From contig JAHBSP010000006.1 in the NCBI GenBank assembly GCA_019639055.1, positions 1 through 64,000 on the forward strand: DNA of 64,000 nt, in the 5' to 3' direction. The DNA is from Microbacteriaceae bacterium (GTDB taxonomy: Bacteria > Actinomycetota > Actinomycetes > Actinomycetales > Microbacteriaceae). The notes under the pieces are model-generated. The model did no database searches and was not told the origin of the DNA. It saw only the letters and a program-made list of their open reading frames with translations. Made by a program: the position numbers and the translations under genes. This document shows positions 1 to 64,000 of the stretch, piece after piece (the stretch's first letter is position 1; each line of letters begins with the position of its first letter).

Positions 1-1
1 A

Positions 2-440
2 TTTCTGCGGCGGGGCTGCGTTCGCCGTGGCGGGCGAGCCAGTCGTGTTGCAGGGCGACGAGCTGGTAGAAGTCGGGGTTCTGCTTGGGGTCGGGCGTTA
101 TCTTCTCGGTGATCTCGCGTTCCTTGATGCGTCTGCCGCTGGGGAGTTTGATGCGGTCGCCGGTGATCGTGGCGACGCGCTCCATGTCGAACAGCGGCTT
201 GTTGATGTTCGCCTCGATGCGGGCGATGGGGAGTTCGCGGAGTTGCTGACTGGTGATCGAGTCGCCCGGTATGCGGGGCAGGTGGATCACTCCGGTGACG
301 CGAATCTCGGGGGGTGTGCGCCAGGTTTGGCGCTGGAGGCGGATCAGTACGCGGGTGCGGGTGTCGGTGTGCTCGATGTAGCGCCAACGTCCGTCGAGGC
401 TCGCCGCGTGCCATTGGCTGACGTACTGCTCCCCTACGTC
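2..440 (-). CDS. partial unknown protein of the integrated element
   Basis: This minus-strand frame is open from about position 440 (and beyond) down to the left edge, giving at least 146 residues without a stop. Its translation looks protein-like (runs such as RVLIRLQRQTWRTPPEIRV, then GDSITSQQLRELPIARIEA), whereas the opposite strand here translates to low-information sequence. I do not recognise a named family; the LRELPIARIEA stretch is reminiscent of small proteins beside recombinases in actinobacterial elements, but that is an impression. No convincing start is visible: an in-frame GTG lies at 494, but that part is antisense to recombinase coding sequence, so the 5' end is probably missing and the usable part may begin near 380-400. 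The 3' end is beyond the window. Base composition is clearly richer in G+C than the chromosome to the right. Confidence 0.45.
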
Positions 441-767
441 AAGAAGCGGATGCAGGGGCGCGGCCCGGATGCACTGCTGTTCCCGCCGCTGCACCGCGCC
501 CGGTTCCTCGACTGGTTGAACTGGGGCGAGACGGGCCAGGGGCGCACGATCCACGACCTCCGGCACACTGCCGTGTGCGTTTGGCTTGCCTCCGGGGTCA
601 AGCCCGGCGTGGTCAAGTCGTGGGCGGGGCACGCGAGCCTCAGCACGACCGATATCTACGTTCACCACCTCGGCACCGAGGCCGACGCCGAAGGACTCGC
701 TCTGCTCAATCAGCAGACGGGGGCACACCGGGGGCACACGCGGAAAGGAGGCCGCCGAAGCGGGTGA
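384..767 (+). pseudogene. C-terminal part of tyrosine recombinase (integrase), 5' truncated
   Basis: The last about 125 residues match the catalytic domain of phage/ICE-type tyrosine recombinases. A VPLADVLLPYV strand region is followed by the HDLRHT box (Arg and His), then WAGHASLSTTDIYVHH, which supplies the second His and the nucleophilic Tyr. The frame stays open upstream to position 27, but that 5' part does not read like an integrase N-terminus (no core-binding domain) and is antisense to a better frame, so I treat the gene as truncated near 370-400. The stop lies 33 bp from the encoded 3' end of tRNA-Ile, the usual place for an element integrated into a tRNA gene. A full-length integrase of this type is normally 350-400 residues. 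Function as a remnant is unlikely; it marks the edge of an element or a deletion inside one. Confidence 0.7.
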
Positions 768-800
768 TTCCCGAACTGTTGCCCTATCAGGCATTCAATA

Positions 801-877
801 TGGTGGGGCTACCAGGACTTGAACCTGGGACCTCTTCATTATCAGTGAAGCGCTCTAACCACCTGAGCTATAGCCCC
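801..877 (-). tRNA. tRNA-Ile (GAT), CCA end encoded
   Basis: Read on the minus strand the sequence folds as a full cloverleaf. GGGGCTA pairs with TAGCCCC in the acceptor stem, the D arm contains AGCTCAGGTGGTTAGAGC, the anticodon loop is CTGATAA (GAT), and the T arm contains GGTTCAAGTCC. An A discriminator and encoded CCA follow (801-803). It follows DUF3566 and gyrA on the same strand, as is usual in actinobacteria, where tRNA-Ala often comes next. Here the next sequence is a recombinase fragment, so the tRNA 3' part is the likely attachment site of the element to the left. Confidence 0.97.
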
Positions 878-923
878 GAAGTCCAGATAAGACACTATCT
901 TAAAAGGACCCTAAAATTCAAAT

Positions 924-1334
924 TTACTGATTGCTGAACCCAACAAGAATACCACCCGTTAGCTTCGCTGTCAGGTTATAAATAATTGAGCCAATTCCGG
1001 AGAGTGCTGTGAAGACCACAATCAATAGCCCTCCGAAAATAATCGAGTACATTAAAACGTTCTGGAAGCTAATAAGATCAAGGATTCCACCACCTACAGC
1101 GCCATCTGATGAAAGGAATTCTCCTAGCATTTCGTCAAGTTTCTCAAAAATTCCGAGAGTGGTTAGTAGTCCCCAAAGTAGGACTACAACAACAATTAGA
1201 ATTACTGCTGCAATGATGGAAAGCACAAAGCCAAGCTTGATAGCTGACCAGAAGTCAACGTAAACCAAACGCAAACGGACCTGCTTGCCGCCCTTAGGTG
1301 CCTTATCGGCTAGTTTGTCGGCGACGGTACTCAT
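924..1334 (-). CDS. DUF3566 membrane protein
   Basis: A 136-residue protein of the DUF3566 family, found directly downstream of gyrA in most actinobacteria. A short basic N-terminus (VRLRLVYVDFWSAIKLGF) leads into a first membrane segment at about residues 33-57. A soluble loop follows that contains a conserved-looking amphipathic stretch (residues about 62-82), and then a second membrane segment at about 92-116. Its role is unknown; the constant position behind gyrA suggests co-transcription with the gyrase operon. The start codon immediately precedes the gyrA stop region (adjacent genes with no gap), which supports translational coupling. Confidence 0.88.
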   Translation of the reverse strand: MSTVADKLADKAPKGGKQVRLRLVYVDFWSAIKLGFVLSIIAAVILIVVVVLLWGLLTTLGIFEKLDEMLGEFLSSDGAVGGGILDLISFQNVLMYSIIFGGLLIVVFTALSGIGSIIYNLTAKLTGGILVGFSNQ

Positions 1335-5859
<4,525 letters not shown>

Positions 5860-5979
5860 TTAACGATAAAAGCCTTTTTTCGCGATTTACGGCACTAGGC
5901 AGTGCAGTTACAATACCGACCCTATTCTATCAATTTTGAGTCGCTCTAGCGAGTGTTTAGATACCTTTTTGGGGATAAT

Positions 5980-6483
5980 TTACCCGTAAGTGTCGCGTGG
6001 GCCGCGGCCGGGCACTGTTCTGGAGCCGTGATTCCAGTTTGGTGCCTCGGGACCAACAAAGCGAATTTCAGAAAGTTGCACGCTTGGAAAGTGGCTCTCT
6101 ATATTGTTAATAATTTTAATATGCTCAAGTTTGAGCTGAGTTGCCCATGCAGTTGATTCACACTTAACTAAAAGTTTTCCTGCATTCAGTGAAACAGGTT
6201 TTGTCTTGGCTGCCACTTGGGCTCCAACTATCTCTGACCAGGCTGCAAAAATTCCCGCTTCTTCTAGCTGCGCATCCCATCCCTGGTTAGTGCTAACCAC
6301 TTTAATGATGTCGGCCGCGGCTATTGGATCGCGCCCTTTTCCATACGCTTTTTTGGAGTTTCTAATGTCGGCTAATTTTTTGAGTCCTGAATTACCGCGC
6401 TCTGGTTCCTCGAAATCTAAATCTTCTCGCTTATTCCCAAAAAGTTTTCTAAAGCGCTTATATATCGAAGTCGTTTCTTTCAT
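5980..6483 (-). CDS. DciA-family (DUF721) protein
   Basis: A 167-residue protein with the DUF721/DciA domain in its C-terminal half (about residues 65-150: W..IVG..VA..TKPVSL..GKLLVKCESTAWATQL). DciA proteins help load the replicative helicase DnaB in bacteria that lack DnaC or DnaI; that role is known for the family and inferred here. The N-terminal about 60 residues are charged and probably flexible. It sits between recF and gyrB as in other actinobacteria, and its ATG overlaps the recF stop (ATGA), so the two are translationally coupled. dnaB itself is at 23347 in this window. Confidence 0.9.
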   Translation of the reverse strand: MKETTSIYKRFRKLFGNKREDLDFEEPERGNSGLKKLADIRNSKKAYGKGRDPIAAADIIKVVSTNQGWDAQLEEAGIFAAWSEIVGAQVAAKTKPVSLNAGKLLVKCESTAWATQLKLEHIKIINNIESHFPSVQLSEIRFVGPEAPNWNHGSRTVPGRGPRDTYG

Positions 6484-7595
6484 TTGATTCGACCGGTTTC
6501 AATTTCGACAATTGTTCCACGTAGAACATTTGGTACGTCTTCAGGATCTGCTGTAGTGATTAGTACCTGCTCAAAATCTTTAATCGCCTCCGCTAGTCTC
6601 TCCCTGCGTGAGACATCAAGTTCGGCAAAAACATCATCAAGTATTAATACCGGATCTCCCAGTGGTCCGTCTTTGAGAAGCTTTGCCGCTGCAAGGCGGA
6701 GGCTTATTGCCATTGACCAGGATTCCCCGTGGCTGGAGTGTGTTTTTGCCGGCAATGAGTTAATGCTGAGAAACACATCATCTCGGTGTGGGCCAGCGAG
6801 CGTGACCCCGCGCTCGATTTCCTGTGCCGCCTTATTAGTTAATGCTCGACTCAATAAATCCGAAATTTCTTGAAGCGTGGGTAAATCATCCCTAGAAAAT
6901 TCACCCGCATCTGCAATATCAGAAACATATGAAATTCCAGCATGGTGATTATCGCCTGCAATATTTTGATAGCTCTGTTCTAAATATGGAAGCAGTTGCT
7001 TCACGAGTTGGAGTCGATATTCGATGGTCTTAGCACCCAGGGAAATAATTTTTTCAGTCCATATATCTAGAGTCTGATTTTCACTATTTCCTCGAATTGT
7101 TTTGAGTAAGGAATTTCGCTGCCTAATAGCGCGCTCATAATCTGTGAGAGTGGCTAAATAGTTCGGGAAAATTTTCGAAGCAAGAACATCTAAATAATTA
7201 CGTCTGTCTGCAGGATCACCTTTTACCAAGGCTAAATCTTCCGGGGCGAAAACTACTGTGGTGATTGCTGCAACAAGGTCTTTCAATTTTGCTGGATGAG
7301 AACCAATCATTACCACAGTTGGTTTATTTCTGTTTAGTTGCGCTGCTATTGTTAGAGCTCTTTCACCCTGCCGGCATTGGATGCGCAAAACCGCTTCATC
7401 AGCACCGACACGGATAAGTGGGTCAGTTCCTGAAACCCTGTGGCTTGAGGCATTGGATGCCCAAACAACACTCTCAATAAGGTTTGTTTTTCCCTGACCG
7501 TTTTTTCCAAGTAGCACAGTAAAACCAGGATCTAAATCAAGGCTGGCATTTTCGTAGTTTCGAAAATTTGTCAGGTCGATCTTGCTTATCCGCAT
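6480..7595 (-). CDS. recF: RecF recombination mediator ATPase
   Basis: An SMC-like ABC ATPase that helps RecOR load RecA at single-strand gaps. Walker A is GKNGQGKT at residues 30-37. The C-terminal signature and Walker B region includes GPHRDD and LILDDVFAELD near residue 320, followed by a D-loop. Length 371 is typical. It is the third gene of dnaA-dnaN-recF, 24 bp behind dnaN. The 3' part of the gene contains a near-perfect copy of the parS sequence found around rsmG (6513-6528, one mismatch), an unusual position that may be functional. Confidence 0.97.
   Translation of the reverse strand: MRISKIDLTNFRNYENASLDLDPGFTVLLGKNGQGKTNLIESVVWASNASSHRVSGTDPLIRVGADEAVLRIQCRQGERALTIAAQLNRNKPTVVMIGSHPAKLKDLVAAITTVVFAPEDLALVKGDPADRRNYLDVLASKIFPNYLATLTDYERAIRQRNSLLKTIRGNSENQTLDIWTEKIISLGAKTIEYRLQLVKQLLPYLEQSYQNIAGDNHHAGISYVSDIADAGEFSRDDLPTLQEISDLLSRALTNKAAQEIERGVTLAGPHRDDVFLSINSLPAKTHSSHGESWSMAISLRLAAAKLLKDGPLGDPVLILDDVFAELDVSRRERLAEAIKDFEQVLITTADPEDVPNVLRGTIVEIETGRIK
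6513..6528. promoter_or_regulatory. candidate parS site inside recF
   Basis: TGTTCCACGTAGAACA differs at a single base from the two exact 16-bp palindromes at 12897 and 13523. It lies within the 3' coding end of recF, about 6.4 kb from the other copies and on the other side of the origin. ParB sites clustered around oriC are normal in actinobacteria, and one-mismatch sites often bind. The codon constraint of recF could also produce it by chance, so this is a candidate. Confidence 0.6.
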
Positions 7596-7619
7596 TTATA
7601 AACCTTGCGGGGTAACCCC

Positions 7620-8750
7620 TTAGCGCAACAACATTTTTGGCTGTAACAAGTAACGATAGTTTGTTACATCGTTTGAACTCTGAGCTGTAATCAAAACTGG
7701 ACCAGATTTGTTTGGATTTTCAGTCTTAGTGAATGCAATTTTTGTAAATTCTGCATGTACTGCGCCAAGACCATCAAGTAGAAACTGTGGCTTCAAAGAA
7801 ACAACAGTGTTTTCGCCAACTAATTGGACATCCAATATTTCGCTTGCCTGTGCCAGTTCGCCACTCGATGCATCAAGTTCGACTGAGTTATTTTCGAAAG
7901 TAAATTTCAAAGCTGCATCTCTTTCAAGAACTGTCTGCACTCTTCGAGTAGCAGCAATTAAATCTTGAGTATTTACAACAGCGTAGTGATCAGTATCTTC
8001 CGGGAAAAGTCTTTTTACTGGAGGGAAGTTTCCGGAAATGAGTCTTGAAGTCACGGCCTTATTGTCGGAAACAAAAGCGATATATCTCCGGTCTTCTTCA
8101 CCAGCTATAACGACTTCCACAGTTCCTATAGAACCGAAACTTTTACCAACCTCTTGAATCGTTCTAAAAGGAACTAGTGCAGTTGCTCCGTCAAGATTCT
8201 CACCATCCCAGTCAATTTCTCTAACCGCTGCTCGATACCTGTCGGTGGCAATCAAACTGAGTTTGTTATTAGCAAAATCTAGTTGCACACCGGTAATCAC
8301 CGGGGTTACATCGTCGCGTGAAGCTGCAATAGTTACCTGGCTGATCGCGTCAGAAAATTCTTCCGTTTTTACTAATCCGCGACTTCCCTCAATTTCTGGG
8401 AGTTTTGGATATTCCTCAAGTGGCATTGTTTGGAGCACAAACTTTGAGGCACCTGAATGAACTGTGACCTTATTTCCATCAAGAGTTACCGTGACTGTTT
8501 CTTCTGGTAATTTGCTGGCGATATCAGAAAGCATTCTTCCCGAAACCAAAACCCTACCTTCGACATCGACTGCAGCATCAATAGTGTTTCTGGCTGAAAC
8601 TTCGTAATCGAATGACGACAGTGTCAAAGAAGATCCGGAAGTGCTGATAAGCACACCGCTAAGAATTGGAAGAGTTGGCCTCTGTGCCAGTAGCCGAACG
8701 GCAAAAGACACCGCTTCACTAAATGCATCTCGGTTTACTTGAAATTTCAC
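7620..8750 (-). CDS. dnaN: DNA polymerase III beta sliding clamp
   Basis: The ring-shaped processivity clamp of the replicative polymerase, 376 residues. The N-terminus MKFQVNRDAFSEAVSFAVRLL and the internal SGNFPPVKRLFP and C-terminal PVLITAQ..NYRYLLQP motifs are typical. Three repeated clamp folds of about 120 residues each fill the protein. It stands between the origin region and recF. The RBS is good: AGGAGGAA lies just upstream of the ATG on the minus strand. Confidence 0.98.
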   Translation of the reverse strand: MKFQVNRDAFSEAVSFAVRLLAQRPTLPILSGVLISTSGSSLTLSSFDYEVSARNTIDAAVDVEGRVLVSGRMLSDIASKLPEETVTVTLDGNKVTVHSGASKFVLQTMPLEEYPKLPEIEGSRGLVKTEEFSDAISQVTIAASRDDVTPVITGVQLDFANNKLSLIATDRYRAAVREIDWDGENLDGATALVPFRTIQEVGKSFGSIGTVEVVIAGEEDRRYIAFVSDNKAVTSRLISGNFPPVKRLFPEDTDHYAVVNTQDLIAATRRVQTVLERDAALKFTFENNSVELDASSGELAQASEILDVQLVGENTVVSLKPQFLLDGLGAVHAEFTKIAFTKTENPNKSGPVLITAQSSNDVTNYRYLLQPKMLLR

Positions 8751-9060
8751 CGTTCCTCCTAAACAGTCTCCAACAATGTTACCGCGAGTGCTTCAGAGCA
8801 TTGGCGTTAGCTTCTTGTATGTAATTTAAATCTAATGTTAATAACACCTGTGGATAGTGTGGATAACTTAGCAGATATCAGTTGAGAGTAAGAAACTACA
8901 TTCTTGTAAGTTGTGTAATTGGTTCGAATAACTCGTGGATAGAATTTTGTCTGTTCCGATACCCCGAAAAACAATCCACAATTTTAGAGAAGTTATCCAC
9001 AGGATATTTGCCTTAATCTATAAGACATTTCCACAAACATGTGGATAACTTCTGCATAGT
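8751..9060. other. oriC: replication origin (oriC) region between dnaA and dnaN
   Basis: This 310-bp gap holds three exact DnaA boxes (TTATCCACA): 8858-8866 minus, 8993-9001 plus and 9040-9048 minus. Weaker copies are visible at 8849-8857 (one mismatch), 8934-8942 and around 8972-8980. An AT-rich stretch (8821-8846, with TTTAAA and AATGTTAATAA) is a candidate unwinding element. The dnaA-dnaN spacer is the known origin location in actinobacteria, and the box density supports it here. Additional exact boxes upstream of dnaA (10477, 10541) may contribute. Confidence 0.9.
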
Positions 9061-10467
9061 TTATGTGTAACGCTGCTTAATCTTTTGCTCTAATTCGGTG
9101 ACCTGGTTGTAAATAACGCGTCTTTCACTCATCAGGTCAATGATTTTATTATTTGCGTACATCACAGTGGTGTGGTCTCTCCCACCAAATAATTTTCCAA
9201 TTTTCGGATAAGCCAAATCGGTAAGATTCCTAACCAGGTACATCGCAATCTGTCTTGCAGTTGCCACTTCCTGTGTTCTACCTGCTCCGTAAATATCTTC
9301 AGTGTCAATATTGAAATATTCAGATACCGCTGTGATTATTTCACTTGGCGATATAACTTGATCATCGTGCAGCGCAATTACGTCTTTGAGCACGATCTGG
9401 ACGAGGTCGAGATCAATTGGTTTCCGATTCAAACTGGCAAAAGCGGAAACCCTAATTAGGGTTCCTTCAAGCTCACGGATATTTGAAGAAATTTTGGTAG
9501 CAATATATTCAAGAACATGGACGTCTATTGAAAGATGCTCAAGTTCTGCTTTTCTGCGCAGAATCGCAATACGAGTTTCAATATCTGGAGCCTGAACATC
9601 TGTGATTAATCCCCATTCAAATCTTGAGCGCATACGTTCCTCAAAGCCCTGAAGTTTCTTCGGAGGAACATCACTTGTGATGACTACTTGTTTGTGGTGA
9701 TCGTGCAAGGTATTGAATGTGTGGAAGAAAGAATCCTGTGTAGAGTCCCTGTTTTGCAGGAATTGAATGTCGTCAATGAGCAAAATATCTACGTCGCGAT
9801 ATCTGGAGTTAAAGGTACTCATTTGGTTACTGGCAATTGAGTTTATGAAGTCGTTAGTGAATTCTTCGCTGGATACGTAGCGGACTTTAATGCCGGGAGT
9901 GTTGGCCAAAGCGTAGTGTCCGATGGCGTGGAGAAGGTGGGTTTTTCCCAGACCACTCTGTCCGTAAATAAACAGTGGGTTGTAACTTCTAGCGGGAGCT
10001 TCAGCAACCGCAAGAGCGGCAGCGTGCGCGAAACGGTTTGACTGTCCGATAACGAAATTATCAAAAGTGTATTTGCTGTTGAGGTTTGATCCTCCGGTAA
10101 CTATTGTCCCGGTGGGCGTCATTTCAACGGTTGGGGTAGTGAAGTTAGTTGGGGGTTCTGCGACTTTGACGGGATCTACTTGGGGTAGCACATCCAGATC
10201 TGGATTAACCGCGATTGCGTAGTTTGTTAGCTCTAAGTTTTCTCCGGCTTCTGAAAGTGCAGCAACAAGAGGGATGCGCAGCTGGGTATTAATGATTCTC
10301 TCGGTTACTGCGTTGGGAACCTCTAAGATAATGGTTCCAGCTGAAATACCCGCAGGCTGAATAAGATCGAGGAAACCTTTTTGATAGTTAGTTATCTGGT
10401 CATCTTTTTCGAGAGAGGAACGAATAGCGTGCCATATTCGAGCGGTCGACTCGTCTTCCTGGGCCAT
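9061..10467 (-). CDS. dnaA: chromosomal replication initiator DnaA
   Basis: The AAA+ initiator that binds DnaA boxes and opens the origin. I chose ATG 10467 (MAQEDESTARIW, 468 residues) because AGGAGGAA sits directly upstream; a longer open frame to 10491 would run through a DnaA box. Walker A GQSGLGKTH is at about 169-177, Walker B follows in the LLIDDIQFL segment, sensor and box VII regions follow, and the C-terminal DNA-binding domain IV carries the GGRDHTTVMYA signature. The spacer domain II is short compared with high-G+C actinobacteria, consistent with a streamlined genome. DnaA boxes immediately before the gene suggest autoregulation. Confidence 0.98.
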   Translation of the reverse strand: MAQEDESTARIWHAIRSSLEKDDQITNYQKGFLDLIQPAGISAGTIILEVPNAVTERIINTQLRIPLVAALSEAGENLELTNYAIAVNPDLDVLPQVDPVKVAEPPTNFTTPTVEMTPTGTIVTGGSNLNSKYTFDNFVIGQSNRFAHAAALAVAEAPARSYNPLFIYGQSGLGKTHLLHAIGHYALANTPGIKVRYVSSEEFTNDFINSIASNQMSTFNSRYRDVDILLIDDIQFLQNRDSTQDSFFHTFNTLHDHHKQVVITSDVPPKKLQGFEERMRSRFEWGLITDVQAPDIETRIAILRRKAELEHLSIDVHVLEYIATKISSNIRELEGTLIRVSAFASLNRKPIDLDLVQIVLKDVIALHDDQVISPSEIITAVSEYFNIDTEDIYGAGRTQEVATARQIAMYLVRNLTDLAYPKIGKLFGGRDHTTVMYANNKIIDLMSERRVIYNQVTELEQKIKQRYT

Positions 10468-10476
10468 GGTTCCTCC

Positions 10477-10549
10477 TGTGGATAACTCCATAAAAACTAA
10501 ACAATTAACCGAAACTAATCAAGTTCTACACAATTTTGCTTGTGGATAA
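10477..10549. promoter_or_regulatory. two DnaA boxes upstream of dnaA
   Basis: Exact TGTGGATAA copies lie at 10477-10485 and 10541-10549, both in the same orientation, in the dnaA-rpmH spacer. The first abuts the dnaA RBS, so DnaA bound there would block its own translation start region or promoter. AT-rich sequence follows at about 10551-10615. They may act in autoregulation of dnaA or as an outer part of the origin; the sequence alone does not decide. Confidence 0.8.
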
Positions 10550-10667
10550 CATCTTAAAACTTTAATTTGCGTTTGATTATCTGAAAGAAAAGTTTTATCT
10601 TTAATAGTCTGCCTTTGGCACATCCCGTTTCTAAATAGTGGTCCCTAGAGGATTGCGAGAGATTGTT

Positions 10668-10805
10668 ATGAGTAAAAGAACCTTTCAACCAAATAACCGC
10701 CGTCGCGCGAAGACCCATGGTTTCCGCGCCCGTATGCGCACCCGTGCAGGCCGTGCAATCATTTCAGCCCGTCGTGCAAAAGGACGCAAAGAACTAACCG
10801 CATAG
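10668..10805 (+). CDS. rpmH: 50S ribosomal protein L34
   Basis: A 45-residue, strongly basic ribosomal protein of the large subunit: [18 protein letters not shown] at the start and [11 protein letters not shown] at the end, the standard L34 pattern. It begins at ATG 10668 behind GAGAGA. It is divergent from dnaA and heads the rpmH-rnpA-yidD-yidC-jag-rsmG series. Confidence 0.98.
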
Positions 10806-10813
10806 AGTAAGCA

Positions 10814-11137
10814 TTGCTTCCTCGCGAGTTCAGTCTAAGAACCAGCCAAGATTTCCGTCGTGTATTCAAAACCGGAAAACGAAGAGCTGGTTCTTTTTTG
10901 CAAATAACCTTCATCCCAGAAAAGGCTTTTAGGATGGGCGTGGTGGTTACCAAAGCATTTGGCTCAGCTCCAAAACGGAATCAGTTTCGCAGGCGAGTAA
11001 AAGCAATAGTTCGGGAATGGTTACAGGCAGATCCGAAACCGATACATTTAGTTGTTAGGTCTAGAGCCGGTAGTGAAAAAGCAAGCTATCAAGAATTGAA
11101 TACCGAATTACTTTCACTCTTAGAAGGAATCAAATGA
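10814..11137 (+). CDS. rnpA: ribonuclease P protein component
   Basis: The protein subunit of RNase P, which helps the catalytic RNA mature tRNA 5' ends; 107 residues. The conserved RNA-binding helix with the RNR-type motif reads KRNQFRRRVKAIVREW (about residues 56-71). The FRRVFKTGKR segment near the N-terminus is also typical. The start appears to be TTG 10814, 8 bp after rpmH, because no ATG is available before the conserved part. The gene overlaps yidD by 4 bp (ATGA). Confidence 0.95.
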   Translation: MLPREFSLRTSQDFRRVFKTGKRRAGSFLQITFIPEKAFRMGVVVTKAFGSAPKRNQFRRRVKAIVREWLQADPKPIHLVVRSRAGSEKASYQELNTELLSLLEGIK

Positions 11138-11433
11138 AGCGCATCCTGGTAACACTGTGGTTACTTCCGCGCAATGGCGCGATTCTTTTAATCAAGGGGT
11201 ATCGCAAATTTATCTCCCCTCTTTATGGGGACGTTTGTAAGTATTACCCCACCTGCTCACATTATGGGCTGCAGGTAATTCAGCAGTACGGATTAGTTAT
11301 TGGAAGTTTTAAAACTATTTTTCGGATTGGCAGGTGCCATCCATGGGCAAAAGGTGGCTTTGATGAAGTCAAAGATCGCCTCAACCCTTTGTTTGAACTT
11401 AATAGATTTGGGTTCGTAGTAGGAAGAGGATAA
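11134..11433 (+). CDS. yidD: membrane protein insertion efficiency factor YidD
   Basis: A 99-residue member of the YidD family, an inner-membrane-associated protein thought to assist YidC-dependent insertion. The family signature YYPTCSHYG with its conserved cysteine is at about residues 36-45, and CHPWAKGGFDEV near 69-80 is also typical. It lies between rnpA and yidC, overlapping rnpA by 4 bp and 3 bp before yidC, the normal order. Confidence 0.95.
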   Translation: MKRILVTLWLLPRNGAILLIKGYRKFISPLYGDVCKYYPTCSHYGLQVIQQYGLVIGSFKTIFRIGRCHPWAKGGFDEVKDRLNPLFELNRFGFVVGRG

Positions 11434-11436
11434 AGC

Positions 11437-12420
11437 GTGGATATTATTTCAACCATTCTTTGGCCAATTAAATGGGTTATTTCGGCGGTACTGTGGTTTT
11501 TCCACTGGGGACTGACAAGTTTGGGAATGTCCCCAGACAGCGGATGGACCTGGACTCTAGCCATTATTGGTCTCGTGGTTATTGTTCGTGCGGCACTGAT
11601 ACCGCTGTTCGTAAAACAGATTCTAAATCAGCGGGTGCAGATGGAGCTTGCTCCTGAATTGAAGCGCATTCAGGAAAAGTACCGTGGCAAAAAAGACCAG
11701 TTCTCTCGTGAAGCAATGATGCGCGAGACTCAGAACCTTTACAAGAAGCACGGCACCACACCTGTAGCTAGCTGTTTGCCGATGCTACTTCAAATGCCTA
11801 TCTTCTTTGCGCTTTACCAGGTGCTTATGGCAGCAGCACACAGGGAACCTTTTGGTCTTTTGGAAGCAAAAGCCATGGACTCTTTCGCCGATGCAGATAT
11901 TTTCGGGGCTGTGCTTCGTGGCAACATGATGGAAGCCTTTAACGAAGGATTACCAAACAACACCGCGCAGATTATCGTCTCTGCAGTAATGATTTTGATT
12001 ATGACCGGTTCTGTTTTGTTCACTCAGTTGCAAATTACTTCCAAGAACCTTTCAGAGTCTGCAAAGACAGGCCAGGCATACCAGATGCAACGCATCATGA
12101 TTTTTGTATTGCCAATCATTTTCATTGTTACCGGTATCGCATTCCCAATCGGAACCATGCTTTATTGGCTCACCACTAACCTCTGGAACATTGGTCAGCA
12201 GACAATGATTATTCGTAATATGCCTACACCTGGCAGCCAAGCTTACCGCGACTGGGAGAAGCGTCAAGAGAAGAAGGCCGCTAAGAAGGGCGCCTCTGCT
12301 GGCGTTGCAGAATTGAGCGAAGGCACCGAGCTAAACGCTACTTCTGTTCCAAAGCAGAACACCCAGCGCCAGCAACCGGTTAGCAAGAACCGCGCAAAGA
12401 AACAAGGGAAGAAAAAATGA
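11437..12420 (+). CDS. yidC: membrane protein insertase YidC
   Basis: A polytopic Oxa1/YidC-type insertase that places proteins in the cytoplasmic membrane with or without SecYEG; 327 residues. Hydrophobic segments are visible near residues 8-30, 37-58, 108-130, 175-195 and 215-240, and the conserved QMPIFFALYQVL stretch marks the second core helix. The basic C-terminal tail (about 265-327; KKAAKKGAS, KNRAKKQGKKK) probably binds the ribosome. The start is GTG 11437. Its stop overlaps the jag ATG. Confidence 0.96.
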   Translation: MDIISTILWPIKWVISAVLWFFHWGLTSLGMSPDSGWTWTLAIIGLVVIVRAALIPLFVKQILNQRVQMELAPELKRIQEKYRGKKDQFSREAMMRETQNLYKKHGTTPVASCLPMLLQMPIFFALYQVLMAAAHREPFGLLEAKAMDSFADADIFGAVLRGNMMEAFNEGLPNNTAQIIVSAVMILIMTGSVLFTQLQITSKNLSESAKTGQAYQMQRIMIFVLPIIFIVTGIAFPIGTMLYWLTTNLWNIGQQTMIIRNMPTPGSQAYRDWEKRQEKKAAKKGASAGVAELSEGTELNATSVPKQNTQRQQPVSKNRAKKQGKKK

Positions 12421-12896
12421 ACGAACAGCAAACTGTCACAATTGCTGAGATTGAAGAAGAGTCTGAGCTAGCCGCAGATTTCATCGAAGAGCTACTTGAT
12501 ATCGCTGATCTTGACGGCGATTTGGAAATTGAAATCAGTGAACGCCGGGCAATTATTTCAGTAAGCGCCGAGGAAGACGTTCTTATTGACCTTTCAAAGA
12601 CGGATGCTGTAACAGCGCTACAGGAGATCGTTCGACTAGTCGTTCAAAACAAGACGGGACGTTATTCAAGGCTGGTTTTAGACATCGGTGGTTCAAGGAA
12701 AAAGCGTGAAGGTGAACTAGCTCGCTTGGTTGAACGCGCAGTAGAACGTCTTGATGCAGGCGCAAGTTTTGCCGAACTTCCTCCAATGAGTTCATATGAA
12801 CGAAAGATTATCCACTCACTCGTGGCAGAGAGAGGGTATTCTTCCGAATCAAAAGGCGAGGGCGCACAGCGCAGAACAATTATTCGCCCGGCATAA
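12417..12896 (+). CDS. Jag/KhpB-type RNA-binding protein
   Basis: A 159-residue protein with a central KH-like domain (about 25-90) and a C-terminal R3H domain (about 95-155; PPMSSYERKIIHSLVAE followed by SKGEGAQRRTIIR). The family, called Jag, KhpB or EloR, binds RNA and affects cell elongation and division in firmicutes; in actinobacteria it is little studied. It is translationally coupled to yidC by a 4-bp overlap, and its stop codon TAA overlaps the rsmG ATG by one base. Confidence 0.92.
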   Translation: MNEQQTVTIAEIEEESELAADFIEELLDIADLDGDLEIEISERRAIISVSAEEDVLIDLSKTDAVTALQEIVRLVVQNKTGRYSRLVLDIGGSRKKREGELARLVERAVERLDAGASFAELPPMSSYERKIIHSLVAERGYSSESKGEGAQRRTIIRPA

Positions 12897-13522
12897 TGTT
12901 CCACGTGGAACAATTACCTAAAGTAGCCGAGCAAATTTTTGGCGATAATCTTCCCGTCGCAGAAAAATTTGCAAACCTGCTGGTTGAAAACAATGAAGAC
13001 TTGGGTCTGCTTGGACCATTAGAACTAGAGAGAATTTGGTCAAGGCATATCCTAAACAGCGCTTTATTGTCCCCACTTCTAACAGCAGGTGCCGTTGTGG
13101 CAGATATTGGTAGTGGCGGTGGCTTTCCGGGAATACCTTTAGCGATCATTCGTTCAGACGTGCATTTCACGCTTGTTGAACCCATGACGCGCAGGGCACA
13201 ATGGTTAGAAAAAATTAAAGGCGAATTGGATTTAAAAAACCTCACGGTACTAGCTGTTAGTGCCGGAGAAGTACAAAAGCACAGTTTTGATCAAGTTACC
13301 GCAAGAGCCGTTTCAGCGCTGAGCAAACTGATTCCCATGACTGCGCCTTTACTTATTTCAGGTGGCCAGTTAGTGCTAATGAAGGGAAAGAGCGTGGAAG
13401 CGGAAATGAGTGCAGCCGCTAAAGCTAGGGCCAAGGCAAAGTTAAACAAAGAAGAGATACTAACACTGGGAACGGAATATGATTTAGACCCAACCTATGT
13501 CTATACCGCTACAGTTAGATAA
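12896..13522 (+). CDS. rsmG: 16S rRNA (guanine-527-N7)-methyltransferase RsmG
   Basis: A SAM-dependent methyltransferase that modifies G527 of 16S rRNA; 208 residues. The SAM-binding motif VADIGSGGGFPGIPLAI is at about residues 65-81, preceded by WSRHILNSALL (about 45-55) and followed by ARAVSALSKLIP. The gene lies between jag and parA, flanked at both ends by parS sites. The first is unusual in that it spans the start codon and the second to fifth codons, so the first residues MFHVEQ are dictated by parS. Confidence 0.96.
   Translation: MFHVEQLPKVAEQIFGDNLPVAEKFANLLVENNEDLGLLGPLELERIWSRHILNSALLSPLLTAGAVVADIGSGGGFPGIPLAIIRSDVHFTLVEPMTRRAQWLEKIKGELDLKNLTVLAVSAGEVQKHSFDQVTARAVSALSKLIPMTAPLLISGGQLVLMKGKSVEAEMSAAAKARAKAKLNKEEILTLGTEYDLDPTYVYTATVR
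12897..12912. promoter_or_regulatory. parS: parS site overlapping rsmG start
   Basis: TGTTCCACGTGGAACA is a perfect 16-bp palindrome and a known parS variant (consensus TGTTTCACGTGAAACA). It begins one base inside the rsmG start codon. ParB, encoded at 14411, is expected to load here and spread to organise the origin for segregation. Confidence 0.93.
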
Positions 13523-13538
13523 TGTTCCACGTGGAACA
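13523..13538. promoter_or_regulatory. parS: parS site upstream of parA
   Basis: A second exact TGTTCCACGTGGAACA, directly after the rsmG stop and 11 bp before the parA start. It can serve both chromosome segregation and autoregulation of parAB. Confidence 0.93.
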
Positions 13539-13549
13539 ATGAATAGAAG

Positions 13550-14410
13550 ATGAACGATAAAGACACCCCGATAGCATCGCTGCTGAAGAACCTGACCGGC
13601 AAGAAAAAGGCGCTTGAGTCGGCAGAATTTCCGCTACCCAAAAACAAAAGAGTGATTACTGTTTCTAACCAGAAGGGTGGTGTCGGTAAAACAACTTCGG
13701 TAGTAAATATTGCTGTTGCGCTTGCAAAGCGGGGCGCCAAAGTTTTGGTGATCGACTTAGATCCGCAAGGAAATGCTTCTACGGCATTGGGTATTCCACA
13801 TCAGAGCGGAGTAAAAGGAATCTACGATGTACTGATTTCGGAAGTGCCTCTCAATGAAGCTATTTACCAGTCGGCAGAGGCCGAGCAGCTTTGGTGCTCA
13901 CCCGCCACTATCGATCTAGCGGGAGCAGAAATCGAGTTGGTTGATTTAAAGAACCGAGAACTGCTCTTGAAACACGCACTGCTGAATTCAGAAACTGAAT
14001 TCGATTATGTTTTTATAGACTGTCCGCCTTCTTTGGGATTGCTCACTGTAAACGCGCTTGTTGCAGGCAGTGAAGTGATGATTCCAATTCAGTGTGAATA
14101 TTATGCCCTGGAAGGTTTGAGCCAGCTTGTTAAAACCATCGCTCTAGTAAAGGCGAATCTAAACCCTACACTGGAGCTTTCCACTATTCTGCTCACCATG
14201 TTTGACAACCGTACTAACCTCTCCGCTCAGGTGGTGGAAGAAGTCCGAGAACACTTTCCTGAACAGACTCTCGATAGTGTGATCCCGCGTTCGGTAAGAA
14301 TCTCTGAGGCTCCTAGTTTTGGCCAAAGCGTCATCAATTATGATCCCAGCTCCGCAGGAAGCATTGCCTATCAGGAAGCTGCACTAGAAATCGCTAAGAA
14401 AGGGGCATAA
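13550..14410 (+). CDS. parA: chromosome partitioning ATPase ParA
   Basis: A Walker-type ATPase of the ParA/Soj family, 286 residues, that moves ParB-parS complexes using nucleoid-bound gradients. The deviant Walker A KGGVGKTT is at about residues 42-49, the A' motif VLVIDLDPQGNAST follows at about 65-78, and Walker B VFIDCPPSLG lies near 155-164. The 30-residue N-terminal extension is charged. It is followed without gap by parB. Confidence 0.97.
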   Translation: MNDKDTPIASLLKNLTGKKKALESAEFPLPKNKRVITVSNQKGGVGKTTSVVNIAVALAKRGAKVLVIDLDPQGNASTALGIPHQSGVKGIYDVLISEVPLNEAIYQSAEAEQLWCSPATIDLAGAEIELVDLKNRELLLKHALLNSETEFDYVFIDCPPSLGLLTVNALVAGSEVMIPIQCEYYALEGLSQLVKTIALVKANLNPTLELSTILLTMFDNRTNLSAQVVEEVREHFPEQTLDSVIPRSVRISEAPSFGQSVINYDPSSAGSIAYQEAALEIAKKGA

Positions 14411-15340
14411 ATGGCCGCTAAGACACCAAAACGCACCGGACTGGGCCGAGGCATAGGCTCACTAATTCCAACCGCTAATAATGCCGTAGATGTCTTTTTC
14501 CAGACACCGGAGGCAAGTAACCTTGCTCCGGTTCCCGGTGCTGAACTCGTGCACTTGGATCCGGCTTTGATTAAACCTAATGCGAAGCAGCCTAGAACCG
14601 AATTTCGCCAAGAAGAACTAGACGAACTAGTGCATTCTGTGCGTGAATTTGGAGTGCTACAGCCGATTGTAGTTCGCCGAAGTGAAGTAATCGACGGTGT
14701 GCAGAACTACGAACTGATTATGGGTGAACGCAGATTCCGTGCATCCAAAATTGCAGGTCTAAAAGCCATTCCGGCAGTTATTCGTGAAACCAATGATTCA
14801 GATATGCTTCGAGACGCACTTCTCGAGAATCTACACCGAGCCAACCTGAACCCACTCGAAGAAGCATCCGCTTACAAGCAGTTGATGGATGATTTCAGCA
14901 CCACACAGGAACAGCTTGCTGACAAAATTGGACGTTCACGCTCACAGATTGCAAACACGTTAAGGCTTTTGAAGCTGCCAGAGAAAGTTCAGTCCCTCGT
15001 GGCATCAGGTGTGCTCAGTTTTGGTCACGCTAAAGCAATCTTGGCAGCGGGAGGAGCGGCCGAACAGGAGAAACTGGCTAACAAGATCGTTAACGAAGGG
15101 CTTACAGTTCGTGACGTTGAAGCACTTGCCAGCGCATCTCCTAAGGCAAAGAAAGCTAAACCTCGCGCTGGTGCAAGGCAGGATCACTTGAAAGAACTTG
15201 CCTTGAAGCTAGGTGACCATTTGGATACCACCGCGCAGATTAGTTTAGGCGCCAAAAAGGGTCAAATCTCAATTGATTTTGCCACTTTTGAAGACCTGAA
15301 TCGCATCCTAGGTGTAATCGGTATCGACCCTAAGAGTTAA
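14411..15340 (+). CDS. parB: chromosome partitioning protein ParB
   Basis: A CTP-dependent DNA-clamp protein that binds parS and spreads; 309 residues. The N-terminus has the ParA-interacting GLGRGIGSLIP stretch. Box I NAKQPRTEF and box II MGERRFRASK (CTP binding) are followed by the HTH region around KIGRSRSQIANTLRLLKLP, and a dimerisation domain ends the protein. The linker between HTH and dimer domain has a basic KAKKAKPRAGAR run. It is convergent with trxA. Confidence 0.97.
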   Translation: MAAKTPKRTGLGRGIGSLIPTANNAVDVFFQTPEASNLAPVPGAELVHLDPALIKPNAKQPRTEFRQEELDELVHSVREFGVLQPIVVRRSEVIDGVQNYELIMGERRFRASKIAGLKAIPAVIRETNDSDMLRDALLENLHRANLNPLEEASAYKQLMDDFSTTQEQLADKIGRSRSQIANTLRLLKLPEKVQSLVASGVLSFGHAKAILAAGGAAEQEKLANKIVNEGLTVRDVEALASASPKAKKAKPRAGARQDHLKELALKLGDHLDTTAQISLGAKKGQISIDFATFEDLNRILGVIGIDPKS

Positions 15341-15395
15341 AGCCAATCCGCAACAACTGAGCCACTCAGCTTTGGCTTAGAGTGCTTATTTAAGC
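15340..15395. terminator. nested hairpin between parB and trxA
   Basis: AAGCCAA (15340-15346) pairs with TTGGCTT (15372-15378) around an inner CTGAG-cca-CTCAG hairpin (15357-15369), and a further GCTTATTTAAGC palindrome follows at about 15384. The genes on either side converge here, so a bidirectional terminator is reasonable. There is no long T tract, so confidence is moderate. Confidence 0.45.
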
Positions 15396-15716
15396 AAGCA
15401 CATCCGCAAGATCATTTAGTAGAGCAACCTTTGGTTTTGCACCGATAACAGTTTTTACAACCTCTCCACCCTTGAATAGTTTCATGTTTGGAATTGAGGT
15501 AATTCCATATTGCATAGCCAGGTCGCCCTCTTCGTCAACATTAACTTTGACGATATCAATCTTGTCGGCATGCTCTCCGGCAATCTCTTCCAAGATTGGA
15601 CCCACCATAAGGCAAGGGCCACACCAGGCTGCCCAAAAATCTACAAGCACTGGCTTGTCTGATTTGAGCACAATCTCTTCAAATGTTGCTGTGGTAGCTG
15701 TTTTAGTGTTTGACAT
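15390..15716 (-). CDS. trxA: thioredoxin
   Basis: A 108-residue thioredoxin with the redox motif WCGPC in FWAAWCGPCLMVGP (about residues 28-41), the cis-proline region TSIPNMKLF (about 73-81) and GGEVVKTVIGA. It reduces protein disulfides and is itself reduced by TrxB, encoded 2 bp upstream on the same strand. Confidence 0.97.
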   Translation of the reverse strand: MSNTKTATTATFEEIVLKSDKPVLVDFWAAWCGPCLMVGPILEEIAGEHADKIDIVKVNVDEEGDLAMQYGITSIPNMKLFKGGEVVKTVIGAKPKVALLNDLADVLA

Positions 15717-15718
15717 TT

Positions 15719-16654
15719 CTACTCCTTAGAATCTTCTAGCGCAGCAAGGTAATGCTCCGCATCTATTGCTGCTGCGGCACCACTACCGGCCGCAGTAATT
15801 GCCTGACGGTAAGTTGCGTCGATCACGTCCCCGGCTGCAAAAACTCCGGGGATGTTGGTTTTGGAACTCCGGCCATCGGTCTGGATGGTTCCCACTCCAG
15901 TAAGTTCCAACTGCCCGTGTATTAGGTGAGTTCGAGGATCATTACCGATAGCAACAAATACTCCCTGAACTGGTAGTTGGCTCTCTTCGTTAGTTTCCAC
16001 GTTTCTCATGGTTACTCCGACGACCGAGTTTTCTCCGTCAATTGAAACAAGTTCGGTATTCCAAACGAATTCAATTTTTTCGTGTTCGAATGCGCGGCGT
16101 TGCATTATTTTGGAAGCTTTTAGCGAGTCGCGACGATGAATTACGTAAACCTTCGAGGCAAACCTAGTTAGGAATAGTGCTTCTTCCATCGCTGAGTCCC
16201 CACCACCAATTACCGCAATTTCGCGTTCCTTAAAGAATGCACCGTCGCAGGTGGCGCACCAAGAAACTCCGTAACCGGCAAGTTTGTCTTCACCAGGAAC
16301 ACCAAGCTTGCGATACTCGGAGCCAGTTGCGTAAATAACGGCATCTGCTTCGTACTGTTTACCGCTTGAAATCTGGACAATCTTCTTGTCGGCGGAAAGC
16401 TGAAGGTCTGTTACGTCATCGTAAACAACTTCGGTGCCGAATTTTTCTGCCTGAGCCTGGATGCGCTCCATAAGATCTGGTCCCATGATTCCCTCTGGAA
16501 ACCCGGGGAAATTTTCGACATCGGTTGTATTCATCAGTTCGCCGCCAATTTGCACGCTACTCGCGATAAGCACAGGCTGAAGCTCTGCCCTGGCTGCGTA
16601 GATTGCTGCGGTCAAAGCGGCAGGGCCAGAACCAATAATGACTAACTTTGGCAT
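15719..16654 (-). CDS. trxB: thioredoxin-disulfide reductase
   Basis: A 311-residue low-molecular-weight thioredoxin reductase. The FAD-binding GSGPAALTAAIYAAR motif is at the N-terminus (about 8-22). The redox-active pair CATC lies at about 134-137 in WCATCDGAFF. The NADPH-binding motif GGGDSAMEEALFL follows at about 152-164, and GVFAAGDVIDATYRQAITAAGSG is the C-terminal FAD motif region. It forms an operon with trxA. In many actinobacteria sigM and an anti-sigma gene stand between murJ and trxB; here they are absent. Confidence 0.97.
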   Translation of the reverse strand: MPKLVIIGSGPAALTAAIYAARAELQPVLIASSVQIGGELMNTTDVENFPGFPEGIMGPDLMERIQAQAEKFGTEVVYDDVTDLQLSADKKIVQISSGKQYEADAVIYATGSEYRKLGVPGEDKLAGYGVSWCATCDGAFFKEREIAVIGGGDSAMEEALFLTRFASKVYVIHRRDSLKASKIMQRRAFEHEKIEFVWNTELVSIDGENSVVGVTMRNVETNEESQLPVQGVFVAIGNDPRTHLIHGQLELTGVGTIQTDGRSSKTNIPGVFAAGDVIDATYRQAITAAGSGAAAAIDAEHYLAALEDSKE

Positions 16655-16707
16655 TTCTCTCCTCTAATTGGCTAAAACATCCTTGAGCTGTAAATATTCC
16701 CAGAGTG

Positions 16708-18318
16708 TTAAATAAACTCTCTTAAGTTTTTAATAATAGAAAGGTTAAGAACTTTAGCGAGCCCTAAATATATCCCTGCAAAAGCAATTCCCACCAAAAC
16801 ACAGGTAACTAGGGCTTTAATCACCGATTCTACGGCCCAACCGCCAGTGTATCCGCCCATTAGGTAAACCAATCCGGCAGACACTGCGATTGCGGGAATA
16901 CTCAAAAGAATGAACTCTAGCAGCGGTCCAATAATTGCAGTTCGTTTAAATCCGGGTAAATATTTGGGCATAATCCACAGTGCTAAGAAGAGTTGAATCA
17001 GGTAAGAAACTGTGAGCGCTAGGACAAGGACATAGGCGAGGATTTCCTTCGGAAGGAATATGCAAGCCAATGCGGCTATCGCATAGAAACCACTACCAGC
17101 AAGAGTGTAAACAAAAGGAATGAATGTCTGCTCGAGCGCGTAATAGACACGCTGAATCACCACGACAATTCCGTAAGGGACAAGCCCCAGCATATAAATC
17201 GCAATAATTCCGGTTAGGTGCTCTTGCTGAATTGGGTCTGCGGTAAAAACTTTGGCGATAGCCGGAGAGAGTACTGCAATTACTCCGGCTGCTGCAATTA
17301 GCAAGAAGGTGACTACACGGGTGGAAAGTGCATTGTCACTCACAAGTTCGTCGTAGGCACCGGTGACTTTATGTGCAGAAAGTTTTGTATAGACAGCAGT
17401 ATTGATTGAAACGGTTACTAGCGAATGTGGAACCATGAAAAGTAGGAAGCCGTAGGTAATCGCGGTGAGGGACGGACCCACTCCGGTCGGAATTAGTGCA
17501 ACTTGAGTCTGCACAAGGTTTGCGATCTGGGTAGTGAGTAAAATGCCAAAAGCCCAGCTGGCGGTTTTTGACATGGATTTGAGCCCAATGCCACGCCACT
17601 TGAAATCTGGCTTGAATGAAAGCCCAGCTCTTCTCCAGAAGAAGAAAAGCACAATTGCTTGCAGAATCACCCCAAAAGTTGCGCTACCACAGAGGAGTGC
17701 AACCTGCCAGAAGTCCCAATTTATGGCTACTGGACCGGTGCCAGCTTTTGGCCCCCAGATAGCAAGAAAAATCACTAAGCCAGCAATACCGACCACATTG
17801 TTTAGGACCGGAATCCAAGAAGCTGGGGCGAAGCGGTTGCGCGAATTTAGCACCTCGCTGAGCATCCCGTATAGTCCGTAGAAAAAGACCTGAGGCAGAC
17901 ACCAGTAGGCAAAAATAATAGCCAGATTAAAGACATCACTGCCGGTGGAGGCACCTGCGTAAATCCAGACAAGAACTGGGGCACCGACGGTAACTATTAT
18001 CGTGATTGCTGCGAAAAGAATTATTGCCAAGGTGGTGATTTTGTTTGTGTAACTGGCACCACCGTCTGGATGCAGTTGGGCTTTTACCAGCGATGGAACC
18101 ATTACCGCACTAATCACTCCACCAATTAGCAGAGCATAAATAGCATTTGGTAGTGCATTAGCGAGTGTAAAAGCATCGGCAGAGTATGAAAGCGAGACTC
18201 CTAAAACTGCAGCCAAAACCGCCATTTTTACCAGTCCAAGAACTCGCGAAACAATAGTGCCCGATGCAATAACCAGGCTCGCTCTTCCCAGGCGGCGATT
18301 ATCTAGTTTGTCAATCAA
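16708..18318 (-). CDS. murJ: lipid II flippase MurJ (MviN family)
   Basis: A polytopic membrane protein of 536 residues and about 14 hydrophobic segments, in the MVF/MviN family that moves the peptidoglycan precursor lipid II across the membrane. The N-terminal LVIASGTIVSRVLGLVKM and GGVISAVMVPSL stretches are typical. Actinobacterial MurJ often carries a cytoplasmic kinase-like extension (about 1000 residues); this one is the short form. The start overlaps the stop of the DUF6049 gene by 4 bp, so the two are coupled. The gene cluster matches the conserved pcnA-murJ-trxB-trxA-parB neighbourhood. Confidence 0.94.
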   Translation of the reverse strand: MIDKLDNRRLGRASLVIASGTIVSRVLGLVKMAVLAAVLGVSLSYSADAFTLANALPNAIYALLIGGVISAVMVPSLVKAQLHPDGGASYTNKITTLAIILFAAITIIVTVGAPVLVWIYAGASTGSDVFNLAIIFAYWCLPQVFFYGLYGMLSEVLNSRNRFAPASWIPVLNNVVGIAGLVIFLAIWGPKAGTGPVAINWDFWQVALLCGSATFGVILQAIVLFFFWRRAGLSFKPDFKWRGIGLKSMSKTASWAFGILLTTQIANLVQTQVALIPTGVGPSLTAITYGFLLFMVPHSLVTVSINTAVYTKLSAHKVTGAYDELVSDNALSTRVVTFLLIAAAGVIAVLSPAIAKVFTADPIQQEHLTGIIAIYMLGLVPYGIVVVIQRVYYALEQTFIPFVYTLAGSGFYAIAALACIFLPKEILAYVLVLALTVSYLIQLFLALWIMPKYLPGFKRTAIIGPLLEFILLSIPAIAVSAGLVYLMGGYTGGWAVESVIKALVTCVLVGIAFAGIYLGLAKVLNLSIIKNLREFI

Positions 18319-19778
18319 ATTTTTCTACGCTTCTTGATGCTTCTGATAATTCCTAGCGCCAAAAGTAGCACTACAACGGCGATGATTGAGATAACCCCGA
18401 CCGATTCCCATTCAGTTTGCACATTAAGTTTGATATTTGTGGCTTTAGCAACCACTTCGCCGGATTCCGAGACAAGAGTTATATCGATTATTGCCTCACC
18501 ATTTTCGTGAACCTGGGGTGCAATTTTTTCTGTTGTTCGAGACTGTGCCGGGAGGGTGACAGTTTGGGCCATTTCGGTAACAGCACTTGTCTCACTAGTA
18601 ATCAATACAGTGAGCGTTATTTCCTGGGGAAATGGGTTTTGAATAACTGCTGGGATATTTGCGTTCGACCCAAAAATATTTATTGATCCCGAAACATCGA
18701 GTTGTATTCCCTCTGCTAGTGCGAATAATCGAGGTTTCTGGTCTTCAACGAACTGGTTGAAACGATCAGGTTCTTCAGCCCACCCCGCACTGGTAAATGC
18801 AATGAGTCTGGCATACTGGCTATCTTTGAATTCTTCAGGATTTGGTAGATAGTTAGCCTGTGTCAGACCGGAATTTATTAGTGATCTAATTTCTCCGATA
18901 ATCGCAGCCATTGCAGAGTCATCACGTAGTTGCCCCGGTGTTAATTGGCTTAGTGAGTCATTCAAGCCGGTGAATTTCGTTAAGTAGATTCCGTTTTCTG
19001 CTAGCGATTTGAGAGCATCCTGGAACCTATAGCTATCTGCAAGAGGGAATCGGTCGACAGCAAGCACTCCGTGTGGTTGAGAGCGGATTTCAGTTACTAA
19101 TTTTTCGAGTATTTCAGCAAATTTGGTGTCGTCGGATGCCTGAACTAAGGCACTAAAAAGGGTTGCTGCTTTGTCGCGATTTAAAATCACAGTGGAATTC
19201 TGAAAATGGCCAATATCGCTAGTAGTTTTTTGAGCCGTCAAAGGCAAAAATTGGCTGATAGGTACAATTACTTGCTTATTAGGAAAAGCATCAAAAAAGG
19301 TTGGCAGTAAATTCCCTTTACCGGGCCAGATAATTTCGTTGGAAATACCGGCTATTGGTTCCCAAAGCATTGATTTCGGCACGATTTCATCCGTAGTCCA
19401 GTAACGCGCATCCGCGTCTAAACGGCCAAGAGAAAAAGCAGCCACGGTTACTGCCCTAGCTACCCAGTTTTTAGCTTCATCAGATCCAGAGTTTAAAAGC
19501 GTGTTGACCATTGTCGGTTCTAAAGCGGCAGAAATGCCGCTTGCCTCAATGTCTGCAAGCAGAATACCGAGTGGTTTATCTTCTTGCACCAGCTCATCAA
19601 GCCTCGTTGAAGGAGGCGTGGTAATCCAGCCAACACCGGGTGTAACTGCAATAACAGTGGGGACTACAAAAATTTCTGCGGGTGTTTCTTCTGGACTTTC
19701 AGCAAGGCTGGGCAACCCAAATGCGAGAGTTGGTTGCAGTAGCAGTGAGGCTGCAACCAAAATGCCAAACTTTGCCAT
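18315..19778 (-). CDS. DUF6049-like secreted, membrane-anchored protein
   Basis: A 487-residue protein with a signal peptide (ILVAASLLLQPTLAFG) at its N-terminus, a long extracellular part, and a single C-terminal membrane helix (about 462-480, VISIIAVVVLLLALGIIRS) followed by a basic tail KKRRKI. It resembles the DUF6049 proteins encoded beside murJ in actinobacteria; the assignment rests on position and architecture. The extracellular part close to the membrane (about 370-455) looks like an immunoglobulin-like beta domain. Its role is unknown; coupling to murJ suggests cell-wall biogenesis. It is divergent from the CCA-transferase gene with only 26 bp between, so promoters must overlap coding sequence. 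Confidence 0.75.
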   Translation of the reverse strand: MAKFGILVAASLLLQPTLAFGLPSLAESPEETPAEIFVVPTVIAVTPGVGWITTPPSTRLDELVQEDKPLGILLADIEASGISAALEPTMVNTLLNSGSDEAKNWVARAVTVAAFSLGRLDADARYWTTDEIVPKSMLWEPIAGISNEIIWPGKGNLLPTFFDAFPNKQVIVPISQFLPLTAQKTTSDIGHFQNSTVILNRDKAATLFSALVQASDDTKFAEILEKLVTEIRSQPHGVLAVDRFPLADSYRFQDALKSLAENGIYLTKFTGLNDSLSQLTPGQLRDDSAMAAIIGEIRSLINSGLTQANYLPNPEEFKDSQYARLIAFTSAGWAEEPDRFNQFVEDQKPRLFALAEGIQLDVSGSINIFGSNANIPAVIQNPFPQEITLTVLITSETSAVTEMAQTVTLPAQSRTTEKIAPQVHENGEAIIDITLVSESGEVVAKATNIKLNVQTEWESVGVISIIAVVVLLLALGIIRSIKKRRKI

Positions 19779-19804
19779 GTTCTCGATTCTAGCGAGGGCT
19801 ATCT

Positions 19805-21244
19805 ATGGCAAGCTTGAAGTACATGGAAAGCGTCTCAAAAGTAACCCAAACGCTTCAAGCAATTGCGGCGAAATCTTCGGTGAAAAAGCTAACCGAAGCA
19901 TTTCAAGTTGCCGGCTTTGATCTTGCGCTTGTCGGCGGACCAGTCAGGGATGCTTTTCTCGGTAGAGCAATCACAGACCTTGATTTGACCACTAACGCGC
20001 TCCCTGAACAGATTGAAGCGGTAGTGAAGCCAATTTCCAAAACTATTTGGGATGTCGGCAGGGAGTTTGGCACTATTGCTTGCCTTATCGAGGGTGAAAG
20101 ATTTGAAATCACCACCTACCGTTCTGATGAATACGACCCGGCTTCTAGAAAACCGCAGGTTAAATTCGGGAAAACTCTTGAAGGCGACTTGAAGAGGCGC
20201 GATTTCAGCGTGAATTCACTGGCGATCAAATTTCCAGGGTTGGAGTTAGTGGATGCTGGTCGTGGTGTTGAAGATCTGATGGGAAAAGTCATCGACACTC
20301 CAGATTCTCCGCAAATTTCTTTCAGTGATGATCCTTTGCGTATGCTGCGCGCTGCACGATTCGCTTCACAGCTCGGCTTTAAGCCGGCCGAAAGAGTCGT
20401 TGAAGCTATGCGAGAAATGGCTGAGCGCATCCAAATTATCTCGGCTGAGCGCATCCGTGAAGAGCTAGAGAAATTGTTGCTCAGTGAAGATCCAATTACC
20501 GGTATTGAACTTTTAGTAAACACCGGCTTGGCAGAGTATGTGCTTCCCGAGTTGGTATTACTCAAAGAAACGGTCGATACTCAGCACCGGCACAAGGATG
20601 TCTATCAACACAGTTTAAAAGTGCTGGAGCAGGCAATCGATTTGGAGAAATCTCGCGGTCACAAGCCCAATCTCGTTCTTAGAATTGCGGCACTGCTGCA
20701 CGATATTGGCAAACCTGTAACTAGGCGTTTTGAGCACGGTGCAGTTACTTTCCATAACCACGACGTTGTCGGCGCGAAAATGGCCAGGAAACGTCTTCGC
20801 GATTTAAAGTTTGACAAAAGCACCACCGAAGCAGTTTCAGAGTTAGTGCGCTTACATTTGCGGTTTTTTGGTTACACCGAAGCGCTCTGGACTGATTCTG
20901 CAGTTAGACGTTATGTGCGCGACGCCGGCGACCTACTTGAAGAACTTCATATTCTTACCCGTGCGGATGTCACCACTGGTAATCAAAAAAAGGCGGAGCG
21001 GCTCGAATTTGCTTACGACGATTTGGAAGAACGCATTGCTGAGTTAGCAAAAACGGAAGAACTGGCTGCAATTCGTCCAGATTTAGACGGCTTTGAAATT
21101 ATGGAGATTCTTGGGATTCCGGGTGGTCCAAAAGTTGGTGAGGCATACAATTACCTGCTTGAGCTTCGTCTAGAAAATGGACCAATGGATAAGGATGCCG
21201 CTACCGTTGCCCTGAAAGAGTGGGCGACTCAGGTTGGCAAGTAG
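19805..21244 (+). CDS. CCA tRNA nucleotidyltransferase
   Basis: A 479-residue class II nucleotidyltransferase that adds or repairs the CCA end of tRNAs. The catalytic head is seen at LVGGPVRDAFLGR followed by DLDLTTNA (about residues 40-62). The ERFEITTYRSDEYD and RRDFSVNSLA stretches and the RMLRAARFASQLGF motif follow. An HD domain (AALLHDIGKP, with a paired NHDVVGA) lies at about 297-325. Actinobacterial genomes often label it pcnA or cca. Most tRNA genes lack an encoded CCA (tRNA-Gly here does), so the enzyme is needed. Confidence 0.93.
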   Translation: MASLKYMESVSKVTQTLQAIAAKSSVKKLTEAFQVAGFDLALVGGPVRDAFLGRAITDLDLTTNALPEQIEAVVKPISKTIWDVGREFGTIACLIEGERFEITTYRSDEYDPASRKPQVKFGKTLEGDLKRRDFSVNSLAIKFPGLELVDAGRGVEDLMGKVIDTPDSPQISFSDDPLRMLRAARFASQLGFKPAERVVEAMREMAERIQIISAERIREELEKLLLSEDPITGIELLVNTGLAEYVLPELVLLKETVDTQHRHKDVYQHSLKVLEQAIDLEKSRGHKPNLVLRIAALLHDIGKPVTRRFEHGAVTFHNHDVVGAKMARKRLRDLKFDKSTTEAVSELVRLHLRFFGYTEALWTDSAVRRYVRDAGDLLEELHILTRADVTTGNQKKAERLEFAYDDLEERIAELAKTEELAAIRPDLDGFEIMEILGIPGGPKVGEAYNYLLELRLENGPMDKDAATVALKEWATQVGK

Positions 21245-21305
21245 CTAAATCTCGACTAAAATAACTAGGTTGCCTAATTTAGGCACGATGTTAGACCCTC
21301 CTGTT

Positions 21306-21318
21306 ACGGAAAGTCCGT
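21306..21318 (+). promoter_or_regulatory. small hairpin in rpsF leader
   Basis: ACGGA-aag-TCCGT followed by GACCG lies 29 nt upstream of the rpsF start. The rpsF leaders of several bacteria carry a stem with a CCG-containing bulge bound by S6:S18 for feedback control. The hairpin is suggestive of such an element, but the fit to the published motif was not tested. Confidence 0.3.
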
Positions 21319-21346
21319 GACCGATAAGACCAAAGGAGGTGGGTTA

Positions 21347-21691
21347 ATGACGCATCGATACGAACTGATGGTAATCATCGATCCCGAAGTGGACGAGCGT
21401 ACCGCCGCCGCTAACCTTGACAAGTTTATGAACGTTGTTAAGGCAGATGGTGGTTCAGTTGAAAAAGTTGACATCTGGGGAAAGCGCAAGCTTGCTTACG
21501 AAATCAAGAAGCACTCAGAAGGCATTTATGCTGTAGTCAATTTTGAATCCAGCCCAGCCGCAGCGCAGGAACTTGACCGTCAGCTAAGCCTTTCAGAGGC
21601 TGTGCTACGCACCAAGGTACTTCGCCAGGATGAAGCTGTTGCCGTAGTAGGCGAAGTTGCAGAAGCAGCTCCTGAATCTAAAGAAGACTAA
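21347..21691 (+). CDS. rpsF: 30S ribosomal protein S6
   Basis: A 114-residue small-subunit protein that pairs with S18. The start [17 protein letters not shown] and the [20 protein letters not shown] stretch are typical. I chose ATG 21347 because AAAGGAGG lies 7 nt upstream; the frame is open a little further but without support. The acidic C-terminal tail ([12 protein letters not shown]) is variable in the family. It is the first gene of rpsF-ssb-rpsR-rplI. Confidence 0.96.
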
Positions 21692-21693
21692 AA

Positions 21694-22197
21694 ATGGCCG
21701 CTGAAACTATTGTGACAGTTGTCGGTAACCTAACCGCAGATCCAGAATTGCGTTACACGCAAAACGGACTGGCAGTTGCCAACTTTACAATTGCATCCAC
21801 CCCGCGTGTTTTTGATCGTGCAAGTAATGAATGGAAAGACGGAGACGCTCTTTTCCTTCGTGCAAGTGTCTGGCGTGAATTCGCTGAGCATGTTGCCGGA
21901 TCTTTAACCAAGGGTATGCGCGTTGTGGCAACAGGGAAACTAAGACAGCGTAACTATGAAACTAAAGAGGGCGAAAAGCGTACCGCTATCGAACTTGAAA
22001 TCGAAGAAATCGGCCCATCCCTTCGCTACGCAACCGTGAGTGTTACTAAAACTTCTGGCGGTTCAAGAAGCGATTCAAGTGAAGGTTGGGGACAGTCTGC
22101 TCCACAACAGGATGGTTGGGGTCAACAGTCCCAAGCAGCTGACCCTTGGGGAGAGTCTTCTGGAAGTACCAACTACCCAGATGAGACCCCTTTCTAA
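21694..22197 (+). CDS. ssb: single-stranded DNA-binding protein
   Basis: A 167-residue SSB with the OB-fold at residues 1-110 ([18 protein letters not shown] at the start, [18 protein letters not shown] in the middle). A Gly/Gln/Trp-rich linker (repeats of GWGQ) follows, and the acidic tip DETPF recruits partner proteins. It lies 2 bp after rpsF, the standard order. Confidence 0.97.
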
Positions 22198-22278
22198 GTC
22201 TTTCTTCTAAATCTTTGATTCACGACCGAGTTTCGTAATCATTCAGAATTCAAAATTTTTACACATAAGGAAATATAA

Positions 22279-22530
22279 ATGGCAGGAAAAGGAAACGACC
22301 GCCGCAAGAGTCGTGTTCAAGCTAAGCCCCTAGCCCCAGCTAAGGCAATCAAGGTTGGCGTCATCGATTACAAGGATGTTGCTACCCTACGTAAATTCAT
22401 TTCAGAGCGTGGCAAGATTCGTTCACGTCGCATCACCGGAGTATCCGTGCAGGAACAGCGTCTAATTGCTCGTGCAATCAAGAACGCTCGTGAGATGGCA
22501 CTACTTCCATACGCAGGCGCAGGAAGGTAA
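22279..22530 (+). CDS. rpsR: 30S ribosomal protein S18, cysteine-free form
   Basis: An 83-residue ribosomal protein with the conserved [18 protein letters not shown] and [14 protein letters not shown] core. The N-terminal zinc-binding cysteines found in many S18 proteins are missing (KVGVIDYKD), so this is the zinc-independent form. It forms a unit with ssb and rplI; 81 bp separate it from ssb. Confidence 0.96.
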
Positions 22531-22532
22531 AG

Positions 22533-22985
22533 ATGTCTAAGGTAATTCTTACTCACGAAGTTGAAGGCCTAGGTGTGGCCGGAGATGTTGTAGTTGTAAA
22601 AGACGGGTACGCACGTAACTACCTGCTTCCTCAGGGATTTGCTGTTACTTGGACAGCTGGAGGTGACAAGCAGATCGAGCAGATTCGCGCTGCTCGTCTG
22701 GCTCGGGCAAACCGCACCCTAGATGAGGCGAAAGAAGCTAAAGCAAAGCTAGAGGCTGCAAAGATCTCCATCTCCGCTAAAACCGGTAAGGAAGGTCTTC
22801 TCTTTGGTTCAATCAAGCCAAATGATTTGGTTGAGGCAGTGGCCGCAGCTGGCCTAGGTGAGATTGACAAGCGTTCAATTGTTTTCCCTAGTGGCATCAA
22901 GTCTGTTGGTGTATATGAGGCAAATGTTCGCCTACACGATGAAATCGTTGCAAACGTTGCGTTTCAGGTGGTAGCCAAAAAGTAG
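22533..22985 (+). CDS. rplI: 50S ribosomal protein L9
   Basis: A 150-residue large-subunit protein with the N-terminal RNA-binding domain ([32 protein letters not shown] is the signature region, residues 4-35), a long connecting helix and the C-terminal domain from about residue 80. It is 2 bp behind rpsR and followed by a strong terminator. Confidence 0.97.
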
Positions 22986-23001
22986 CATTACTACACAAAT
23001 G

Positions 23002-23031
23002 GCCGGAAGCACAAGCGCTTCCGGCTTTTTT
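23002..23031 (+). terminator. rho-independent terminator after rplI
   Basis: GCCGGAAGC pairs with GCTTCCGGC around a 6-nt loop, followed by six T residues. This is a perfect 9-bp stem in the right place for ending the rpsF-ssb-rpsR-rplI transcript. Confidence 0.92.
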
Positions 23032-23346
23032 GTCGGTGGATAACCCAACCTTCAAGTAGAGGTTCAAGTAGGTTATCCACATTTTTTTGAACAATATAAA
23101 AACACTGGTCAGAAGGCATATTTGCAGTAAATGTTAGCTAATCTCCCCAGGTTATCCACTACATCAGGCTGGTTATTCACAAAATGTTCCGGCGTTTCGC
23201 GGATGAATTCACAGAGTTATCCACAGGAAATTTCTATTTCCGTCAGTGGTGATTTGTAGCATTGCCAGTGTTGGAATAGTCTTCGATTTGACTCTCGATT
23301 TATCTGGCGAAGATTGCTAAATCTAGGGTTACTTTGAAAGGAATTA
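23032..23346. promoter_or_regulatory. spacer before dnaB with a cluster of five DnaA boxes
   Basis: This gene-free 315-bp stretch contains exact TTATCCACA at 23073-23081 and 23217-23225, TTATTCACA at 23173-23181, and single-mismatch copies at 23152-23160 (TTATCCACT) and 23035-23043 (GGTGGATAA, reverse). The density resembles the origin spacer itself. No RNA gene or ORF is evident. The dnaB RBS (GAAAGGAATTA) is at its right end. It may be a DnaA-controlled dnaB promoter or a DnaA-titration site. Confidence 0.75.
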
Positions 23347-24720
23347 ATGTCAATCACCCCAATCGGTAGGAATGAGTCAAGGCAGGAAGTCCGCTCCGAT
23401 CGCACTCCGCCGCATGACCTCCTTGCCGAACAGAGCGCACTCGGTGGATTGATGTTAAGCAAAGACGCACTAAGCGATGTCTTTTCTCAAGTTCACGGTA
23501 GCGATTTTTACTTCCCCAAACACGAACTCATTTACAACGCCGCAATGAACCTGTTTGCCGCGGGTGAGCCGGTAGATGTTATTTCCGTCTCAGACGAGCT
23601 CACAAAGCGAGGCGAATTAGCCCGCGCTGGGGGTGCAGATTATCTTCACACCCTCATTGGTTTAGTGCCCACCGCTGCCAATGCTGGTTACTACGCTGGC
23701 ATCGTTTCAGAAAAAGCAGTTTTGCGAAGACTTGTAGAAGTAGGAACCAGAATCGCTCAGAGTGGGTATGAAGCAGAGGGTGAAGCTGAGGAACTATTAA
23801 ACAGGGCACAAACTGAAGTTTTTGGTATCAGCGCCGGTTCTGCATCCGAAGATGTTGTTCATGTGGAACAGGCGATCACGGAAGCTACCGACGATATTCA
23901 AAAGGCGGCCGCGCATGACGGAACCTTTACCGGAATCCCAACCGGTTTTGCGCAACTTGATCAGAACACCAACGGATTCCATCCGGGAAATCTGATTCTA
24001 ATTGCCGCCCGCCCTGGTGTTGGTAAGTCAACCCTTGCACTAGATATAGCCAGAAACTCAGCGATAAAGAACAAGATTCCTACCGTATTCTTCTCACTCG
24101 AAATGGGGAGAAGTGAAATCGCAATGAGGATGATTTCTGCGGAATCGAGCATCCCACTTCAAGTGTTGCGCCGTGGAATTAGAGACTCAAAAGACTGGAC
24201 CACGCTGGCACATGTAAATACCAGAATTAGCGATTCAACACTTTATCTCGATGACAGCCCTAATATGACACTTGCAGAGATCAGAGCCAAGTGCCGTAGA
24301 ATGAGCGCAACAACAGGATTGGGTTTAGTGATTATTGACTACCTGCAACTTATGAGTAGTGGCAAGAAGGTAGAAAACCGACAGCAAGAAGTTTCAGAGT
24401 TTTCTCGCTCCTTGAAACTGCTAGCAAAAGAATTGAAAATCCCAGTTATCGCACTTTCTCAGTTAAACCGTGGTCTTGAAAACAGGGGTGGCAATAAAGA
24501 ACCACAGCTTTCCGATTTGCGTGAATCTGGATCCCTCGAGCAGGATGCAGACATTGTGCTCATGATCAATCGTGAGATGGGTGTTCAAGATCGCGAAGAC
24601 CCACGTTACGGCCTCGCAGAGATCCTAATAGCTAAGAACCGTAACGGTCCCACCGGAAAATTTGATGTTTCTTTCCAGGGTCATTTGCAACGGTTCTCAG
24701 AAATTGCCCCAAGCGCTTAA
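23347..24720 (+). CDS. dnaB: replicative DNA helicase DnaB
   Basis: The hexameric 5'-3' helicase of the replication fork, 457 residues and without an intein. The N-terminal collar domain begins at PPHDLLAEQSALGGLML. The RecA-like motor has Walker A ARPGVGKST (about residues 219-227), Walker B LVIIDYLQLM (about 328-337) and the LSQLNRGLENR / LSDLRESGSLEQDAD motifs. Its likely loader is the DciA protein near recF. The DnaA boxes in front of it suggest coupling of expression to replication initiation. Confidence 0.97.
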   Translation: MSITPIGRNESRQEVRSDRTPPHDLLAEQSALGGLMLSKDALSDVFSQVHGSDFYFPKHELIYNAAMNLFAAGEPVDVISVSDELTKRGELARAGGADYLHTLIGLVPTAANAGYYAGIVSEKAVLRRLVEVGTRIAQSGYEAEGEAEELLNRAQTEVFGISAGSASEDVVHVEQAITEATDDIQKAAAHDGTFTGIPTGFAQLDQNTNGFHPGNLILIAARPGVGKSTLALDIARNSAIKNKIPTVFFSLEMGRSEIAMRMISAESSIPLQVLRRGIRDSKDWTTLAHVNTRISDSTLYLDDSPNMTLAEIRAKCRRMSATTGLGLVIIDYLQLMSSGKKVENRQQEVSEFSRSLKLLAKELKIPVIALSQLNRGLENRGGNKEPQLSDLRESGSLEQDADIVLMINREMGVQDREDPRYGLAEILIAKNRNGPTGKFDVSFQGHLQRFSEIAPSA

Positions 24721-24749
24721 CACCAGCAAGGCAGAACTAGACTTGTAGT

Positions 24750-25316
24750 GTGATATTCACTCTTGTCCGCGGACTATTACTCTTGATTGCTGGGTTCTTT
24801 CCAGTGTTTAGAGTAGGCATCGAATCTTTGGGATTTGGTTCGTGGGTGCTGATTGCATTCTGGAGTAGCTACGCGGTTTTGTTTCTGATTGCAGTCATCC
24901 GGAAACACGATGAGTTTAAGACAACAATCAATAACTCGCTACTAAGTTTTGCTTCCCTAATCGCGGCCATGGTGTTATTTGTCGAAGCGACAATGTTCCA
25001 AAGCAACCAGCTATTCCAACTAACGCTTGCTATTTGGGCATTAGTTACCGGAGCAAGTGAGTTATGGCTGGGCATATCAAGAAAGATTAGTAGCAAAACC
25101 TTCGTTGGAAGTTTAGGGATTTTGCTTGGGCTTGCAGTTCTTATTGTTCCTGCCGATTATTACCTTGAGTTTGTTCCAGAAAAAGCCCCTCCCGGATGGT
25201 TAGATGCACCTACAATGCACATAGGATTGTTCGGTGCCTATGCTGTAACTGCGGGAGTTTATTTAATGATTACTGCACTGAGTACTAAGTATGGAAGTTC
25301 GAAAGAAAATGAATAA
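24750..25316 (+). CDS. six-helix membrane protein, DUF308/HdeD-like
   Basis: A 188-residue hydrophobic protein with about six membrane segments (near residues 3-18, 28-48, 60-80, 88-106, 117-135 and 160-178). The arrangement in short hairpin pairs is like the HdeD/DUF308 proteins, but no motif proves it. The start is GTG 24750, with a poor RBS. It overlaps the following small gene, so the two are probably co-expressed. The function is unknown. Confidence 0.6.
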   Translation: MIFTLVRGLLLLIAGFFPVFRVGIESLGFGSWVLIAFWSSYAVLFLIAVIRKHDEFKTTINNSLLSFASLIAAMVLFVEATMFQSNQLFQLTLAIWALVTGASELWLGISRKISSKTFVGSLGILLGLAVLIVPADYYLEFVPEKAPPGWLDAPTMHIGLFGAYAVTAGVYLMITALSTKYGSSKENE

Positions 25317-25548
25317 GGATAAAGCAAAGCGCAAGTATTTGATGCGCCCGGTGGAATTGATAGGCACTTCAGCTGTCATTTCGATCGGGTTCCTGCTTGT
25401 GATGATGCTAACTCTTCGCCCGGATGACTGGGAAACATGGCAAAAGATTTTGGTCATTTTCGGAGTGGTTTTTATAGCCTGTTTGGTGCTCACAGCAATG
25501 CTCCTTTTGGCACTGAAGGATCCCGAGGAACCGAGCGACGAAGAGTAA
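25291..25548 (+). CDS. small two-helix membrane protein
   Basis: An 85-residue protein with a basic N-terminus (KKMNKDKAKRKYLMRPVELIG), two hydrophobic segments (about 23-43 and 50-74) and an acidic C-terminus DPEEPSDEE. Proteins with a KYLMRPVELIG-like start followed by two helices occur in Microbacteriaceae, in my recollection. The start may be ATG 25291 or ATG 25309; both overlap the end of the preceding gene. The function is unknown. Confidence 0.6.
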   Translation: MEVRKKMNKDKAKRKYLMRPVELIGTSAVISIGFLLVMMLTLRPDDWETWQKILVIFGVVFIACLVLTAMLLLALKDPEEPSDEE

Positions 25549-25576
25549 CCCATCTTTAGACGCTGTAACCCAGCAG

Positions 25577-28500
25577 GTGATGACCTGGCTGGAGGATGCT
25601 AAAAACATTCCTGTAAATAAATCAGCAAAACGCTTAGCTGGGGTTTTGCGTGATCCACATGGACTTAGATTCACTGTCGCATTCGTGGATGGCGTTGTCC
25701 GACCAGAAGATGTTCATATTGCCGCTAAGAAGCTAGCGCAGATCGCACCCGAAGTGCCGAAGTTTCTACCTGTGCATTTACGGATGGCTATTCGAGCGGG
25801 TGGAATTTTCGCCCCGATTCTTCCGTGGGCGATTGTGCCTATTGCAAGAAAAGTCATTCGCGGAATGGTATCGCATCTAATTATTGATTCAACCGACACC
25901 AAACTTAGTAAAGCAATTCAGGCGCATCGCGGTGAAGGAATCCGTCTAAATATTAATCTCCTTGGCGAAGCTGTGCTTGGCAAAAAAGAAGCAGCGAAGA
26001 GAATTGCAGGGACTAAACGCTTACTTGCACGTAGCGATGTCGACTATGTTTCAATAAAAGTTTCTGCTGCGGTAGCCCCACACAGCCCATGGGCTTTTGA
26101 CGCTGCGGTCACGAAAATTGTGGATGAACTGCTACCGCTTTATCAGCTAGCGAACGCATTCAGTCCGAAAAAATTTATCAACCTAGATATGGAAGAATAC
26201 AAAGATCTCGACCTAACTATTCAGGTCTTTACTTCTATACTCGGAAGACCGGAATTCAAAAATCTAACTGCAGGAATTGTGCTCCAGGCATATCTTCCCG
26301 ATTCTCTTCCTGCCATGAAAAAACTTCAGGAATGGTCGGCCCACCGGGTAGCAGCAGGTGGTGCCCCGATAAAGGTGAGACTCGTAAAAGGTGCGAACTT
26401 GCCGATGGAGAAAGTCGATGCTGATATTCATGGTTGGCCTTTAGCCACTTGGAGTTCTAAGCAAGAAACGGACGCGCAATACAAGCGCATACTCAATTTT
26501 GCTCTTGACCCAGAACACATAAAAAATATTCGACTCGGAGTCGCTGGGCACAACCTATTTGATATTGCTTACGCTTGGTTGCTCGCCGGTGAAAACAGTG
26601 TTCGCGAGCATCTAGATTTTGAAATGCTGCTGGGAATGGCGCCCGCTCAGGCCGAGGCAGTTAGAAGAACAGTGGGAGGGCTAATCCTCTACACCCCAGT
26701 AGTAGCACCGAGTGAATTTGATGTGGCAATTGCATACCTAATTCGTCGCCTAGAAGAAGGAGCCTCTACTGAAAACTTCATGTCGGCCGTCTTTGAGCTA
26801 GCAGAAAATTCTGAGTTATTTATTCGAGAGCAAAAGCGTTTCGGTGCGGCACTTGAAAATATTGAGAAGGATGTCCAGAGCACTAATAGAGTCGCAAAAC
26901 GCTATGCAGCTGTGCCTGAGCCAAGCGCAGAAAGTTTCGTAAACACCCCCGATACTGATCCAGCTATTGAGAGTAACCGAGAATGGGCAGCCGGCATTTT
27001 AGAGAGTGCAAAGAACAGCGAGCTTGGTAAACAAGCGGTAGCAGATTCAATAATTAGCGCAGGTGATGTCCCTGAAATTGTGAATGACTGCAGCAAAGCA
27101 GCTAACGACTGGGCAGCGCTCGGCGCATCTCGACGAGCAGAAATTTTAGAAGAATGCGGAAAAGCTTTAGAAAGTTACCGCGCAGAATTCCTTGAAATCA
27201 TGGCGCATGAGGCAGGGAAAACAATTGAGCAGGGCGATCCTGAAGTATCAGAAGCGATAGATTTCGCCTACTACTATGCCGGGCAGGCACTCTTGCTGGA
27301 AAAAATTTCCGGTGCAACTTTTACACCTGCCGCTGTCACCTTGATAACCCCACCATGGAACTTCCCGCTTGCGATACCAGCCGGTTCCACATTGGCTGCA
27401 TTAGCCGCCGGTTCCAGCGTTATTTTGAAGCCTGCCAGACTCACAGCGCGCACAGCATCCCTAATTGCAGAAGTGTTCTGGGAAGCCGGTGTTCCTAAAG
27501 ATGTGCTGAAGTTTGTGGTTCCTAAAGATCGGGCAGCAAGTAGTGCACTGGTATCTGATCCGGGAGTGGATCGTGTGGTGTTGACAGGGTCGTATGAAAC
27601 CGCACAGCTGTTTAGGCAGCTCCGTCCTGATTTGCCGTTACTGGCTGAAACCAGTGGAAAGAATGCCATAATTGTCACCCCCAGCGCTGACTTTGATTTG
27701 GCAGTAAAAGACATCATCTATTCAGCGTTTGGTCATGCGGGTCAAAAATGCTCTGCCGCTTCCCTAGTGATTCTTGTCGGTTCTGTTTCGAAGTCTCACC
27801 GTTTCCGGGAGCAGCTGCTTGATGCAGCTTTTTCCTTAGTAGTGGGAAGTGCAACCAATCCAGAAACACAGATGGGACCAATTATCGATACTCCCGGTGA
27901 AAAACTTCTTTCTGGTTTGACAATTTTGGGGTCGGGTGAAAGCTGGTTTTTGTGTCCTCAGGAAATTGCCCCGAACATCTGGACCCCTGGAATTCGGGAC
28001 GGTGTAAAGCGTGGCTCGGAGTTCCACACAGTTGAATACTTCGGGCCGGTGCTTGGGATTATGACCGCGGCTACTTTGGAGGATGCGGTAAAAATCGTTA
28101 ACGAGGTTGAATACGGCCTAACATCGGGGCTTCATTCCCTTGATTCTAGTGAAATTAGTTACTGGGCTAAACACATACATGCCGGAAATCTTTATGTAAA
28201 TCGCGGCACTACTGGCGCAATAGTTCGTCGCCAACCCTTTGGTGGTTGGAAGAAGTCCGCAGTAGGACCCGGCGCAAAAGCCGGAGGGCCAAACTATCTG
28301 ATCGGGTTTGGAACTTGGAACGTTGCACAACCTCAGGCTATTGAAGGTGAGGCTATACCAGATATTGAACTATTGCCAGAGGTTGTGGAACTAAAAGAAG
28401 CCCTTGATTCTGGTAAAGATTTTGATTTTTGCGCCGCCGGAATCCAAAGCGATGAGCAAGCTTGGAGAAACCATTTTGCTCCTAAGGATGTTTCAGTGCT

Positions 28501-28945
28501 GAAATACGAAAAGAATATCTTCCGATATTTACCGGCACTAAACCCAGTCATAATCCGTTTAGAGCCATCGGGTACTTGGGCTGAACTCTGCCGTGTGCTT
28601 GCTGCCGCCATTCGTGCTGGTTCCAAAACAGTAATCTCTGTTTATACCGAACCACCGGCAAAATTGGTCAAGTTCATAAAATCTATAACCCAACTCATTG
28701 TGGAAGATGATGAGGCTTGGAACACCAGAGTTATCGCAATGGAAAGTGGCAGAATTAGGCTCATTGGCGCATCTCCGGAACAACTGAAAAGTCAGATATA
28801 CGCTAACCCGACGCTCGCTGTTTGGAGCGGTGAAGTTACAACCGCCGGCAGACTGGAAATCCTACCTTTTATCCAAGAGCAGAGCGTGAGTATTACCGCT
28901 CACCGCTTCGGCACTTTACTTGAAGTGGCGAAGATAAACGATTAG
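25577..28945 (+). CDS. putA: bifunctional proline dehydrogenase / glutamate semialdehyde dehydrogenase (PutA type)
   Basis: A 1122-residue fusion that oxidises proline to glutamate in two steps. Residues about 1-430 form the FAD-dependent proline dehydrogenase barrel (VSIKVSAAVAP, LDMEEYKDL, RLVKGANLPME and the C-terminal AYLIRRLEEG substrate motif). Residues about 480-940 form the aldehyde dehydrogenase with the Glu in LAETSGKN (about 690), the nucleophile Cys in GQKCSA (about 725) and the EYFGPVLGI motif. A C-terminal segment of about 180 residues follows. There is no N-terminal ribbon-helix-helix DNA-binding domain, so it is not the autoregulatory PutA form. The start is GTG 25577 or ATG 25580, with a weak RBS. 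The 3' end overlaps purB by 30 bp. Confidence 0.93.
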   Translation: MMTWLEDAKNIPVNKSAKRLAGVLRDPHGLRFTVAFVDGVVRPEDVHIAAKKLAQIAPEVPKFLPVHLRMAIRAGGIFAPILPWAIVPIARKVIRGMVSHLIIDSTDTKLSKAIQAHRGEGIRLNINLLGEAVLGKKEAAKRIAGTKRLLARSDVDYVSIKVSAAVAPHSPWAFDAAVTKIVDELLPLYQLANAFSPKKFINLDMEEYKDLDLTIQVFTSILGRPEFKNLTAGIVLQAYLPDSLPAMKKLQEWSAHRVAAGGAPIKVRLVKGANLPMEKVDADIHGWPLATWSSKQETDAQYKRILNFALDPEHIKNIRLGVAGHNLFDIAYAWLLAGENSVREHLDFEMLLGMAPAQAEAVRRTVGGLILYTPVVAPSEFDVAIAYLIRRLEEGASTENFMSAVFELAENSELFIREQKRFGAALENIEKDVQSTNRVAKRYAAVPEPSAESFVNTPDTDPAIESNREWAAGILESAKNSELGKQAVADSIISAGDVPEIVNDCSKAANDWAALGASRRAEILEECGKALESYRAEFLEIMAHEAGKTIEQGDPEVSEAIDFAYYYAGQALLLEKISGATFTPAAVTLITPPWNFPLAIPAGSTLAALAAGSSVILKPARLTARTASLIAEVFWEAGVPKDVLKFVVPKDRAASSALVSDPGVDRVVLTGSYETAQLFRQLRPDLPLLAETSGKNAIIVTPSADFDLAVKDIIYSAFGHAGQKCSAASLVILVGSVSKSHRFREQLLDAAFSLVVGSATNPETQMGPIIDTPGEKLLSGLTILGSGESWFLCPQEIAPNIWTPGIRDGVKRGSEFHTVEYFGPVLGIMTAATLEDAVKIVNEVEYGLTSGLHSLDSSEISYWAKHIHAGNLYVNRGTTGAIVRRQPFGGWKKSAVGPGAKAGGPNYLIGFGTWNVAQPQAIEGEAIPDIELLPEVVELKEALDSGKDFDFCAAGIQSDEQAWRNHFAPKDVSVLKYEKNIFRYLPALNPVIIRLEPSGTWAELCRVLAAAIRAGSKTVISVYTEPPAKLVKFIKSITQLIVEDDEAWNTRVIAMESGRIRLIGASPEQLKSQIYANPTLAVWSGEVTTAGRLEILPFIQEQSVSITAHRFGTLLEVAKIND

Positions 28946-30295
28946 TTCTGAAGCCAGACCCGTGTATGTTTCCGGGGTGAGTGCTTTCAGGGACTCTTTT
29001 CGGTCATCTGGAATATCTAAAGTGTCAATAAAACGGGCAAAATCTTCGCGAGTTAGGCGCTTACCGCGGGTAAGGTCTTTCAACAGAGCGTAAGGGTCAC
29101 TGATGCTTGATTTTCCTTCAGCAACAGCTGCTCGAATAACTGTCTGAATCGGTTCTGCAAGAACTTCCCAATTCTCATCCAGATCTTGCAGCATGACTTC
29201 TCCGGCAACATCTAGTTGTTCCAAGCCTCCGGCAAGATTTTCCAGAGCAAGTAGCGAATGCGCAATCGCTACCCCAATATTTCGCTGAGTGGTCGAGTCG
29301 GTGAGGTCTCTCTGCAAACGGCTGGTTACCAAACTGGTTGCAAGAGTGTGTAAAAGCCCGGTAGAAATTTCTAAGTTTGCCTCGGAGTTTTCGAACTTAA
29401 TTGGATTGATCTTGTGTGGCATTGTCGAAGATCCCGTCGCACCGGGGACGGGTATCTGCCTGAAGTATCCGAGTGAAATGTAGGTCCAGATATCGGTTGC
29501 AAGGTTGTGTAGCACTCCATTAGCGTGTGCGATTTTGTAGAAAAGCGAGACCTGCCAGTCGTGCGATTCGATCTGAGTAGTGAGCGGATTCCATTGCAGG
29601 CCAAGGGATTCGACCAGAGCTCTCGACAGTGCTGGCCAGTCTGTGTTTGGGGCGGCTGCAAGATGTGCCGAGAAAGTTCCGGTAGCTCCGCTAAATTTGC
29701 CCAAGTATTTGTGGGAGCGGATTTCATTTCGGATTCCGCGCAAACGGAAAGCAAAAACTGCAAATTCTTTACCGAGAGTGGTTGGTGTGGCCGGTTGTCC
29801 GTGGGTGCGAGAGAGCATCGCCTGGTCACGGTAATTGACTGCATATTCGTCAATAATTTCAATGACTCGATCAAGTGCAGGAAGCCAGATGTCTTCTACC
29901 GCGACTTTCACCGTGATTGCATAGGAGAGGTTGTTGATATCTTCCGAAGTGCAGGCAAAATGCACTAACTCGTCTAAGCGAGAAAGCCCAGCAGCGTCTA
30001 GTCGTCTGCGGATCAAGTACTCGACAGCTTTAACGTCATGTTTTGTAGTGGCTTCAATTTCGGCAAGTTCGGCAGCATCTTCGTCGGTGAAAGTAGCGGC
30101 AATTTTTTTCAAAGCTGAAGCTTCGGATGCACTCAGCGCTTTAACTTCAAAAGTTCCGCTATTTACTAGTTGCTGTAGCCATTGAATCTCGACTCTTACC
30201 CTAGCTGCGTTCAAAGAAGTTTCAGAGAGGTGCTCAGCAATACCGGAGACTTGATTGTAGTAACGACCGTCTAGTGGGCTAATTGGAGAATTCAA
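28916..30295 (-). CDS. purB: adenylosuccinate lyase
   Basis: A 459-residue enzyme of the fumarase/aspartase superfamily that acts twice in purine synthesis: it releases fumarate from SAICAR and from adenylosuccinate. The superfamily signature is STMPHKINPIKFENSEAN (about 285-302). Catalytic His regions are seen in TKHDVKAVEYLI and SRTHGQPATPTTLGKEFA. The HFACTSEDINN motif is typical of the PurB subgroup with 450-460 residues. The gene converges on putA with a 30-bp overlap and no visible terminator. Confidence 0.97.
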   Translation of the reverse strand: MNSPISPLDGRYYNQVSGIAEHLSETSLNAARVRVEIQWLQQLVNSGTFEVKALSASEASALKKIAATFTDEDAAELAEIEATTKHDVKAVEYLIRRRLDAAGLSRLDELVHFACTSEDINNLSYAITVKVAVEDIWLPALDRVIEIIDEYAVNYRDQAMLSRTHGQPATPTTLGKEFAVFAFRLRGIRNEIRSHKYLGKFSGATGTFSAHLAAAPNTDWPALSRALVESLGLQWNPLTTQIESHDWQVSLFYKIAHANGVLHNLATDIWTYISLGYFRQIPVPGATGSSTMPHKINPIKFENSEANLEISTGLLHTLATSLVTSRLQRDLTDSTTQRNIGVAIAHSLLALENLAGGLEQLDVAGEVMLQDLDENWEVLAEPIQTVIRAAVAEGKSSISDPYALLKDLTRGKRLTREDFARFIDTLDIPDDRKESLKALTPETYTGLASELIVYLRHFK

Positions 30296-30433
30296 CTTAA
30301 AAAGGCTCTTTCGCTAGGGCGTTTCTCGAACGAAATCAGGATCCATTTCAATTCTAAACTGCCTCAAGCATTGCAGTCTTATCCACATCATGCAGATTCG
30401 AACCTAAAAAATTAGCCAAAGTTGGAGAAACTG

Positions 30434-30604
30434 ATGATTATGGGCAACAACGAACTGGCAATTTACCACCTGAGAAAGGTTATTAATGCGCTAAATACAA
30501 TCGCAACGCCTTCCTGGAACTCCGCAACCAGTCTCAGGTTTCATAGCAATCTCGAATACCTGCGACAATGCATCCTGAACGCTCTGTGGCAACTTCTCTC
30601 TTAG
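30434..30604 (+). CDS. small WXG100-like protein
   Basis: A 56-residue ORF whose helix-turn-helix pattern (HLRKVINALNTIATPSWNSATSLRFHSNLEYLR, read in two pieces) has a central Trp followed eight residues later by Phe. It thus resembles the short WXG-type proteins exported by type VII systems. GGAG lies 6 nt before ATG 30434. The stop TAG is in the same frame as the next gene, which begins only 15 nt later at TTG 30620, so this may be a separate gene or the first part of a longer frame interrupted by TAG. There is no other type VII component in the window. Recognition is tentative. Confidence 0.45.
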   Translation: MIMGNNELAIYHLRKVINALNTIATPSWNSATSLRFHSNLEYLRQCILNALWQLLS

Positions 30605-30619
30605 AATTTATGGTCCATA

Positions 30620-31675
30620 TTGCTTGATTACGATGTGCAGATTGCAGTCAATATTGCGGAATTGCAGGCTGCTGAGAATGCCTTAAAAATTGCCGTTGAC
30701 TCTGCTAATCAAGCCGTTCATTTCGCTCAGCTTTCTTCGATAGAAACTCAAGGACAAGGACTCAACCGCCTAGCCACGGTCAGTGAAGTGAATCAAATCG
30801 CTCTAGAACTAGCGATTCTCAGACAGGGCATTGATCAAGTGATAACCGACTATGTTGTGGCAGATTTCAATATTGCAGACAAGTGGCAGAATCTAATCCT
30901 TGGCAAGTACGCGGCACTCGGCTTGACCAGGTTTCTAAATATGCTGGGAATTTTGGAGGAAGGCCGGGTAGAAATATTTAGAAACACCAGGTTTGAAAGT
31001 GTTAATCCGAGGAGCCTGAATCAACTGGCTGAGCGCATCCCAACTGGCGATGCTCAAGTGCGGATCGAGAAATACAGCGGTGTGGAAAATTCCGATCTTG
31101 CTGGTTCCGGGGCACAGCAAGGCCCAGAAAATACTTACATTGTCTACATATCCGGAACAAGGGAATGGGGCATTGATTCGAAAGATGCCTTTGATCTGAC
31201 CTCGAATCTCGCGCTCGCGGGAGATAAATACTCCGGCTCATTACAGGGTGTAGATAAAGCGATGTTTCAGGCGGGAATCACCGCAGAAGACTCAGTAATA
31301 CTTGTCGGCTACTCTCAAGGAGGAATGGTCGCTTCAGCACTCGTGGCTATGCAGAAATATCGAGTGAGCCATTTGGTGACTTTTGGGTCTCCAGCAATGC
31401 CGGTTACGACATCCAACACCCCGAAAATTATCAGCGTCACCCACCGCGAGGATTTTGTGCCCAAGGTGCTGGGCCCATCTCCTCAAGATGGCCGGGTTAT
31501 CGTGTCGGCGGACAGCGCACCGGACATATCTGCACACGATTTACACGAGTATCGGAAAACTGCACGCAAAATTGATTTCTCGCCGAGTTCAGAAATAGTT
31601 GAACTCCAGAATGCGCTTCGTAACCTAACCGAAAAAGCAGAGACATCGACCTGGCATATAACCAGGTCGAACTAA
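30620..31675 (+). CDS. alpha/beta hydrolase (lipase-like) with helical N-terminal region
   Basis: A 351-residue protein. Residues about 1-90 are mostly helical and polar, the middle is a beta-rich linker, and about 170-310 form an alpha/beta-hydrolase fold. The nucleophile elbow is GYSQGG (Ser about 231), the strand before it reads VILVG, the acid is probably in the THREDFVPK stretch and a His occurs in SAHDLHEY. The architecture resembles actinobacterial hydrolases encoded after WXG-type proteins (DUF1023-like). No signal peptide or membrane helix is seen. The start is TTG 30620 in the same frame as the upstream small ORF, with no clear RBS. Confidence 0.65.
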   Translation: MLDYDVQIAVNIAELQAAENALKIAVDSANQAVHFAQLSSIETQGQGLNRLATVSEVNQIALELAILRQGIDQVITDYVVADFNIADKWQNLILGKYAALGLTRFLNMLGILEEGRVEIFRNTRFESVNPRSLNQLAERIPTGDAQVRIEKYSGVENSDLAGSGAQQGPENTYIVYISGTREWGIDSKDAFDLTSNLALAGDKYSGSLQGVDKAMFQAGITAEDSVILVGYSQGGMVASALVAMQKYRVSHLVTFGSPAMPVTTSNTPKIISVTHREDFVPKVLGPSPQDGRVIVSADSAPDISAHDLHEYRKTARKIDFSPSSEIVELQNALRNLTEKAETSTWHITRSN

Positions 31676-31679
31676 CTAG

Positions 31680-32069
31680 CTATTTTCCTAATGGTTTAAA
31701 CAGGAGGCCTACAAAAACGTTTCCAATAGATATCAACACCGCAGCGAAGATTCCGGTCCAGAAGTAGTTATCAATTGATAGCCCCCAACCGATCTGATCT
31801 CCGAAGAGTGTTGTTAGCCAAAGGATTAGCGCATTAATAAATATGGAAATGATGCCAAGTGTCAAGATATAGAGCGGGATGGCCACAATTCGAATAACCG
31901 TGCCCACAGTAGCGTTGATTATCGCAAATATGAAAGCGACTATTAGGAAAGAAAGAATCCATCCAGTGGTGTCGTCTGCAAATGGAACCAAAGTGAAACC
32001 CGGGAGAATCAGCGTGACTAGCCACATCACAACCGCAAGAACCACTATTTTCCAGAAAAATTTACTCAT
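31680..32069 (-). CDS. YvlD/holin-family-4-like membrane protein
   Basis: A 129-residue protein of four membrane segments (about 6-25, 37-60, 64-88 and 98-122). It matches the phage-holin-family-4 / YvlD group (COG1950) by the pattern LPGF...LIVAFIFAIINATVG..IRIVAIPLYILTLGI. The group is mostly chromosomal and not of phage origin despite the name; the role is unknown. It is divergent from hisC with 34 bp between. Confidence 0.8.
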   Translation of the reverse strand: MSKFFWKIVVLAVVMWLVTLILPGFTLVPFADDTTGWILSFLIVAFIFAIINATVGTVIRIVAIPLYILTLGIISIFINALILWLTTLFGDQIGWGLSIDNYFWTGIFAAVLISIGNVFVGLLFKPLGK

Positions 32070-32103
32070 GTATCAATTTTTGCACGACTCTTATGATTAT
32101 TAG

Positions 32104-33171
32104 GTGACTATTAGAACGCGAAAAGAACTTCAGGGTATTGGTGGCTACAGCCAAGGGCGAAGCGCAGGACCCTCATGGTTCAAACTTTCTTCCAACGAGA
32201 ACCCTAATGAGCCCTTTCCCGAAGTTTTGGAAGCAGTCCAGAAGCACACGGCTGGCTTTAACCGCTACCCCAAACCAGTCTCCACAGAACTTCTTGAAAA
32301 AATAGCAGCGCGTTATCAGCTACCGGCTAGCCGCATCCTTCTTGGCGCTGGCTCAACCCCGCTGCTTTACCAGGCAGTAGCGGCCGCAGCAGGTGTGGGC
32401 GATGAAGTAATGTTTGCGTGGAGATCCTTCGAAGCCTATCCACTACTGGCGTTACCCACTGGGGCAACAAATGTGCGGATCCCTTTAACTGAGGATGGGC
32501 GACATAATTTACCAGCGATGGCAGCAACAATAACTGAGCACACCAGGATAATTATTCTTTGTTCCCCCAATAATCCAACCGGTCCAATAATAACCACCGC
32601 TGAATTTACCGAATTTATGGCAAAAGTTCCTGCAGATATTCTGGTTGTTCTTGACGAAGCCTATGTGGAGTATGTAACCAATCCAGAAGCAGTGAACGGT
32701 CTCGAAGAATGGGAAAAATATCCAAACCTGATGCTACTTCGCACATTTTCTAAAGCCTGGGGGCTTGCAGGTCTTAGAGTCGGATGGGCGCTAGTGCCAG
32801 AAGAAATGGTCGGAGCGATGAGACTGGTCGGAATCCCAATGTCGGTTCCAAACGGTTCAGCGGCTGGCGCAATAGCCGTGTTGGATTTAGAGGAGAGAGT
32901 TTTTGAGAGGGTTAGAGAAACTATTGAGTCTCGGGAGCTATTGGTTCAAGGTTTACGCGATTTAGGCATCCCAGTCCCTGATTCAGAATCAAACTTTGTT
33001 TGGATACCCACTAAAGAGGCTCAGGTAGCTTTTGATTATTATTTCGACCACGAATTGATTTTGCGGGCATTCCCTCCTGAAGGGATACGTATCACAGTTG
33101 GTGAGAGTGCTTCAGTTGCTAAACTTTTAGAAACTTCGCGAGAGCTTGTAGAAAAGCTACTAACTAATTAG
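32104..33171 (+). CDS. hisC: histidinol-phosphate aminotransferase
   Basis: A PLP-dependent class I/II aminotransferase of 355 residues. The N-terminal SSNENPNEPFP and the cofactor-binding GAGSTPLLYQ segments are typical of HisC. CSPNNPTG binds the substrate and cofactor, and LDEAYVEY follows. The PLP lysine is in TFSKAWGLAGLRVG (about 215), and IRITVG with the substrate-binding Arg is near the C-terminus. It normally converts imidazole acetol phosphate to histidinol phosphate; actinobacterial relatives may also act on aromatic amino acids. No other his genes are nearby. GTG start. Confidence 0.9.
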   Translation: MTIRTRKELQGIGGYSQGRSAGPSWFKLSSNENPNEPFPEVLEAVQKHTAGFNRYPKPVSTELLEKIAARYQLPASRILLGAGSTPLLYQAVAAAAGVGDEVMFAWRSFEAYPLLALPTGATNVRIPLTEDGRHNLPAMAATITEHTRIIILCSPNNPTGPIITTAEFTEFMAKVPADILVVLDEAYVEYVTNPEAVNGLEEWEKYPNLMLLRTFSKAWGLAGLRVGWALVPEEMVGAMRLVGIPMSVPNGSAAGAIAVLDLEERVFERVRETIESRELLVQGLRDLGIPVPDSESNFVWIPTKEAQVAFDYYFDHELILRAFPPEGIRITVGESASVAKLLETSRELVEKLLTN

Positions 33172-33210
33172 CAGAAAATATCAATAGGCTTTATTGGGAA
33201 GGATCGCAAA

Positions 33211-33252
33211 ATGACCCTCGAATTAGCCAATCAACAAAGTCGGCGTAAGTAA
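33211..33252 (+). CDS. 13-residue leader ORF before the 2-oxoacid dehydrogenase operon
   Basis: ATG 33211 begins a 14-codon frame (MTLELANQQSRRK, then TAA) with GGAAGGA 7 nt upstream, the best RBS in this spacer. It ends 5 nt before the start of the E1 alpha gene, which itself lacks a clear RBS. This layout suggests translational coupling or a leader peptide. It is too short to judge by composition and has no run of a single amino acid as in classic attenuators. Confidence 0.4.
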   Translation: MTLELANQQSRRK

Positions 33253-33257
33253 AAATT

Positions 33258-34358
33258 ATGGAATATCCTGAACCACTAAGCGTGCTTGATGCGCAAGGGA
33301 ATTATGACCCTAATCGTGCTCCAGCGGAACTTCGTCCGTATCTAGATGAGCTTGGTCTAGACAAACTAAAGCAATTTTTTGCGGATATGTACATAACCCG
33401 TGTCTTCGATAAAGATGCTTCAAACCTGCAACGACAAGGCCAGCTTGGCTTGTGGATTCCTTCACAGGGACAGGAGGCCGTGCAGGTTGCTGCAGCCTAC
33501 GCATCACGTCCAGATGACTACATTTTCCCGGCATATCGAGAGCACGCAATTGCCAGGATTCGTGGAATTGACCCATTCGATATTCTTCGCTGGTTGCGGG
33601 GTAACACCCACGGTGGTTGGGATCCAAAAAAGCATAACTTTCATATCTACACGGTGGTTATTGGTGCACACGCCCTACACGCGACCGGATACGCGATGGG
33701 GATTAACCTAGATCGCGAAAAAGACCCAAGTGTCGACAAGGCAGTGATGGTTTTCTACGGCGATGGCGCGACCAGTCAAGGTGACACCAACGAAGCGATG
33801 ATTTTTGCGGCCAGTTACAAAACCCCTCAGGTTTTCGTAGTGCAGAACAACCAGTGGGCAATTTCCGTTCCAGTAACAGTGCAATCCAAAACCCCGATCT
33901 ATTTGCGAGCTCAAGGTTTCGGTATCCCCAGCTGGCAAATTGACGGAAATGATGTGATGGTTTCTTATGCTCTTGCAAAACATGCCCTCAATAGCGCAAG
34001 AAACGGTGGCGGCCCACAATTCATAGAGGCCGTGACATACCGTCAGGGCGCACACACTTCTAGTGATGACCCCACCAAGTACGAAGATCCAGAAATGCGC
34101 GCAGAATGGCTAGAAAAAGACCCTATTAAGCGCCTTGAAATATATCTTCGGGCTCAAGGAGTAGAGGAAGAGTTCTTTACTGCACTAGACGCTGAAGCTA
34201 AAGAATACGCTGCTGGGATTCGCGCTCGCCTAATAGCGCTAGGTGCTCCAGAAACGAGCACGATGTTCAGAAATGTTTATTCAGAGTATCATCCGGTAAC
34301 TGAGGCACAGGAAAAATGGCTGGCCGACTACGAGGCATCTTTTGAGGTGGAAATTTGA
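33258..34358 (+). CDS. 2-oxoacid dehydrogenase E1 component, alpha subunit
   Basis: A 366-residue thiamine-diphosphate enzyme that decarboxylates a 2-oxoacid (pyruvate or branched-chain). The TPP motif GDGATSQGD...NNQW is at about 167-203, and the IGAHALHATGYAMG helix precedes it. RQGAHTSSDD is the phosphorylation-loop region of the family. It starts a three-gene operon E1 alpha, E1 beta, E2. Substrate cannot be fixed from sequence; no separate E3 is seen in the window. Its stop overlaps the next start by 4 bp. Confidence 0.92.
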   Translation: MEYPEPLSVLDAQGNYDPNRAPAELRPYLDELGLDKLKQFFADMYITRVFDKDASNLQRQGQLGLWIPSQGQEAVQVAAAYASRPDDYIFPAYREHAIARIRGIDPFDILRWLRGNTHGGWDPKKHNFHIYTVVIGAHALHATGYAMGINLDREKDPSVDKAVMVFYGDGATSQGDTNEAMIFAASYKTPQVFVVQNNQWAISVPVTVQSKTPIYLRAQGFGIPSWQIDGNDVMVSYALAKHALNSARNGGGPQFIEAVTYRQGAHTSSDDPTKYEDPEMRAEWLEKDPIKRLEIYLRAQGVEEEFFTALDAEAKEYAAGIRARLIALGAPETSTMFRNVYSEYHPVTEAQEKWLADYEASFEVEI

Positions 34359-35329
34359 GTAATTTACCAATCGCAAAGGCAATAACTGCTGGCCTCGAAG
34401 CCGCTATGACTAAAGACGACCGAGTGCTACTAATGGGTGAAGACATCGGTCAACTTGGTGGTGTTTTCCGGGTGACTGAAGGATTGAAAGCTAAGTTTGG
34501 TGCATCTCGGGTAATGGATACACCACTTGCTGAATCCGGAATCATCGGAACAGCTATTGGTTTGGCACTCAATGGTTACCGACCTGTTTGTGAGATTCAG
34601 TTTGACGGGTTTATTTTCCCAGCATTCAACCAAATCACCACTCAGTTGGCGAAACTAACCAACCGTTTAGAGGGTGCAGGAAACCTGCCTATCGTAATTA
34701 GGGTTCCATATGGTGGGCACATCGGAGCGGTGGAGCACCATCAAGAGAGCCCGGAAGCCTATTTTGCCCACACCCCGGGATTAAAACTCGTCAGCCCATC
34801 CACAGCCAATGATGCCTACTGGATGATTCAACAGGCTATTGAAAGCAATGACCCGGTGATGTTCTTTGAACCAAAGAGCAAATATTGGACTAAGGGCGAA
34901 GTTTCACTGAATACTCCAACACATCAATTGCACAAGACTGTGGTGGCACGTGAGGGTGAGCATGTGACAGTTCTCGGTCACGGTGCAATGGTCCATGTCC
35001 TACTTCAGGCCGCTGGCCTTGCCCAATCGGAGGGAATCTCTTTGGAAGTTCTTGACTTGCGCTCGCTATCTCCAATTGACTATTTGCCGATTCTTCGTTC
35101 AGTATCAAAAACCGGAAGACTCGTCGTGGCGCAGGAGGCACCAGGCTTTGTTTCAATCGGTTCTGAAATCGCAGCCACTGTCACCGAGCAGGCTTTTTAT
35201 TCACTTGATGCGCCAGTTTTGCGAGTTTCTGGCTTTGATGTGCCGTTCCCTCCTGCAAAACTTGAGAAACTGTATTTACCAGACGCTGATCGTGTCCTGG
35301 AAGCGGTCGACAGGGCATTAGCCTTTTAG
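34355..35329 (+). CDS. 2-oxoacid dehydrogenase E1 component, beta subunit
   Basis: A 324-residue beta subunit that completes the E1 heterotetramer. The LLMGEDIGQLGGVFRVT N-terminal motif, DTPLAESGIIGTAIGLAL (about 53-70), CEIQFDGFIFPAFNQI, and the cation-binding GGHIGAVEHHQESPEAYFAH segment (about 120-140) are typical. A transketolase C-terminal domain ends the protein. The start is TTG 34355 overlapping the E1 alpha stop. Confidence 0.93.
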   Translation: MSNLPIAKAITAGLEAAMTKDDRVLLMGEDIGQLGGVFRVTEGLKAKFGASRVMDTPLAESGIIGTAIGLALNGYRPVCEIQFDGFIFPAFNQITTQLAKLTNRLEGAGNLPIVIRVPYGGHIGAVEHHQESPEAYFAHTPGLKLVSPSTANDAYWMIQQAIESNDPVMFFEPKSKYWTKGEVSLNTPTHQLHKTVVAREGEHVTVLGHGAMVHVLLQAAGLAQSEGISLEVLDLRSLSPIDYLPILRSVSKTGRLVVAQEAPGFVSIGSEIAATVTEQAFYSLDAPVLRVSGFDVPFPPAKLEKLYLPDADRVLEAVDRALAF

Positions 35330-35344
35330 GTTCGAGAGGTGACC

Positions 35345-36613
35345 ATGATTAAGCAATTTTTACTACCAGATGTTGGTGAGGGCCTTACCGAGGCTGAAAT
35401 TGTCCGCTGGGTTGTCGCAGTCGGTGACGAAATTGAAGTCAACGATCCAATCGTTGAGATTGAAACCGCAAAATCTATTGTTGAACTTCCGTCACCCTTT
35501 GCTGGAAAAGTCACCGGCATCCTCTCTAAAGAGGGCGAGATGGTTGTTGTGGGCACTGCAATCATCGAAGTCGAGGTTGCTGGGGCGGATGCACCAAACA
35601 CGTCAGAGACTGAAGTGTCCGAAATCAGTGGTGTCGAGAACAAAGAAGAATCACCTGGTGCAGTCCTTGTGGGTTACGGAACCTCTCACAGCGAGGCAAA
35701 GAGTCGCCGTCGGACAGTTGTTTCAGGTGCATCACCGGCAGCGGCTTCTGCGCCAAGAGTGCTTGCTAAACCGCCGATTCGTAAACTTGCTCGCGATCTA
35801 AACGTTGACCTTTCAGTAGTTACTGGGACTGGGCTTGCCGGTGAGATTACTCGTGACGATGTAATGCGTGAGGCGTCACAGGCAAGCGTTTTTCGCAATA
35901 TTGAGACTCCGGAGTGGTCTGAGGAGCGTGAGGAACGCATCCCAGTTAAAGGTGTCAGGAAAGCGATTGCTACCGCTATGAGCAGTAGTGCATTCTCTGC
36001 CCCGCACGTTACTGTTTGGGTTGATGTTGATGCCACCAGGACCATGGAATTTGTGAAGCGTCTGAAAAACTCCACCGATTTCGCCGGCGTGAAAGTTTCG
36101 CCACTGTTGATTATGGCTAAAGCAGTGCTTTGGGCGGTGCAACGTAATCCGGTTGTGAACTCAACTTGGACAGATGATGAAATTGTTGTCCACCATTACG
36201 TGAACCTCGGGTTTGCAGCCGCAACCCCAAGGGGTTTACTGGTGCCAAACATTAAGGAAGCACACACGCTTAGTCTTCTAGAACTTGCTCGGGCAATTGA
36301 GTCCATGACACTAGTTGCCAGGGAGGGAAAAACTCAGCCAGAAGATATGTCTAACGGCACAATTACCATCACCAACATTGGTGTTTTTGGAATGGACGCA
36401 GGAACTCCTATCCTCAACCCGGGTGAAGTTGGAATCGTTGCGCTTGGCACGATCAAACCAAAGCCTTGGGTAGTTGATGGCGAGATTCGTCCTCGCATGG
36501 TCACCACCGTGGCAGCAAGTTTTGACCACAGAGTAGTCGACGGGGATGTCGCTAGCCGCTTTGCAGCGGATATCGCTTCGGTGCTGGAAGAACCCGCCCT
36601 ACTTCTCGACTAG
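35345..36613 (+). CDS. 2-oxoacid dehydrogenase E2 component (dihydrolipoamide acyltransferase)
   Basis: The acyltransferase core of the complex, 422 residues. The single lipoyl domain is at 1-78, with lipoyl-lysine Lys43 in [10 protein letters not shown] linker of about 60 residues is followed by the peripheral-subunit-binding domain ([19 protein letters not shown], about 144-175) and the catalytic CAT domain with SFDHRVVDG near residue 395. I prefer ATG 35345 because GAGAGGTG lies just before it; the frame also has a GTG at 35339. Only one lipoyl domain fits a branched-chain or small pyruvate complex. Confidence 0.92.
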
Positions 36614-36632
36614 TGCTGGTATGGTGAATGCC

Positions 36633-37037
36633 ATGAAAGCAACCCGGCGAAATACTTGGCAACGAGAGGCAGTTAAAAAAGGTCTCGCCGACTTCGCTGA
36701 CTCGATTAGCGCGCAGGGCTTGCACACTTTCTTGGGTCAAGAGGGCGTAGATATGGGCCTTGCTACCGTGTATCGTTCCCTGAGTGTTTTGGTTGAAGAA
36801 GGCCTAGTTGATGCAATTCAAAGCCCTGACGGGGAGGCTCTTTACCGGCTTTGCGCATCCGGTCATCACCATCACCTAATTTGTCGAAATTGTGGATTCA
36901 CGGTTGAAATTGAAGCGCCGGACATGGAGAAATGGGCCACAGCTGAGGCGAGCAAGCATGGTTTTACTAAACCTGAGCATCATATGGAAGTTTTTGCTCT
37001 CTGCGCGAATTGCACAGCCAAGACATCCGCTAAATAG
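36633..37037 (+). CDS. Fur-family metal regulator, Zur-like
   Basis: A 134-residue repressor of the Fur family. The winged helix covers about 5-85 (TVYRSLSVLVEEGLVD), then the metal-binding GHHHHLICRNCG with a first Cys-X2-Cys (about 87-98), EHHMEVF and the second Cys pair CANC at the C-terminus. The HHHH run and the preceding pattern are typical of zinc-responsive (Zur) members, but Fur subtypes are hard to tell by eye. I chose ATG 36633 with GGTGA 5 nt upstream; ATG 36621 is the alternative. It stands 19 bp after the E2 gene, and its 3' end overlaps the HAAS gene by 8 bp. Zinc-independent ribosomal proteins are encoded 1.3 kb away. Confidence 0.85.
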   Translation: MKATRRNTWQREAVKKGLADFADSISAQGLHTFLGQEGVDMGLATVYRSLSVLVEEGLVDAIQSPDGEALYRLCASGHHHHLICRNCGFTVEIEAPDMEKWATAEASKHGFTKPEHHMEVFALCANCTAKTSAK

Positions 37038-38022
37038 TCAAATCGATATCCGAACGGTTTCCCAGCCTTGAAAGACGGCGCTTGTCGGCGCGAATAAAAC
37101 TGTCTGCCATATCCCAAATGAACACAGAGGCAATTATTGCTGCCAATACAAATGCACCCACCCCTCCGGCTCTAAACTGCGATTCCGTGCCGATGTTTCT
37201 GAAGAATTCTAGGTTTAGGAATTGTCCGCTAAGAACCAACCAAATGATCGGCACCGCTATTGCGAGATTGAAAAGACTGTTGAGGAATGCTCCACGAAAT
37301 GTCCAACGTCCGTGTTTGTACATCCACAGCACATAAATGACATTTAGAACCAACCACACAAAAATTAGCGGAATCCACATTTTCCACATTTCAGGGTTAA
37401 TAATTGGGACATCTTTAATTGGCGACCTTATTTGCTGCCAGAGCGCAAGTAGCGGGAGCAAAATCATCAATACTAATGCCAAAACGATGTCATACAAACT
37501 AGGTAGAGAGTTTGAAGGGCCCTCCGGGAGATTGTTGGGATCCCACTTGTGCGAAAAGCGCTTGCTGTACCGTCCAATGAAATGGAATATTAGGGTAACC
37601 CAGAAAAACACGTGCACCGACATCGTCCCTGCCAATAGCAGAGTGCCAATAATGTTTTCAGTGGTACTGAATCCTGCGTAATAGTTTAGATATGCACCGA
37701 TTGCTGTAAGAGCGAGCACAATTGTTCCGAGGAGTGTGTATAAAGCGTGACGCCATTCAAGGTAGATATTGGGGCCAATGATTTGTAGGGCATGATCTTG
37801 GTAGGCCCTGGCCCACAGATGCGGCTCGCCGAGTTCGACAAGGGCTTGATATTCGGCGCTCGCATGGTCGGCTCCGTTAGCGACGGCTTCTTTGATTTTG
37901 CCCTCGACAGCGTGCTCAATGTCGTTGCTAGCCTTTCGCTTGTAGTCCCTAGGTACTTGCCGCAAGGCTTCCCAAATATATCGATCCGTTAGTGTGGGTT
38001 CGAATGGATCTTTACCGTTCAT
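37030..38022 (-). CDS. membrane protein with N-terminal HAAS-type domain
   Basis: A 330-residue protein. The first about 85 residues are a helical, charged module (RYIWEALRQVPRDYKRKASNDIEH..., ending in LVELGEPHLWARAYQDH) that looks like the HAAS/permease-prefix domain, usually found on membrane proteins controlled with PadR regulators. About six or seven membrane segments follow (near 90-112, 120-145, 175-197, 212-232, 250-268 and 288-308). No PadR gene is adjacent. A role as permease or signalling protein cannot be read from the sequence. Confidence 0.65.
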   Translation of the reverse strand: MNGKDPFEPTLTDRYIWEALRQVPRDYKRKASNDIEHAVEGKIKEAVANGADHASAEYQALVELGEPHLWARAYQDHALQIIGPNIYLEWRHALYTLLGTIVLALTAIGAYLNYYAGFSTTENIIGTLLLAGTMSVHVFFWVTLIFHFIGRYSKRFSHKWDPNNLPEGPSNSLPSLYDIVLALVLMILLPLLALWQQIRSPIKDVPIINPEMWKMWIPLIFVWLVLNVIYVLWMYKHGRWTFRGAFLNSLFNLAIAVPIIWLVLSGQFLNLEFFRNIGTESQFRAGGVGAFVLAAIIASVFIWDMADSFIRADKRRLSRLGNRSDIDLTI

Positions 38023-38311
38023 AGCTTGCCCAAACTTCCTCGTTTTGTCTTGGCTTTAGACTATTGCACCTGGGAGAAAAACCATTCATTTTTTTAAAAA
38101 AACTAGGGTTAAATTTTCATCACAACTAATGCAATAAATCGGGTCAAGCAAAGAATTAATTAGCGTTCGCGCATGTTTCTAGGTAAACTAGTCAGGTTGA
38201 GCGTAATTCCGTCGTTCAACTTGTGTAAGTGGCTTAGGCAACTTTGCTAACTTATGCCGACAAGTGATCTTGGGTAGGGGATTCCCTACGGTAAACGAAA
38301 GGCTAAAAATC
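38023..38311. promoter_or_regulatory. spacer before the rpmB operon
   Basis: This 289-bp spacer has an A/T-rich left part (TTTTTTTAAAAAAA at about 38091-38104) and, near the gene, a small hairpin TAGGG-gatt-CCCTA (38275-38288) before the RBS CGAAAGG. GTTGA (38197) and TTCAAC (38216) form a weak inverted repeat. I saw no convincing Zur operator, RNA gene or ORF. Confidence 0.35.
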
Positions 38312-38548
38312 ATGGCAGGAGTATGCCAAGTTACTGGTGCCGGTCCAGGCTTCGGTAACAGCATTTCCCACTCACACCGTCGCACCAAGCGTCGGTTTGA
38401 TCTAAACATTCAGAAGAAGACTTACTGGGTTCCTTCTTTGAAGCGCAACGTTACTCTAAACCTCTCAACAAAAGGCATGAAAGTAATTGACGCCCGTGGA
38501 ATCGATTCAGTAATCGCTGAACTTATTGCGAGAGGAGAGAAGTTCTAA
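38312..38548 (+). CDS. rpmB: 50S ribosomal protein L28
   Basis: A 78-residue large-subunit protein: [19 protein letters not shown] and [19 protein letters not shown] are typical. It has only one cysteine, so it is the zinc-independent form. ATG 38312 has GAAAGG upstream; the open frame extends further without support. It overlaps rpmG by one base (TAATG). Confidence 0.96.
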
Positions 38549-38715
38549 TGGCAAAGGCACAAGATGTTCGCCCAATCATCAAACTTCGCTCAACAGCAGG
38601 TACTGGCTACACATACGTAACCAGAAAGAATCGTCGTAACGATCCTGATCGCATGGTTCTAAAGAAGTATGACCCAATTGTTCGCAAGCACGTAGAATTT
38701 CGCGAGGAACGTTAA
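38548..38715 (+). CDS. rpmG: 50S ribosomal protein L33
   Basis: A 55-residue protein ([20 protein letters not shown] at the start, [16 protein letters not shown] at the end). The CXXC pairs of zinc-binding L33 are absent, so this is the zinc-independent type. It overlaps the genes on both sides by one base each. Confidence 0.96.
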
Positions 38716-39020
38716 TGGCTAAGAAAAGTAAAATCGCTCGCAACAAGCAGCGTGAAGCAGTAGTAGAACGTTACGCTGAAAAGCGTCTCGAACTAAAGAA
38801 GACTCTAGTTAACCCAAATGCTTCCCCTGAGGAGCGTGAAGCAGCGCGTCTAGGACTCCAGAAGCTTCCACGTAACGCAAGCCCTGTAAGGCTTCGTTCC
38901 AGGGATGCTATCGACGGTCGTCCACGCGGTGTACTAAGCAAATACGGTATTTCTCGTGTGAGATTCCGTGACATGGCACACCGAGGCGAATTGCCGGGTA
39001 TTACTAAGTCAAGCTGGTAA
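38715..39020 (+). CDS. rpsN: 30S ribosomal protein S14, zinc-independent form
   Basis: A 101-residue S14 of the long type. It starts [20 protein letters not shown] and ends [18 protein letters not shown]. The zinc-ribbon cysteines of the short form are lacking. It is the third gene of rpmB-rpmG-rpsN. Whether a second, zinc-binding copy exists elsewhere cannot be seen here. Confidence 0.97.
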
Positions 39021-39107
39021 TCTGCAATTGCCTAAGAATGCATTGTTTGATTAGGCAAAGTAACCGGCCTTTTGGCAAATTAATTCAATAGTCCTAGGAG
39101 GACAAAA

Positions 39108-39392
39108 ATGGCTGAAACAGTAACCAAGACTGAGCTTGTTGCTAAGGTAGCAGCAGCTACCGGCGAGAGCCAGGCAGCAGTTGGCCGCGTACTTGATGGC
39201 GTGTTTGCTGCAATCGCAGAGACCGTTGCTAAGGGCGGAAAGGTAACCATCCCGGGCTGGTTGAGCGCAGAGGTTGTTGCAACCGCAGCTCGCACCGGTC
39301 GTAACCCAGCTACTGGCGCAGAGATTCAGATCCCTGCAGGCAAGCGTGTAAAGGTGTCCGCTGGCAGCAAGCTAAAGGCAGCTGCTAAGTAA
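39108..39392 (+). CDS. hup: DNA-binding protein HU
   Basis: A 94-residue histone-like protein. The dimer core helix TKTELVAKVAAATGESQAAVGRVLDG is followed by IPGWLSAEVVATAARTGRNPATGAEI, the DNA-binding arm region. The arm has WLSAE in place of the more usual FGSFE; I recall this as common in Microbacteriaceae. The lysine-rich, extended C-terminal tail of high-G+C actinobacterial HU (HupB) is absent. The RBS TAGGAGG is strong and a terminator follows. Confidence 0.95.
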   Translation: MAETVTKTELVAKVAAATGESQAAVGRVLDGVFAAIAETVAKGGKVTIPGWLSAEVVATAARTGRNPATGAEIQIPAGKRVKVSAGSKLKAAAK

Positions 39393-39406
39393 CATTAGCT
39401 ATAAAG

Positions 39407-39442
39407 ATGAGGAGTGGTTCTTACCGCTCCTCATTTGCTTTT
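39407..39442 (+). terminator. rho-independent terminator after hup
   Basis: ATGAGGAG pairs with CTCCTCAT (plus a few inner pairs) and is followed by an interrupted T tract TTTGCTTTT. It sits 15 bp after the hup stop. Confidence 0.85.
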
Positions 39443-39450
39443 AAGCTGGA

Positions 39451-40584
39451 ATGATGGACCTCAAATTGATTAAAGGATTGCTCCCACTGGTAGCAATTGC
39501 CTGGGTCATTTTTGGGGTCTATATGTTGGTGACTCTTGCTGCTGATGTGTACGGTAAATCGCCTACCGATTCGGATTTCGGGTGGGAGATTTGGTACTAC
39601 GCGGCCGGAACAGATATCGGCCAAGCTTGGTTTATTTCGACAGCCGTGATGATTGTTGTATCGGCAGCTCTTCCCACTATCGCCGACAAACCAGAAATAG
39701 TAGGCAGTAAGAATGCTTCCCGACAAAAATTTCTTTATTTTGTTGGTGGAATTGCAATTTTGCTTCCTTTGGATCGGATGTTCAGGACCATAATTTCCGT
39801 GGGTGCACCCGATAACCCCACCCCGGCATGGCTCCTAACCGGAAGGATTTTACCGCCCGAGCCTGTATTCCCTGATCTGTTGTTAGTTTGGGACTTTTCA
39901 CTTTACTGGTTTGTTCTGCTTTTGGGCCTGCTTATCTGTATTTTTTATAGTCGACTCCGAAGGAGCGACAATGCTTCTGCCGCAGCCCTAAAAACACTTA
40001 TCAATTGGCCTTCCATTGGTTTACTGATAATAGTTTTTGTATTTGCCGGTTTTGGTTTCTTGCAGTATTACCAAGTGTTCTCATTCCCTATTGGAGTATC
40101 GCTATTCTTTGTTTGGCTTCTGGTAATTCCGGTGATTACAAGAAGAATTTGGATTATTACTCTTAAGGGTCTATTTATTGGAACGTTCTTGGTGGCTGTA
40201 TCGCCATACCTAGTCTTTTTCACACCGATTTATCGTTGGCTTTTAGAAGTTCCCTCACTGCTATTACTACTTCCACTTGGTTTGATGTATTTGGGCTGGA
40301 GGTTTTTCACTGGTCTCAGCAGTAGTGAATATTCTCTGGGACAAAAAACAACAGCACTTGCTGTGGTTGTTGCGAGTCTAGCTGGCTTTGGTGCATTAGT
40401 TTCCCTAAGCAATACACTTTTGGTTTCTGACTGGTTTTCAGCGCTTGGCCGTGACTGGATGCCAGATTTGCTATCCGATCAACAGAGCGCGGGTGTATGG
40501 ATATTTGTAATCTCAGCCTCGCTGGCCCTGTTTGGCAGTATGGTAATTAGGTTTGGGAAAAGACGGGAGAATCTGATTGGTTGA
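39451..40584 (+). CDS. multi-pass membrane protein of unknown function
   Basis: A 377-residue hydrophobic protein with about nine to ten membrane segments (near residues 5-27, 52-72, 90-108, 147-170, 187-207, 215-235, 243-262, 268-288, 300-320 and 350-370). A longer hydrophilic loop around 109-140 contains GAPDNPTPAWLLTGRILPPEP. I recognise no family. It starts at ATG 39451 (or 39454) and overlaps the following helicase gene by 8 bp, implying co-expression. Confidence 0.6.
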   Translation: MMDLKLIKGLLPLVAIAWVIFGVYMLVTLAADVYGKSPTDSDFGWEIWYYAAGTDIGQAWFISTAVMIVVSAALPTIADKPEIVGSKNASRQKFLYFVGGIAILLPLDRMFRTIISVGAPDNPTPAWLLTGRILPPEPVFPDLLLVWDFSLYWFVLLLGLLICIFYSRLRRSDNASAAALKTLINWPSIGLLIIVFVFAGFGFLQYYQVFSFPIGVSLFFVWLLVIPVITRRIWIITLKGLFIGTFLVAVSPYLVFFTPIYRWLLEVPSLLLLLPLGLMYLGWRFFTGLSSSEYSLGQKTTALAVVVASLAGFGALVSLSNTLLVSDWFSALGRDWMPDLLSDQQSAGVWIFVISASLALFGSMVIRFGKRRENLIG

Positions 40585-41827
40585 ACTAAGCGATGCACAG
40601 AATAAGATTCTTGCTGAAGTTGTTTCCACCAGAGAAAACTTCTTTATCACCGGTCGAGCAGGTACCGGAAAATCTACTCTCCTTAGCGCACTCTTGGACC
40701 GAGTTATAGGAAATGTGGCCGTGGTTGCGCCTACTGGAATTGCAGCTCTAAATGTCGGTGGGCAGACCATCCACTCATTTTTCAGATTTCCCATAGGTGT
40801 GCACTCTAGACCTCACCGTTTATCTGATGAAACTAGGGATATGCTCGCCCGCTTGGACACCCTATTTATTGATGAAATCTCGATGGTTCCCGCGGATCTT
40901 GTGGACGGTATAGACAACACTCTCAGAAGAGCAAAACGTCGTTCGATTCCATTCGGTGGGGTGCAGATTGTAATGTTTGGTGACCCTTATCAGCTATCGC
41001 CGGTACCCCCGAGTAATGAAGCTGAGATTGCCTACTATAAAACAAATTACAAGTCACTCTGGTTCTTTGATGCGAAAGTCTGGCAAGACGCCCCGATCAA
41101 GACAAGAGAATTGACTATGATTCATCGACAGAATGATTCTCATTTCCGCGAGTTACTGAACGCAATCAGATACCGCACTTTAGACGCTGAGGGTGCTGCA
41201 GAAATAAACGCGTATGGCGCTAGGCCAGTGCCTGAACCCGCACCAATAACCTTGGCCACTCGCAATGACATTGTCGACCGAATTAATAACGAAAAAATGG
41301 CTAGCTTGCCAGGACTGCCACAAACATTCTCGGCCGAAGTTGAAGGTGAGTTTGGGGTGGTATATCCGGTAGATAAAGTGCTTGGTTTGAAGGTTGGTAG
41401 TCGAGTGATGTTTGTCCGTAATGACCCTAACGGCAGGTGGGTCAACGGCACCTTAGGCGAAGTTACTCAAGTCAAAGGGATCTTGAAAGTGCAGATTGAC
41501 GACGACGATGAAGTCAGTGTTGAACCTGCCATCTGGGACAAATACAAGTTTGAGCTGGATGAAGAAGGCAGAATAAACCGAGAAGTTGTTGGGCAGTTCA
41601 AGCAGGTTCCTCTCCGTCCCGCCTGGGCCGTAACCATTCACAAGTCTCAGGGGCAAACTCACGATTCAGCGGTAATCAATTTAGGTGCTGGTGCATTTGG
41701 CGCGGGGCAGACCTATGTAGCAATCTCTCGACTGCGCTCTTTAGAGGGCCTCTACTTGAGTAGACCACTTCGGCCGCAAGACCTAATTACCGATAGCCGA
41801 GTATCAGAATTTATGAATAACTTCTAA
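40577..41827 (+). CDS. Pif1/RecD-like ATP-dependent helicase
   Basis: A 416-residue superfamily-1B helicase. Walker A GRAGTGKST is at 26-34, motif Ia with APTGIAALNVGGQTIHSFFR follows, Walker B is FIDEISMVPADL (about 94-105), motif III GDPYQLSPV is near 135, and the C-terminal motifs AVTIHKSQGQTHD and YVAISRLRSLEGL are at about 350-395. This matches Pif1-family helicases, which process forked or G-quadruplex DNA, in the small bacterial version. The start is TTG 40577 with GGGAGA 6 nt upstream. The function in this organism is unknown. Confidence 0.85.
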   Translation: MVELSDAQNKILAEVVSTRENFFITGRAGTGKSTLLSALLDRVIGNVAVVAPTGIAALNVGGQTIHSFFRFPIGVHSRPHRLSDETRDMLARLDTLFIDEISMVPADLVDGIDNTLRRAKRRSIPFGGVQIVMFGDPYQLSPVPPSNEAEIAYYKTNYKSLWFFDAKVWQDAPIKTRELTMIHRQNDSHFRELLNAIRYRTLDAEGAAEINAYGARPVPEPAPITLATRNDIVDRINNEKMASLPGLPQTFSAEVEGEFGVVYPVDKVLGLKVGSRVMFVRNDPNGRWVNGTLGEVTQVKGILKVQIDDDDEVSVEPAIWDKYKFELDEEGRINREVVGQFKQVPLRPAWAVTIHKSQGQTHDSAVINLGAGAFGAGQTYVAISRLRSLEGLYLSRPLRPQDLITDSRVSEFMNNF

Positions 41828-41835
41828 GTGAATGC

Positions 41836-42486
41836 TTAGCTAAGCGCAGCTAATTTTGCTGCAGACATTTCTTGGAATAGATCAGTGTTTAGTTGGTAGG
41901 CCACAAGAACTTCATCAACCACACGGTTCTGTTCCTCAAGGTCCCAGCCGATGTTATCCAGATTGTCGCGGTAAGTAACTTTGAATTCACGAGGGTTTTC
42001 GATTCCTTCAAACATATAAAATTCAACACCGGCTTTTTCAAAACCAAAGAAGCGTTGCATGCGCCCTTTAATAATCTGCCCACCGGATAAATCACCGAGG
42101 TAACGGCAATACTGGTGAGCGATAAGACCGCCAGCCCAGTCATCGAGTGACTTAATGCGCTCAACGTAGCGAACTGTTGCTGGAAGCGGAGTAATTAGGT
42201 TTCGCCAATCTTCACCGAGCAGGTGTTCTAGATCTGCCACCAAAGATGGAATTCTGATTAGCTCAGGAAAATTGAATTTTGCAATTTCTGGATTGTCTTT
42301 TAGTTCATCCATGCGCTCTTCGATTGCTTCATATATGAAGTAGTGCTGGGCAACTAGTTCGATGTAGTCTTCACGCGTTCCATTGCCGCGCATCAAATCT
42401 TCCATGAAACCGGAATGTTCACTATCGCCATGGGCAGACCATGTGCGTTCTTTGAGTGTTTCGGAAAATAAGGCTGTTTCAGTCAT
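41836..42486 (-). CDS. hmuO: heme oxygenase (biliverdin-producing)
   Basis: A 216-residue HmuO/HO-1-type enzyme that opens heme to biliverdin, CO and free iron. The proximal heme ligand is most likely His19 in WSAHGDSEHSGFM, and the distal helix glycine region is LSGGQIIKGRMQRFFGF (about 133-149), with HQYCRYLGDLSGG just before it. The gene starts with ATG 42486. Directly upstream (42514-42532) is a 16/19 match to the DtxR/IdeR iron box, so iron-repressed expression is expected. ABC genes for iron or heme uptake lie at 58544. Confidence 0.94.
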   Translation of the reverse strand: MTETALFSETLKERTWSAHGDSEHSGFMEDLMRGNGTREDYIELVAQHYFIYEAIEERMDELKDNPEIAKFNFPELIRIPSLVADLEHLLGEDWRNLITPLPATVRYVERIKSLDDWAGGLIAHQYCRYLGDLSGGQIIKGRMQRFFGFEKAGVEFYMFEGIENPREFKVTYRDNLDNIGWDLEEQNRVVDEVLVAYQLNTDLFQEMSAAKLAALS

Positions 42487-42513
42487 TTGTTTTAACTCGC
42501 TTCGTCCAACTCC

Positions 42514-42532
42514 TAAGTTTAGCCTTACCTAA
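42514..42532 (-). promoter_or_regulatory. DtxR/IdeR-type iron box upstream of hmuO
   Basis: TAAGTTTAGCCTTACCTAA matches 16 of 19 positions of the palindromic consensus TTAGGTTAGCCTAACCTAA known for DtxR/IdeR repressors. It lies 28 bp before the hmuO start, where bound repressor would cover the promoter. No dtxR gene is in the window. Confidence 0.75.
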
Positions 42533-42605
42533 TAAACCCTTCAATACTCATTTTTGTAATGATATGGACTACATTACAATTCATCTAACTAACTTCTAAT
42601 CGACG

Positions 42606-45263
42606 ATGAAGGGGGTGGGTAAATTTAAGAGTTCCAATAATCCGAAATTCTCCGGGCGCAGAATTTTTCCTACATATGCCATCCGGCGACCAAGGCTGGT
42701 TAAATCCATCGACAAGGCTCTGCATGATGCTAGGGTCGTCATTCTAGAAGCTCCGGCCGGCTCAGGTAAGTCTGTGGCGCTAGCAGAATGGGCAACCACC
42801 TGGCAAGGCAGTGAGCACACTCTTTGGGTAACTATGGATTTATCTATGAGCCATCAGTTCGGTTTCTGGTCGAGGTTAATTGATGAATTTAAAACAATAG
42901 ATTTTGTTAACGACTCTTCGAAACTTCTTGAAATTGAAGTTACCAAGGAGAACGTTGCACATGTGCCATTTTTACTTGCATCAGCCCTGAACTCTATAGC
43001 AGAGGGGGTTCTACTCGTTTTGGATGAGGGAGAATTCGCCGAGGATGAAAATATTCCTGCGGACCTTGTCAGATTGATAGAGCATACGACTTCTTTGAAA
43101 ATCCTTTCCACCGCAAATTCTTTAAGAGGGCACACACGCCAACTTGTTATCAACAGTGACACGGTAATTATTGGCGCAAGGGATCTTGCTCTAAATGAAT
43201 CCGAAATTGAAGAAGTGCTCAGTGCAGATCTAGGCAAAGAGTCTTTAGCTCTTGTCGGTTTAATCATTGAATTAGGTGGCAACATATCCAGTGTTGTCAG
43301 GATGATTACCCAGGAACTTAAGAACACCGAGTTTGACTCTTGGGAGTCGACGGTTCGAGAGATAGTCGCTTCCTACTTTGAAGTAAACGTTCTCAATAAA
43401 ATAGATAGCCCGGAACTTCATAGCTTCATTATCGGGACTTCATTGATAGGCGAAAGTGAGCTCACCGCTGAGTTGGCTTCGGAACTTATGCAAATCGCGC
43501 CTGAAAAAGCATTAGAGACTATTGAGAAACTGAACAACCTCGGCTTCGGTACTTGGCGACCAAATCTGTACAATAAACCTTTCCGCTACCACAAAGTCCT
43601 ACTGAACCAGTTAGCCAGTGAGAATGTTTCGTTGCAACTAGAGGAAACAAATCGAATCCACAGTATCATCTGTGATTGGGAAATGAACCAGCAGCGACCA
43701 GACTTGGCTTTCGTGCACGCAATAAAGGCGGGCAACATAGATAAGTTGAAGGAAATCATTACAAGGCACTTCTTGTCTTTCAACCCGAAAATAGACGCTA
43801 ACATCATCAGAGCTTTCGACCTCTTACCTGCAAACATTGTGGAAAACGATGTCACACTGCTATTTTTCAGAGCCGTTATTAGAATTCGCAAAAAAGAAAC
43901 ACAAATCGCTAGCAGAAGAGACTTTATCGCCGCCACAACCTTAATTGAAAACCTAATGGGCGAAGCAACTCAACTGGAAGCGCTACTGTACGAAGCCATA
44001 ATCCAGATGGCCTATCGCATAAATGGACAGTGGGGCCAACTTGGGCCCCGGCTACATGTGCTCGAGAAAATGCTGAAAGAATTAGTACTTTTGCCTTTGC
44101 AAGACTGGGAAAAAGGATTAATTGAAAAGTCTCACCAGATTCTCTCAATAAATTATCTGAGTTACCGTAACTACCAGAAAGCCATTGAACAAGCTGAATA
44201 TTCTTTGCAGTGGCTGGATGAATCAAGGACTCCGGAAGAAGTCCATGGTAGTTCTCGAAGCATTGTGGCATACGGAGCCCTTATGGTCGGGGATGTCGCC
44301 GTCGCTAAATCTTCATTCGAACTGGCTAGACAACAACAAATTCCTTATGGCTGGAAAGAAGGAGGATACGGCAACAACTACCAAATTGCGGAAATTATGT
44401 TCGCTTTGGAGGAGAACAATCTTGAAATTGCTGCGAAGCATCTTCATATACTTGAGAACCGCGGCCCAATCTTGGTGAACTGGACAGGTTTTGTGCAGGC
44501 AAAAGCTATTTATCTAATGCTCGAAAAGGGAGCACGCTACTCAAATGGATATTTAGTTGATCAAGTAGTTCGCTTTAATGCGGCGAATCCTTGGTCTGAG
44601 GAATCCAAGCAAGCTCTGCTTGCTGATTGGTGCATGATCCTAGCTTCCGTGGGTATGTCATCCCTCGGGACAGAGCGTATTCAAATGCTCGATAGAAAAA
44701 ACCCTTGGGCAGCTACTGCGCTCAATTACCTCGATGTCTCTTTAGGTAAGTTTGATGTTGGAGCAACTGGGGCCATGCAACTAGCAGTAGATGAGCGTGT
44801 TCCTATTCGCTTGAGAGTGCAAAACAGCCTCACTGCAGCCGCGGCGATGTGGGCCAAAGATGAAAAAGACCTCGCTCTTGAAATATATCAAGCAAGTAAT
44901 GCGGCATCACTTCAACACCAGATAACCCTCCCGTACCGCTTTTTGCCCAAGAAGATGAGTGAGGAACTTCACGATCACTGGGTTAAGAGATTCGATATTC
45001 CTTACAATGCTGAGGAACGAAAAATTGCCAATATTTGGAGGATGGGTGTTGCCCAGTCTTTCCTTACAGAAATTAAACTGACTAATAGGGAAAAAGATGT
45101 TCTTAAGGCCCTGATGAGAGATTTAACACTTCAAGAAATTGCTGAAGAACTCTTTATCTCACCAAACACCGTGAAAACGACACGCAGTAGTTTGTACCGA
45201 AAGCTGGAGGCCAGTAATAAATCCGAGGCCATCACAACAGCCCTAAGTCACGGAATTATCTAG
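42606..45263 (+). CDS. large LuxR-family ATP-binding regulator (LAL/MalT-like)
   Basis: An 885-residue transcription factor. Walker A APAGSGKS is at 49-56 near the start of a MalT/LAL-type NTPase, with a Walker B-like LLVLDEGEF at about 133-141. The middle is made of helical TPR-like repeats (about 350-800). The C-terminal LuxR helix-turn-helix is at about 823-885 (TNREKDVLKALMRDLTLQEIAEEL and SPNTVKTTRSSLYRKL, read in two pieces). Such proteins usually activate nearby genes in response to a small ligand or protein. The next gene is the surface protein, the most likely target. It is divergent from hmuO with 119 bp between. Confidence 0.88.
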   Translation: MKGVGKFKSSNNPKFSGRRIFPTYAIRRPRLVKSIDKALHDARVVILEAPAGSGKSVALAEWATTWQGSEHTLWVTMDLSMSHQFGFWSRLIDEFKTIDFVNDSSKLLEIEVTKENVAHVPFLLASALNSIAEGVLLVLDEGEFAEDENIPADLVRLIEHTTSLKILSTANSLRGHTRQLVINSDTVIIGARDLALNESEIEEVLSADLGKESLALVGLIIELGGNISSVVRMITQELKNTEFDSWESTVREIVASYFEVNVLNKIDSPELHSFIIGTSLIGESELTAELASELMQIAPEKALETIEKLNNLGFGTWRPNLYNKPFRYHKVLLNQLASENVSLQLEETNRIHSIICDWEMNQQRPDLAFVHAIKAGNIDKLKEIITRHFLSFNPKIDANIIRAFDLLPANIVENDVTLLFFRAVIRIRKKETQIASRRDFIAATTLIENLMGEATQLEALLYEAIIQMAYRINGQWGQLGPRLHVLEKMLKELVLLPLQDWEKGLIEKSHQILSINYLSYRNYQKAIEQAEYSLQWLDESRTPEEVHGSSRSIVAYGALMVGDVAVAKSSFELARQQQIPYGWKEGGYGNNYQIAEIMFALEENNLEIAAKHLHILENRGPILVNWTGFVQAKAIYLMLEKGARYSNGYLVDQVVRFNAANPWSEESKQALLADWCMILASVGMSSLGTERIQMLDRKNPWAATALNYLDVSLGKFDVGATGAMQLAVDERVPIRLRVQNSLTAAAAMWAKDEKDLALEIYQASNAASLQHQITLPYRFLPKKMSEELHDHWVKRFDIPYNAEERKIANIWRMGVAQSFLTEIKLTNREKDVLKALMRDLTLQEIAEELFISPNTVKTTRSSLYRKLEASNKSEAITTALSHGII

Positions 45264-45286
45264 AAAGTTAACACTCTGTAAATAAT

Positions 45287-45332
45287 AGGGTGAATTTAAG
45301 GGTGAATACTTCGCTGACTACACCCTTGTAAT
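45287..45332. promoter_or_regulatory. repeated elements in front of the surface-protein gene
   Basis: AGGGTGAAT occurs twice (45287-45295 and 45299-45307, 12 bp apart, about one helical turn). CACCCTT (45321-45327) is the inverse of AAGGGTG (45298-45304). The 15-mer CTACACCCTTGTAAT (45318-45332) recurs at 62635-62649 upstream of the FtsX-like gene. The arrangement suits an operator for the LuxR-type regulator just upstream, but this is inference. Confidence 0.4.
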
Positions 45333-45384
45333 TCTCGTGGTGGGCAGAATTGACTCTGGTTATTTCTCTTACTTGAGGTGGTGT

Positions 45385-48300
45385 ATGAGTACTGCAAATT
45401 CGCGAGGAGCAAAAAGGCGCTCCGAAAAACACGAATTTAAGAAGAAACGCATATTCAGGGCACTATCAATAGCCCTAACCGCACTCCTCGCTTTTCCCAC
45501 TGCTTTCCTTGCTGGTGGGAACTTAATTGCCGCCGCTGACGGTGGCATTAGAGCGGTGCTGGAAATCGATAAGTACACCTCAGAGCCAGCTACTAAGATT
45601 GCCTACTCTGGCGACCAAGTTGTTTTTACCCTAGAAGTTGGTTGCCAGTCGCAGGAAATACATTGTTGGGATGCTGTGCTCACTGACACGATTCCAGCAC
45701 CGCTCGTACTTGATGATGTCTTTTACTCTTCTGACGGTGATTTTCCCGACCCAATAATTGAAAAAGTTGGTAACGGCTTCACTGCTACTTTCCAGGACCA
45801 GGCACCTGCTTCCCCTGGAATGATTGGTCTTCAGGCCGGGCACGGTTTTGTTTTCACAGTAATTACAACGCTTCCTGCGAATCATACGATTACTACTCCA
45901 GAAGTATTAACAAATAACGCAACACTAACTTCAACCAATCCCGAAGTTCAGGATGACAGTGGTAGCGACACGGTAGAGATTCGCTACAAAAACCTACTGA
46001 AGGCATCAATAAATAAGGAATATTCTGCTGATGAACTCGTAGCAGGTGGCGAAGGGGCCGCGTTCACTCTTGTTTACGCGAATGCTTCCAACGCTTCCGT
46101 GAATACGCTGACCGTTAGCGATCCAGTAGCCCCAAGCAATCCGTTTGAGTATCTAGAATTCGCTGGTTTTACAGGTGCAAGTATTTTCCCTGAAGGTGCA
46201 GATCAAGTCGAAGTGACCTTGAGACTTGACGGCGGGACGGAAGTAGTTTTCCCAACTGCCGCTACGTTGCCTAGTAACGCAGGGATTTTAGCTGCGCTAA
46301 CGCCAGCGACCTTGGCAGATATCGTCGGTTTCGACCTGCAATTTTCTAGTGTCGCAGCGGGTGAAAACATTCTTCCAGGTGGAGATGCAGGTAGTGTCAC
46401 TGTGGCAGTTTCCCAGCGCGCGGATGTGGCTAATATCTCCTCGGCACTTTCTATTCCGAACGTTGCTAGCGCCATTGTGAGCAAAATCGGGGAACCAGAT
46501 TCTGCTCCTGTTACTGACAATGACACGATTCTGGTTGCTCCAAAGAGTGTTAATGTGACTGCCGGGAAGCGCTTTGTTAATAGCTCCGGTACCGATGTGA
46601 CAAACATCATTGCTGGCGAGAAGGCCTCGGCCATTCTTACAGCAACTGGTGTTTCAAACATCCCTTTGGATTCGCTAACTATTTCTGATCCTCCAATTTC
46701 AGGCACCGGTGCGACCTTTACTGAACAGGGAGTGAAGTTTGAAGGGTTTGGGCTAAATGGAAACGGCCTGATTCCCGCGGCTGGTATTCCAACCGGAGTC
46801 ACCGGAGCTTCGCTTACCCTCTACCTGAGTGATGCAAGTAGCGTAGTTCTTTCAACGCCTTCAGGACTTACATTAGACGCAACTGGAATCACAGTTTCCT
46901 TACCAGGACTCGCGGCTGGTGTCGCAATCGACGGTTTCTCACTCACGGTTTCAGGGAGTGATATCCCTGGCAACGCAGTGCTAAATGTGCCTTACCAGTT
47001 CACAGAAACGCTTAACACCACCAGAGACATAACGAACACGGCACAGGCAAGTGCAACCTCTGACATCCTCTCAGCAACATCAGCGCAGGTAAGTGACTTA
47101 CTTACAGTTATTGAACCAAGAGTAGATTCTGTAGTCCGTAAGGAACTGTTCCCGAACCAGGTTTGGGATTTGGCTGGCTCCACATTCACCGCAGGTTTGG
47201 TCGGCCGTCTTGATGGCGCGGATGGAACCTCACTTTCCACAATCCCGGTCACAGAATTTACAATTGAAGACTCAATAGATGTTCCCGGAAACCCTAGTGG
47301 CGCCAGTGTTTGGGATACTGCTTACGCACCAGTGACTGTTCGTCCTGTGCCGGTGCCCAATGGAGTTCAAGCCAATGTTCAAGTACTCAGTAGCGATGGA
47401 GTGACTTGGATTAGTGCAGGAATTTACACCAGTGTTGTTCCAGAAATTGATTTGAACGCAGTTGCCGGATTTACCGGTCCGGCCAAGGGTGTGAAGGTTG
47501 TCTATACAGCAATTGCACCGGCCACCGAACTTCCAGTATTCAATGAACGCTACCGCCTTGTTATTGAATTCGAAGGGACAGCATCCGGTACCGCACCGGG
47601 CGCATACACTAACTGTGCAGTTTCAAGCCCGGTAGGGGATTCATCCCTCGGCGATATCGTTGATCTAACTTTGCAACCTAATGCTGACCGATGCAAGGAC
47701 TTCACTGTTGTTGGAGCACCTATTGGAACTGATCCCGGGACTACTCCTCCCGGAGCCGTTCTGGTTCCTTTAGTTTCTACTGATAAGAATTGGACCATCG
47801 ATGGCGCAAACGAGAATGCTAAAACTCAGCAGGCTCCAATATGGGTGCCAGAGTCGGGTGTTCGCCCAGTTTTCGGGCTGACCGTTGGTGCTGAGAACTC
47901 CTCCGATTTCATTTCTATTAATTCACTTAGCCTGCTAGAACCCGCGCTACCTGTTGCAGCACATCCGCAGACTAATCCTTTTGAATACATCAAGATAAAC
48001 TCCTTCAGTGCAATTACGCTTCCTGAAAATGCGAATATTTCCTCACTAACTGTTGAGCTTTTCGAAAACGTCAATGGCGTATCTCCTGTTTACACAGCTG
48101 CAGGTCATACGACAGTTAGTAATCTGCTCACTGATGTAAACGCTTACTTGTCCGGCACTGATGGTGCGAAAGTGATTCAGTTTAAGATTACCCTCGGTTC
48201 AAACAGTCCATACATTCAACCCTGGACAGGGGTGAAGGCCAGACTGGTCGTGCAGGTGAGAGAAACCACTGCCAGTGATGGCACTCCGATTACTAGTGAA

Positions 48301-50562
48301 AACTACCCTGAACTGCTTACCTCGGGTGGAATCAATGCAGACAATACTATTTCTGCATATGGACTAATGGACCCAAGCGATGAACCGGTACTGGTTTATG
48401 CCAACCACACCGTGAAACTGCGGGCACTTTCAGCACAAGAAGTTTCTGTCAAGGCATTCAAGTCCATATCCCCCAGCTCCGCAACACTATTTTCTGCAGA
48501 TCCGGATCGGAGATTCCAGGTAGTTATCCGAGCGAATAGGTTTGCTCCGACAGATTCTGTACCTAACTTGGGTAGTTACAGTGCGCCTATCACCATGACT
48601 CTGGAAGACATCAAGCCTGAATTCTGGAACATGTTTGAACTTGCGGATATCACTAGGATTATCGGAAAGCCTAGTGGATGGACAACTGATGTTAGGTTCA
48701 AGATTGAATACCGAGTCGGTGGAACCTTCTCCGGAATCGGTTCGGGAGCTACCTACGATTCCACAGGCAGCGCTTGGCTTGAAGCAGATGGCGCACCAGT
48801 AGACGGATGGTCAGTGCCGGCAGGCAATACACCAGCACTTCCTGCAGGAGTGAACGTTGCACCAGCTGGTTACACTTTTGCAGACGTAACCGGTATGAGG
48901 ATTACTTTCTGGAGCACAAACCCCGATGTTGCGCTTCCTGATAGAAGCACCAGCACCACCAGCCTTAGTGGCTATGGACAGCAGGCAACGCTATCATTCA
49001 AACTGCGGTCTACATACCGCAGCAACAACACAATCCCTGCTGATGGTACTCAGATTGTCAATACGGTTAGTGCTTCCACAGCTAACGCTCAAGGAAATAC
49101 TGCCACCGATAATGCAAACGCTACATTCCAAGTAAGTAATGCAACTACCGGAGCAGTGATTACAAAATCACCAACCGGACTGGTTCTCCCCGGTGGCGCT
49201 GAAATCAACTACAGGCTCACTTTTGAAAACACGGGTACAACCGTGATGCAAAATTTGGTCGTAGTTGACACGATTCAGTGCGTGGCAGGAAAGCCGAACC
49301 TTGTATGGGATCCCGTGGTAGCTATTGGGCAGCTTGGAGTATCAGTCACCCCAACAACTGCGACCGGTGTAACCCTCGATCCAAATCTTCTCGGCTTCGT
49401 TTACGATTCTGATTGCACCACCGGAACTAACAGGGTCACGATTACTTTCCCAGCAGGGGATGTTCTTTACCCTGGTCAAAAGGTGACTGTGGAGTTGCCA
49501 CTGATTGTTCGTCAGGGTCATGAGCCAACTAACAACAGTCCGAGCACCTATCCTGATGGCGTCTTTTACAACACTTACCACTTCGAGTACACGGATGCAC
49601 TAGGAAGCTACTCCGTTGCTCCGGTCAGGGCATCTGTTGCTGTTCTTACCCAGCAGGGATATTGGTATTCAAAATATGTTCGCGAAGTTGTTGAACCTGG
49701 CGAGAAACTCAGTGGTCGTCAAGGTACTTGTACCGGAGACGAAGAAGAATACTTGAACAGCACTTCCCCCTGGTTTGAGCGCACTCCTTGCATTGTGGTT
49801 ACCAAGGCCGGAGGAACTGCAGAGTGGAGGCTCTGGCTCTCAAACGTGGGCAATCTACCCACACAGAAGATGGTGGCAGTAGATGTGCTACCTACTCCTG
49901 GGGATGTTGGTATCACTACCGCTCTTTCCACTATTTCCCGAGGTACAGAGTTTGAGTCAATACTAAATAACGATTTCAGAATTGTTTGGAACACTGCTAC
50001 GGAAGGCACTTACCGCATCCTGTATCAGACTGTGAATAATGACGGCTGTGTGCTTACAGGTGGAGTGAATGAGGTAGATCCGTTCTCAGCAGAATGTGCT
50101 GATTGGGAGAGTAACTTCGATAGCATCCGCGGCATTCCATCTGAGTTAGCTAAGGTGACGGCACTTAGATTTGAATTCGAATGGGATCCTTCCGTCGGGC
50201 TATTGCAGCCGGGCGAAAGCGTGCAGATCTTCTACACCACAACCACTCCTATCCAGCTTCCTAGCGGGGTTGATCCTGAAGATTACCCTGTTTCCTGGAA
50301 CTCAATTGGTGGATGGGCCCAAACAGTTTCCGGTGGAAGTTACCAATACTTCCGAACTGCTCCGCTGAAAGCAGGTATCGCATATACCCTCCCAGATGAG
50401 GCAGTAACTCCTCCGGGGCTTCCAGATACCGGTTTTGGTAATGATCCAACCTCAGCCATGTCGCTTTCATTCGGACTGATTGGTTTTGGCGCTGTACTTA
50501 TTAGTGCGCAATCATTCAGCAAATCAAGAAAGCGGAGAATTACCTTCAAGAAACGTGGCTAG
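45385..50562 (+). CDS. large sortase-anchored surface protein with DUF11-like repeats
   Basis: A 1725-residue cell-surface protein. A long, basic signal sequence (KKKRIFRALSIALTALLAFP at its core) precedes an ectodomain made of repeated beta modules. Several look like DUF11/isopeptide-type domains (for example NKEYSADELVAGGEGAAFTL, and later TKSPTGLVLPGGAEINYRLT). Near the C-terminus are the sorting signal LPDTG (about 1679-1683), a membrane segment, and the basic tail SRKRRITFKKRG. The start is ATG 45385 with GAGGTG upstream; the open frame extends 16 codons further. It overlaps the sortase gene by 8 bp, so the two are coupled. Cysteines are few but occur in pairs in the last third. A role in adhesion or as an S-layer-like cover is inference. 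Confidence 0.88.
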   Translation: MSTANSRGAKRRSEKHEFKKKRIFRALSIALTALLAFPTAFLAGGNLIAAADGGIRAVLEIDKYTSEPATKIAYSGDQVVFTLEVGCQSQEIHCWDAVLTDTIPAPLVLDDVFYSSDGDFPDPIIEKVGNGFTATFQDQAPASPGMIGLQAGHGFVFTVITTLPANHTITTPEVLTNNATLTSTNPEVQDDSGSDTVEIRYKNLLKASINKEYSADELVAGGEGAAFTLVYANASNASVNTLTVSDPVAPSNPFEYLEFAGFTGASIFPEGADQVEVTLRLDGGTEVVFPTAATLPSNAGILAALTPATLADIVGFDLQFSSVAAGENILPGGDAGSVTVAVSQRADVANISSALSIPNVASAIVSKIGEPDSAPVTDNDTILVAPKSVNVTAGKRFVNSSGTDVTNIIAGEKASAILTATGVSNIPLDSLTISDPPISGTGATFTEQGVKFEGFGLNGNGLIPAAGIPTGVTGASLTLYLSDASSVVLSTPSGLTLDATGITVSLPGLAAGVAIDGFSLTVSGSDIPGNAVLNVPYQFTETLNTTRDITNTAQASATSDILSATSAQVSDLLTVIEPRVDSVVRKELFPNQVWDLAGSTFTAGLVGRLDGADGTSLSTIPVTEFTIEDSIDVPGNPSGASVWDTAYAPVTVRPVPVPNGVQANVQVLSSDGVTWISAGIYTSVVPEIDLNAVAGFTGPAKGVKVVYTAIAPATELPVFNERYRLVIEFEGTASGTAPGAYTNCAVSSPVGDSSLGDIVDLTLQPNADRCKDFTVVGAPIGTDPGTTPPGAVLVPLVSTDKNWTIDGANENAKTQQAPIWVPESGVRPVFGLTVGAENSSDFISINSLSLLEPALPVAAHPQTNPFEYIKINSFSAITLPENANISSLTVELFENVNGVSPVYTAAGHTTVSNLLTDVNAYLSGTDGAKVIQFKITLGSNSPYIQPWTGVKARLVVQVRETTASDGTPITSENYPELLTSGGINADNTISAYGLMDPSDEPVLVYANHTVKLRALSAQEVSVKAFKSISPSSATLFSADPDRRFQVVIRANRFAPTDSVPNLGSYSAPITMTLEDIKPEFWNMFELADITRIIGKPSGWTTDVRFKIEYRVGGTFSGIGSGATYDSTGSAWLEADGAPVDGWSVPAGNTPALPAGVNVAPAGYTFADVTGMRITFWSTNPDVALPDRSTSTTSLSGYGQQATLSFKLRSTYRSNNTIPADGTQIVNTVSASTANAQGNTATDNANATFQVSNATTGAVITKSPTGLVLPGGAEINYRLTFENTGTTVMQNLVVVDTIQCVAGKPNLVWDPVVAIGQLGVSVTPTTATGVTLDPNLLGFVYDSDCTTGTNRVTITFPAGDVLYPGQKVTVELPLIVRQGHEPTNNSPSTYPDGVFYNTYHFEYTDALGSYSVAPVRASVAVLTQQGYWYSKYVREVVEPGEKLSGRQGTCTGDEEEYLNSTSPWFERTPCIVVTKAGGTAEWRLWLSNVGNLPTQKMVAVDVLPTPGDVGITTALSTISRGTEFESILNNDFRIVWNTATEGTYRILYQTVNNDGCVLTGGVNEVDPFSAECADWESNFDSIRGIPSELAKVTALRFEFEWDPSVGLLQPGESVQIFYTTTTPIQLPSGVDPEDYPVSWNSIGGWAQTVSGGSYQYFRTAPLKAGIAYTLPDEAVTPPGLPDTGFGNDPTSAMSLSFGLIGFGAVLISAQSFSKSRKRRITFKKRG

Positions 50563-51220
50563 CGGTTCTGGTAGGAGAGCCGCTGAAGCTCCGAAGCTTA
50601 AAAAGTCAGCAAAACCGCTCATAGTTATTGGCGAAATTCTAATTATGAGCGGGATGTTCGTGGCCGGTTTTGTCGGCTGGTCGGGCTTTCAAGAAAACGC
50701 GATTGCTGCATCCCAGGGTGAAGTAGCTACAGAAGTCAATCAACGCTGGCAAAATGATCAGTCCACTCCCACTTGGGATGTCCCGCCAAAAGAGGGCGAT
50801 GATTTAGCGATTATTGAAATTCCGAAGTTTGGTGAGGATTATCGCAGAGTAATCGTTGAGGGTGTGAGCTTGGCTGTGCTTAATGATCCGCGTAGCGGGG
50901 TCGGTCACTACCCCGATACAGCTAAACCAGGTGAGGTCGGCAACTTTTCTCTCGCCGCCCACCGCTATGGCAACGGCGGACCTTTCAGGCAGTTGGATAA
51001 ATTGAAGTTCGGAGACGAAATAAGGATTACTCACGGTGAAACAACCTGGGTATATAGGGTGATTTGGTCTACTGTGGTTACGCCACAAGACGTCTATGTC
51101 CTCGACGCAGATGATGATAGATCGACCATAACCCTAACAACTTGCACCCCCATGTGGACATGGGAAAACCGACTTGTGGTGCGCGGTGAACTTTATGAGG
51201 TGGAAGGAGGTATTGGATAA
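50555..51220 (+). CDS. class E sortase
   Basis: A 221-residue transpeptidase with one N-terminal membrane anchor (about 21-43) that links LPXTG-type proteins to the cell wall. The catalytic triad is visible: His136 in LAAHRYG, Cys197 in TLTTCTP and Arg206 (or 210) in NRLVVRGEL. The catalytic segment is like class E actinobacterial sortases. I placed the start at GTG 50555, overlapping the surface-protein stop by 8 bp, because earlier codons are antisense-like continuation of that gene. The neighbour is its probable substrate; class E enzymes often prefer LAXTG, while the signal here is LPDTG. Confidence 0.93.
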   Translation: MASGSGRRAAEAPKLKKSAKPLIVIGEILIMSGMFVAGFVGWSGFQENAIAASQGEVATEVNQRWQNDQSTPTWDVPPKEGDDLAIIEIPKFGEDYRRVIVEGVSLAVLNDPRSGVGHYPDTAKPGEVGNFSLAAHRYGNGGPFRQLDKLKFGDEIRITHGETTWVYRVIWSTVVTPQDVYVLDADDDRSTITLTTCTPMWTWENRLVVRGELYEVEGGIG

Positions 51221-51378
51221 TGTTTTATTTCATTTGGCAGAAAATGAGTGTCAGCAAACCGGTTAGGCTACTTGTGGTCGCAGCTGCGGCGATTCTTTTA
51301 GTGGCTCTTATTTGGTTTGTGCTTTATCCGCTAATTGATTTACTCATTGCACAAAGTCAGGGAACTGTAATTTCTTAG
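51220..51378 (+). CDS. 52-residue single-helix membrane protein
   Basis: ATG 51220 overlaps the sortase stop (TAATG) and AAGGAGG is 9 nt upstream, so translation is well supported. The protein has a short N-terminus (MFYFIWQKMSVSKPVRL), a membrane helix of about 21 residues (VVAAAAILLVALIWFVLYPLI) and a 12-residue tail. No family is recognised. Position after the surface protein and sortase suggests a partner of that module. Its 3' end overlaps the DUF2470 gene by 4 bp. Confidence 0.7.
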   Translation: MFYFIWQKMSVSKPVRLLVVAAAAILLVALIWFVLYPLIDLLIAQSQGTVIS

Positions 51379-51686
51379 TGCTCGCTGAACGGGATTCCAA
51401 GTTTTTCGCAAGCCGCACGGTATAGAAATACCACAGCTTTACGAATATCGGGACGCTCATTCACTTCGATAGTCCAAGGGATTTCACCGCTTGATGACTG
51501 CACAGCTTCCGGGTCTGTTTCGCTGCTGTACTCCCAGTAGCCCGCACGTTCATCCAAACCCACCATGGTGGCAGACTGGGCATACTGGTCGAGGAATGCC
51601 CGAACGATCGTTAGCGAATCACCGGTGTGATCGTCATTCATGTGGTGGAGCACTGCCTGGATAACTTCTGGGGAGAACTCAGTCAA
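51375..51686 (-). CDS. DUF2470 protein (heme-utilisation related domain)
   Basis: A 103-residue protein that is almost entirely a DUF2470 domain (VLHHMNDDHTGDSLTIVRAF at the start). The domain also forms the C-terminal part of the HugZ heme-degrading family. The start is TTG 51686, directly after the stop of the hydrolase gene upstream, so the two form an operon. A link with heme is plausible given heme oxygenase 9 kb away, but is inference. Confidence 0.78.
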   Translation of the reverse strand: MTEFSPEVIQAVLHHMNDDHTGDSLTIVRAFLDQYAQSATMVGLDERAGYWEYSSETDPEAVQSSSGEIPWTIEVNERPDIRKAVVFLYRAACEKLGIPFSEH

Positions 51687-52337
51687 TTAGAAACCTTTCA
51701 AGTGATCGTTTAAAAAAAGCACGCTTCGCGAATAGGCAAGCTGGGCCGCTGAAACGTCTACCTTGTCGGTTATGGCCGCATTGGCGAAATTGTGCTTTAC
51801 GTCGCGATATATATGGTTTACGACGGTTGTTTTAGCATCTAGGAGCCGATGCACGAAGGCGTCTGTCTCGTCTGTGGGTGTCCAAGGGTCATCCTCAACA
51901 ATATGGAGCATTACCGGCGCTGGAATAATGCCGTGAGATGCGTCGTCGAGGATTGAATAATAGGCGATAACCGCATCGGCGATACCCAGCTGCGCAGCAC
52001 CGAGCGCTAACCAGCCACCAAGGCTAAAACCTAGAAAACCTACCCGGGAGCTTCCCGATGCTCGAGCATCTTCCACGATACGAACGATTGCAGCTAGAGC
52101 AGCGTCAGCATTGAGTTGATCTACTAGGGATTCGGCACTAGCGTCACTTAGTGTTGCAACCCCACCGAAAAAGTCCGGCACTGCCACGTAGTATCCCTGG
52201 TTAGCGATTGCCTGAGCCAGTGGCGCTAGCGGCTCAAGCCTGCCATACCAGTCGTGTAGGACAAGCACAAGAGGGTCTCCGGCAACACCGTAATAATTGG
52301 TGATTCCGCCGTTTTCTATTTCAAAAATGTCCTGCAA
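51687..52337 (-). CDS. dienelactone-hydrolase-family protein
   Basis: A 216-residue alpha/beta hydrolase of the DLH family. The nucleophile motif is GFSLGG (about residues 99-104), where dienelactone hydrolase itself has Cys; here the residue is Ser. The acid-His regions are HIVEDDPWTP (about 148-157) and KHNFAN (about 184-189). Substrate is unknown. No secretion signal. It starts at ATG 52337 and is followed without a gap by the DUF2470 gene. Confidence 0.85.
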   Translation of the reverse strand: MQDIFEIENGGITNYYGVAGDPLVLVLHDWYGRLEPLAPLAQAIANQGYYVAVPDFFGGVATLSDASAESLVDQLNADAALAAIVRIVEDARASGSSRVGFLGFSLGGWLALGAAQLGIADAVIAYYSILDDASHGIIPAPVMLHIVEDDPWTPTDETDAFVHRLLDAKTTVVNHIYRDVKHNFANAAITDKVDVSAAQLAYSRSVLFLNDHLKGF

Positions 52338-52383
52338 ACGGGTCCTCTTTCTTGAAACTTGCTGATGCTTATCATCTGTTTCG

Positions 52384-52454
52384 AGCGGGTGACGGGAATC
52401 GAACCCGCGCTACCAGCTTGGGAAGCTGGAGTTCTACCATTGAACTACACCCGC
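52384..52454 (-). tRNA. tRNA-Gly (CCC)
   Basis: The minus strand folds as a tRNA with acceptor GCGGGTG/CACCCGC, D arm TAGTTCAATGGTAGAAC, anticodon stem CCAGC/GCTGG with loop TTCCCAA (anticodon CCC), and T arm GCGGGTTCGATTCCCGT. The discriminator is U, and CCA is not encoded. It decodes GGG. Confidence 0.96.
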
Positions 52455-52518
52455 AAATATTCACTATCCACCCTAAGTCAAGTTCGGTGCTTTTGTCTTT
52501 ACTAATTATGCTGGAACT

Positions 52519-53124
52519 GTGTTGTTATCTGACAGGGACATAAAGCAGGAAATTGCGACTGGGCGAGTGGGTCTCGATCCTTTAGACGAATCAATGCTGC
52601 AGCCGTCCAGTTTCGATGTGCGCTTAGACCGCTTCTTTAGGCTTTTCGATAATCACAAGTATCCTGTTATCGATCCTTCCGCACCTCAGCCAGAACTTAC
52701 CCGCCTTATCGAGTGCGCCGCAGACGAAGCTTTTGTGCTTCACCCAGGTGAATTCGTGCTCGGCGCTACCTTTGAGGCGGTGACTCTGCCTGACGATATA
52801 GCCGCTCGGCTTGAGGGAAAGAGTTCGCTAGGTCGCCTTGGGCTACTCACTCATTCAACCGCAGGTTTTATCGATCCCGGGTTTTCTGGCCACGTGACTT
52901 TAGAGCTTAGCAACGTGGCTACTCTGCCAATTAAACTTTGGCCGGGGATGAAGATCGGACAACTCTGTTTCTTCCGTCTTTCCAGTCCAGCCGAAAAACC
53001 TTACGGTTCTGGAGAATACCAATCAAGATATCAAGGACAGCGTGGCCCCACGGCTTCTCGTTCTTGGCAGAACTTTTACCGTACCGACGTTTCCGTTACG
53101 GATGCCGGTTCTAAAGGCGAATAG
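52519..53124 (+). CDS. dcd: dCTP deaminase (actinobacterial type)
   Basis: A 201-residue enzyme that deaminates dCTP to d[12 protein letters not shown] and [16 protein letters not shown] (about 29-44) begin the protein. The catalytic Arg-Ser-Glu region is [34 protein letters not shown] (about 98-131, read in pieces). In mycobacteria the homologous enzyme is bifunctional, also hydrolysing dUTP; the sequence fits that subgroup, but this is inferred. The start is GTG 52519. It ends one base before the UMF1 transporter end. Confidence 0.95.
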
Positions 53125-54519
53125 CTAGCGAACTGCCTTCACTGGAATCATCATTACCATTCCTACGGCAATTACAACCAGAATTCCAAGGATACCGAAC
53201 ATGGTCGAAGCTGTCATAGCAATAAATACTGCCCAGAGTGTTGAGGACATGAAGTTAGCTACGCGTCCAGTGGTTGCATAAAGACCGAAGACCTCACCTT
53301 CCATGCCGGCAGGAGTAACTCTGGCGAGTAGAGAACGACTTGCGGACTGTGCTGGGCCAACAAAGAGGCAGAGCACCAAGCCAAACACCCAAAATATAAT
53401 CTTGCCCTGATTAGCGAGAAAGAATACTAGGAGTCCAGAAATAATCATTCCACCTAGTGCGGTCATAATAACTGCACGTGGACCGAACTTGTCATCCATT
53501 CGCCCACCGATGATTGTGGATATCCCGGCAACTAGATTGGCGGCAATACCAAACATGATTACTTCGTTCGTGGAAAACTTGAAGCCTTGGGCGGCAATTA
53601 TTGCGCCGAATGCAAATACTCCAGCGAGACCGTCTCGGTAGACAGCGCTCGCAATCAGGAACCATGCGGTCTGGCGGGAACTCTTCCACAGCTTCTTGAT
53701 GCTCTGGAATAGGAGAACATAACTCTTAAAGAATGAGACTCGCTCATAGTCTGGATTTGGATCCATTTCTGGAACCCAAAGCACGAATGGGATCATGAAA
53801 ATGACTGCCCAGACTGCGCAACCAACAGCGATTAGTCGATAGGCCATCCCGTTTGAGGTGTCCATTCCGAACCAGTCAAACGAGTTGAGAAGCACCACGA
53901 TGACCATGGCGACAATACCGCCGATGTAGCCCATGCCCCAACCGAGTCCGGAGACTTTACCGACAGTTTTAGGTGTGGCAACCTGAACAACCATAGCGTT
54001 ATAGTTGACGCCTGCCAGGTCGGAGAAAATGCTTCCGAGGCTAACAATTGCGATACCGATTAGGAAGTATCCGGGGATTGCCTCAATAAAGTAGAGAGCA
54101 GCCATTGAGAGTATTAGGCCGGTTGTGTAAATAAGTAGCCAACGTTTGCGCTTTCCTGCAGCATCTGCACGCTGTGCGAGCACCGGAGCGATAAACGCGA
54201 TTAAAAGACCGGCAATTGTGGTTGCAAAACCGAATGTGCTTGCCAGTCCCGCAAGAGCGGATTCCTTTAGCGGATTATCGTCAGCAAGCGCTGCCAAGCT
54301 GGGGTCAATAAAAGCGTCGCTGGTTAGATACAGCGATGTAAACACGAAAGTGAGAATTACGGTGTTGAATGGCTGGGTCGCCCAGTCCCAGAATGCCCAC
54401 GACCAAATTTGCTTCTTGGGAATGATCTTTCCCTCTTGGAGGTCAAGTCCTATCGCTATCGCGTCAGTATCTGTGTGCACAGAGGGCACCTTAATTTCGC
54501 TGAATTCTTTATCCGACAC
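53125..54519 (-). CDS. UMF1/Atg22-like major-facilitator transporter
   Basis: A 464-residue protein of 11-12 membrane segments. The ASAVYRDGLAGVFAFGAI segment in the middle and the N-terminal IWSWAFWDWATQPFNTV are typical of the UMF1 (Atg22-related) branch of the MFS. Substrate is unknown. The start is GTG 54519. It converges on dcd with no gap and is divergent from dnaK. Confidence 0.85.
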   Translation of the reverse strand: MSDKEFSEIKVPSVHTDTDAIAIGLDLQEGKIIPKKQIWSWAFWDWATQPFNTVILTFVFTSLYLTSDAFIDPSLAALADDNPLKESALAGLASTFGFATTIAGLLIAFIAPVLAQRADAAGKRKRWLLIYTTGLILSMAALYFIEAIPGYFLIGIAIVSLGSIFSDLAGVNYNAMVVQVATPKTVGKVSGLGWGMGYIGGIVAMVIVVLLNSFDWFGMDTSNGMAYRLIAVGCAVWAVIFMIPFVLWVPEMDPNPDYERVSFFKSYVLLFQSIKKLWKSSRQTAWFLIASAVYRDGLAGVFAFGAIIAAQGFKFSTNEVIMFGIAANLVAGISTIIGGRMDDKFGPRAVIMTALGGMIISGLLVFFLANQGKIIFWVFGLVLCLFVGPAQSASRSLLARVTPAGMEGEVFGLYATTGRVANFMSSTLWAVFIAMTASTMFGILGILVVIAVGMVMMIPVKAVR

Positions 54520-54631
54520 CTATCTCTGCTCCTTTGCCGAAGTGGTCATCACTCTATGAAGAATAGCGCAGGATGGGTGTTATTCTTAGCAAAATGGCCA
54601 TCAGTGGGTTAATTTCAGATTAAACCTGAAA

Positions 54632-54712
54632 GTTGAGTGTGAATGACTCAAGTTTGATTAAAAAACTTGACTTAAGCATCAAAAAAAGTAAACTTGAGTC
54701 AGTATTACTCAA
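54632..54712. promoter_or_regulatory. HspR (HAIR) operators in front of dnaK
   Basis: CTTGAGT-N7-ACTCAAG is exact at 54692-54712, and GTTGAGT-N7-ACTCAAG with one mismatch is at 54632-54652. These are the inverted repeats recognised by the heat-shock repressor HspR (HAIR consensus CTTGAGT-N7-ACTCAAG). The repressor gene is the fourth of this operon, so feedback control is expected. A CTTGACTTAAG stretch at 54664-54674 may be a half site. They are 88-160 bp before the dnaK start. Confidence 0.92.
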
Positions 54713-54799
54713 GTATTTAGTTATTTAGTAATTTTCGAAGCCGCAGGAAAAGCGAAAGCTCCAAATCAAAACGGCTCTCGGATTTTGAAAGGATTTTAT

Positions 54800-56659
54800 A
54801 TGTCACGTGCTGTAGGTATTGACCTCGGAACCACCAACTCAGTAGTTTCTGTACTGGAAGGTGGAGAACCAACCGTTATTGCAAACGCGGAAGGTTCTCG
54901 CACAACCCCATCGGTTGTTGCATTCACAAAGGATGGCGAGGTGCTTGTCGGTGACACCGCTAAGCGTCAGGCTGTCACCAACGTAGACAACACCATTTCA
55001 TCGGTAAAGCGCCACATGGGCACCGACTGGAAGGTAAACATTGATGGTAAGGATTACACCGCACAGGAAATTTCTGCTCGTATTCTTACCAAGCTGAAGC
55101 ACGATGCTGAAAGCTATCTAGGTGAGAAAGTAACGGATGCTGTAATTACAGTTCCCGCATACTTCAACGACGCTGAGCGCCAGGCAACTAAAGAAGCAGG
55201 CGAGATTGCCGGTCTAAACGTGCTTCGTATCGTAAACGAACCAACCGCTGCAGCTCTTGCATACGGTCTTGATAAAGGTAAAGAAGACGAACTCATTCTT
55301 GTATTTGACCTAGGTGGTGGAACTTTTGACGTCTCCCTCCTTGAGGTGGGTAAAGATGAGGATTTCTCAACCATTCAGGTTCGCGCCACCGCTGGAGACA
55401 ATCGCCTTGGTGGGGATGACTGGGATCAGCGCTTAGTCGAGCACCTTATCCAAGAGTTCAAGAAATCATCCGGTGTGGATGTTTCTGGAGACAAGATTGC
55501 ACTGCAGCGCCTTAAGGAAGCTGCCGAGCAGGCAAAGAAAGAGCTATCCAGCAAGCTAACTACTCAGGTGCAGCTACCATATTTCGCACAAACCGAATCT
55601 GGTCCGGCTAACCTTGATGCAACAATTAGTCGCGCACAGTTTGAAGCGATGACTTCTGACTTGGTTGATCGCACTCGTAAACCATTTGAGGACGTAATTA
55701 AGGAAGCCGGAGTAAAGGTTTCTGAGATTTCACACGTTGTACTGGTCGGTGGATCTACCCGTATGCCAGCGATTGTTGAGCTTGTGAAGAAACTAACCGG
55801 AGGTAAGGAACCAAATAAGGGTGTAAACCCTGACGAGGTTGTTGCAGTGGGTGCTGCACTTCAGGCAGGTGTCCTGAAGGGTGAGCGTAAAGACGTTCTG
55901 CTTATTGACGTGACACCACTATCCCTCGGAATCGAAACCAAGGGTGGCATAATGACTAAGCTGATTGAGCGTAACACCGCTATCCCTATCAAGAAATCGG
56001 AAGTTTTCACCACTGCTGAAGACAACCAGCCATCCGTGGCTATTCAGGTTTTCCAGGGTGAGCGTGACTTTACTCGCGACAACAAGGCACTCGGCACTTT
56101 CGAGCTGACCGGCATTGCCCCTGCTCCGCGCGGTCTTCCGCAGATTGAAGTTACTTTCGATATCGATGCCAACGGAATCGTGCAGGTATCCGCTAAAGAT
56201 AAGGGCACCGGCAAAGAGCAGACGATCACAATCACCGGTGGATCGGCTCTAAGCAAGGATGACATCGACCGAATGGTGAAAGAAGCTGAAGAGCACGCAT
56301 CTGAAGACAAGAAGCGTCGTGAGGCTGCAGAAGCCCGAAACAACGCTGAGGTTCTTTCATACTCCATTGAGAAACTACTCAGTGACAACGCTGATAAGCT
56401 CCCGGAAGATGTGAAGTCCGAGGTTCAAGCAGACCTTGACTCACTAAGAGCAGCCCTTGCCGGTGAGGACGACCAAGCTGTACAGGACGCTTTTGACAAG
56501 CTGAACCTCAGCCAGTCAAAACTCGGTGAGGCACTCTACAAGGCTGAACAGGCTGGAGCGGATGCAGCCGGCGCTGAAAGTGGCGCTAGCTCAGATGCAG
56601 AATCAGATGAAGATATCGTCGACGCTGAGATTGTCGAAGACGAGGAAGACCAGAAGTAA
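54800..56659 (+). CDS. dnaK: chaperone DnaK (Hsp70)
   Basis: A 619-residue Hsp70 with the ATPase motif GIDLGTTNS at the N-terminus. [14 protein letters not shown] and the [18 protein letters not shown] connect region follow, then the substrate-binding domain and an acidic tail ([17 protein letters not shown]). I chose ATG 54800 with AAAGGA 9 nt upstream. It starts the heat-shock operon dnaK-grpE-dnaJ-hspR under HAIR control. Confidence 0.98.
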
Positions 56660-56661
56660 AA

Positions 56662-57174
56662 ATGAGCGAAACCGAAGAGCAGCAAGCTGCCCCGGACGAG
56701 CCCATTGAAGAATTAGTGGAAGAGACCCCTCAGGAAGAAACTCCTGAGGGTGGCTCCCTCGCCGATTCACTTCTAAATGACCTCAAACGGGTATCCGCTG
56801 AATACGCAAACTATCGCAAACGTGTAGAGCGTGATCGTGAAATAACCATTGATTTTGCGGTTGATGGCACTATTCGTGACCTTTTACCAATTCTCGATGA
56901 CATTGATCGCGCTCGGGCAGCCGAAGATGTCGTAGAAGGTAGTGCGGTAGCAATCATCTTCCAAAAATTAGAAGAAGTGATCCGAGACCGCGGAGTTGAA
57001 AAATTCGGAGTGCCGGGTGATGAATTCGATCCGAAACTTCATGAAGCTCTCACCCAAGTTCCAACCGAGGGAGTAACCGAACCGATTCTTTTGGATGTGA
57101 TATTGCCAGGATACTTAAGAGGCGAGAGACTTATCAGAGCAGCAAGAGTTGTTGTGGCGGTAGAAAAACAGTAG
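56662..57174 (+). CDS. grpE: nucleotide exchange factor GrpE
   Basis: A 170-residue DnaK exchange factor. An acidic N-terminus (about 1-35) leads to a dimerising helix (LLNDLKRVSAEYANYRKRVERDRE, about 36-59) and the C-terminal beta wing (about 110-170; VEKFGVPGDEFDPKLHEALT). It lies 2 bp behind dnaK. Confidence 0.96.
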   Translation: MSETEEQQAAPDEPIEELVEETPQEETPEGGSLADSLLNDLKRVSAEYANYRKRVERDREITIDFAVDGTIRDLLPILDDIDRARAAEDVVEGSAVAIIFQKLEEVIRDRGVEKFGVPGDEFDPKLHEALTQVPTEGVTEPILLDVILPGYLRGERLIRAARVVVAVEKQ

Positions 57175-57192
57175 TGAAGGTAGGAAATCTAT

Positions 57193-58149
57193 ATGGCTAG
57201 TCAAGATTGGCTTGAGAAAGATTTCTACGCCGTCCTCGGAGTCGAAAAAACTATTACAGATGCTGACCTAAAACGTCACTACCGTAAGCTCGCCCGAAAG
57301 TATCACCCAGACAGTACTCAGGGTGATCCAACGGCAGAAGCTAAGTTCAAAGAAATCTCTGAAGCATATTCGGTGCTTTCTGATCCTGATCAGCGAGCAC
57401 AGTATGACCAGATTCATGCCATGGGAGCAGGTGGCCCCAGATTTGCCACCAGCTCGAGTGGTGGTTTTGAGGATTTGTTTGGTGGACAAAGGACCGGTGG
57501 AGCATCTGCCGGAGCTGGATTTGAAGACATCCTGAGCGGACTCTTTGGTGGAGGATTTCGGCAAAGTAGTAACGGTTACAGCGGTTTTGGGATGCCCCAA
57601 CGCGGCTCTAATTTATCAGCCGAAACTACAGTAACTTTTGCTCAAGCAGTGACCGGAGACACCATGAAAATGGATGTGCTGGGCCGTAAAATAACAGCTC
57701 GCATCCCTGCGGGTGTTAGGGATGGTCAAACCCTTAGATTCAAGGGTAAAGGCCAAGCCGGCCAGGGCGGGGCGGACCCGGGCGATCTACTAATAAAGGT
57801 TCGCGTAGCATCACACCCTGTTTTTGAAATCGACGGAATAAACCTACGTATAACCGTGCCGGTTAAATTCACCGAAGCGGCACTCGGGGCCACCATTGAG
57901 GTTCCAAAGTTTGGTGGAGGGGTAGCTAAATTGAAACTTGCTCCCGGAACTCCGTCTGGTCGCGTTCTCAGAGTAAAGGGTCAGGGTATCCGTACACCGA
58001 AGGGTGTCGGCGATCTTCTTGCCACTGTGCAAATCGTTGTGCCCAGCCACATGAGTCAACAGGCTGAAGCAGCGCTTACCGAGTTCCAAAAACTAGAGCC
58101 GAGCGAGAATCCTCGTGACGATTTAATACGGGATGCTAGTGCCCAGTGA
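57193..58149 (+). CDS. co-chaperone DnaJ, zinc-finger-free type
   Basis: A 318-residue J-domain protein. The J domain is at 9-75 (with HPD in KYHPDSTQ), then a Gly/Phe-rich linker (about 78-135) and two beta-barrel C-terminal domains from about 145. It lacks the CXXCXGXG zinc repeats, so it is the CbpA-like kind, which occurs in HspR operons of actinobacteria. It is 18 bp behind grpE. Its stop overlaps the hspR start. Confidence 0.94.
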   Translation: MASQDWLEKDFYAVLGVEKTITDADLKRHYRKLARKYHPDSTQGDPTAEAKFKEISEAYSVLSDPDQRAQYDQIHAMGAGGPRFATSSSGGFEDLFGGQRTGGASAGAGFEDILSGLFGGGFRQSSNGYSGFGMPQRGSNLSAETTVTFAQAVTGDTMKMDVLGRKITARIPAGVRDGQTLRFKGKGQAGQGGADPGDLLIKVRVASHPVFEIDGINLRITVPVKFTEAALGATIEVPKFGGGVAKLKLAPGTPSGRVLRVKGQGIRTPKGVGDLLATVQIVVPSHMSQQAEAALTEFQKLEPSENPRDDLIRDASAQ

Positions 58150-58556
58150 ATGCGAACCCAGACACCCCAGTTTTCCTAATCAGTGTCGCAGCCGAACTAG
58201 CTGGCATGCATCCGCAAACACTTCGCCAGTATGACCGATTAGGGCTGGTAAGGCCTAAGCGAACGCTAGGAAGCGCGCGCAGGTATAGCTTGCGAGATGT
58301 TGCAAAACTTCGTGAAGTGGCAAGTCTCAGCTCAGAGGGGGTCAACCTTGAAGGCATTTCCCGAATAATGCTTCTTGAAGATCGAGTTCATGAGCTTGAA
58401 CAGAGAGTGAAAGAATTGAAAGAATTATTAGCGGAAGAGTTAATAAAACGTCCGGGTGCGAGAGTGTTTGCTGCCGGTGCTGAAGGTGAAGTGATAACAA
58501 TCAAACCGGGAACTCGTGGGGAGCGTAGCAACAAGGTCGTGATATGGCGGCCATGA
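58146..58556 (+). CDS. hspR: heat-shock repressor HspR
   Basis: A 136-residue MerR-type regulator: the winged helix is at about 7-75 (AELAGMHPQTLRQYDRLGLVRPKR in the N-terminal part), followed by a coiled coil (ELEQRVKELKELLAEEL) and a basic tail. HspR represses dnaK and clpB genes through HAIR sites, here at 54632-54712. The start is GTG 58146, overlapping the dnaJ stop by 4 bp, and the gene overlaps the downstream permease gene by 13 bp. Confidence 0.95.
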   Translation: MNANPDTPVFLISVAAELAGMHPQTLRQYDRLGLVRPKRTLGSARRYSLRDVAKLREVASLSSEGVNLEGISRIMLLEDRVHELEQRVKELKELLAEELIKRPGARVFAAGAEGEVITIKPGTRGERSNKVVIWRP

Positions 58557-59590
58557 TGCGTGGTCGCTTAGGTGCCACAATAACTGTACTTAGCATCGGC
58601 ATTATTGTCGTGGGTTTGTTCTCGCTCGGTTTAGGTCAACTTAAGCTAAACCCGATGGAAGTGATCCACATTTTGCTCAAACCTATCGGAATTGATTTGG
58701 GTATTTCCCTTGACAATCCCTATGCTGAAGCGGGTTTTTGGAGCATCCGCCCGCCTAGGTTATTGATGGCGCTACTGGTTGGAATTGCGCTCGCAGTTTC
58801 GGGGTTACTTATGCAAGCAGTTTTTGGTAACCCACTCGCAGAACCCGGTGTTGTTGGTGTTTCCAGCGGTGCCGCGCTCGGTGCAGCCAGTGCAATAGTT
58901 TTGGGACTTACATTCTTTGGTGAATGGACGATTCCGGTTCTCGCCTTCATAGGTGGGTTGATAACGACCCTTATTGTTTACACTTTCTCTCGAAATAAGG
59001 GTAAAACCGAAGTAGTGACACTACTTCTTGCGGGTATTGCCATCAACGCCTTTGCCGGAGCAGGTATCGCCTTCCTTAGCTTTTTGGGCGATACCCAGTC
59101 TCGTGAGCAGATTGTTTTCTGGCAGCTAGGTAGCCTAAACGGTAGCCGCTGGATCCATGTGGCAGTTGTTGTGGTTCCTATCGTTCTCGGTGTGATTATC
59201 TCCTTCTTCCTAGTTAGAAAACTAGATTTACTTTCTCTCGGTGAAAAATCGGCGAGACATTTAGGCGTGAACGTTGAACGACTCAGACTAGTAACCATAA
59301 TCCTTGTTGCATTTATGGTCGCAGCAGCGGTTTCATTTGCTGGAATTATCAGTTTCGTAGGTCTGGTTGTCCCACACCTGATGCGCATGATCTTAGGCCC
59401 ACGGCACCTGCCACTACTAATCACCAGTGTGCTCGGTGGAGGGTTACTTTTGATGCTCGCGGATCTTGGTGCTCGCACACTAATAAATATGTCTGACCTG
59501 CCAATCGGCATGTTTACCGCACTTGTTGGTGGCCCATTCTTCTTCTACCTGCTTTACCGCAACCGCAAGGCAGCCGGAGGTTGGGGATGA
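58544..59590 (+). CDS. FecCD-family iron/heme ABC transporter permease
   Basis: A 348-residue membrane protein of about ten segments, of the BtuC/FecCD family. RPPRLLMALLVGIALAVSGLLMQ (about 66-88, read in pieces), NPLAEPGVVGVSSGAALGAA and the DLPIGMFTALVGGPFFFYLL C-terminus are family hallmarks. It overlaps hspR by 13 bp and the next ATPase gene by 4 bp, so it belongs to the heat-shock transcript. Substrate is not fixed; heme is favoured by the ATPase's resemblance to HmuV and by heme oxygenase nearby. No substrate-binding protein is next to it. Confidence 0.9.
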   Translation: MAAMMRGRLGATITVLSIGIIVVGLFSLGLGQLKLNPMEVIHILLKPIGIDLGISLDNPYAEAGFWSIRPPRLLMALLVGIALAVSGLLMQAVFGNPLAEPGVVGVSSGAALGAASAIVLGLTFFGEWTIPVLAFIGGLITTLIVYTFSRNKGKTEVVTLLLAGIAINAFAGAGIAFLSFLGDTQSREQIVFWQLGSLNGSRWIHVAVVVVPIVLGVIISFFLVRKLDLLSLGEKSARHLGVNVERLRLVTIILVAFMVAAAVSFAGIISFVGLVVPHLMRMILGPRHLPLLITSVLGGGLLLMLADLGARTLINMSDLPIGMFTALVGGPFFFYLLYRNRKAAGGWG

Positions 59591-60411
59591 TTGCAATCTT
59601 CAAAGAGCGAATGATTACGCTCCCGGAACGCTTAGAAATAGGCGAGACCGCCATCTCTGCCAGGAATGTTTCGGTTACTATTTCCGAAAAACCAATCCTT
59701 AAGGACGTTGATTTTGAACTGAGAGCGGGGGAAGTGGCCGCACTTGTGGGGCCAAACGGTGCCGGTAAATCCACACTGCTTTCCGCTCTCACCGGTGATC
59801 TTGCGTTTACAGGCGAGATAGATATTGCCGGCAAACCGCTTGACACCTGGAAAGTCACCGACCTAGCAAGGGTTCGCGCAGTTCAAACCCAGCAAAACCA
59901 ACTGGCGTTTCCATTCACCGCATATGACGTGGTTGAGATGGGTAGATCGCCATGGCAGCGCTCCATCCTAGAGGTGGAAGACGAGTCCGCTATTTCGGAG
60001 GCGATGGAAAAGAGTGATACTTCTCGCTTCACCGACCGCCGGTATCCATCCCTTTCCGGCGGAGAAAAATCCCGAGTATCTTTTGCGCGAGTTTTAGCGC
60101 AACGCACCAGTATCATCCTGCTGGATGAGCCAACTGCGGCACTTGATATTAAGCATCAAGAGAGCGTGCTAGGTATCGCAAGAGAAATGGCGGATGAAGG
60201 GGTTGCAGTGGTTGTCGTGCTTCACGACCTCAATCTCGCTGCAGCCTACTCCGACACGGTGACTCTCCTTAGCGAAGGCTCAGTTGTGGCAAAAGGCACA
60301 CCGCGCGAAGTTTTAAAGGCTGACATCATCAGCAATGTTTACCATTACCCGGTTCAGGTAATAACAAATCCTGAAACCGGAGAACCAATAGTTTTGCCAA
60401 TACGCAAATAG
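59587..60411 (+). CDS. heme/iron ABC transporter ATP-binding protein (HmuV-like)
   Basis: A 274-residue ABC ATPase. Walker A GPNGAGKST is at 55-63, the FPFTAYDVVEMGRSPW segment (about 108-123) resembles the HmuV subgroup, the signature LSGGEKSR is at about 157-164 and Walker B is IILLDEPTAALD (about 176-187). I chose ATG 59587, where GGAGG is 6 nt upstream and the start overlaps the permease stop. It powers uptake through the permease encoded just before it. Only 27 bp separate it from clpB. Confidence 0.9.
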   Translation: MIAIFKERMITLPERLEIGETAISARNVSVTISEKPILKDVDFELRAGEVAALVGPNGAGKSTLLSALTGDLAFTGEIDIAGKPLDTWKVTDLARVRAVQTQQNQLAFPFTAYDVVEMGRSPWQRSILEVEDESAISEAMEKSDTSRFTDRRYPSLSGGEKSRVSFARVLAQRTSIILLDEPTAALDIKHQESVLGIAREMADEGVAVVVVLHDLNLAAAYSDTVTLLSEGSVVAKGTPREVLKADIISNVYHYPVQVITNPETGEPIVLPIRK

Positions 60412-60438
60412 TTCTAGATTGAATAGAGGAGGGCAACG

Positions 60439-62592
60439 ATGGCAACAGTAGGGGGCGTTCCAAACGCAGAAGAAGAACAGCAGAGTGCTCTTGAGCAGTT
60501 CGGCATTAACCTGACAGAGTTGGCTAAGCAGGGAAAACTCGATCCGGTTATCGGGCGTGACTCTGAAATTAGGCGAGTATCGCAGGTGCTTACGCGACGC
60601 ACTAAGAACAATCCGGTCTTAATCGGTGAGCCAGGGGTGGGTAAAACCGCAGTAGTTGAGGGACTTGCACAGCGAATTGTCGCAGGGGATGTCCCTGAGT
60701 CACTCAAAAATAAGGATCTAATTTCCCTAGATATTTCAGCTCTTGTCGCCGGGGCAATGTACCGCGGTCAATTCGAGGAACGTCTAAAAGCGGTCCTGAA
60801 AGAAATTAATGAATCTGATGGTCAAATCATCACTTTCATCGACGAACTGCACACTCTCATGGGCGCAGGAGGCGGTGAAAGTTCGGTAGCGGCATCCAAT
60901 ATGTTAAAGCCAATGTTAGCTCGTGGAGAGCTGCGCCTTGTTGGTGCCACCACCCTTGATGAATACCGTGAATTTATCGAAAAGGATGCCGCTCTCGAGC
61001 GAAGATTCCAACAGGTTTACGTGGGTGAACCGAGTGTTCCCGACACTATTGCAATTCTGCGCGGTCTAAAGGGGCGCTACGAAGCCCATCACGGTGTGAC
61101 TATTTCCGATGGAGCGGTGGTTGCAGCGGCAACACTTTCAAACCGCTATATTTCTAACCGTCAACTTCCTGACAAAGCAATTGACCTTATCGATGAAGCG
61201 GCCAGTCGCTTGAAGATGGAAATTGATTCTTCGCCGGTAGAGATCGATGAACTCAAACGCTCTCTAGACAGGTTGAAGATTGAGGAATTAGCTCTCAAGA
61301 AAGAAAAAGATGCTGCCAGCAAGGAACGCTTAGAAAACCTGCATGGCCGCATGGATGAGCTTTCCGCCGAGCTTGCTGAAATGCAGGCCAGGTGGGATCT
61401 GGAAAAGAGTGAGCTTAACCGAGTAGGTAACCTTCGTGCCGAACTTGAAAAAGTGCGCACCGAAGCCGAGATGGCACTGCGGGAGAGCGACTATGAGAAA
61501 GTTTCGCGCCTGCAGTATGGCCGTATCCCTGAGATTGAAAAGGAGTTGGCGTCAGCTGAAGCCAAAGCCGTTGAAGGTCACGGTAACCGCATGGTCAATG
61601 AGCAGGTGACAGCAGAGGATATTGCCGCTGTTGTAGCAGCGTGGACGGGCATCCCTGTTGATCGAATGAATCAGAGTGAAAGCGACAGGCTTCTAAATCT
61701 GGAGGCTCATCTCGCTAAACGCCTTATCGGTCAGAAGCGTGCAGTGCAGACTGTGGCAGATGCGATTAGGCGCTCGCGAGCAGGAATTAGTGACCCTAAC
61801 CGGCCAACCGGATCTTTCCTATTCCTAGGTCCAACCGGTGTTGGTAAGACTGAATTGGCCAAGGCGCTCGCCGAATTCCTCTTTGACGATGAAAGCGCTC
61901 TTGTGCGTATCGATATGAGTGAATACTCTGAGAAGCACTCTGTTGCAAGGCTTATAGGTGCTCCTCCAGGTTATGTTGGCTACGAACAGGGTGGTCAACT
62001 TACTGAACTGGTCAGGCGTCGCCCGTATTCAGTACTGCTATTAGACGAGGTTGAAAAGGCGCATCCGGAAATATTCGATGTGCTACTACAGGTACTTGAC
62101 GACGGTCGCCTCACCGATGGGCAAGGCCGCACTATTGATTTCAAAAATACGATATTAATTTTGACTTCTAATATTGGTAGCCAGTTCCTAATTGACCAGG
62201 GGCTAGATTTTGAAGAAAAGCGCGAAGCCGTTATGCAGATACTTCGTTCCGCTTTTAAACCTGAGTTCCTGAACCGCTTGGACGATATTGTGATGTTTGA
62301 TCCGCTCAGTGAAACTGATCTAGGTCAAATTGTAGAACTCTATATCGGCAGAATGCAGGCCCGTCTGGAAGAGCGAAGACTGAATCTTGCTGTGTCTCCG
62401 GATGCGCGCATTTGGCTTGCTAAGCGAGGTTACGATCCGCTCTACGGGGCAAGGCCGTTGCGCAGACTTATGCAACAGCAAATCGATGACAAACTAGCAA
62501 AAGGACTGCTTGCTGGAGAGATTCATGATGGCTCGCAGGTGTTTGTCGAGATTTCAAGTGATGGAGAAAATCTAACCGTTTCCAGTAGGTAG
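60439..62592 (+). CDS. clpB: disaggregase ClpB, short form without N-domain
   Basis: A 717-residue Hsp100 ATPase that works with DnaK to dissolve aggregates. Two AAA+ modules are present: Walker A GEPGVGKT at 63-70 and GPTGVGKT at 464-471. Between them is the coiled-coil M-domain (about 250-370), which distinguishes ClpB from ClpA and most ClpC. The usual N-terminal substrate-binding domain of about 150 residues is missing: the protein starts about 15 residues before the [17 protein letters not shown] linker. It is 27 bp after the ABC ATPase with RBS GAGGAGGG, so it is likely read with the dnaK operon; no HAIR site is nearby. Confidence 0.95.
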
Positions 62593-62662
62593 TCGATAAT
62601 ATGACCAATGCGAAACCGGATATGGGCACACCACCTACACCCTTGTAATAAACTAAGGCATT

Positions 62663-64000
62663 ATGGCACAAAGGCAAAGAGGATGGTTTCATTTTCTAGC
62701 GAGCCGTATTAAGCGAAACTTCGGAGCATATTTCTATACGCTTCTCGGGGTTCTGCTAGCTCTTATTTCTATAGTGGGCGTTTCTGGATATCTAGAACAG
62801 GCCAAATCAGAAATTGCCCGTGAAGCAGTTTCCACGCTCCCCACACACCTAGCAACCGCCAGTATTACCACTTCTTGGGGAAGTGACCGCAACGCTCAGG
62901 AAGCAGCAGGTCAGACAATCCTTGATGACTATTTTGCAGGCTCTGGCATTGTTTTAGAAAGAGCGGCATCCACTGATGTGCTTAGTTGGGTGGCAACGCT
63001 GGATTCAGAAAGCATTACCTCATCAGGTGTGGAGCTAATTCAAAACGCTGAGCGGGTTCTGAGTGAGAGATTTGAAAGCGCCGGAGTTAGTGAGCGAGGT
63101 CTCGGGGTCACACTCCGGTCCGCCGCATTCCTGAAACAGATTTCGGCAGATACTGCCACTTTAGGCGCTATCGGTTATGCGCCGATTGGTATTGTGCTGA
63201 TACTTATAGCAACAGTTGCAGTGTTGCTTAGCAGGTTGGTTGCGACGGCCAATGTGGCTTCAACAACAGTGCTTTCTGCGCGCGGATCGTCTCGGAAAAG
63301 ATTCTTCCTTTCTGGAATTTTTGAGTTTCTAATAATCTCACTACTTGCCGGTGGGTCAGCTTATTTGTTGCAAAAGCCAATCCATTCGGCATTGAGTTTG
63401 GATGCTGTAGATAATTTTGGCAGCACGGTTACGCTGGGAATTTCAGTAGCTGTGGTAGTTGTGGCCTTTATCGTTGGTGCTTGGACAGGGAGTGACGCGG
63501 CTAACTTTGATTTCCGCAGACAGGCTAAAAAAGTTAGTGTCGGGGCTACATTATTTACCATACTGCTTTTACTACTAAGTGCAGCAGGTGCGTGGTTCTT
63601 GCTTTCAGGAGAACCTCCGGTGCTCTCTCTACAGGGCGGAGAACTTCTTGTGAATCCTCTCCTTGCCGCCGCTCCTTCACTGCTCCTGCTAGGTGCGGTG
63701 CTGATTGCCACACTTCTACTAACTCCACTATTAATCCGAATTTTTGCTTTCCTAGTTCGTTTCGGAACTGCAAGTAGAATTGCAGGCAAACAGGCTGTGG
63801 ATAGTTCCACGAAGTGGCGCCCGGTCATTCTACTTACTGCAATATCTGTCGCTACGGGAGTTATTGCTGGGAGCTTTATGACAGTTTGGCCGGTGCAGCG
63901 TGAGCAGTCTGCGCTGGAAAATGTCGGATTTGATTTGGCGGTTGAGACATCCGGTCGTAATGCTTCCTCGCTGGATTGGTTGGATGATGTAACCGGGTTT
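62663..64000 (+). CDS. FtsX-like permease (partial, runs off the right edge)
   Basis: ATG 62663 begins a frame that stays open to the end of the window (446 residues so far). The start is MAQRQRGWFHFLASRIKRNFGAY; a first membrane helix is at about 24-43, then an extracellular part, then several membrane segments (about 167-192, 213-235, 253-273, 290-310 and 330-360). This resembles MacB/FtsX-type permeases that work with an ABC ATPase, probably encoded next, outside the window. The gene follows clpB after 70 bp. A 15-mer in front of it (62635-62649) recurs before the surface-protein gene. Confidence 0.6.
   Translation, partial: MAQRQRGWFHFLASRIKRNFGAYFYTLLGVLLALISIVGVSGYLEQAKSEIAREAVSTLPTHLATASITTSWGSDRNAQEAAGQTILDDYFAGSGIVLERAASTDVLSWVATLDSESITSSGVELIQNAERVLSERFESAGVSERGLGVTLRSAAFLKQISADTATLGAIGYAPIGIVLILIATVAVLLSRLVATANVASTTVLSARGSSRKRFFLSGIFEFLIISLLAGGSAYLLQKPIHSALSLDAVDNFGSTVTLGISVAVVVVAFIVGAWTGSDAANFDFRRQAKKVSVGATLFTILLLLLSAAGAWFLLSGEPPVLSLQGGELLVNPLLAAAPSLLLLGAVLIATLLLTPLLIRIFAFLVRFGTASRIAGKQAVDSSTKWRPVILLTAISVATGVIAGSFMTVWPVQREQSALENVGFDLAVETSGRNASSLDWLDDVTGF

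Follow-up and report, generated by a model that had tools for sequence, protein, structure and literature searches.

The gene of the replicative helicase, dnaB, is preceded in the genome of a Microbacteriaceae bacterium by a cluster of DnaA boxes, which is real and lies in the same window (the whole stretch of 64,000 nucleotides analyzed here) as the likely origin of replication. The boxes form a helically phased array next to the predicted -35 element of dnaB, and it is probable that this array controls the gene, most likely by activating it, with helicase supply tracking the activity of the initiator.

DnaA boxes in the rplI-dnaB spacer

Five DnaA boxes are packed into 191 bp (23035-23225) of the spacer between rplI and dnaB (22986-23346). 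Upstream lies rplI, which encodes ribosomal protein L9 (22533..22985, plus strand; Pfam PF03948 and PF01281), followed by the intrinsic terminator of its operon, with a 10-bp stem and a U-run (23001..23032, plus strand); two intrinsic terminators were found against 0.3 expected in shuffled sequences. The row of boxes begins just past this terminator and stops 121 bp short of the start codon of dnaB (23347..24720, plus strand; Pfam PF00772 and PF03796). Box 1 (TTATCCACC, one mismatch, 23035..23043) is the only one of the five on the minus strand, and minus-strand boxes at a similar place are also found in Rhodoluna-like relatives. On the plus strand are box 2 (TTATCCACA, exact, 23073..23081), box 3 (TTATCCACT, one mismatch, 23152..23160), box 4 (TTATTCACA, one mismatch, 23173..23181), which starts 21 bp after box 3, and the promoter-proximal box 5 (TTATCCACA, exact, 23217..23225), located 44 bp after box 4 and 144 bp, or 13.1 turns of 11 bp, after box 2. 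These two exact boxes and three with one mismatch bear out a preliminary description of this DNA, in which five boxes had been placed before dnaB.

An inverted repeat, AACCT-N8-AGGTT, was also observed between boxes 1 and 2 (23047-23064). Nine Rhodoluna-like relatives (L007-L012, L017, L023, and L026) have this repeat in the corresponding position, while most others are without it; it may be a site for a second regulator.

The cluster was compared with chance and with the rest of the genome. No more than 3 boxes fell within 191 bp in 300 first-order Markov simulations of the 64-kb window, compared with the 5 observed, and the 347 one-mismatch sites present in the 1.416 Mb genome correspond to 6.7e-5 such five-box places expected genome-wide. 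Over the 1.416 Mb, 54 strong sites (TTATNCACA) were counted, compared with 19 occurrences of the reversed motif, and the exact TTATCCACA occurs at 22 sites in the genome, 2 of them in the dnaB cluster. Clusters were assessed genome-wide through pattern searches and through the stretches around the strong TTATNCACA sites, of which the best outside the window held, over 320 bp, 3 boxes including two weak ones. The preliminary description had allowed that similar clusters might exist at many random loci; around TTATNCACA sites there was none outside oriC, where the dnaB cluster of five boxes has no equal among clusters with at least one such site.

Two further occurrences were recorded in this genome. 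The second-best group of boxes outside oriC and dnaB (G000:C10:54356; L205:857-1050) consists of one exact and two weak boxes and starts at the end of a reading frame resembling an ABC-transporter permease. Besides, a lone exact TTATCCACA is located at 30379-30387, upstream of purB (adenylosuccinate lyase; 28916-30295, minus strand) and 84 bp from its called start.

The initiator, which presumably binds these boxes, is encoded by dnaA (9061..10491, minus strand), recognized by the Bac_DnaA_C DNA-binding domain of Pfam. The dnaN-dnaA spacer (8751..9060), likely to be oriC, contains four boxes and an AT-rich stretch (8807-8846), and the minimum of the GC skew falls within it, 14 kb away from the dnaB boxes. 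In addition, dciA (helicase operator, PF05258) was found at 5980-6483, on the dnaA-dnaN side of the origin region. Counting boxes with at most one mismatch, the five in 191 bp before dnaB compare with four in 310 bp in the dnaN-dnaA spacer, in agreement with the earlier statement of an origin-like density 14 kb from the origin. This equal density could indicate a secondary replication origin at the dnaB spacer, as could an AT-rich stretch adjoining box 2 (78% AT over 40 bp at 23063), even though that stretch includes the box itself. The GC skew of the window, however, changes direction a single time, at about 9 kb and not at 23 kb, and in high-GC relatives that have these boxes even the 30 bp of the spacer richest in AT reach 37-57% GC. 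Based on the skew and on the GC content of the relatives' spacers, a secondary origin was rejected as extremely improbable.

Conservation of the boxes across Actinomycetes

One genome scan yielded 80 dnaB loci, mostly labelled as Microbacteriaceae, Rhodoluna, Planktophila/Nanopelagicaceae, or simply actinobacteria, and boxes precede dnaB in nearly all members of this set that have an upstream stretch, which disposes of the concern that close relatives might be devoid of them. Within the 450 bp before dnaB, boxes reached a density of 9.56 per kb (327 in total) in 76 loci of the Microbacteriaceae/Nanopelagicales type, compared with 0.50 per kb (17 in total) for the reversed motif, while the other non-coding DNA of these 76 loci contained 3 boxes in 31.6 kb (0.09 per kb). 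Similarly, 126 boxes against 5 reversed motifs were counted in 30 loci of the family and order.

The class was represented by 40 loci, about one per family, in which 119 boxes were found before dnaB. The reversed motif occurred 11 times there and the most upstream 600 bp of the loci contained 8 boxes, and 25 of the 40 had at least three boxes before dnaB. Outside the class, 40 families of the same phylum gave 31 boxes against 8 reversed motifs, with at least three boxes in 2 of the 40; the loci share ancestry and their counts are not independent, an effect that sampling one locus per family and the contrast with other classes reduce but do not remove. Judged from the sequences compared, the box array before dnaB belongs to the class Actinomycetes, with few exceptions within it, and is nearly absent outside. 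The exceptions were G030 and G035, with no boxes before dnaB, and G015, whose single match is weak and over 900 bp upstream. Since a few members lack the boxes, the control would be dispensable.

In five genomes (G025, G028, G031, G032, and G038) the dnaB matches were split within open frames 889-1451 codons long, probably because of inteins.

Helical phase, orientation, and promoter geometry

The boxes of the class loci share a common orientation and spacing. Forward boxes, pointing towards dnaB, numbered 97 against 22 reverse, and the distances between plus-strand boxes showed peaks at 11-12, 21-22, 32-33, 44, 54-55, and 65-66 bp. The fit of these distances to an 11-bp period gave a mean cosine of 0.80, a value reached by none of 5000 jittered sets. 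In the window, boxes 2 to 5 are within one base of a common 11-bp phase when box 5 is taken as the reference.

A scan of the window spacer for sigma-70 promoters found no consensus promoter, and the promoter of the window was placed by comparison with relatives. The predicted -10 element of dnaB is TAGCAT (23257..23262, plus strand), 40 bp downstream of the first base of box 5, with a weak -35 element at about 23233-23238 and a transcription start predicted near 23269. Such a poor -35 element would fit a promoter that needs an activator. Of 42 loci belonging to Microbacteriaceae or their close neighbours, 28 have TANNNT at 39-41 bp downstream of the first base of the last box, while other 5-bp bins held at most 7, and in many of these 42 loci a TTG-type -35 element stands 6-7 bp past the last box. 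Across the class, a simple scan predicted 24 -35 elements, and 9 of them follow the last box by no more than 12 bp, compared with 0.5 expected in shuffled sequences; the same scan recognized no promoter in about 15 of 39 class loci. A second promoter candidate, TTGTAG-17-TAGTCT, is present downstream in the window. Regarding a structured RNA in the spacer, no Rfam match was found above threshold and the stretch after the predicted start folds no more than shuffled sequences (z -0.8), so this candidate was discarded.

These arrangements suggest how the array could work. DnaA would bind in a cooperative manner to boxes that the 11-bp phase places on one face of the helix, forming an ordered array. 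The last box is only a few bases away from the -35 element, on its upstream side, and bound DnaA may contact RNA polymerase and raise dnaB transcription. Helicase supply would then follow initiator activity, and some titration of DnaA near oriC would be a side effect. For the organism of the window, DnaA binding, the activating sign, and variation over the cell cycle are parts of this scheme that we infer.

The sign of the control deserves separate consideration, since a box adjoining the -35 element could work in either direction. DnaA is a repressor of its own gene. Its autoregulation is also mentioned in the study of Hicks et al. (2020; PMC7738170). An array next to the -35 element might likewise block or slow RNA polymerase at dnaB, as negative feedback when DnaA is abundant. 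In Microbacteriaceae, however, the boxes are upstream of the -35 and -10 elements and do not overlap them, and in M. tuberculosis the DnaA I282T mutant, with less binding upstream of dnaB, under-expresses dnaB, although this is a correlative observation on one mutant (Hicks et al., 2020). Repression of dnaB by DnaA appears quite unlikely on these grounds. The single orientation, the helical phase, and the position upstream of the -35 element are together the layout of an activator and, with the mycobacterial data, favour activation.

Association of the array with dnaB and distance to dnaA

An initiation-control sink has also to be weighed, in which the cluster would serve chiefly to titrate DnaA or to promote the hydrolysis of ATP-DnaA soon after being copied, and its location at dnaB would be incidental. 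The cluster is outside oriC but near it: dnaB is 14 kb from oriC here, and about 19-95 kb separate it from dnaA in most relatives with a measurable distance. Apart from G035, the complete genomes with a measured or estimated distance have no more than about 100 kb between the two genes, several of these values being estimates from rounded genome sizes. In B. subtilis and S. coelicolor, initiation is held back by clusters near oriC, according to the literature cited in PMC4585315. Moreover, the boxes are gone in G035, the relative whose dnaB moved 268 kb away from dnaA.

Other features of the same loci point away from a sink. Where genes intervene between rplI and dnaB (L024, L032, L045, L047, L063, and L074, with rplI at least 1.3 kb away), the boxes go with dnaB, at no more than 400 bp from it, and not with rplI. 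In G035, rplI stayed near dnaA, and boxes are missing both before dnaB and after rplI, so the move left no cluster behind. The attachment to dnaB and the loss in G035 argue that the array is a control element of dnaB. Besides, titration has no need of a fixed distance between the boxes and the -10 element, and the position of the boxes is not independent of the promoter. The capacity of a sink looks small as well, given that only 2 of the 22 exact sites of the genome are located here. As the main role of the cluster, a sink seems unlikely. Overall, the three roles proposed in the preliminary description fared differently: the link to helicase supply is well supported by promoter geometry, conservation, and the mycobacterial data, titration is possible, and a secondary origin is not supported by the skew or by the GC content of relatives.

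The genome of G035, with its box-less dnaB promoter, carries seven DnaA boxes beside a rhomboid protease gene (L236; G035:C1:453118-453535), which may be a further DnaA-binding locus of that organism.

Comparison with known systems and implications

The preliminary description had stated that no standard account of such a cluster existed for actinobacteria, which proved wrong. In the work of Hicks et al. (2020; PMC7738170), binding of DnaA to the region before dnaB was mapped both in vitro, for M. tuberculosis, and in vivo, for M. smegmatis. The dnaB upstream region was among the five strongest sites pulled down with DnaA of M. tuberculosis, and homologues of these five sites were found by ChIP in M. 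smegmatis (Hicks et al., 2020). The mycobacterial site shares the gene context and the class with the window locus, and the Mycobacteriaceae-type loci of our sample (f19, L131-L136) have 2-8 boxes before dnaB; M. tuberculosis differs in having an extra gene, Rv0057, upstream of dnaB (Hicks et al., 2020). In sequence terms, the window locus is consistent with a DnaA-regulated dnaB promoter of the mycobacterial type, with boxes upstream, an arrangement kept in relatives, and a fixed promoter position. In contrast, helical phase, promoter geometry, and conservation across the class are absent from the account of the mycobacterial site in the available part of that article.

Groups of boxes outside the origin are known from other bacteria. 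Clusters near oriC were described in S. coelicolor (Smulczyk-Krawczyszyn et al., 2006) and B. subtilis (Okumura et al., 2012), both cited in PMC4585315, but the role described there is the restraint of initiation. In the Streptomyces-like family f18 of our sample, four boxes precede dnaB in three loci (L122, L137, and L138). The datA locus of E. coli is likewise a group of DnaA boxes outside oriC; it differs in depending on IHF and on DnaA-ATP hydrolysis and is not a conserved helicase promoter. In Caulobacter crescentus, from a distant phylum, DnaA also binds before dnaB, as a regulator (Hottes et al., 2005, cited in Hicks et al., 2020). Our search for DnaA boxes before dnaB in other actinobacteria, which covered mainly the openly accessible literature, returned nothing beyond Hicks et al. 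(2020), and no account of class-wide conservation, phase, or promoter geometry came up in that literature. Altogether, this kind of control is already known, with DnaA at dnaB in mycobacteria and Caulobacter, while the class-wide conservation, the phase, and the promoter geometry appear to be new.

We lean slightly towards the broader proposal that activation of dnaB by a DnaA array in helical phase, with boxes in one direction and at a constant distance from the promoter, is an ancestral circuit of the class, which would tie the supply of helicase to the activity of the initiator in streptomycetes, mycobacteria, Microbacteriaceae, and the freshwater Nanopelagicales and would be near-absent from the other classes of the phylum. 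The fixed geometry makes this idea easy to test. What had been a single mycobacterial ChIP peak would become a class-wide rule, in which the initiator appears to be wired to the helicase gene by a conserved DNA geometry. Most models of initiation control hold the helicase constant and treat DnaA as the sole variable. If helicase supply does follow DnaA across the Actinomycetes, the timing of initiation and the response to DnaA levels would need rethinking in antibiotic producers and in mycobacteria.
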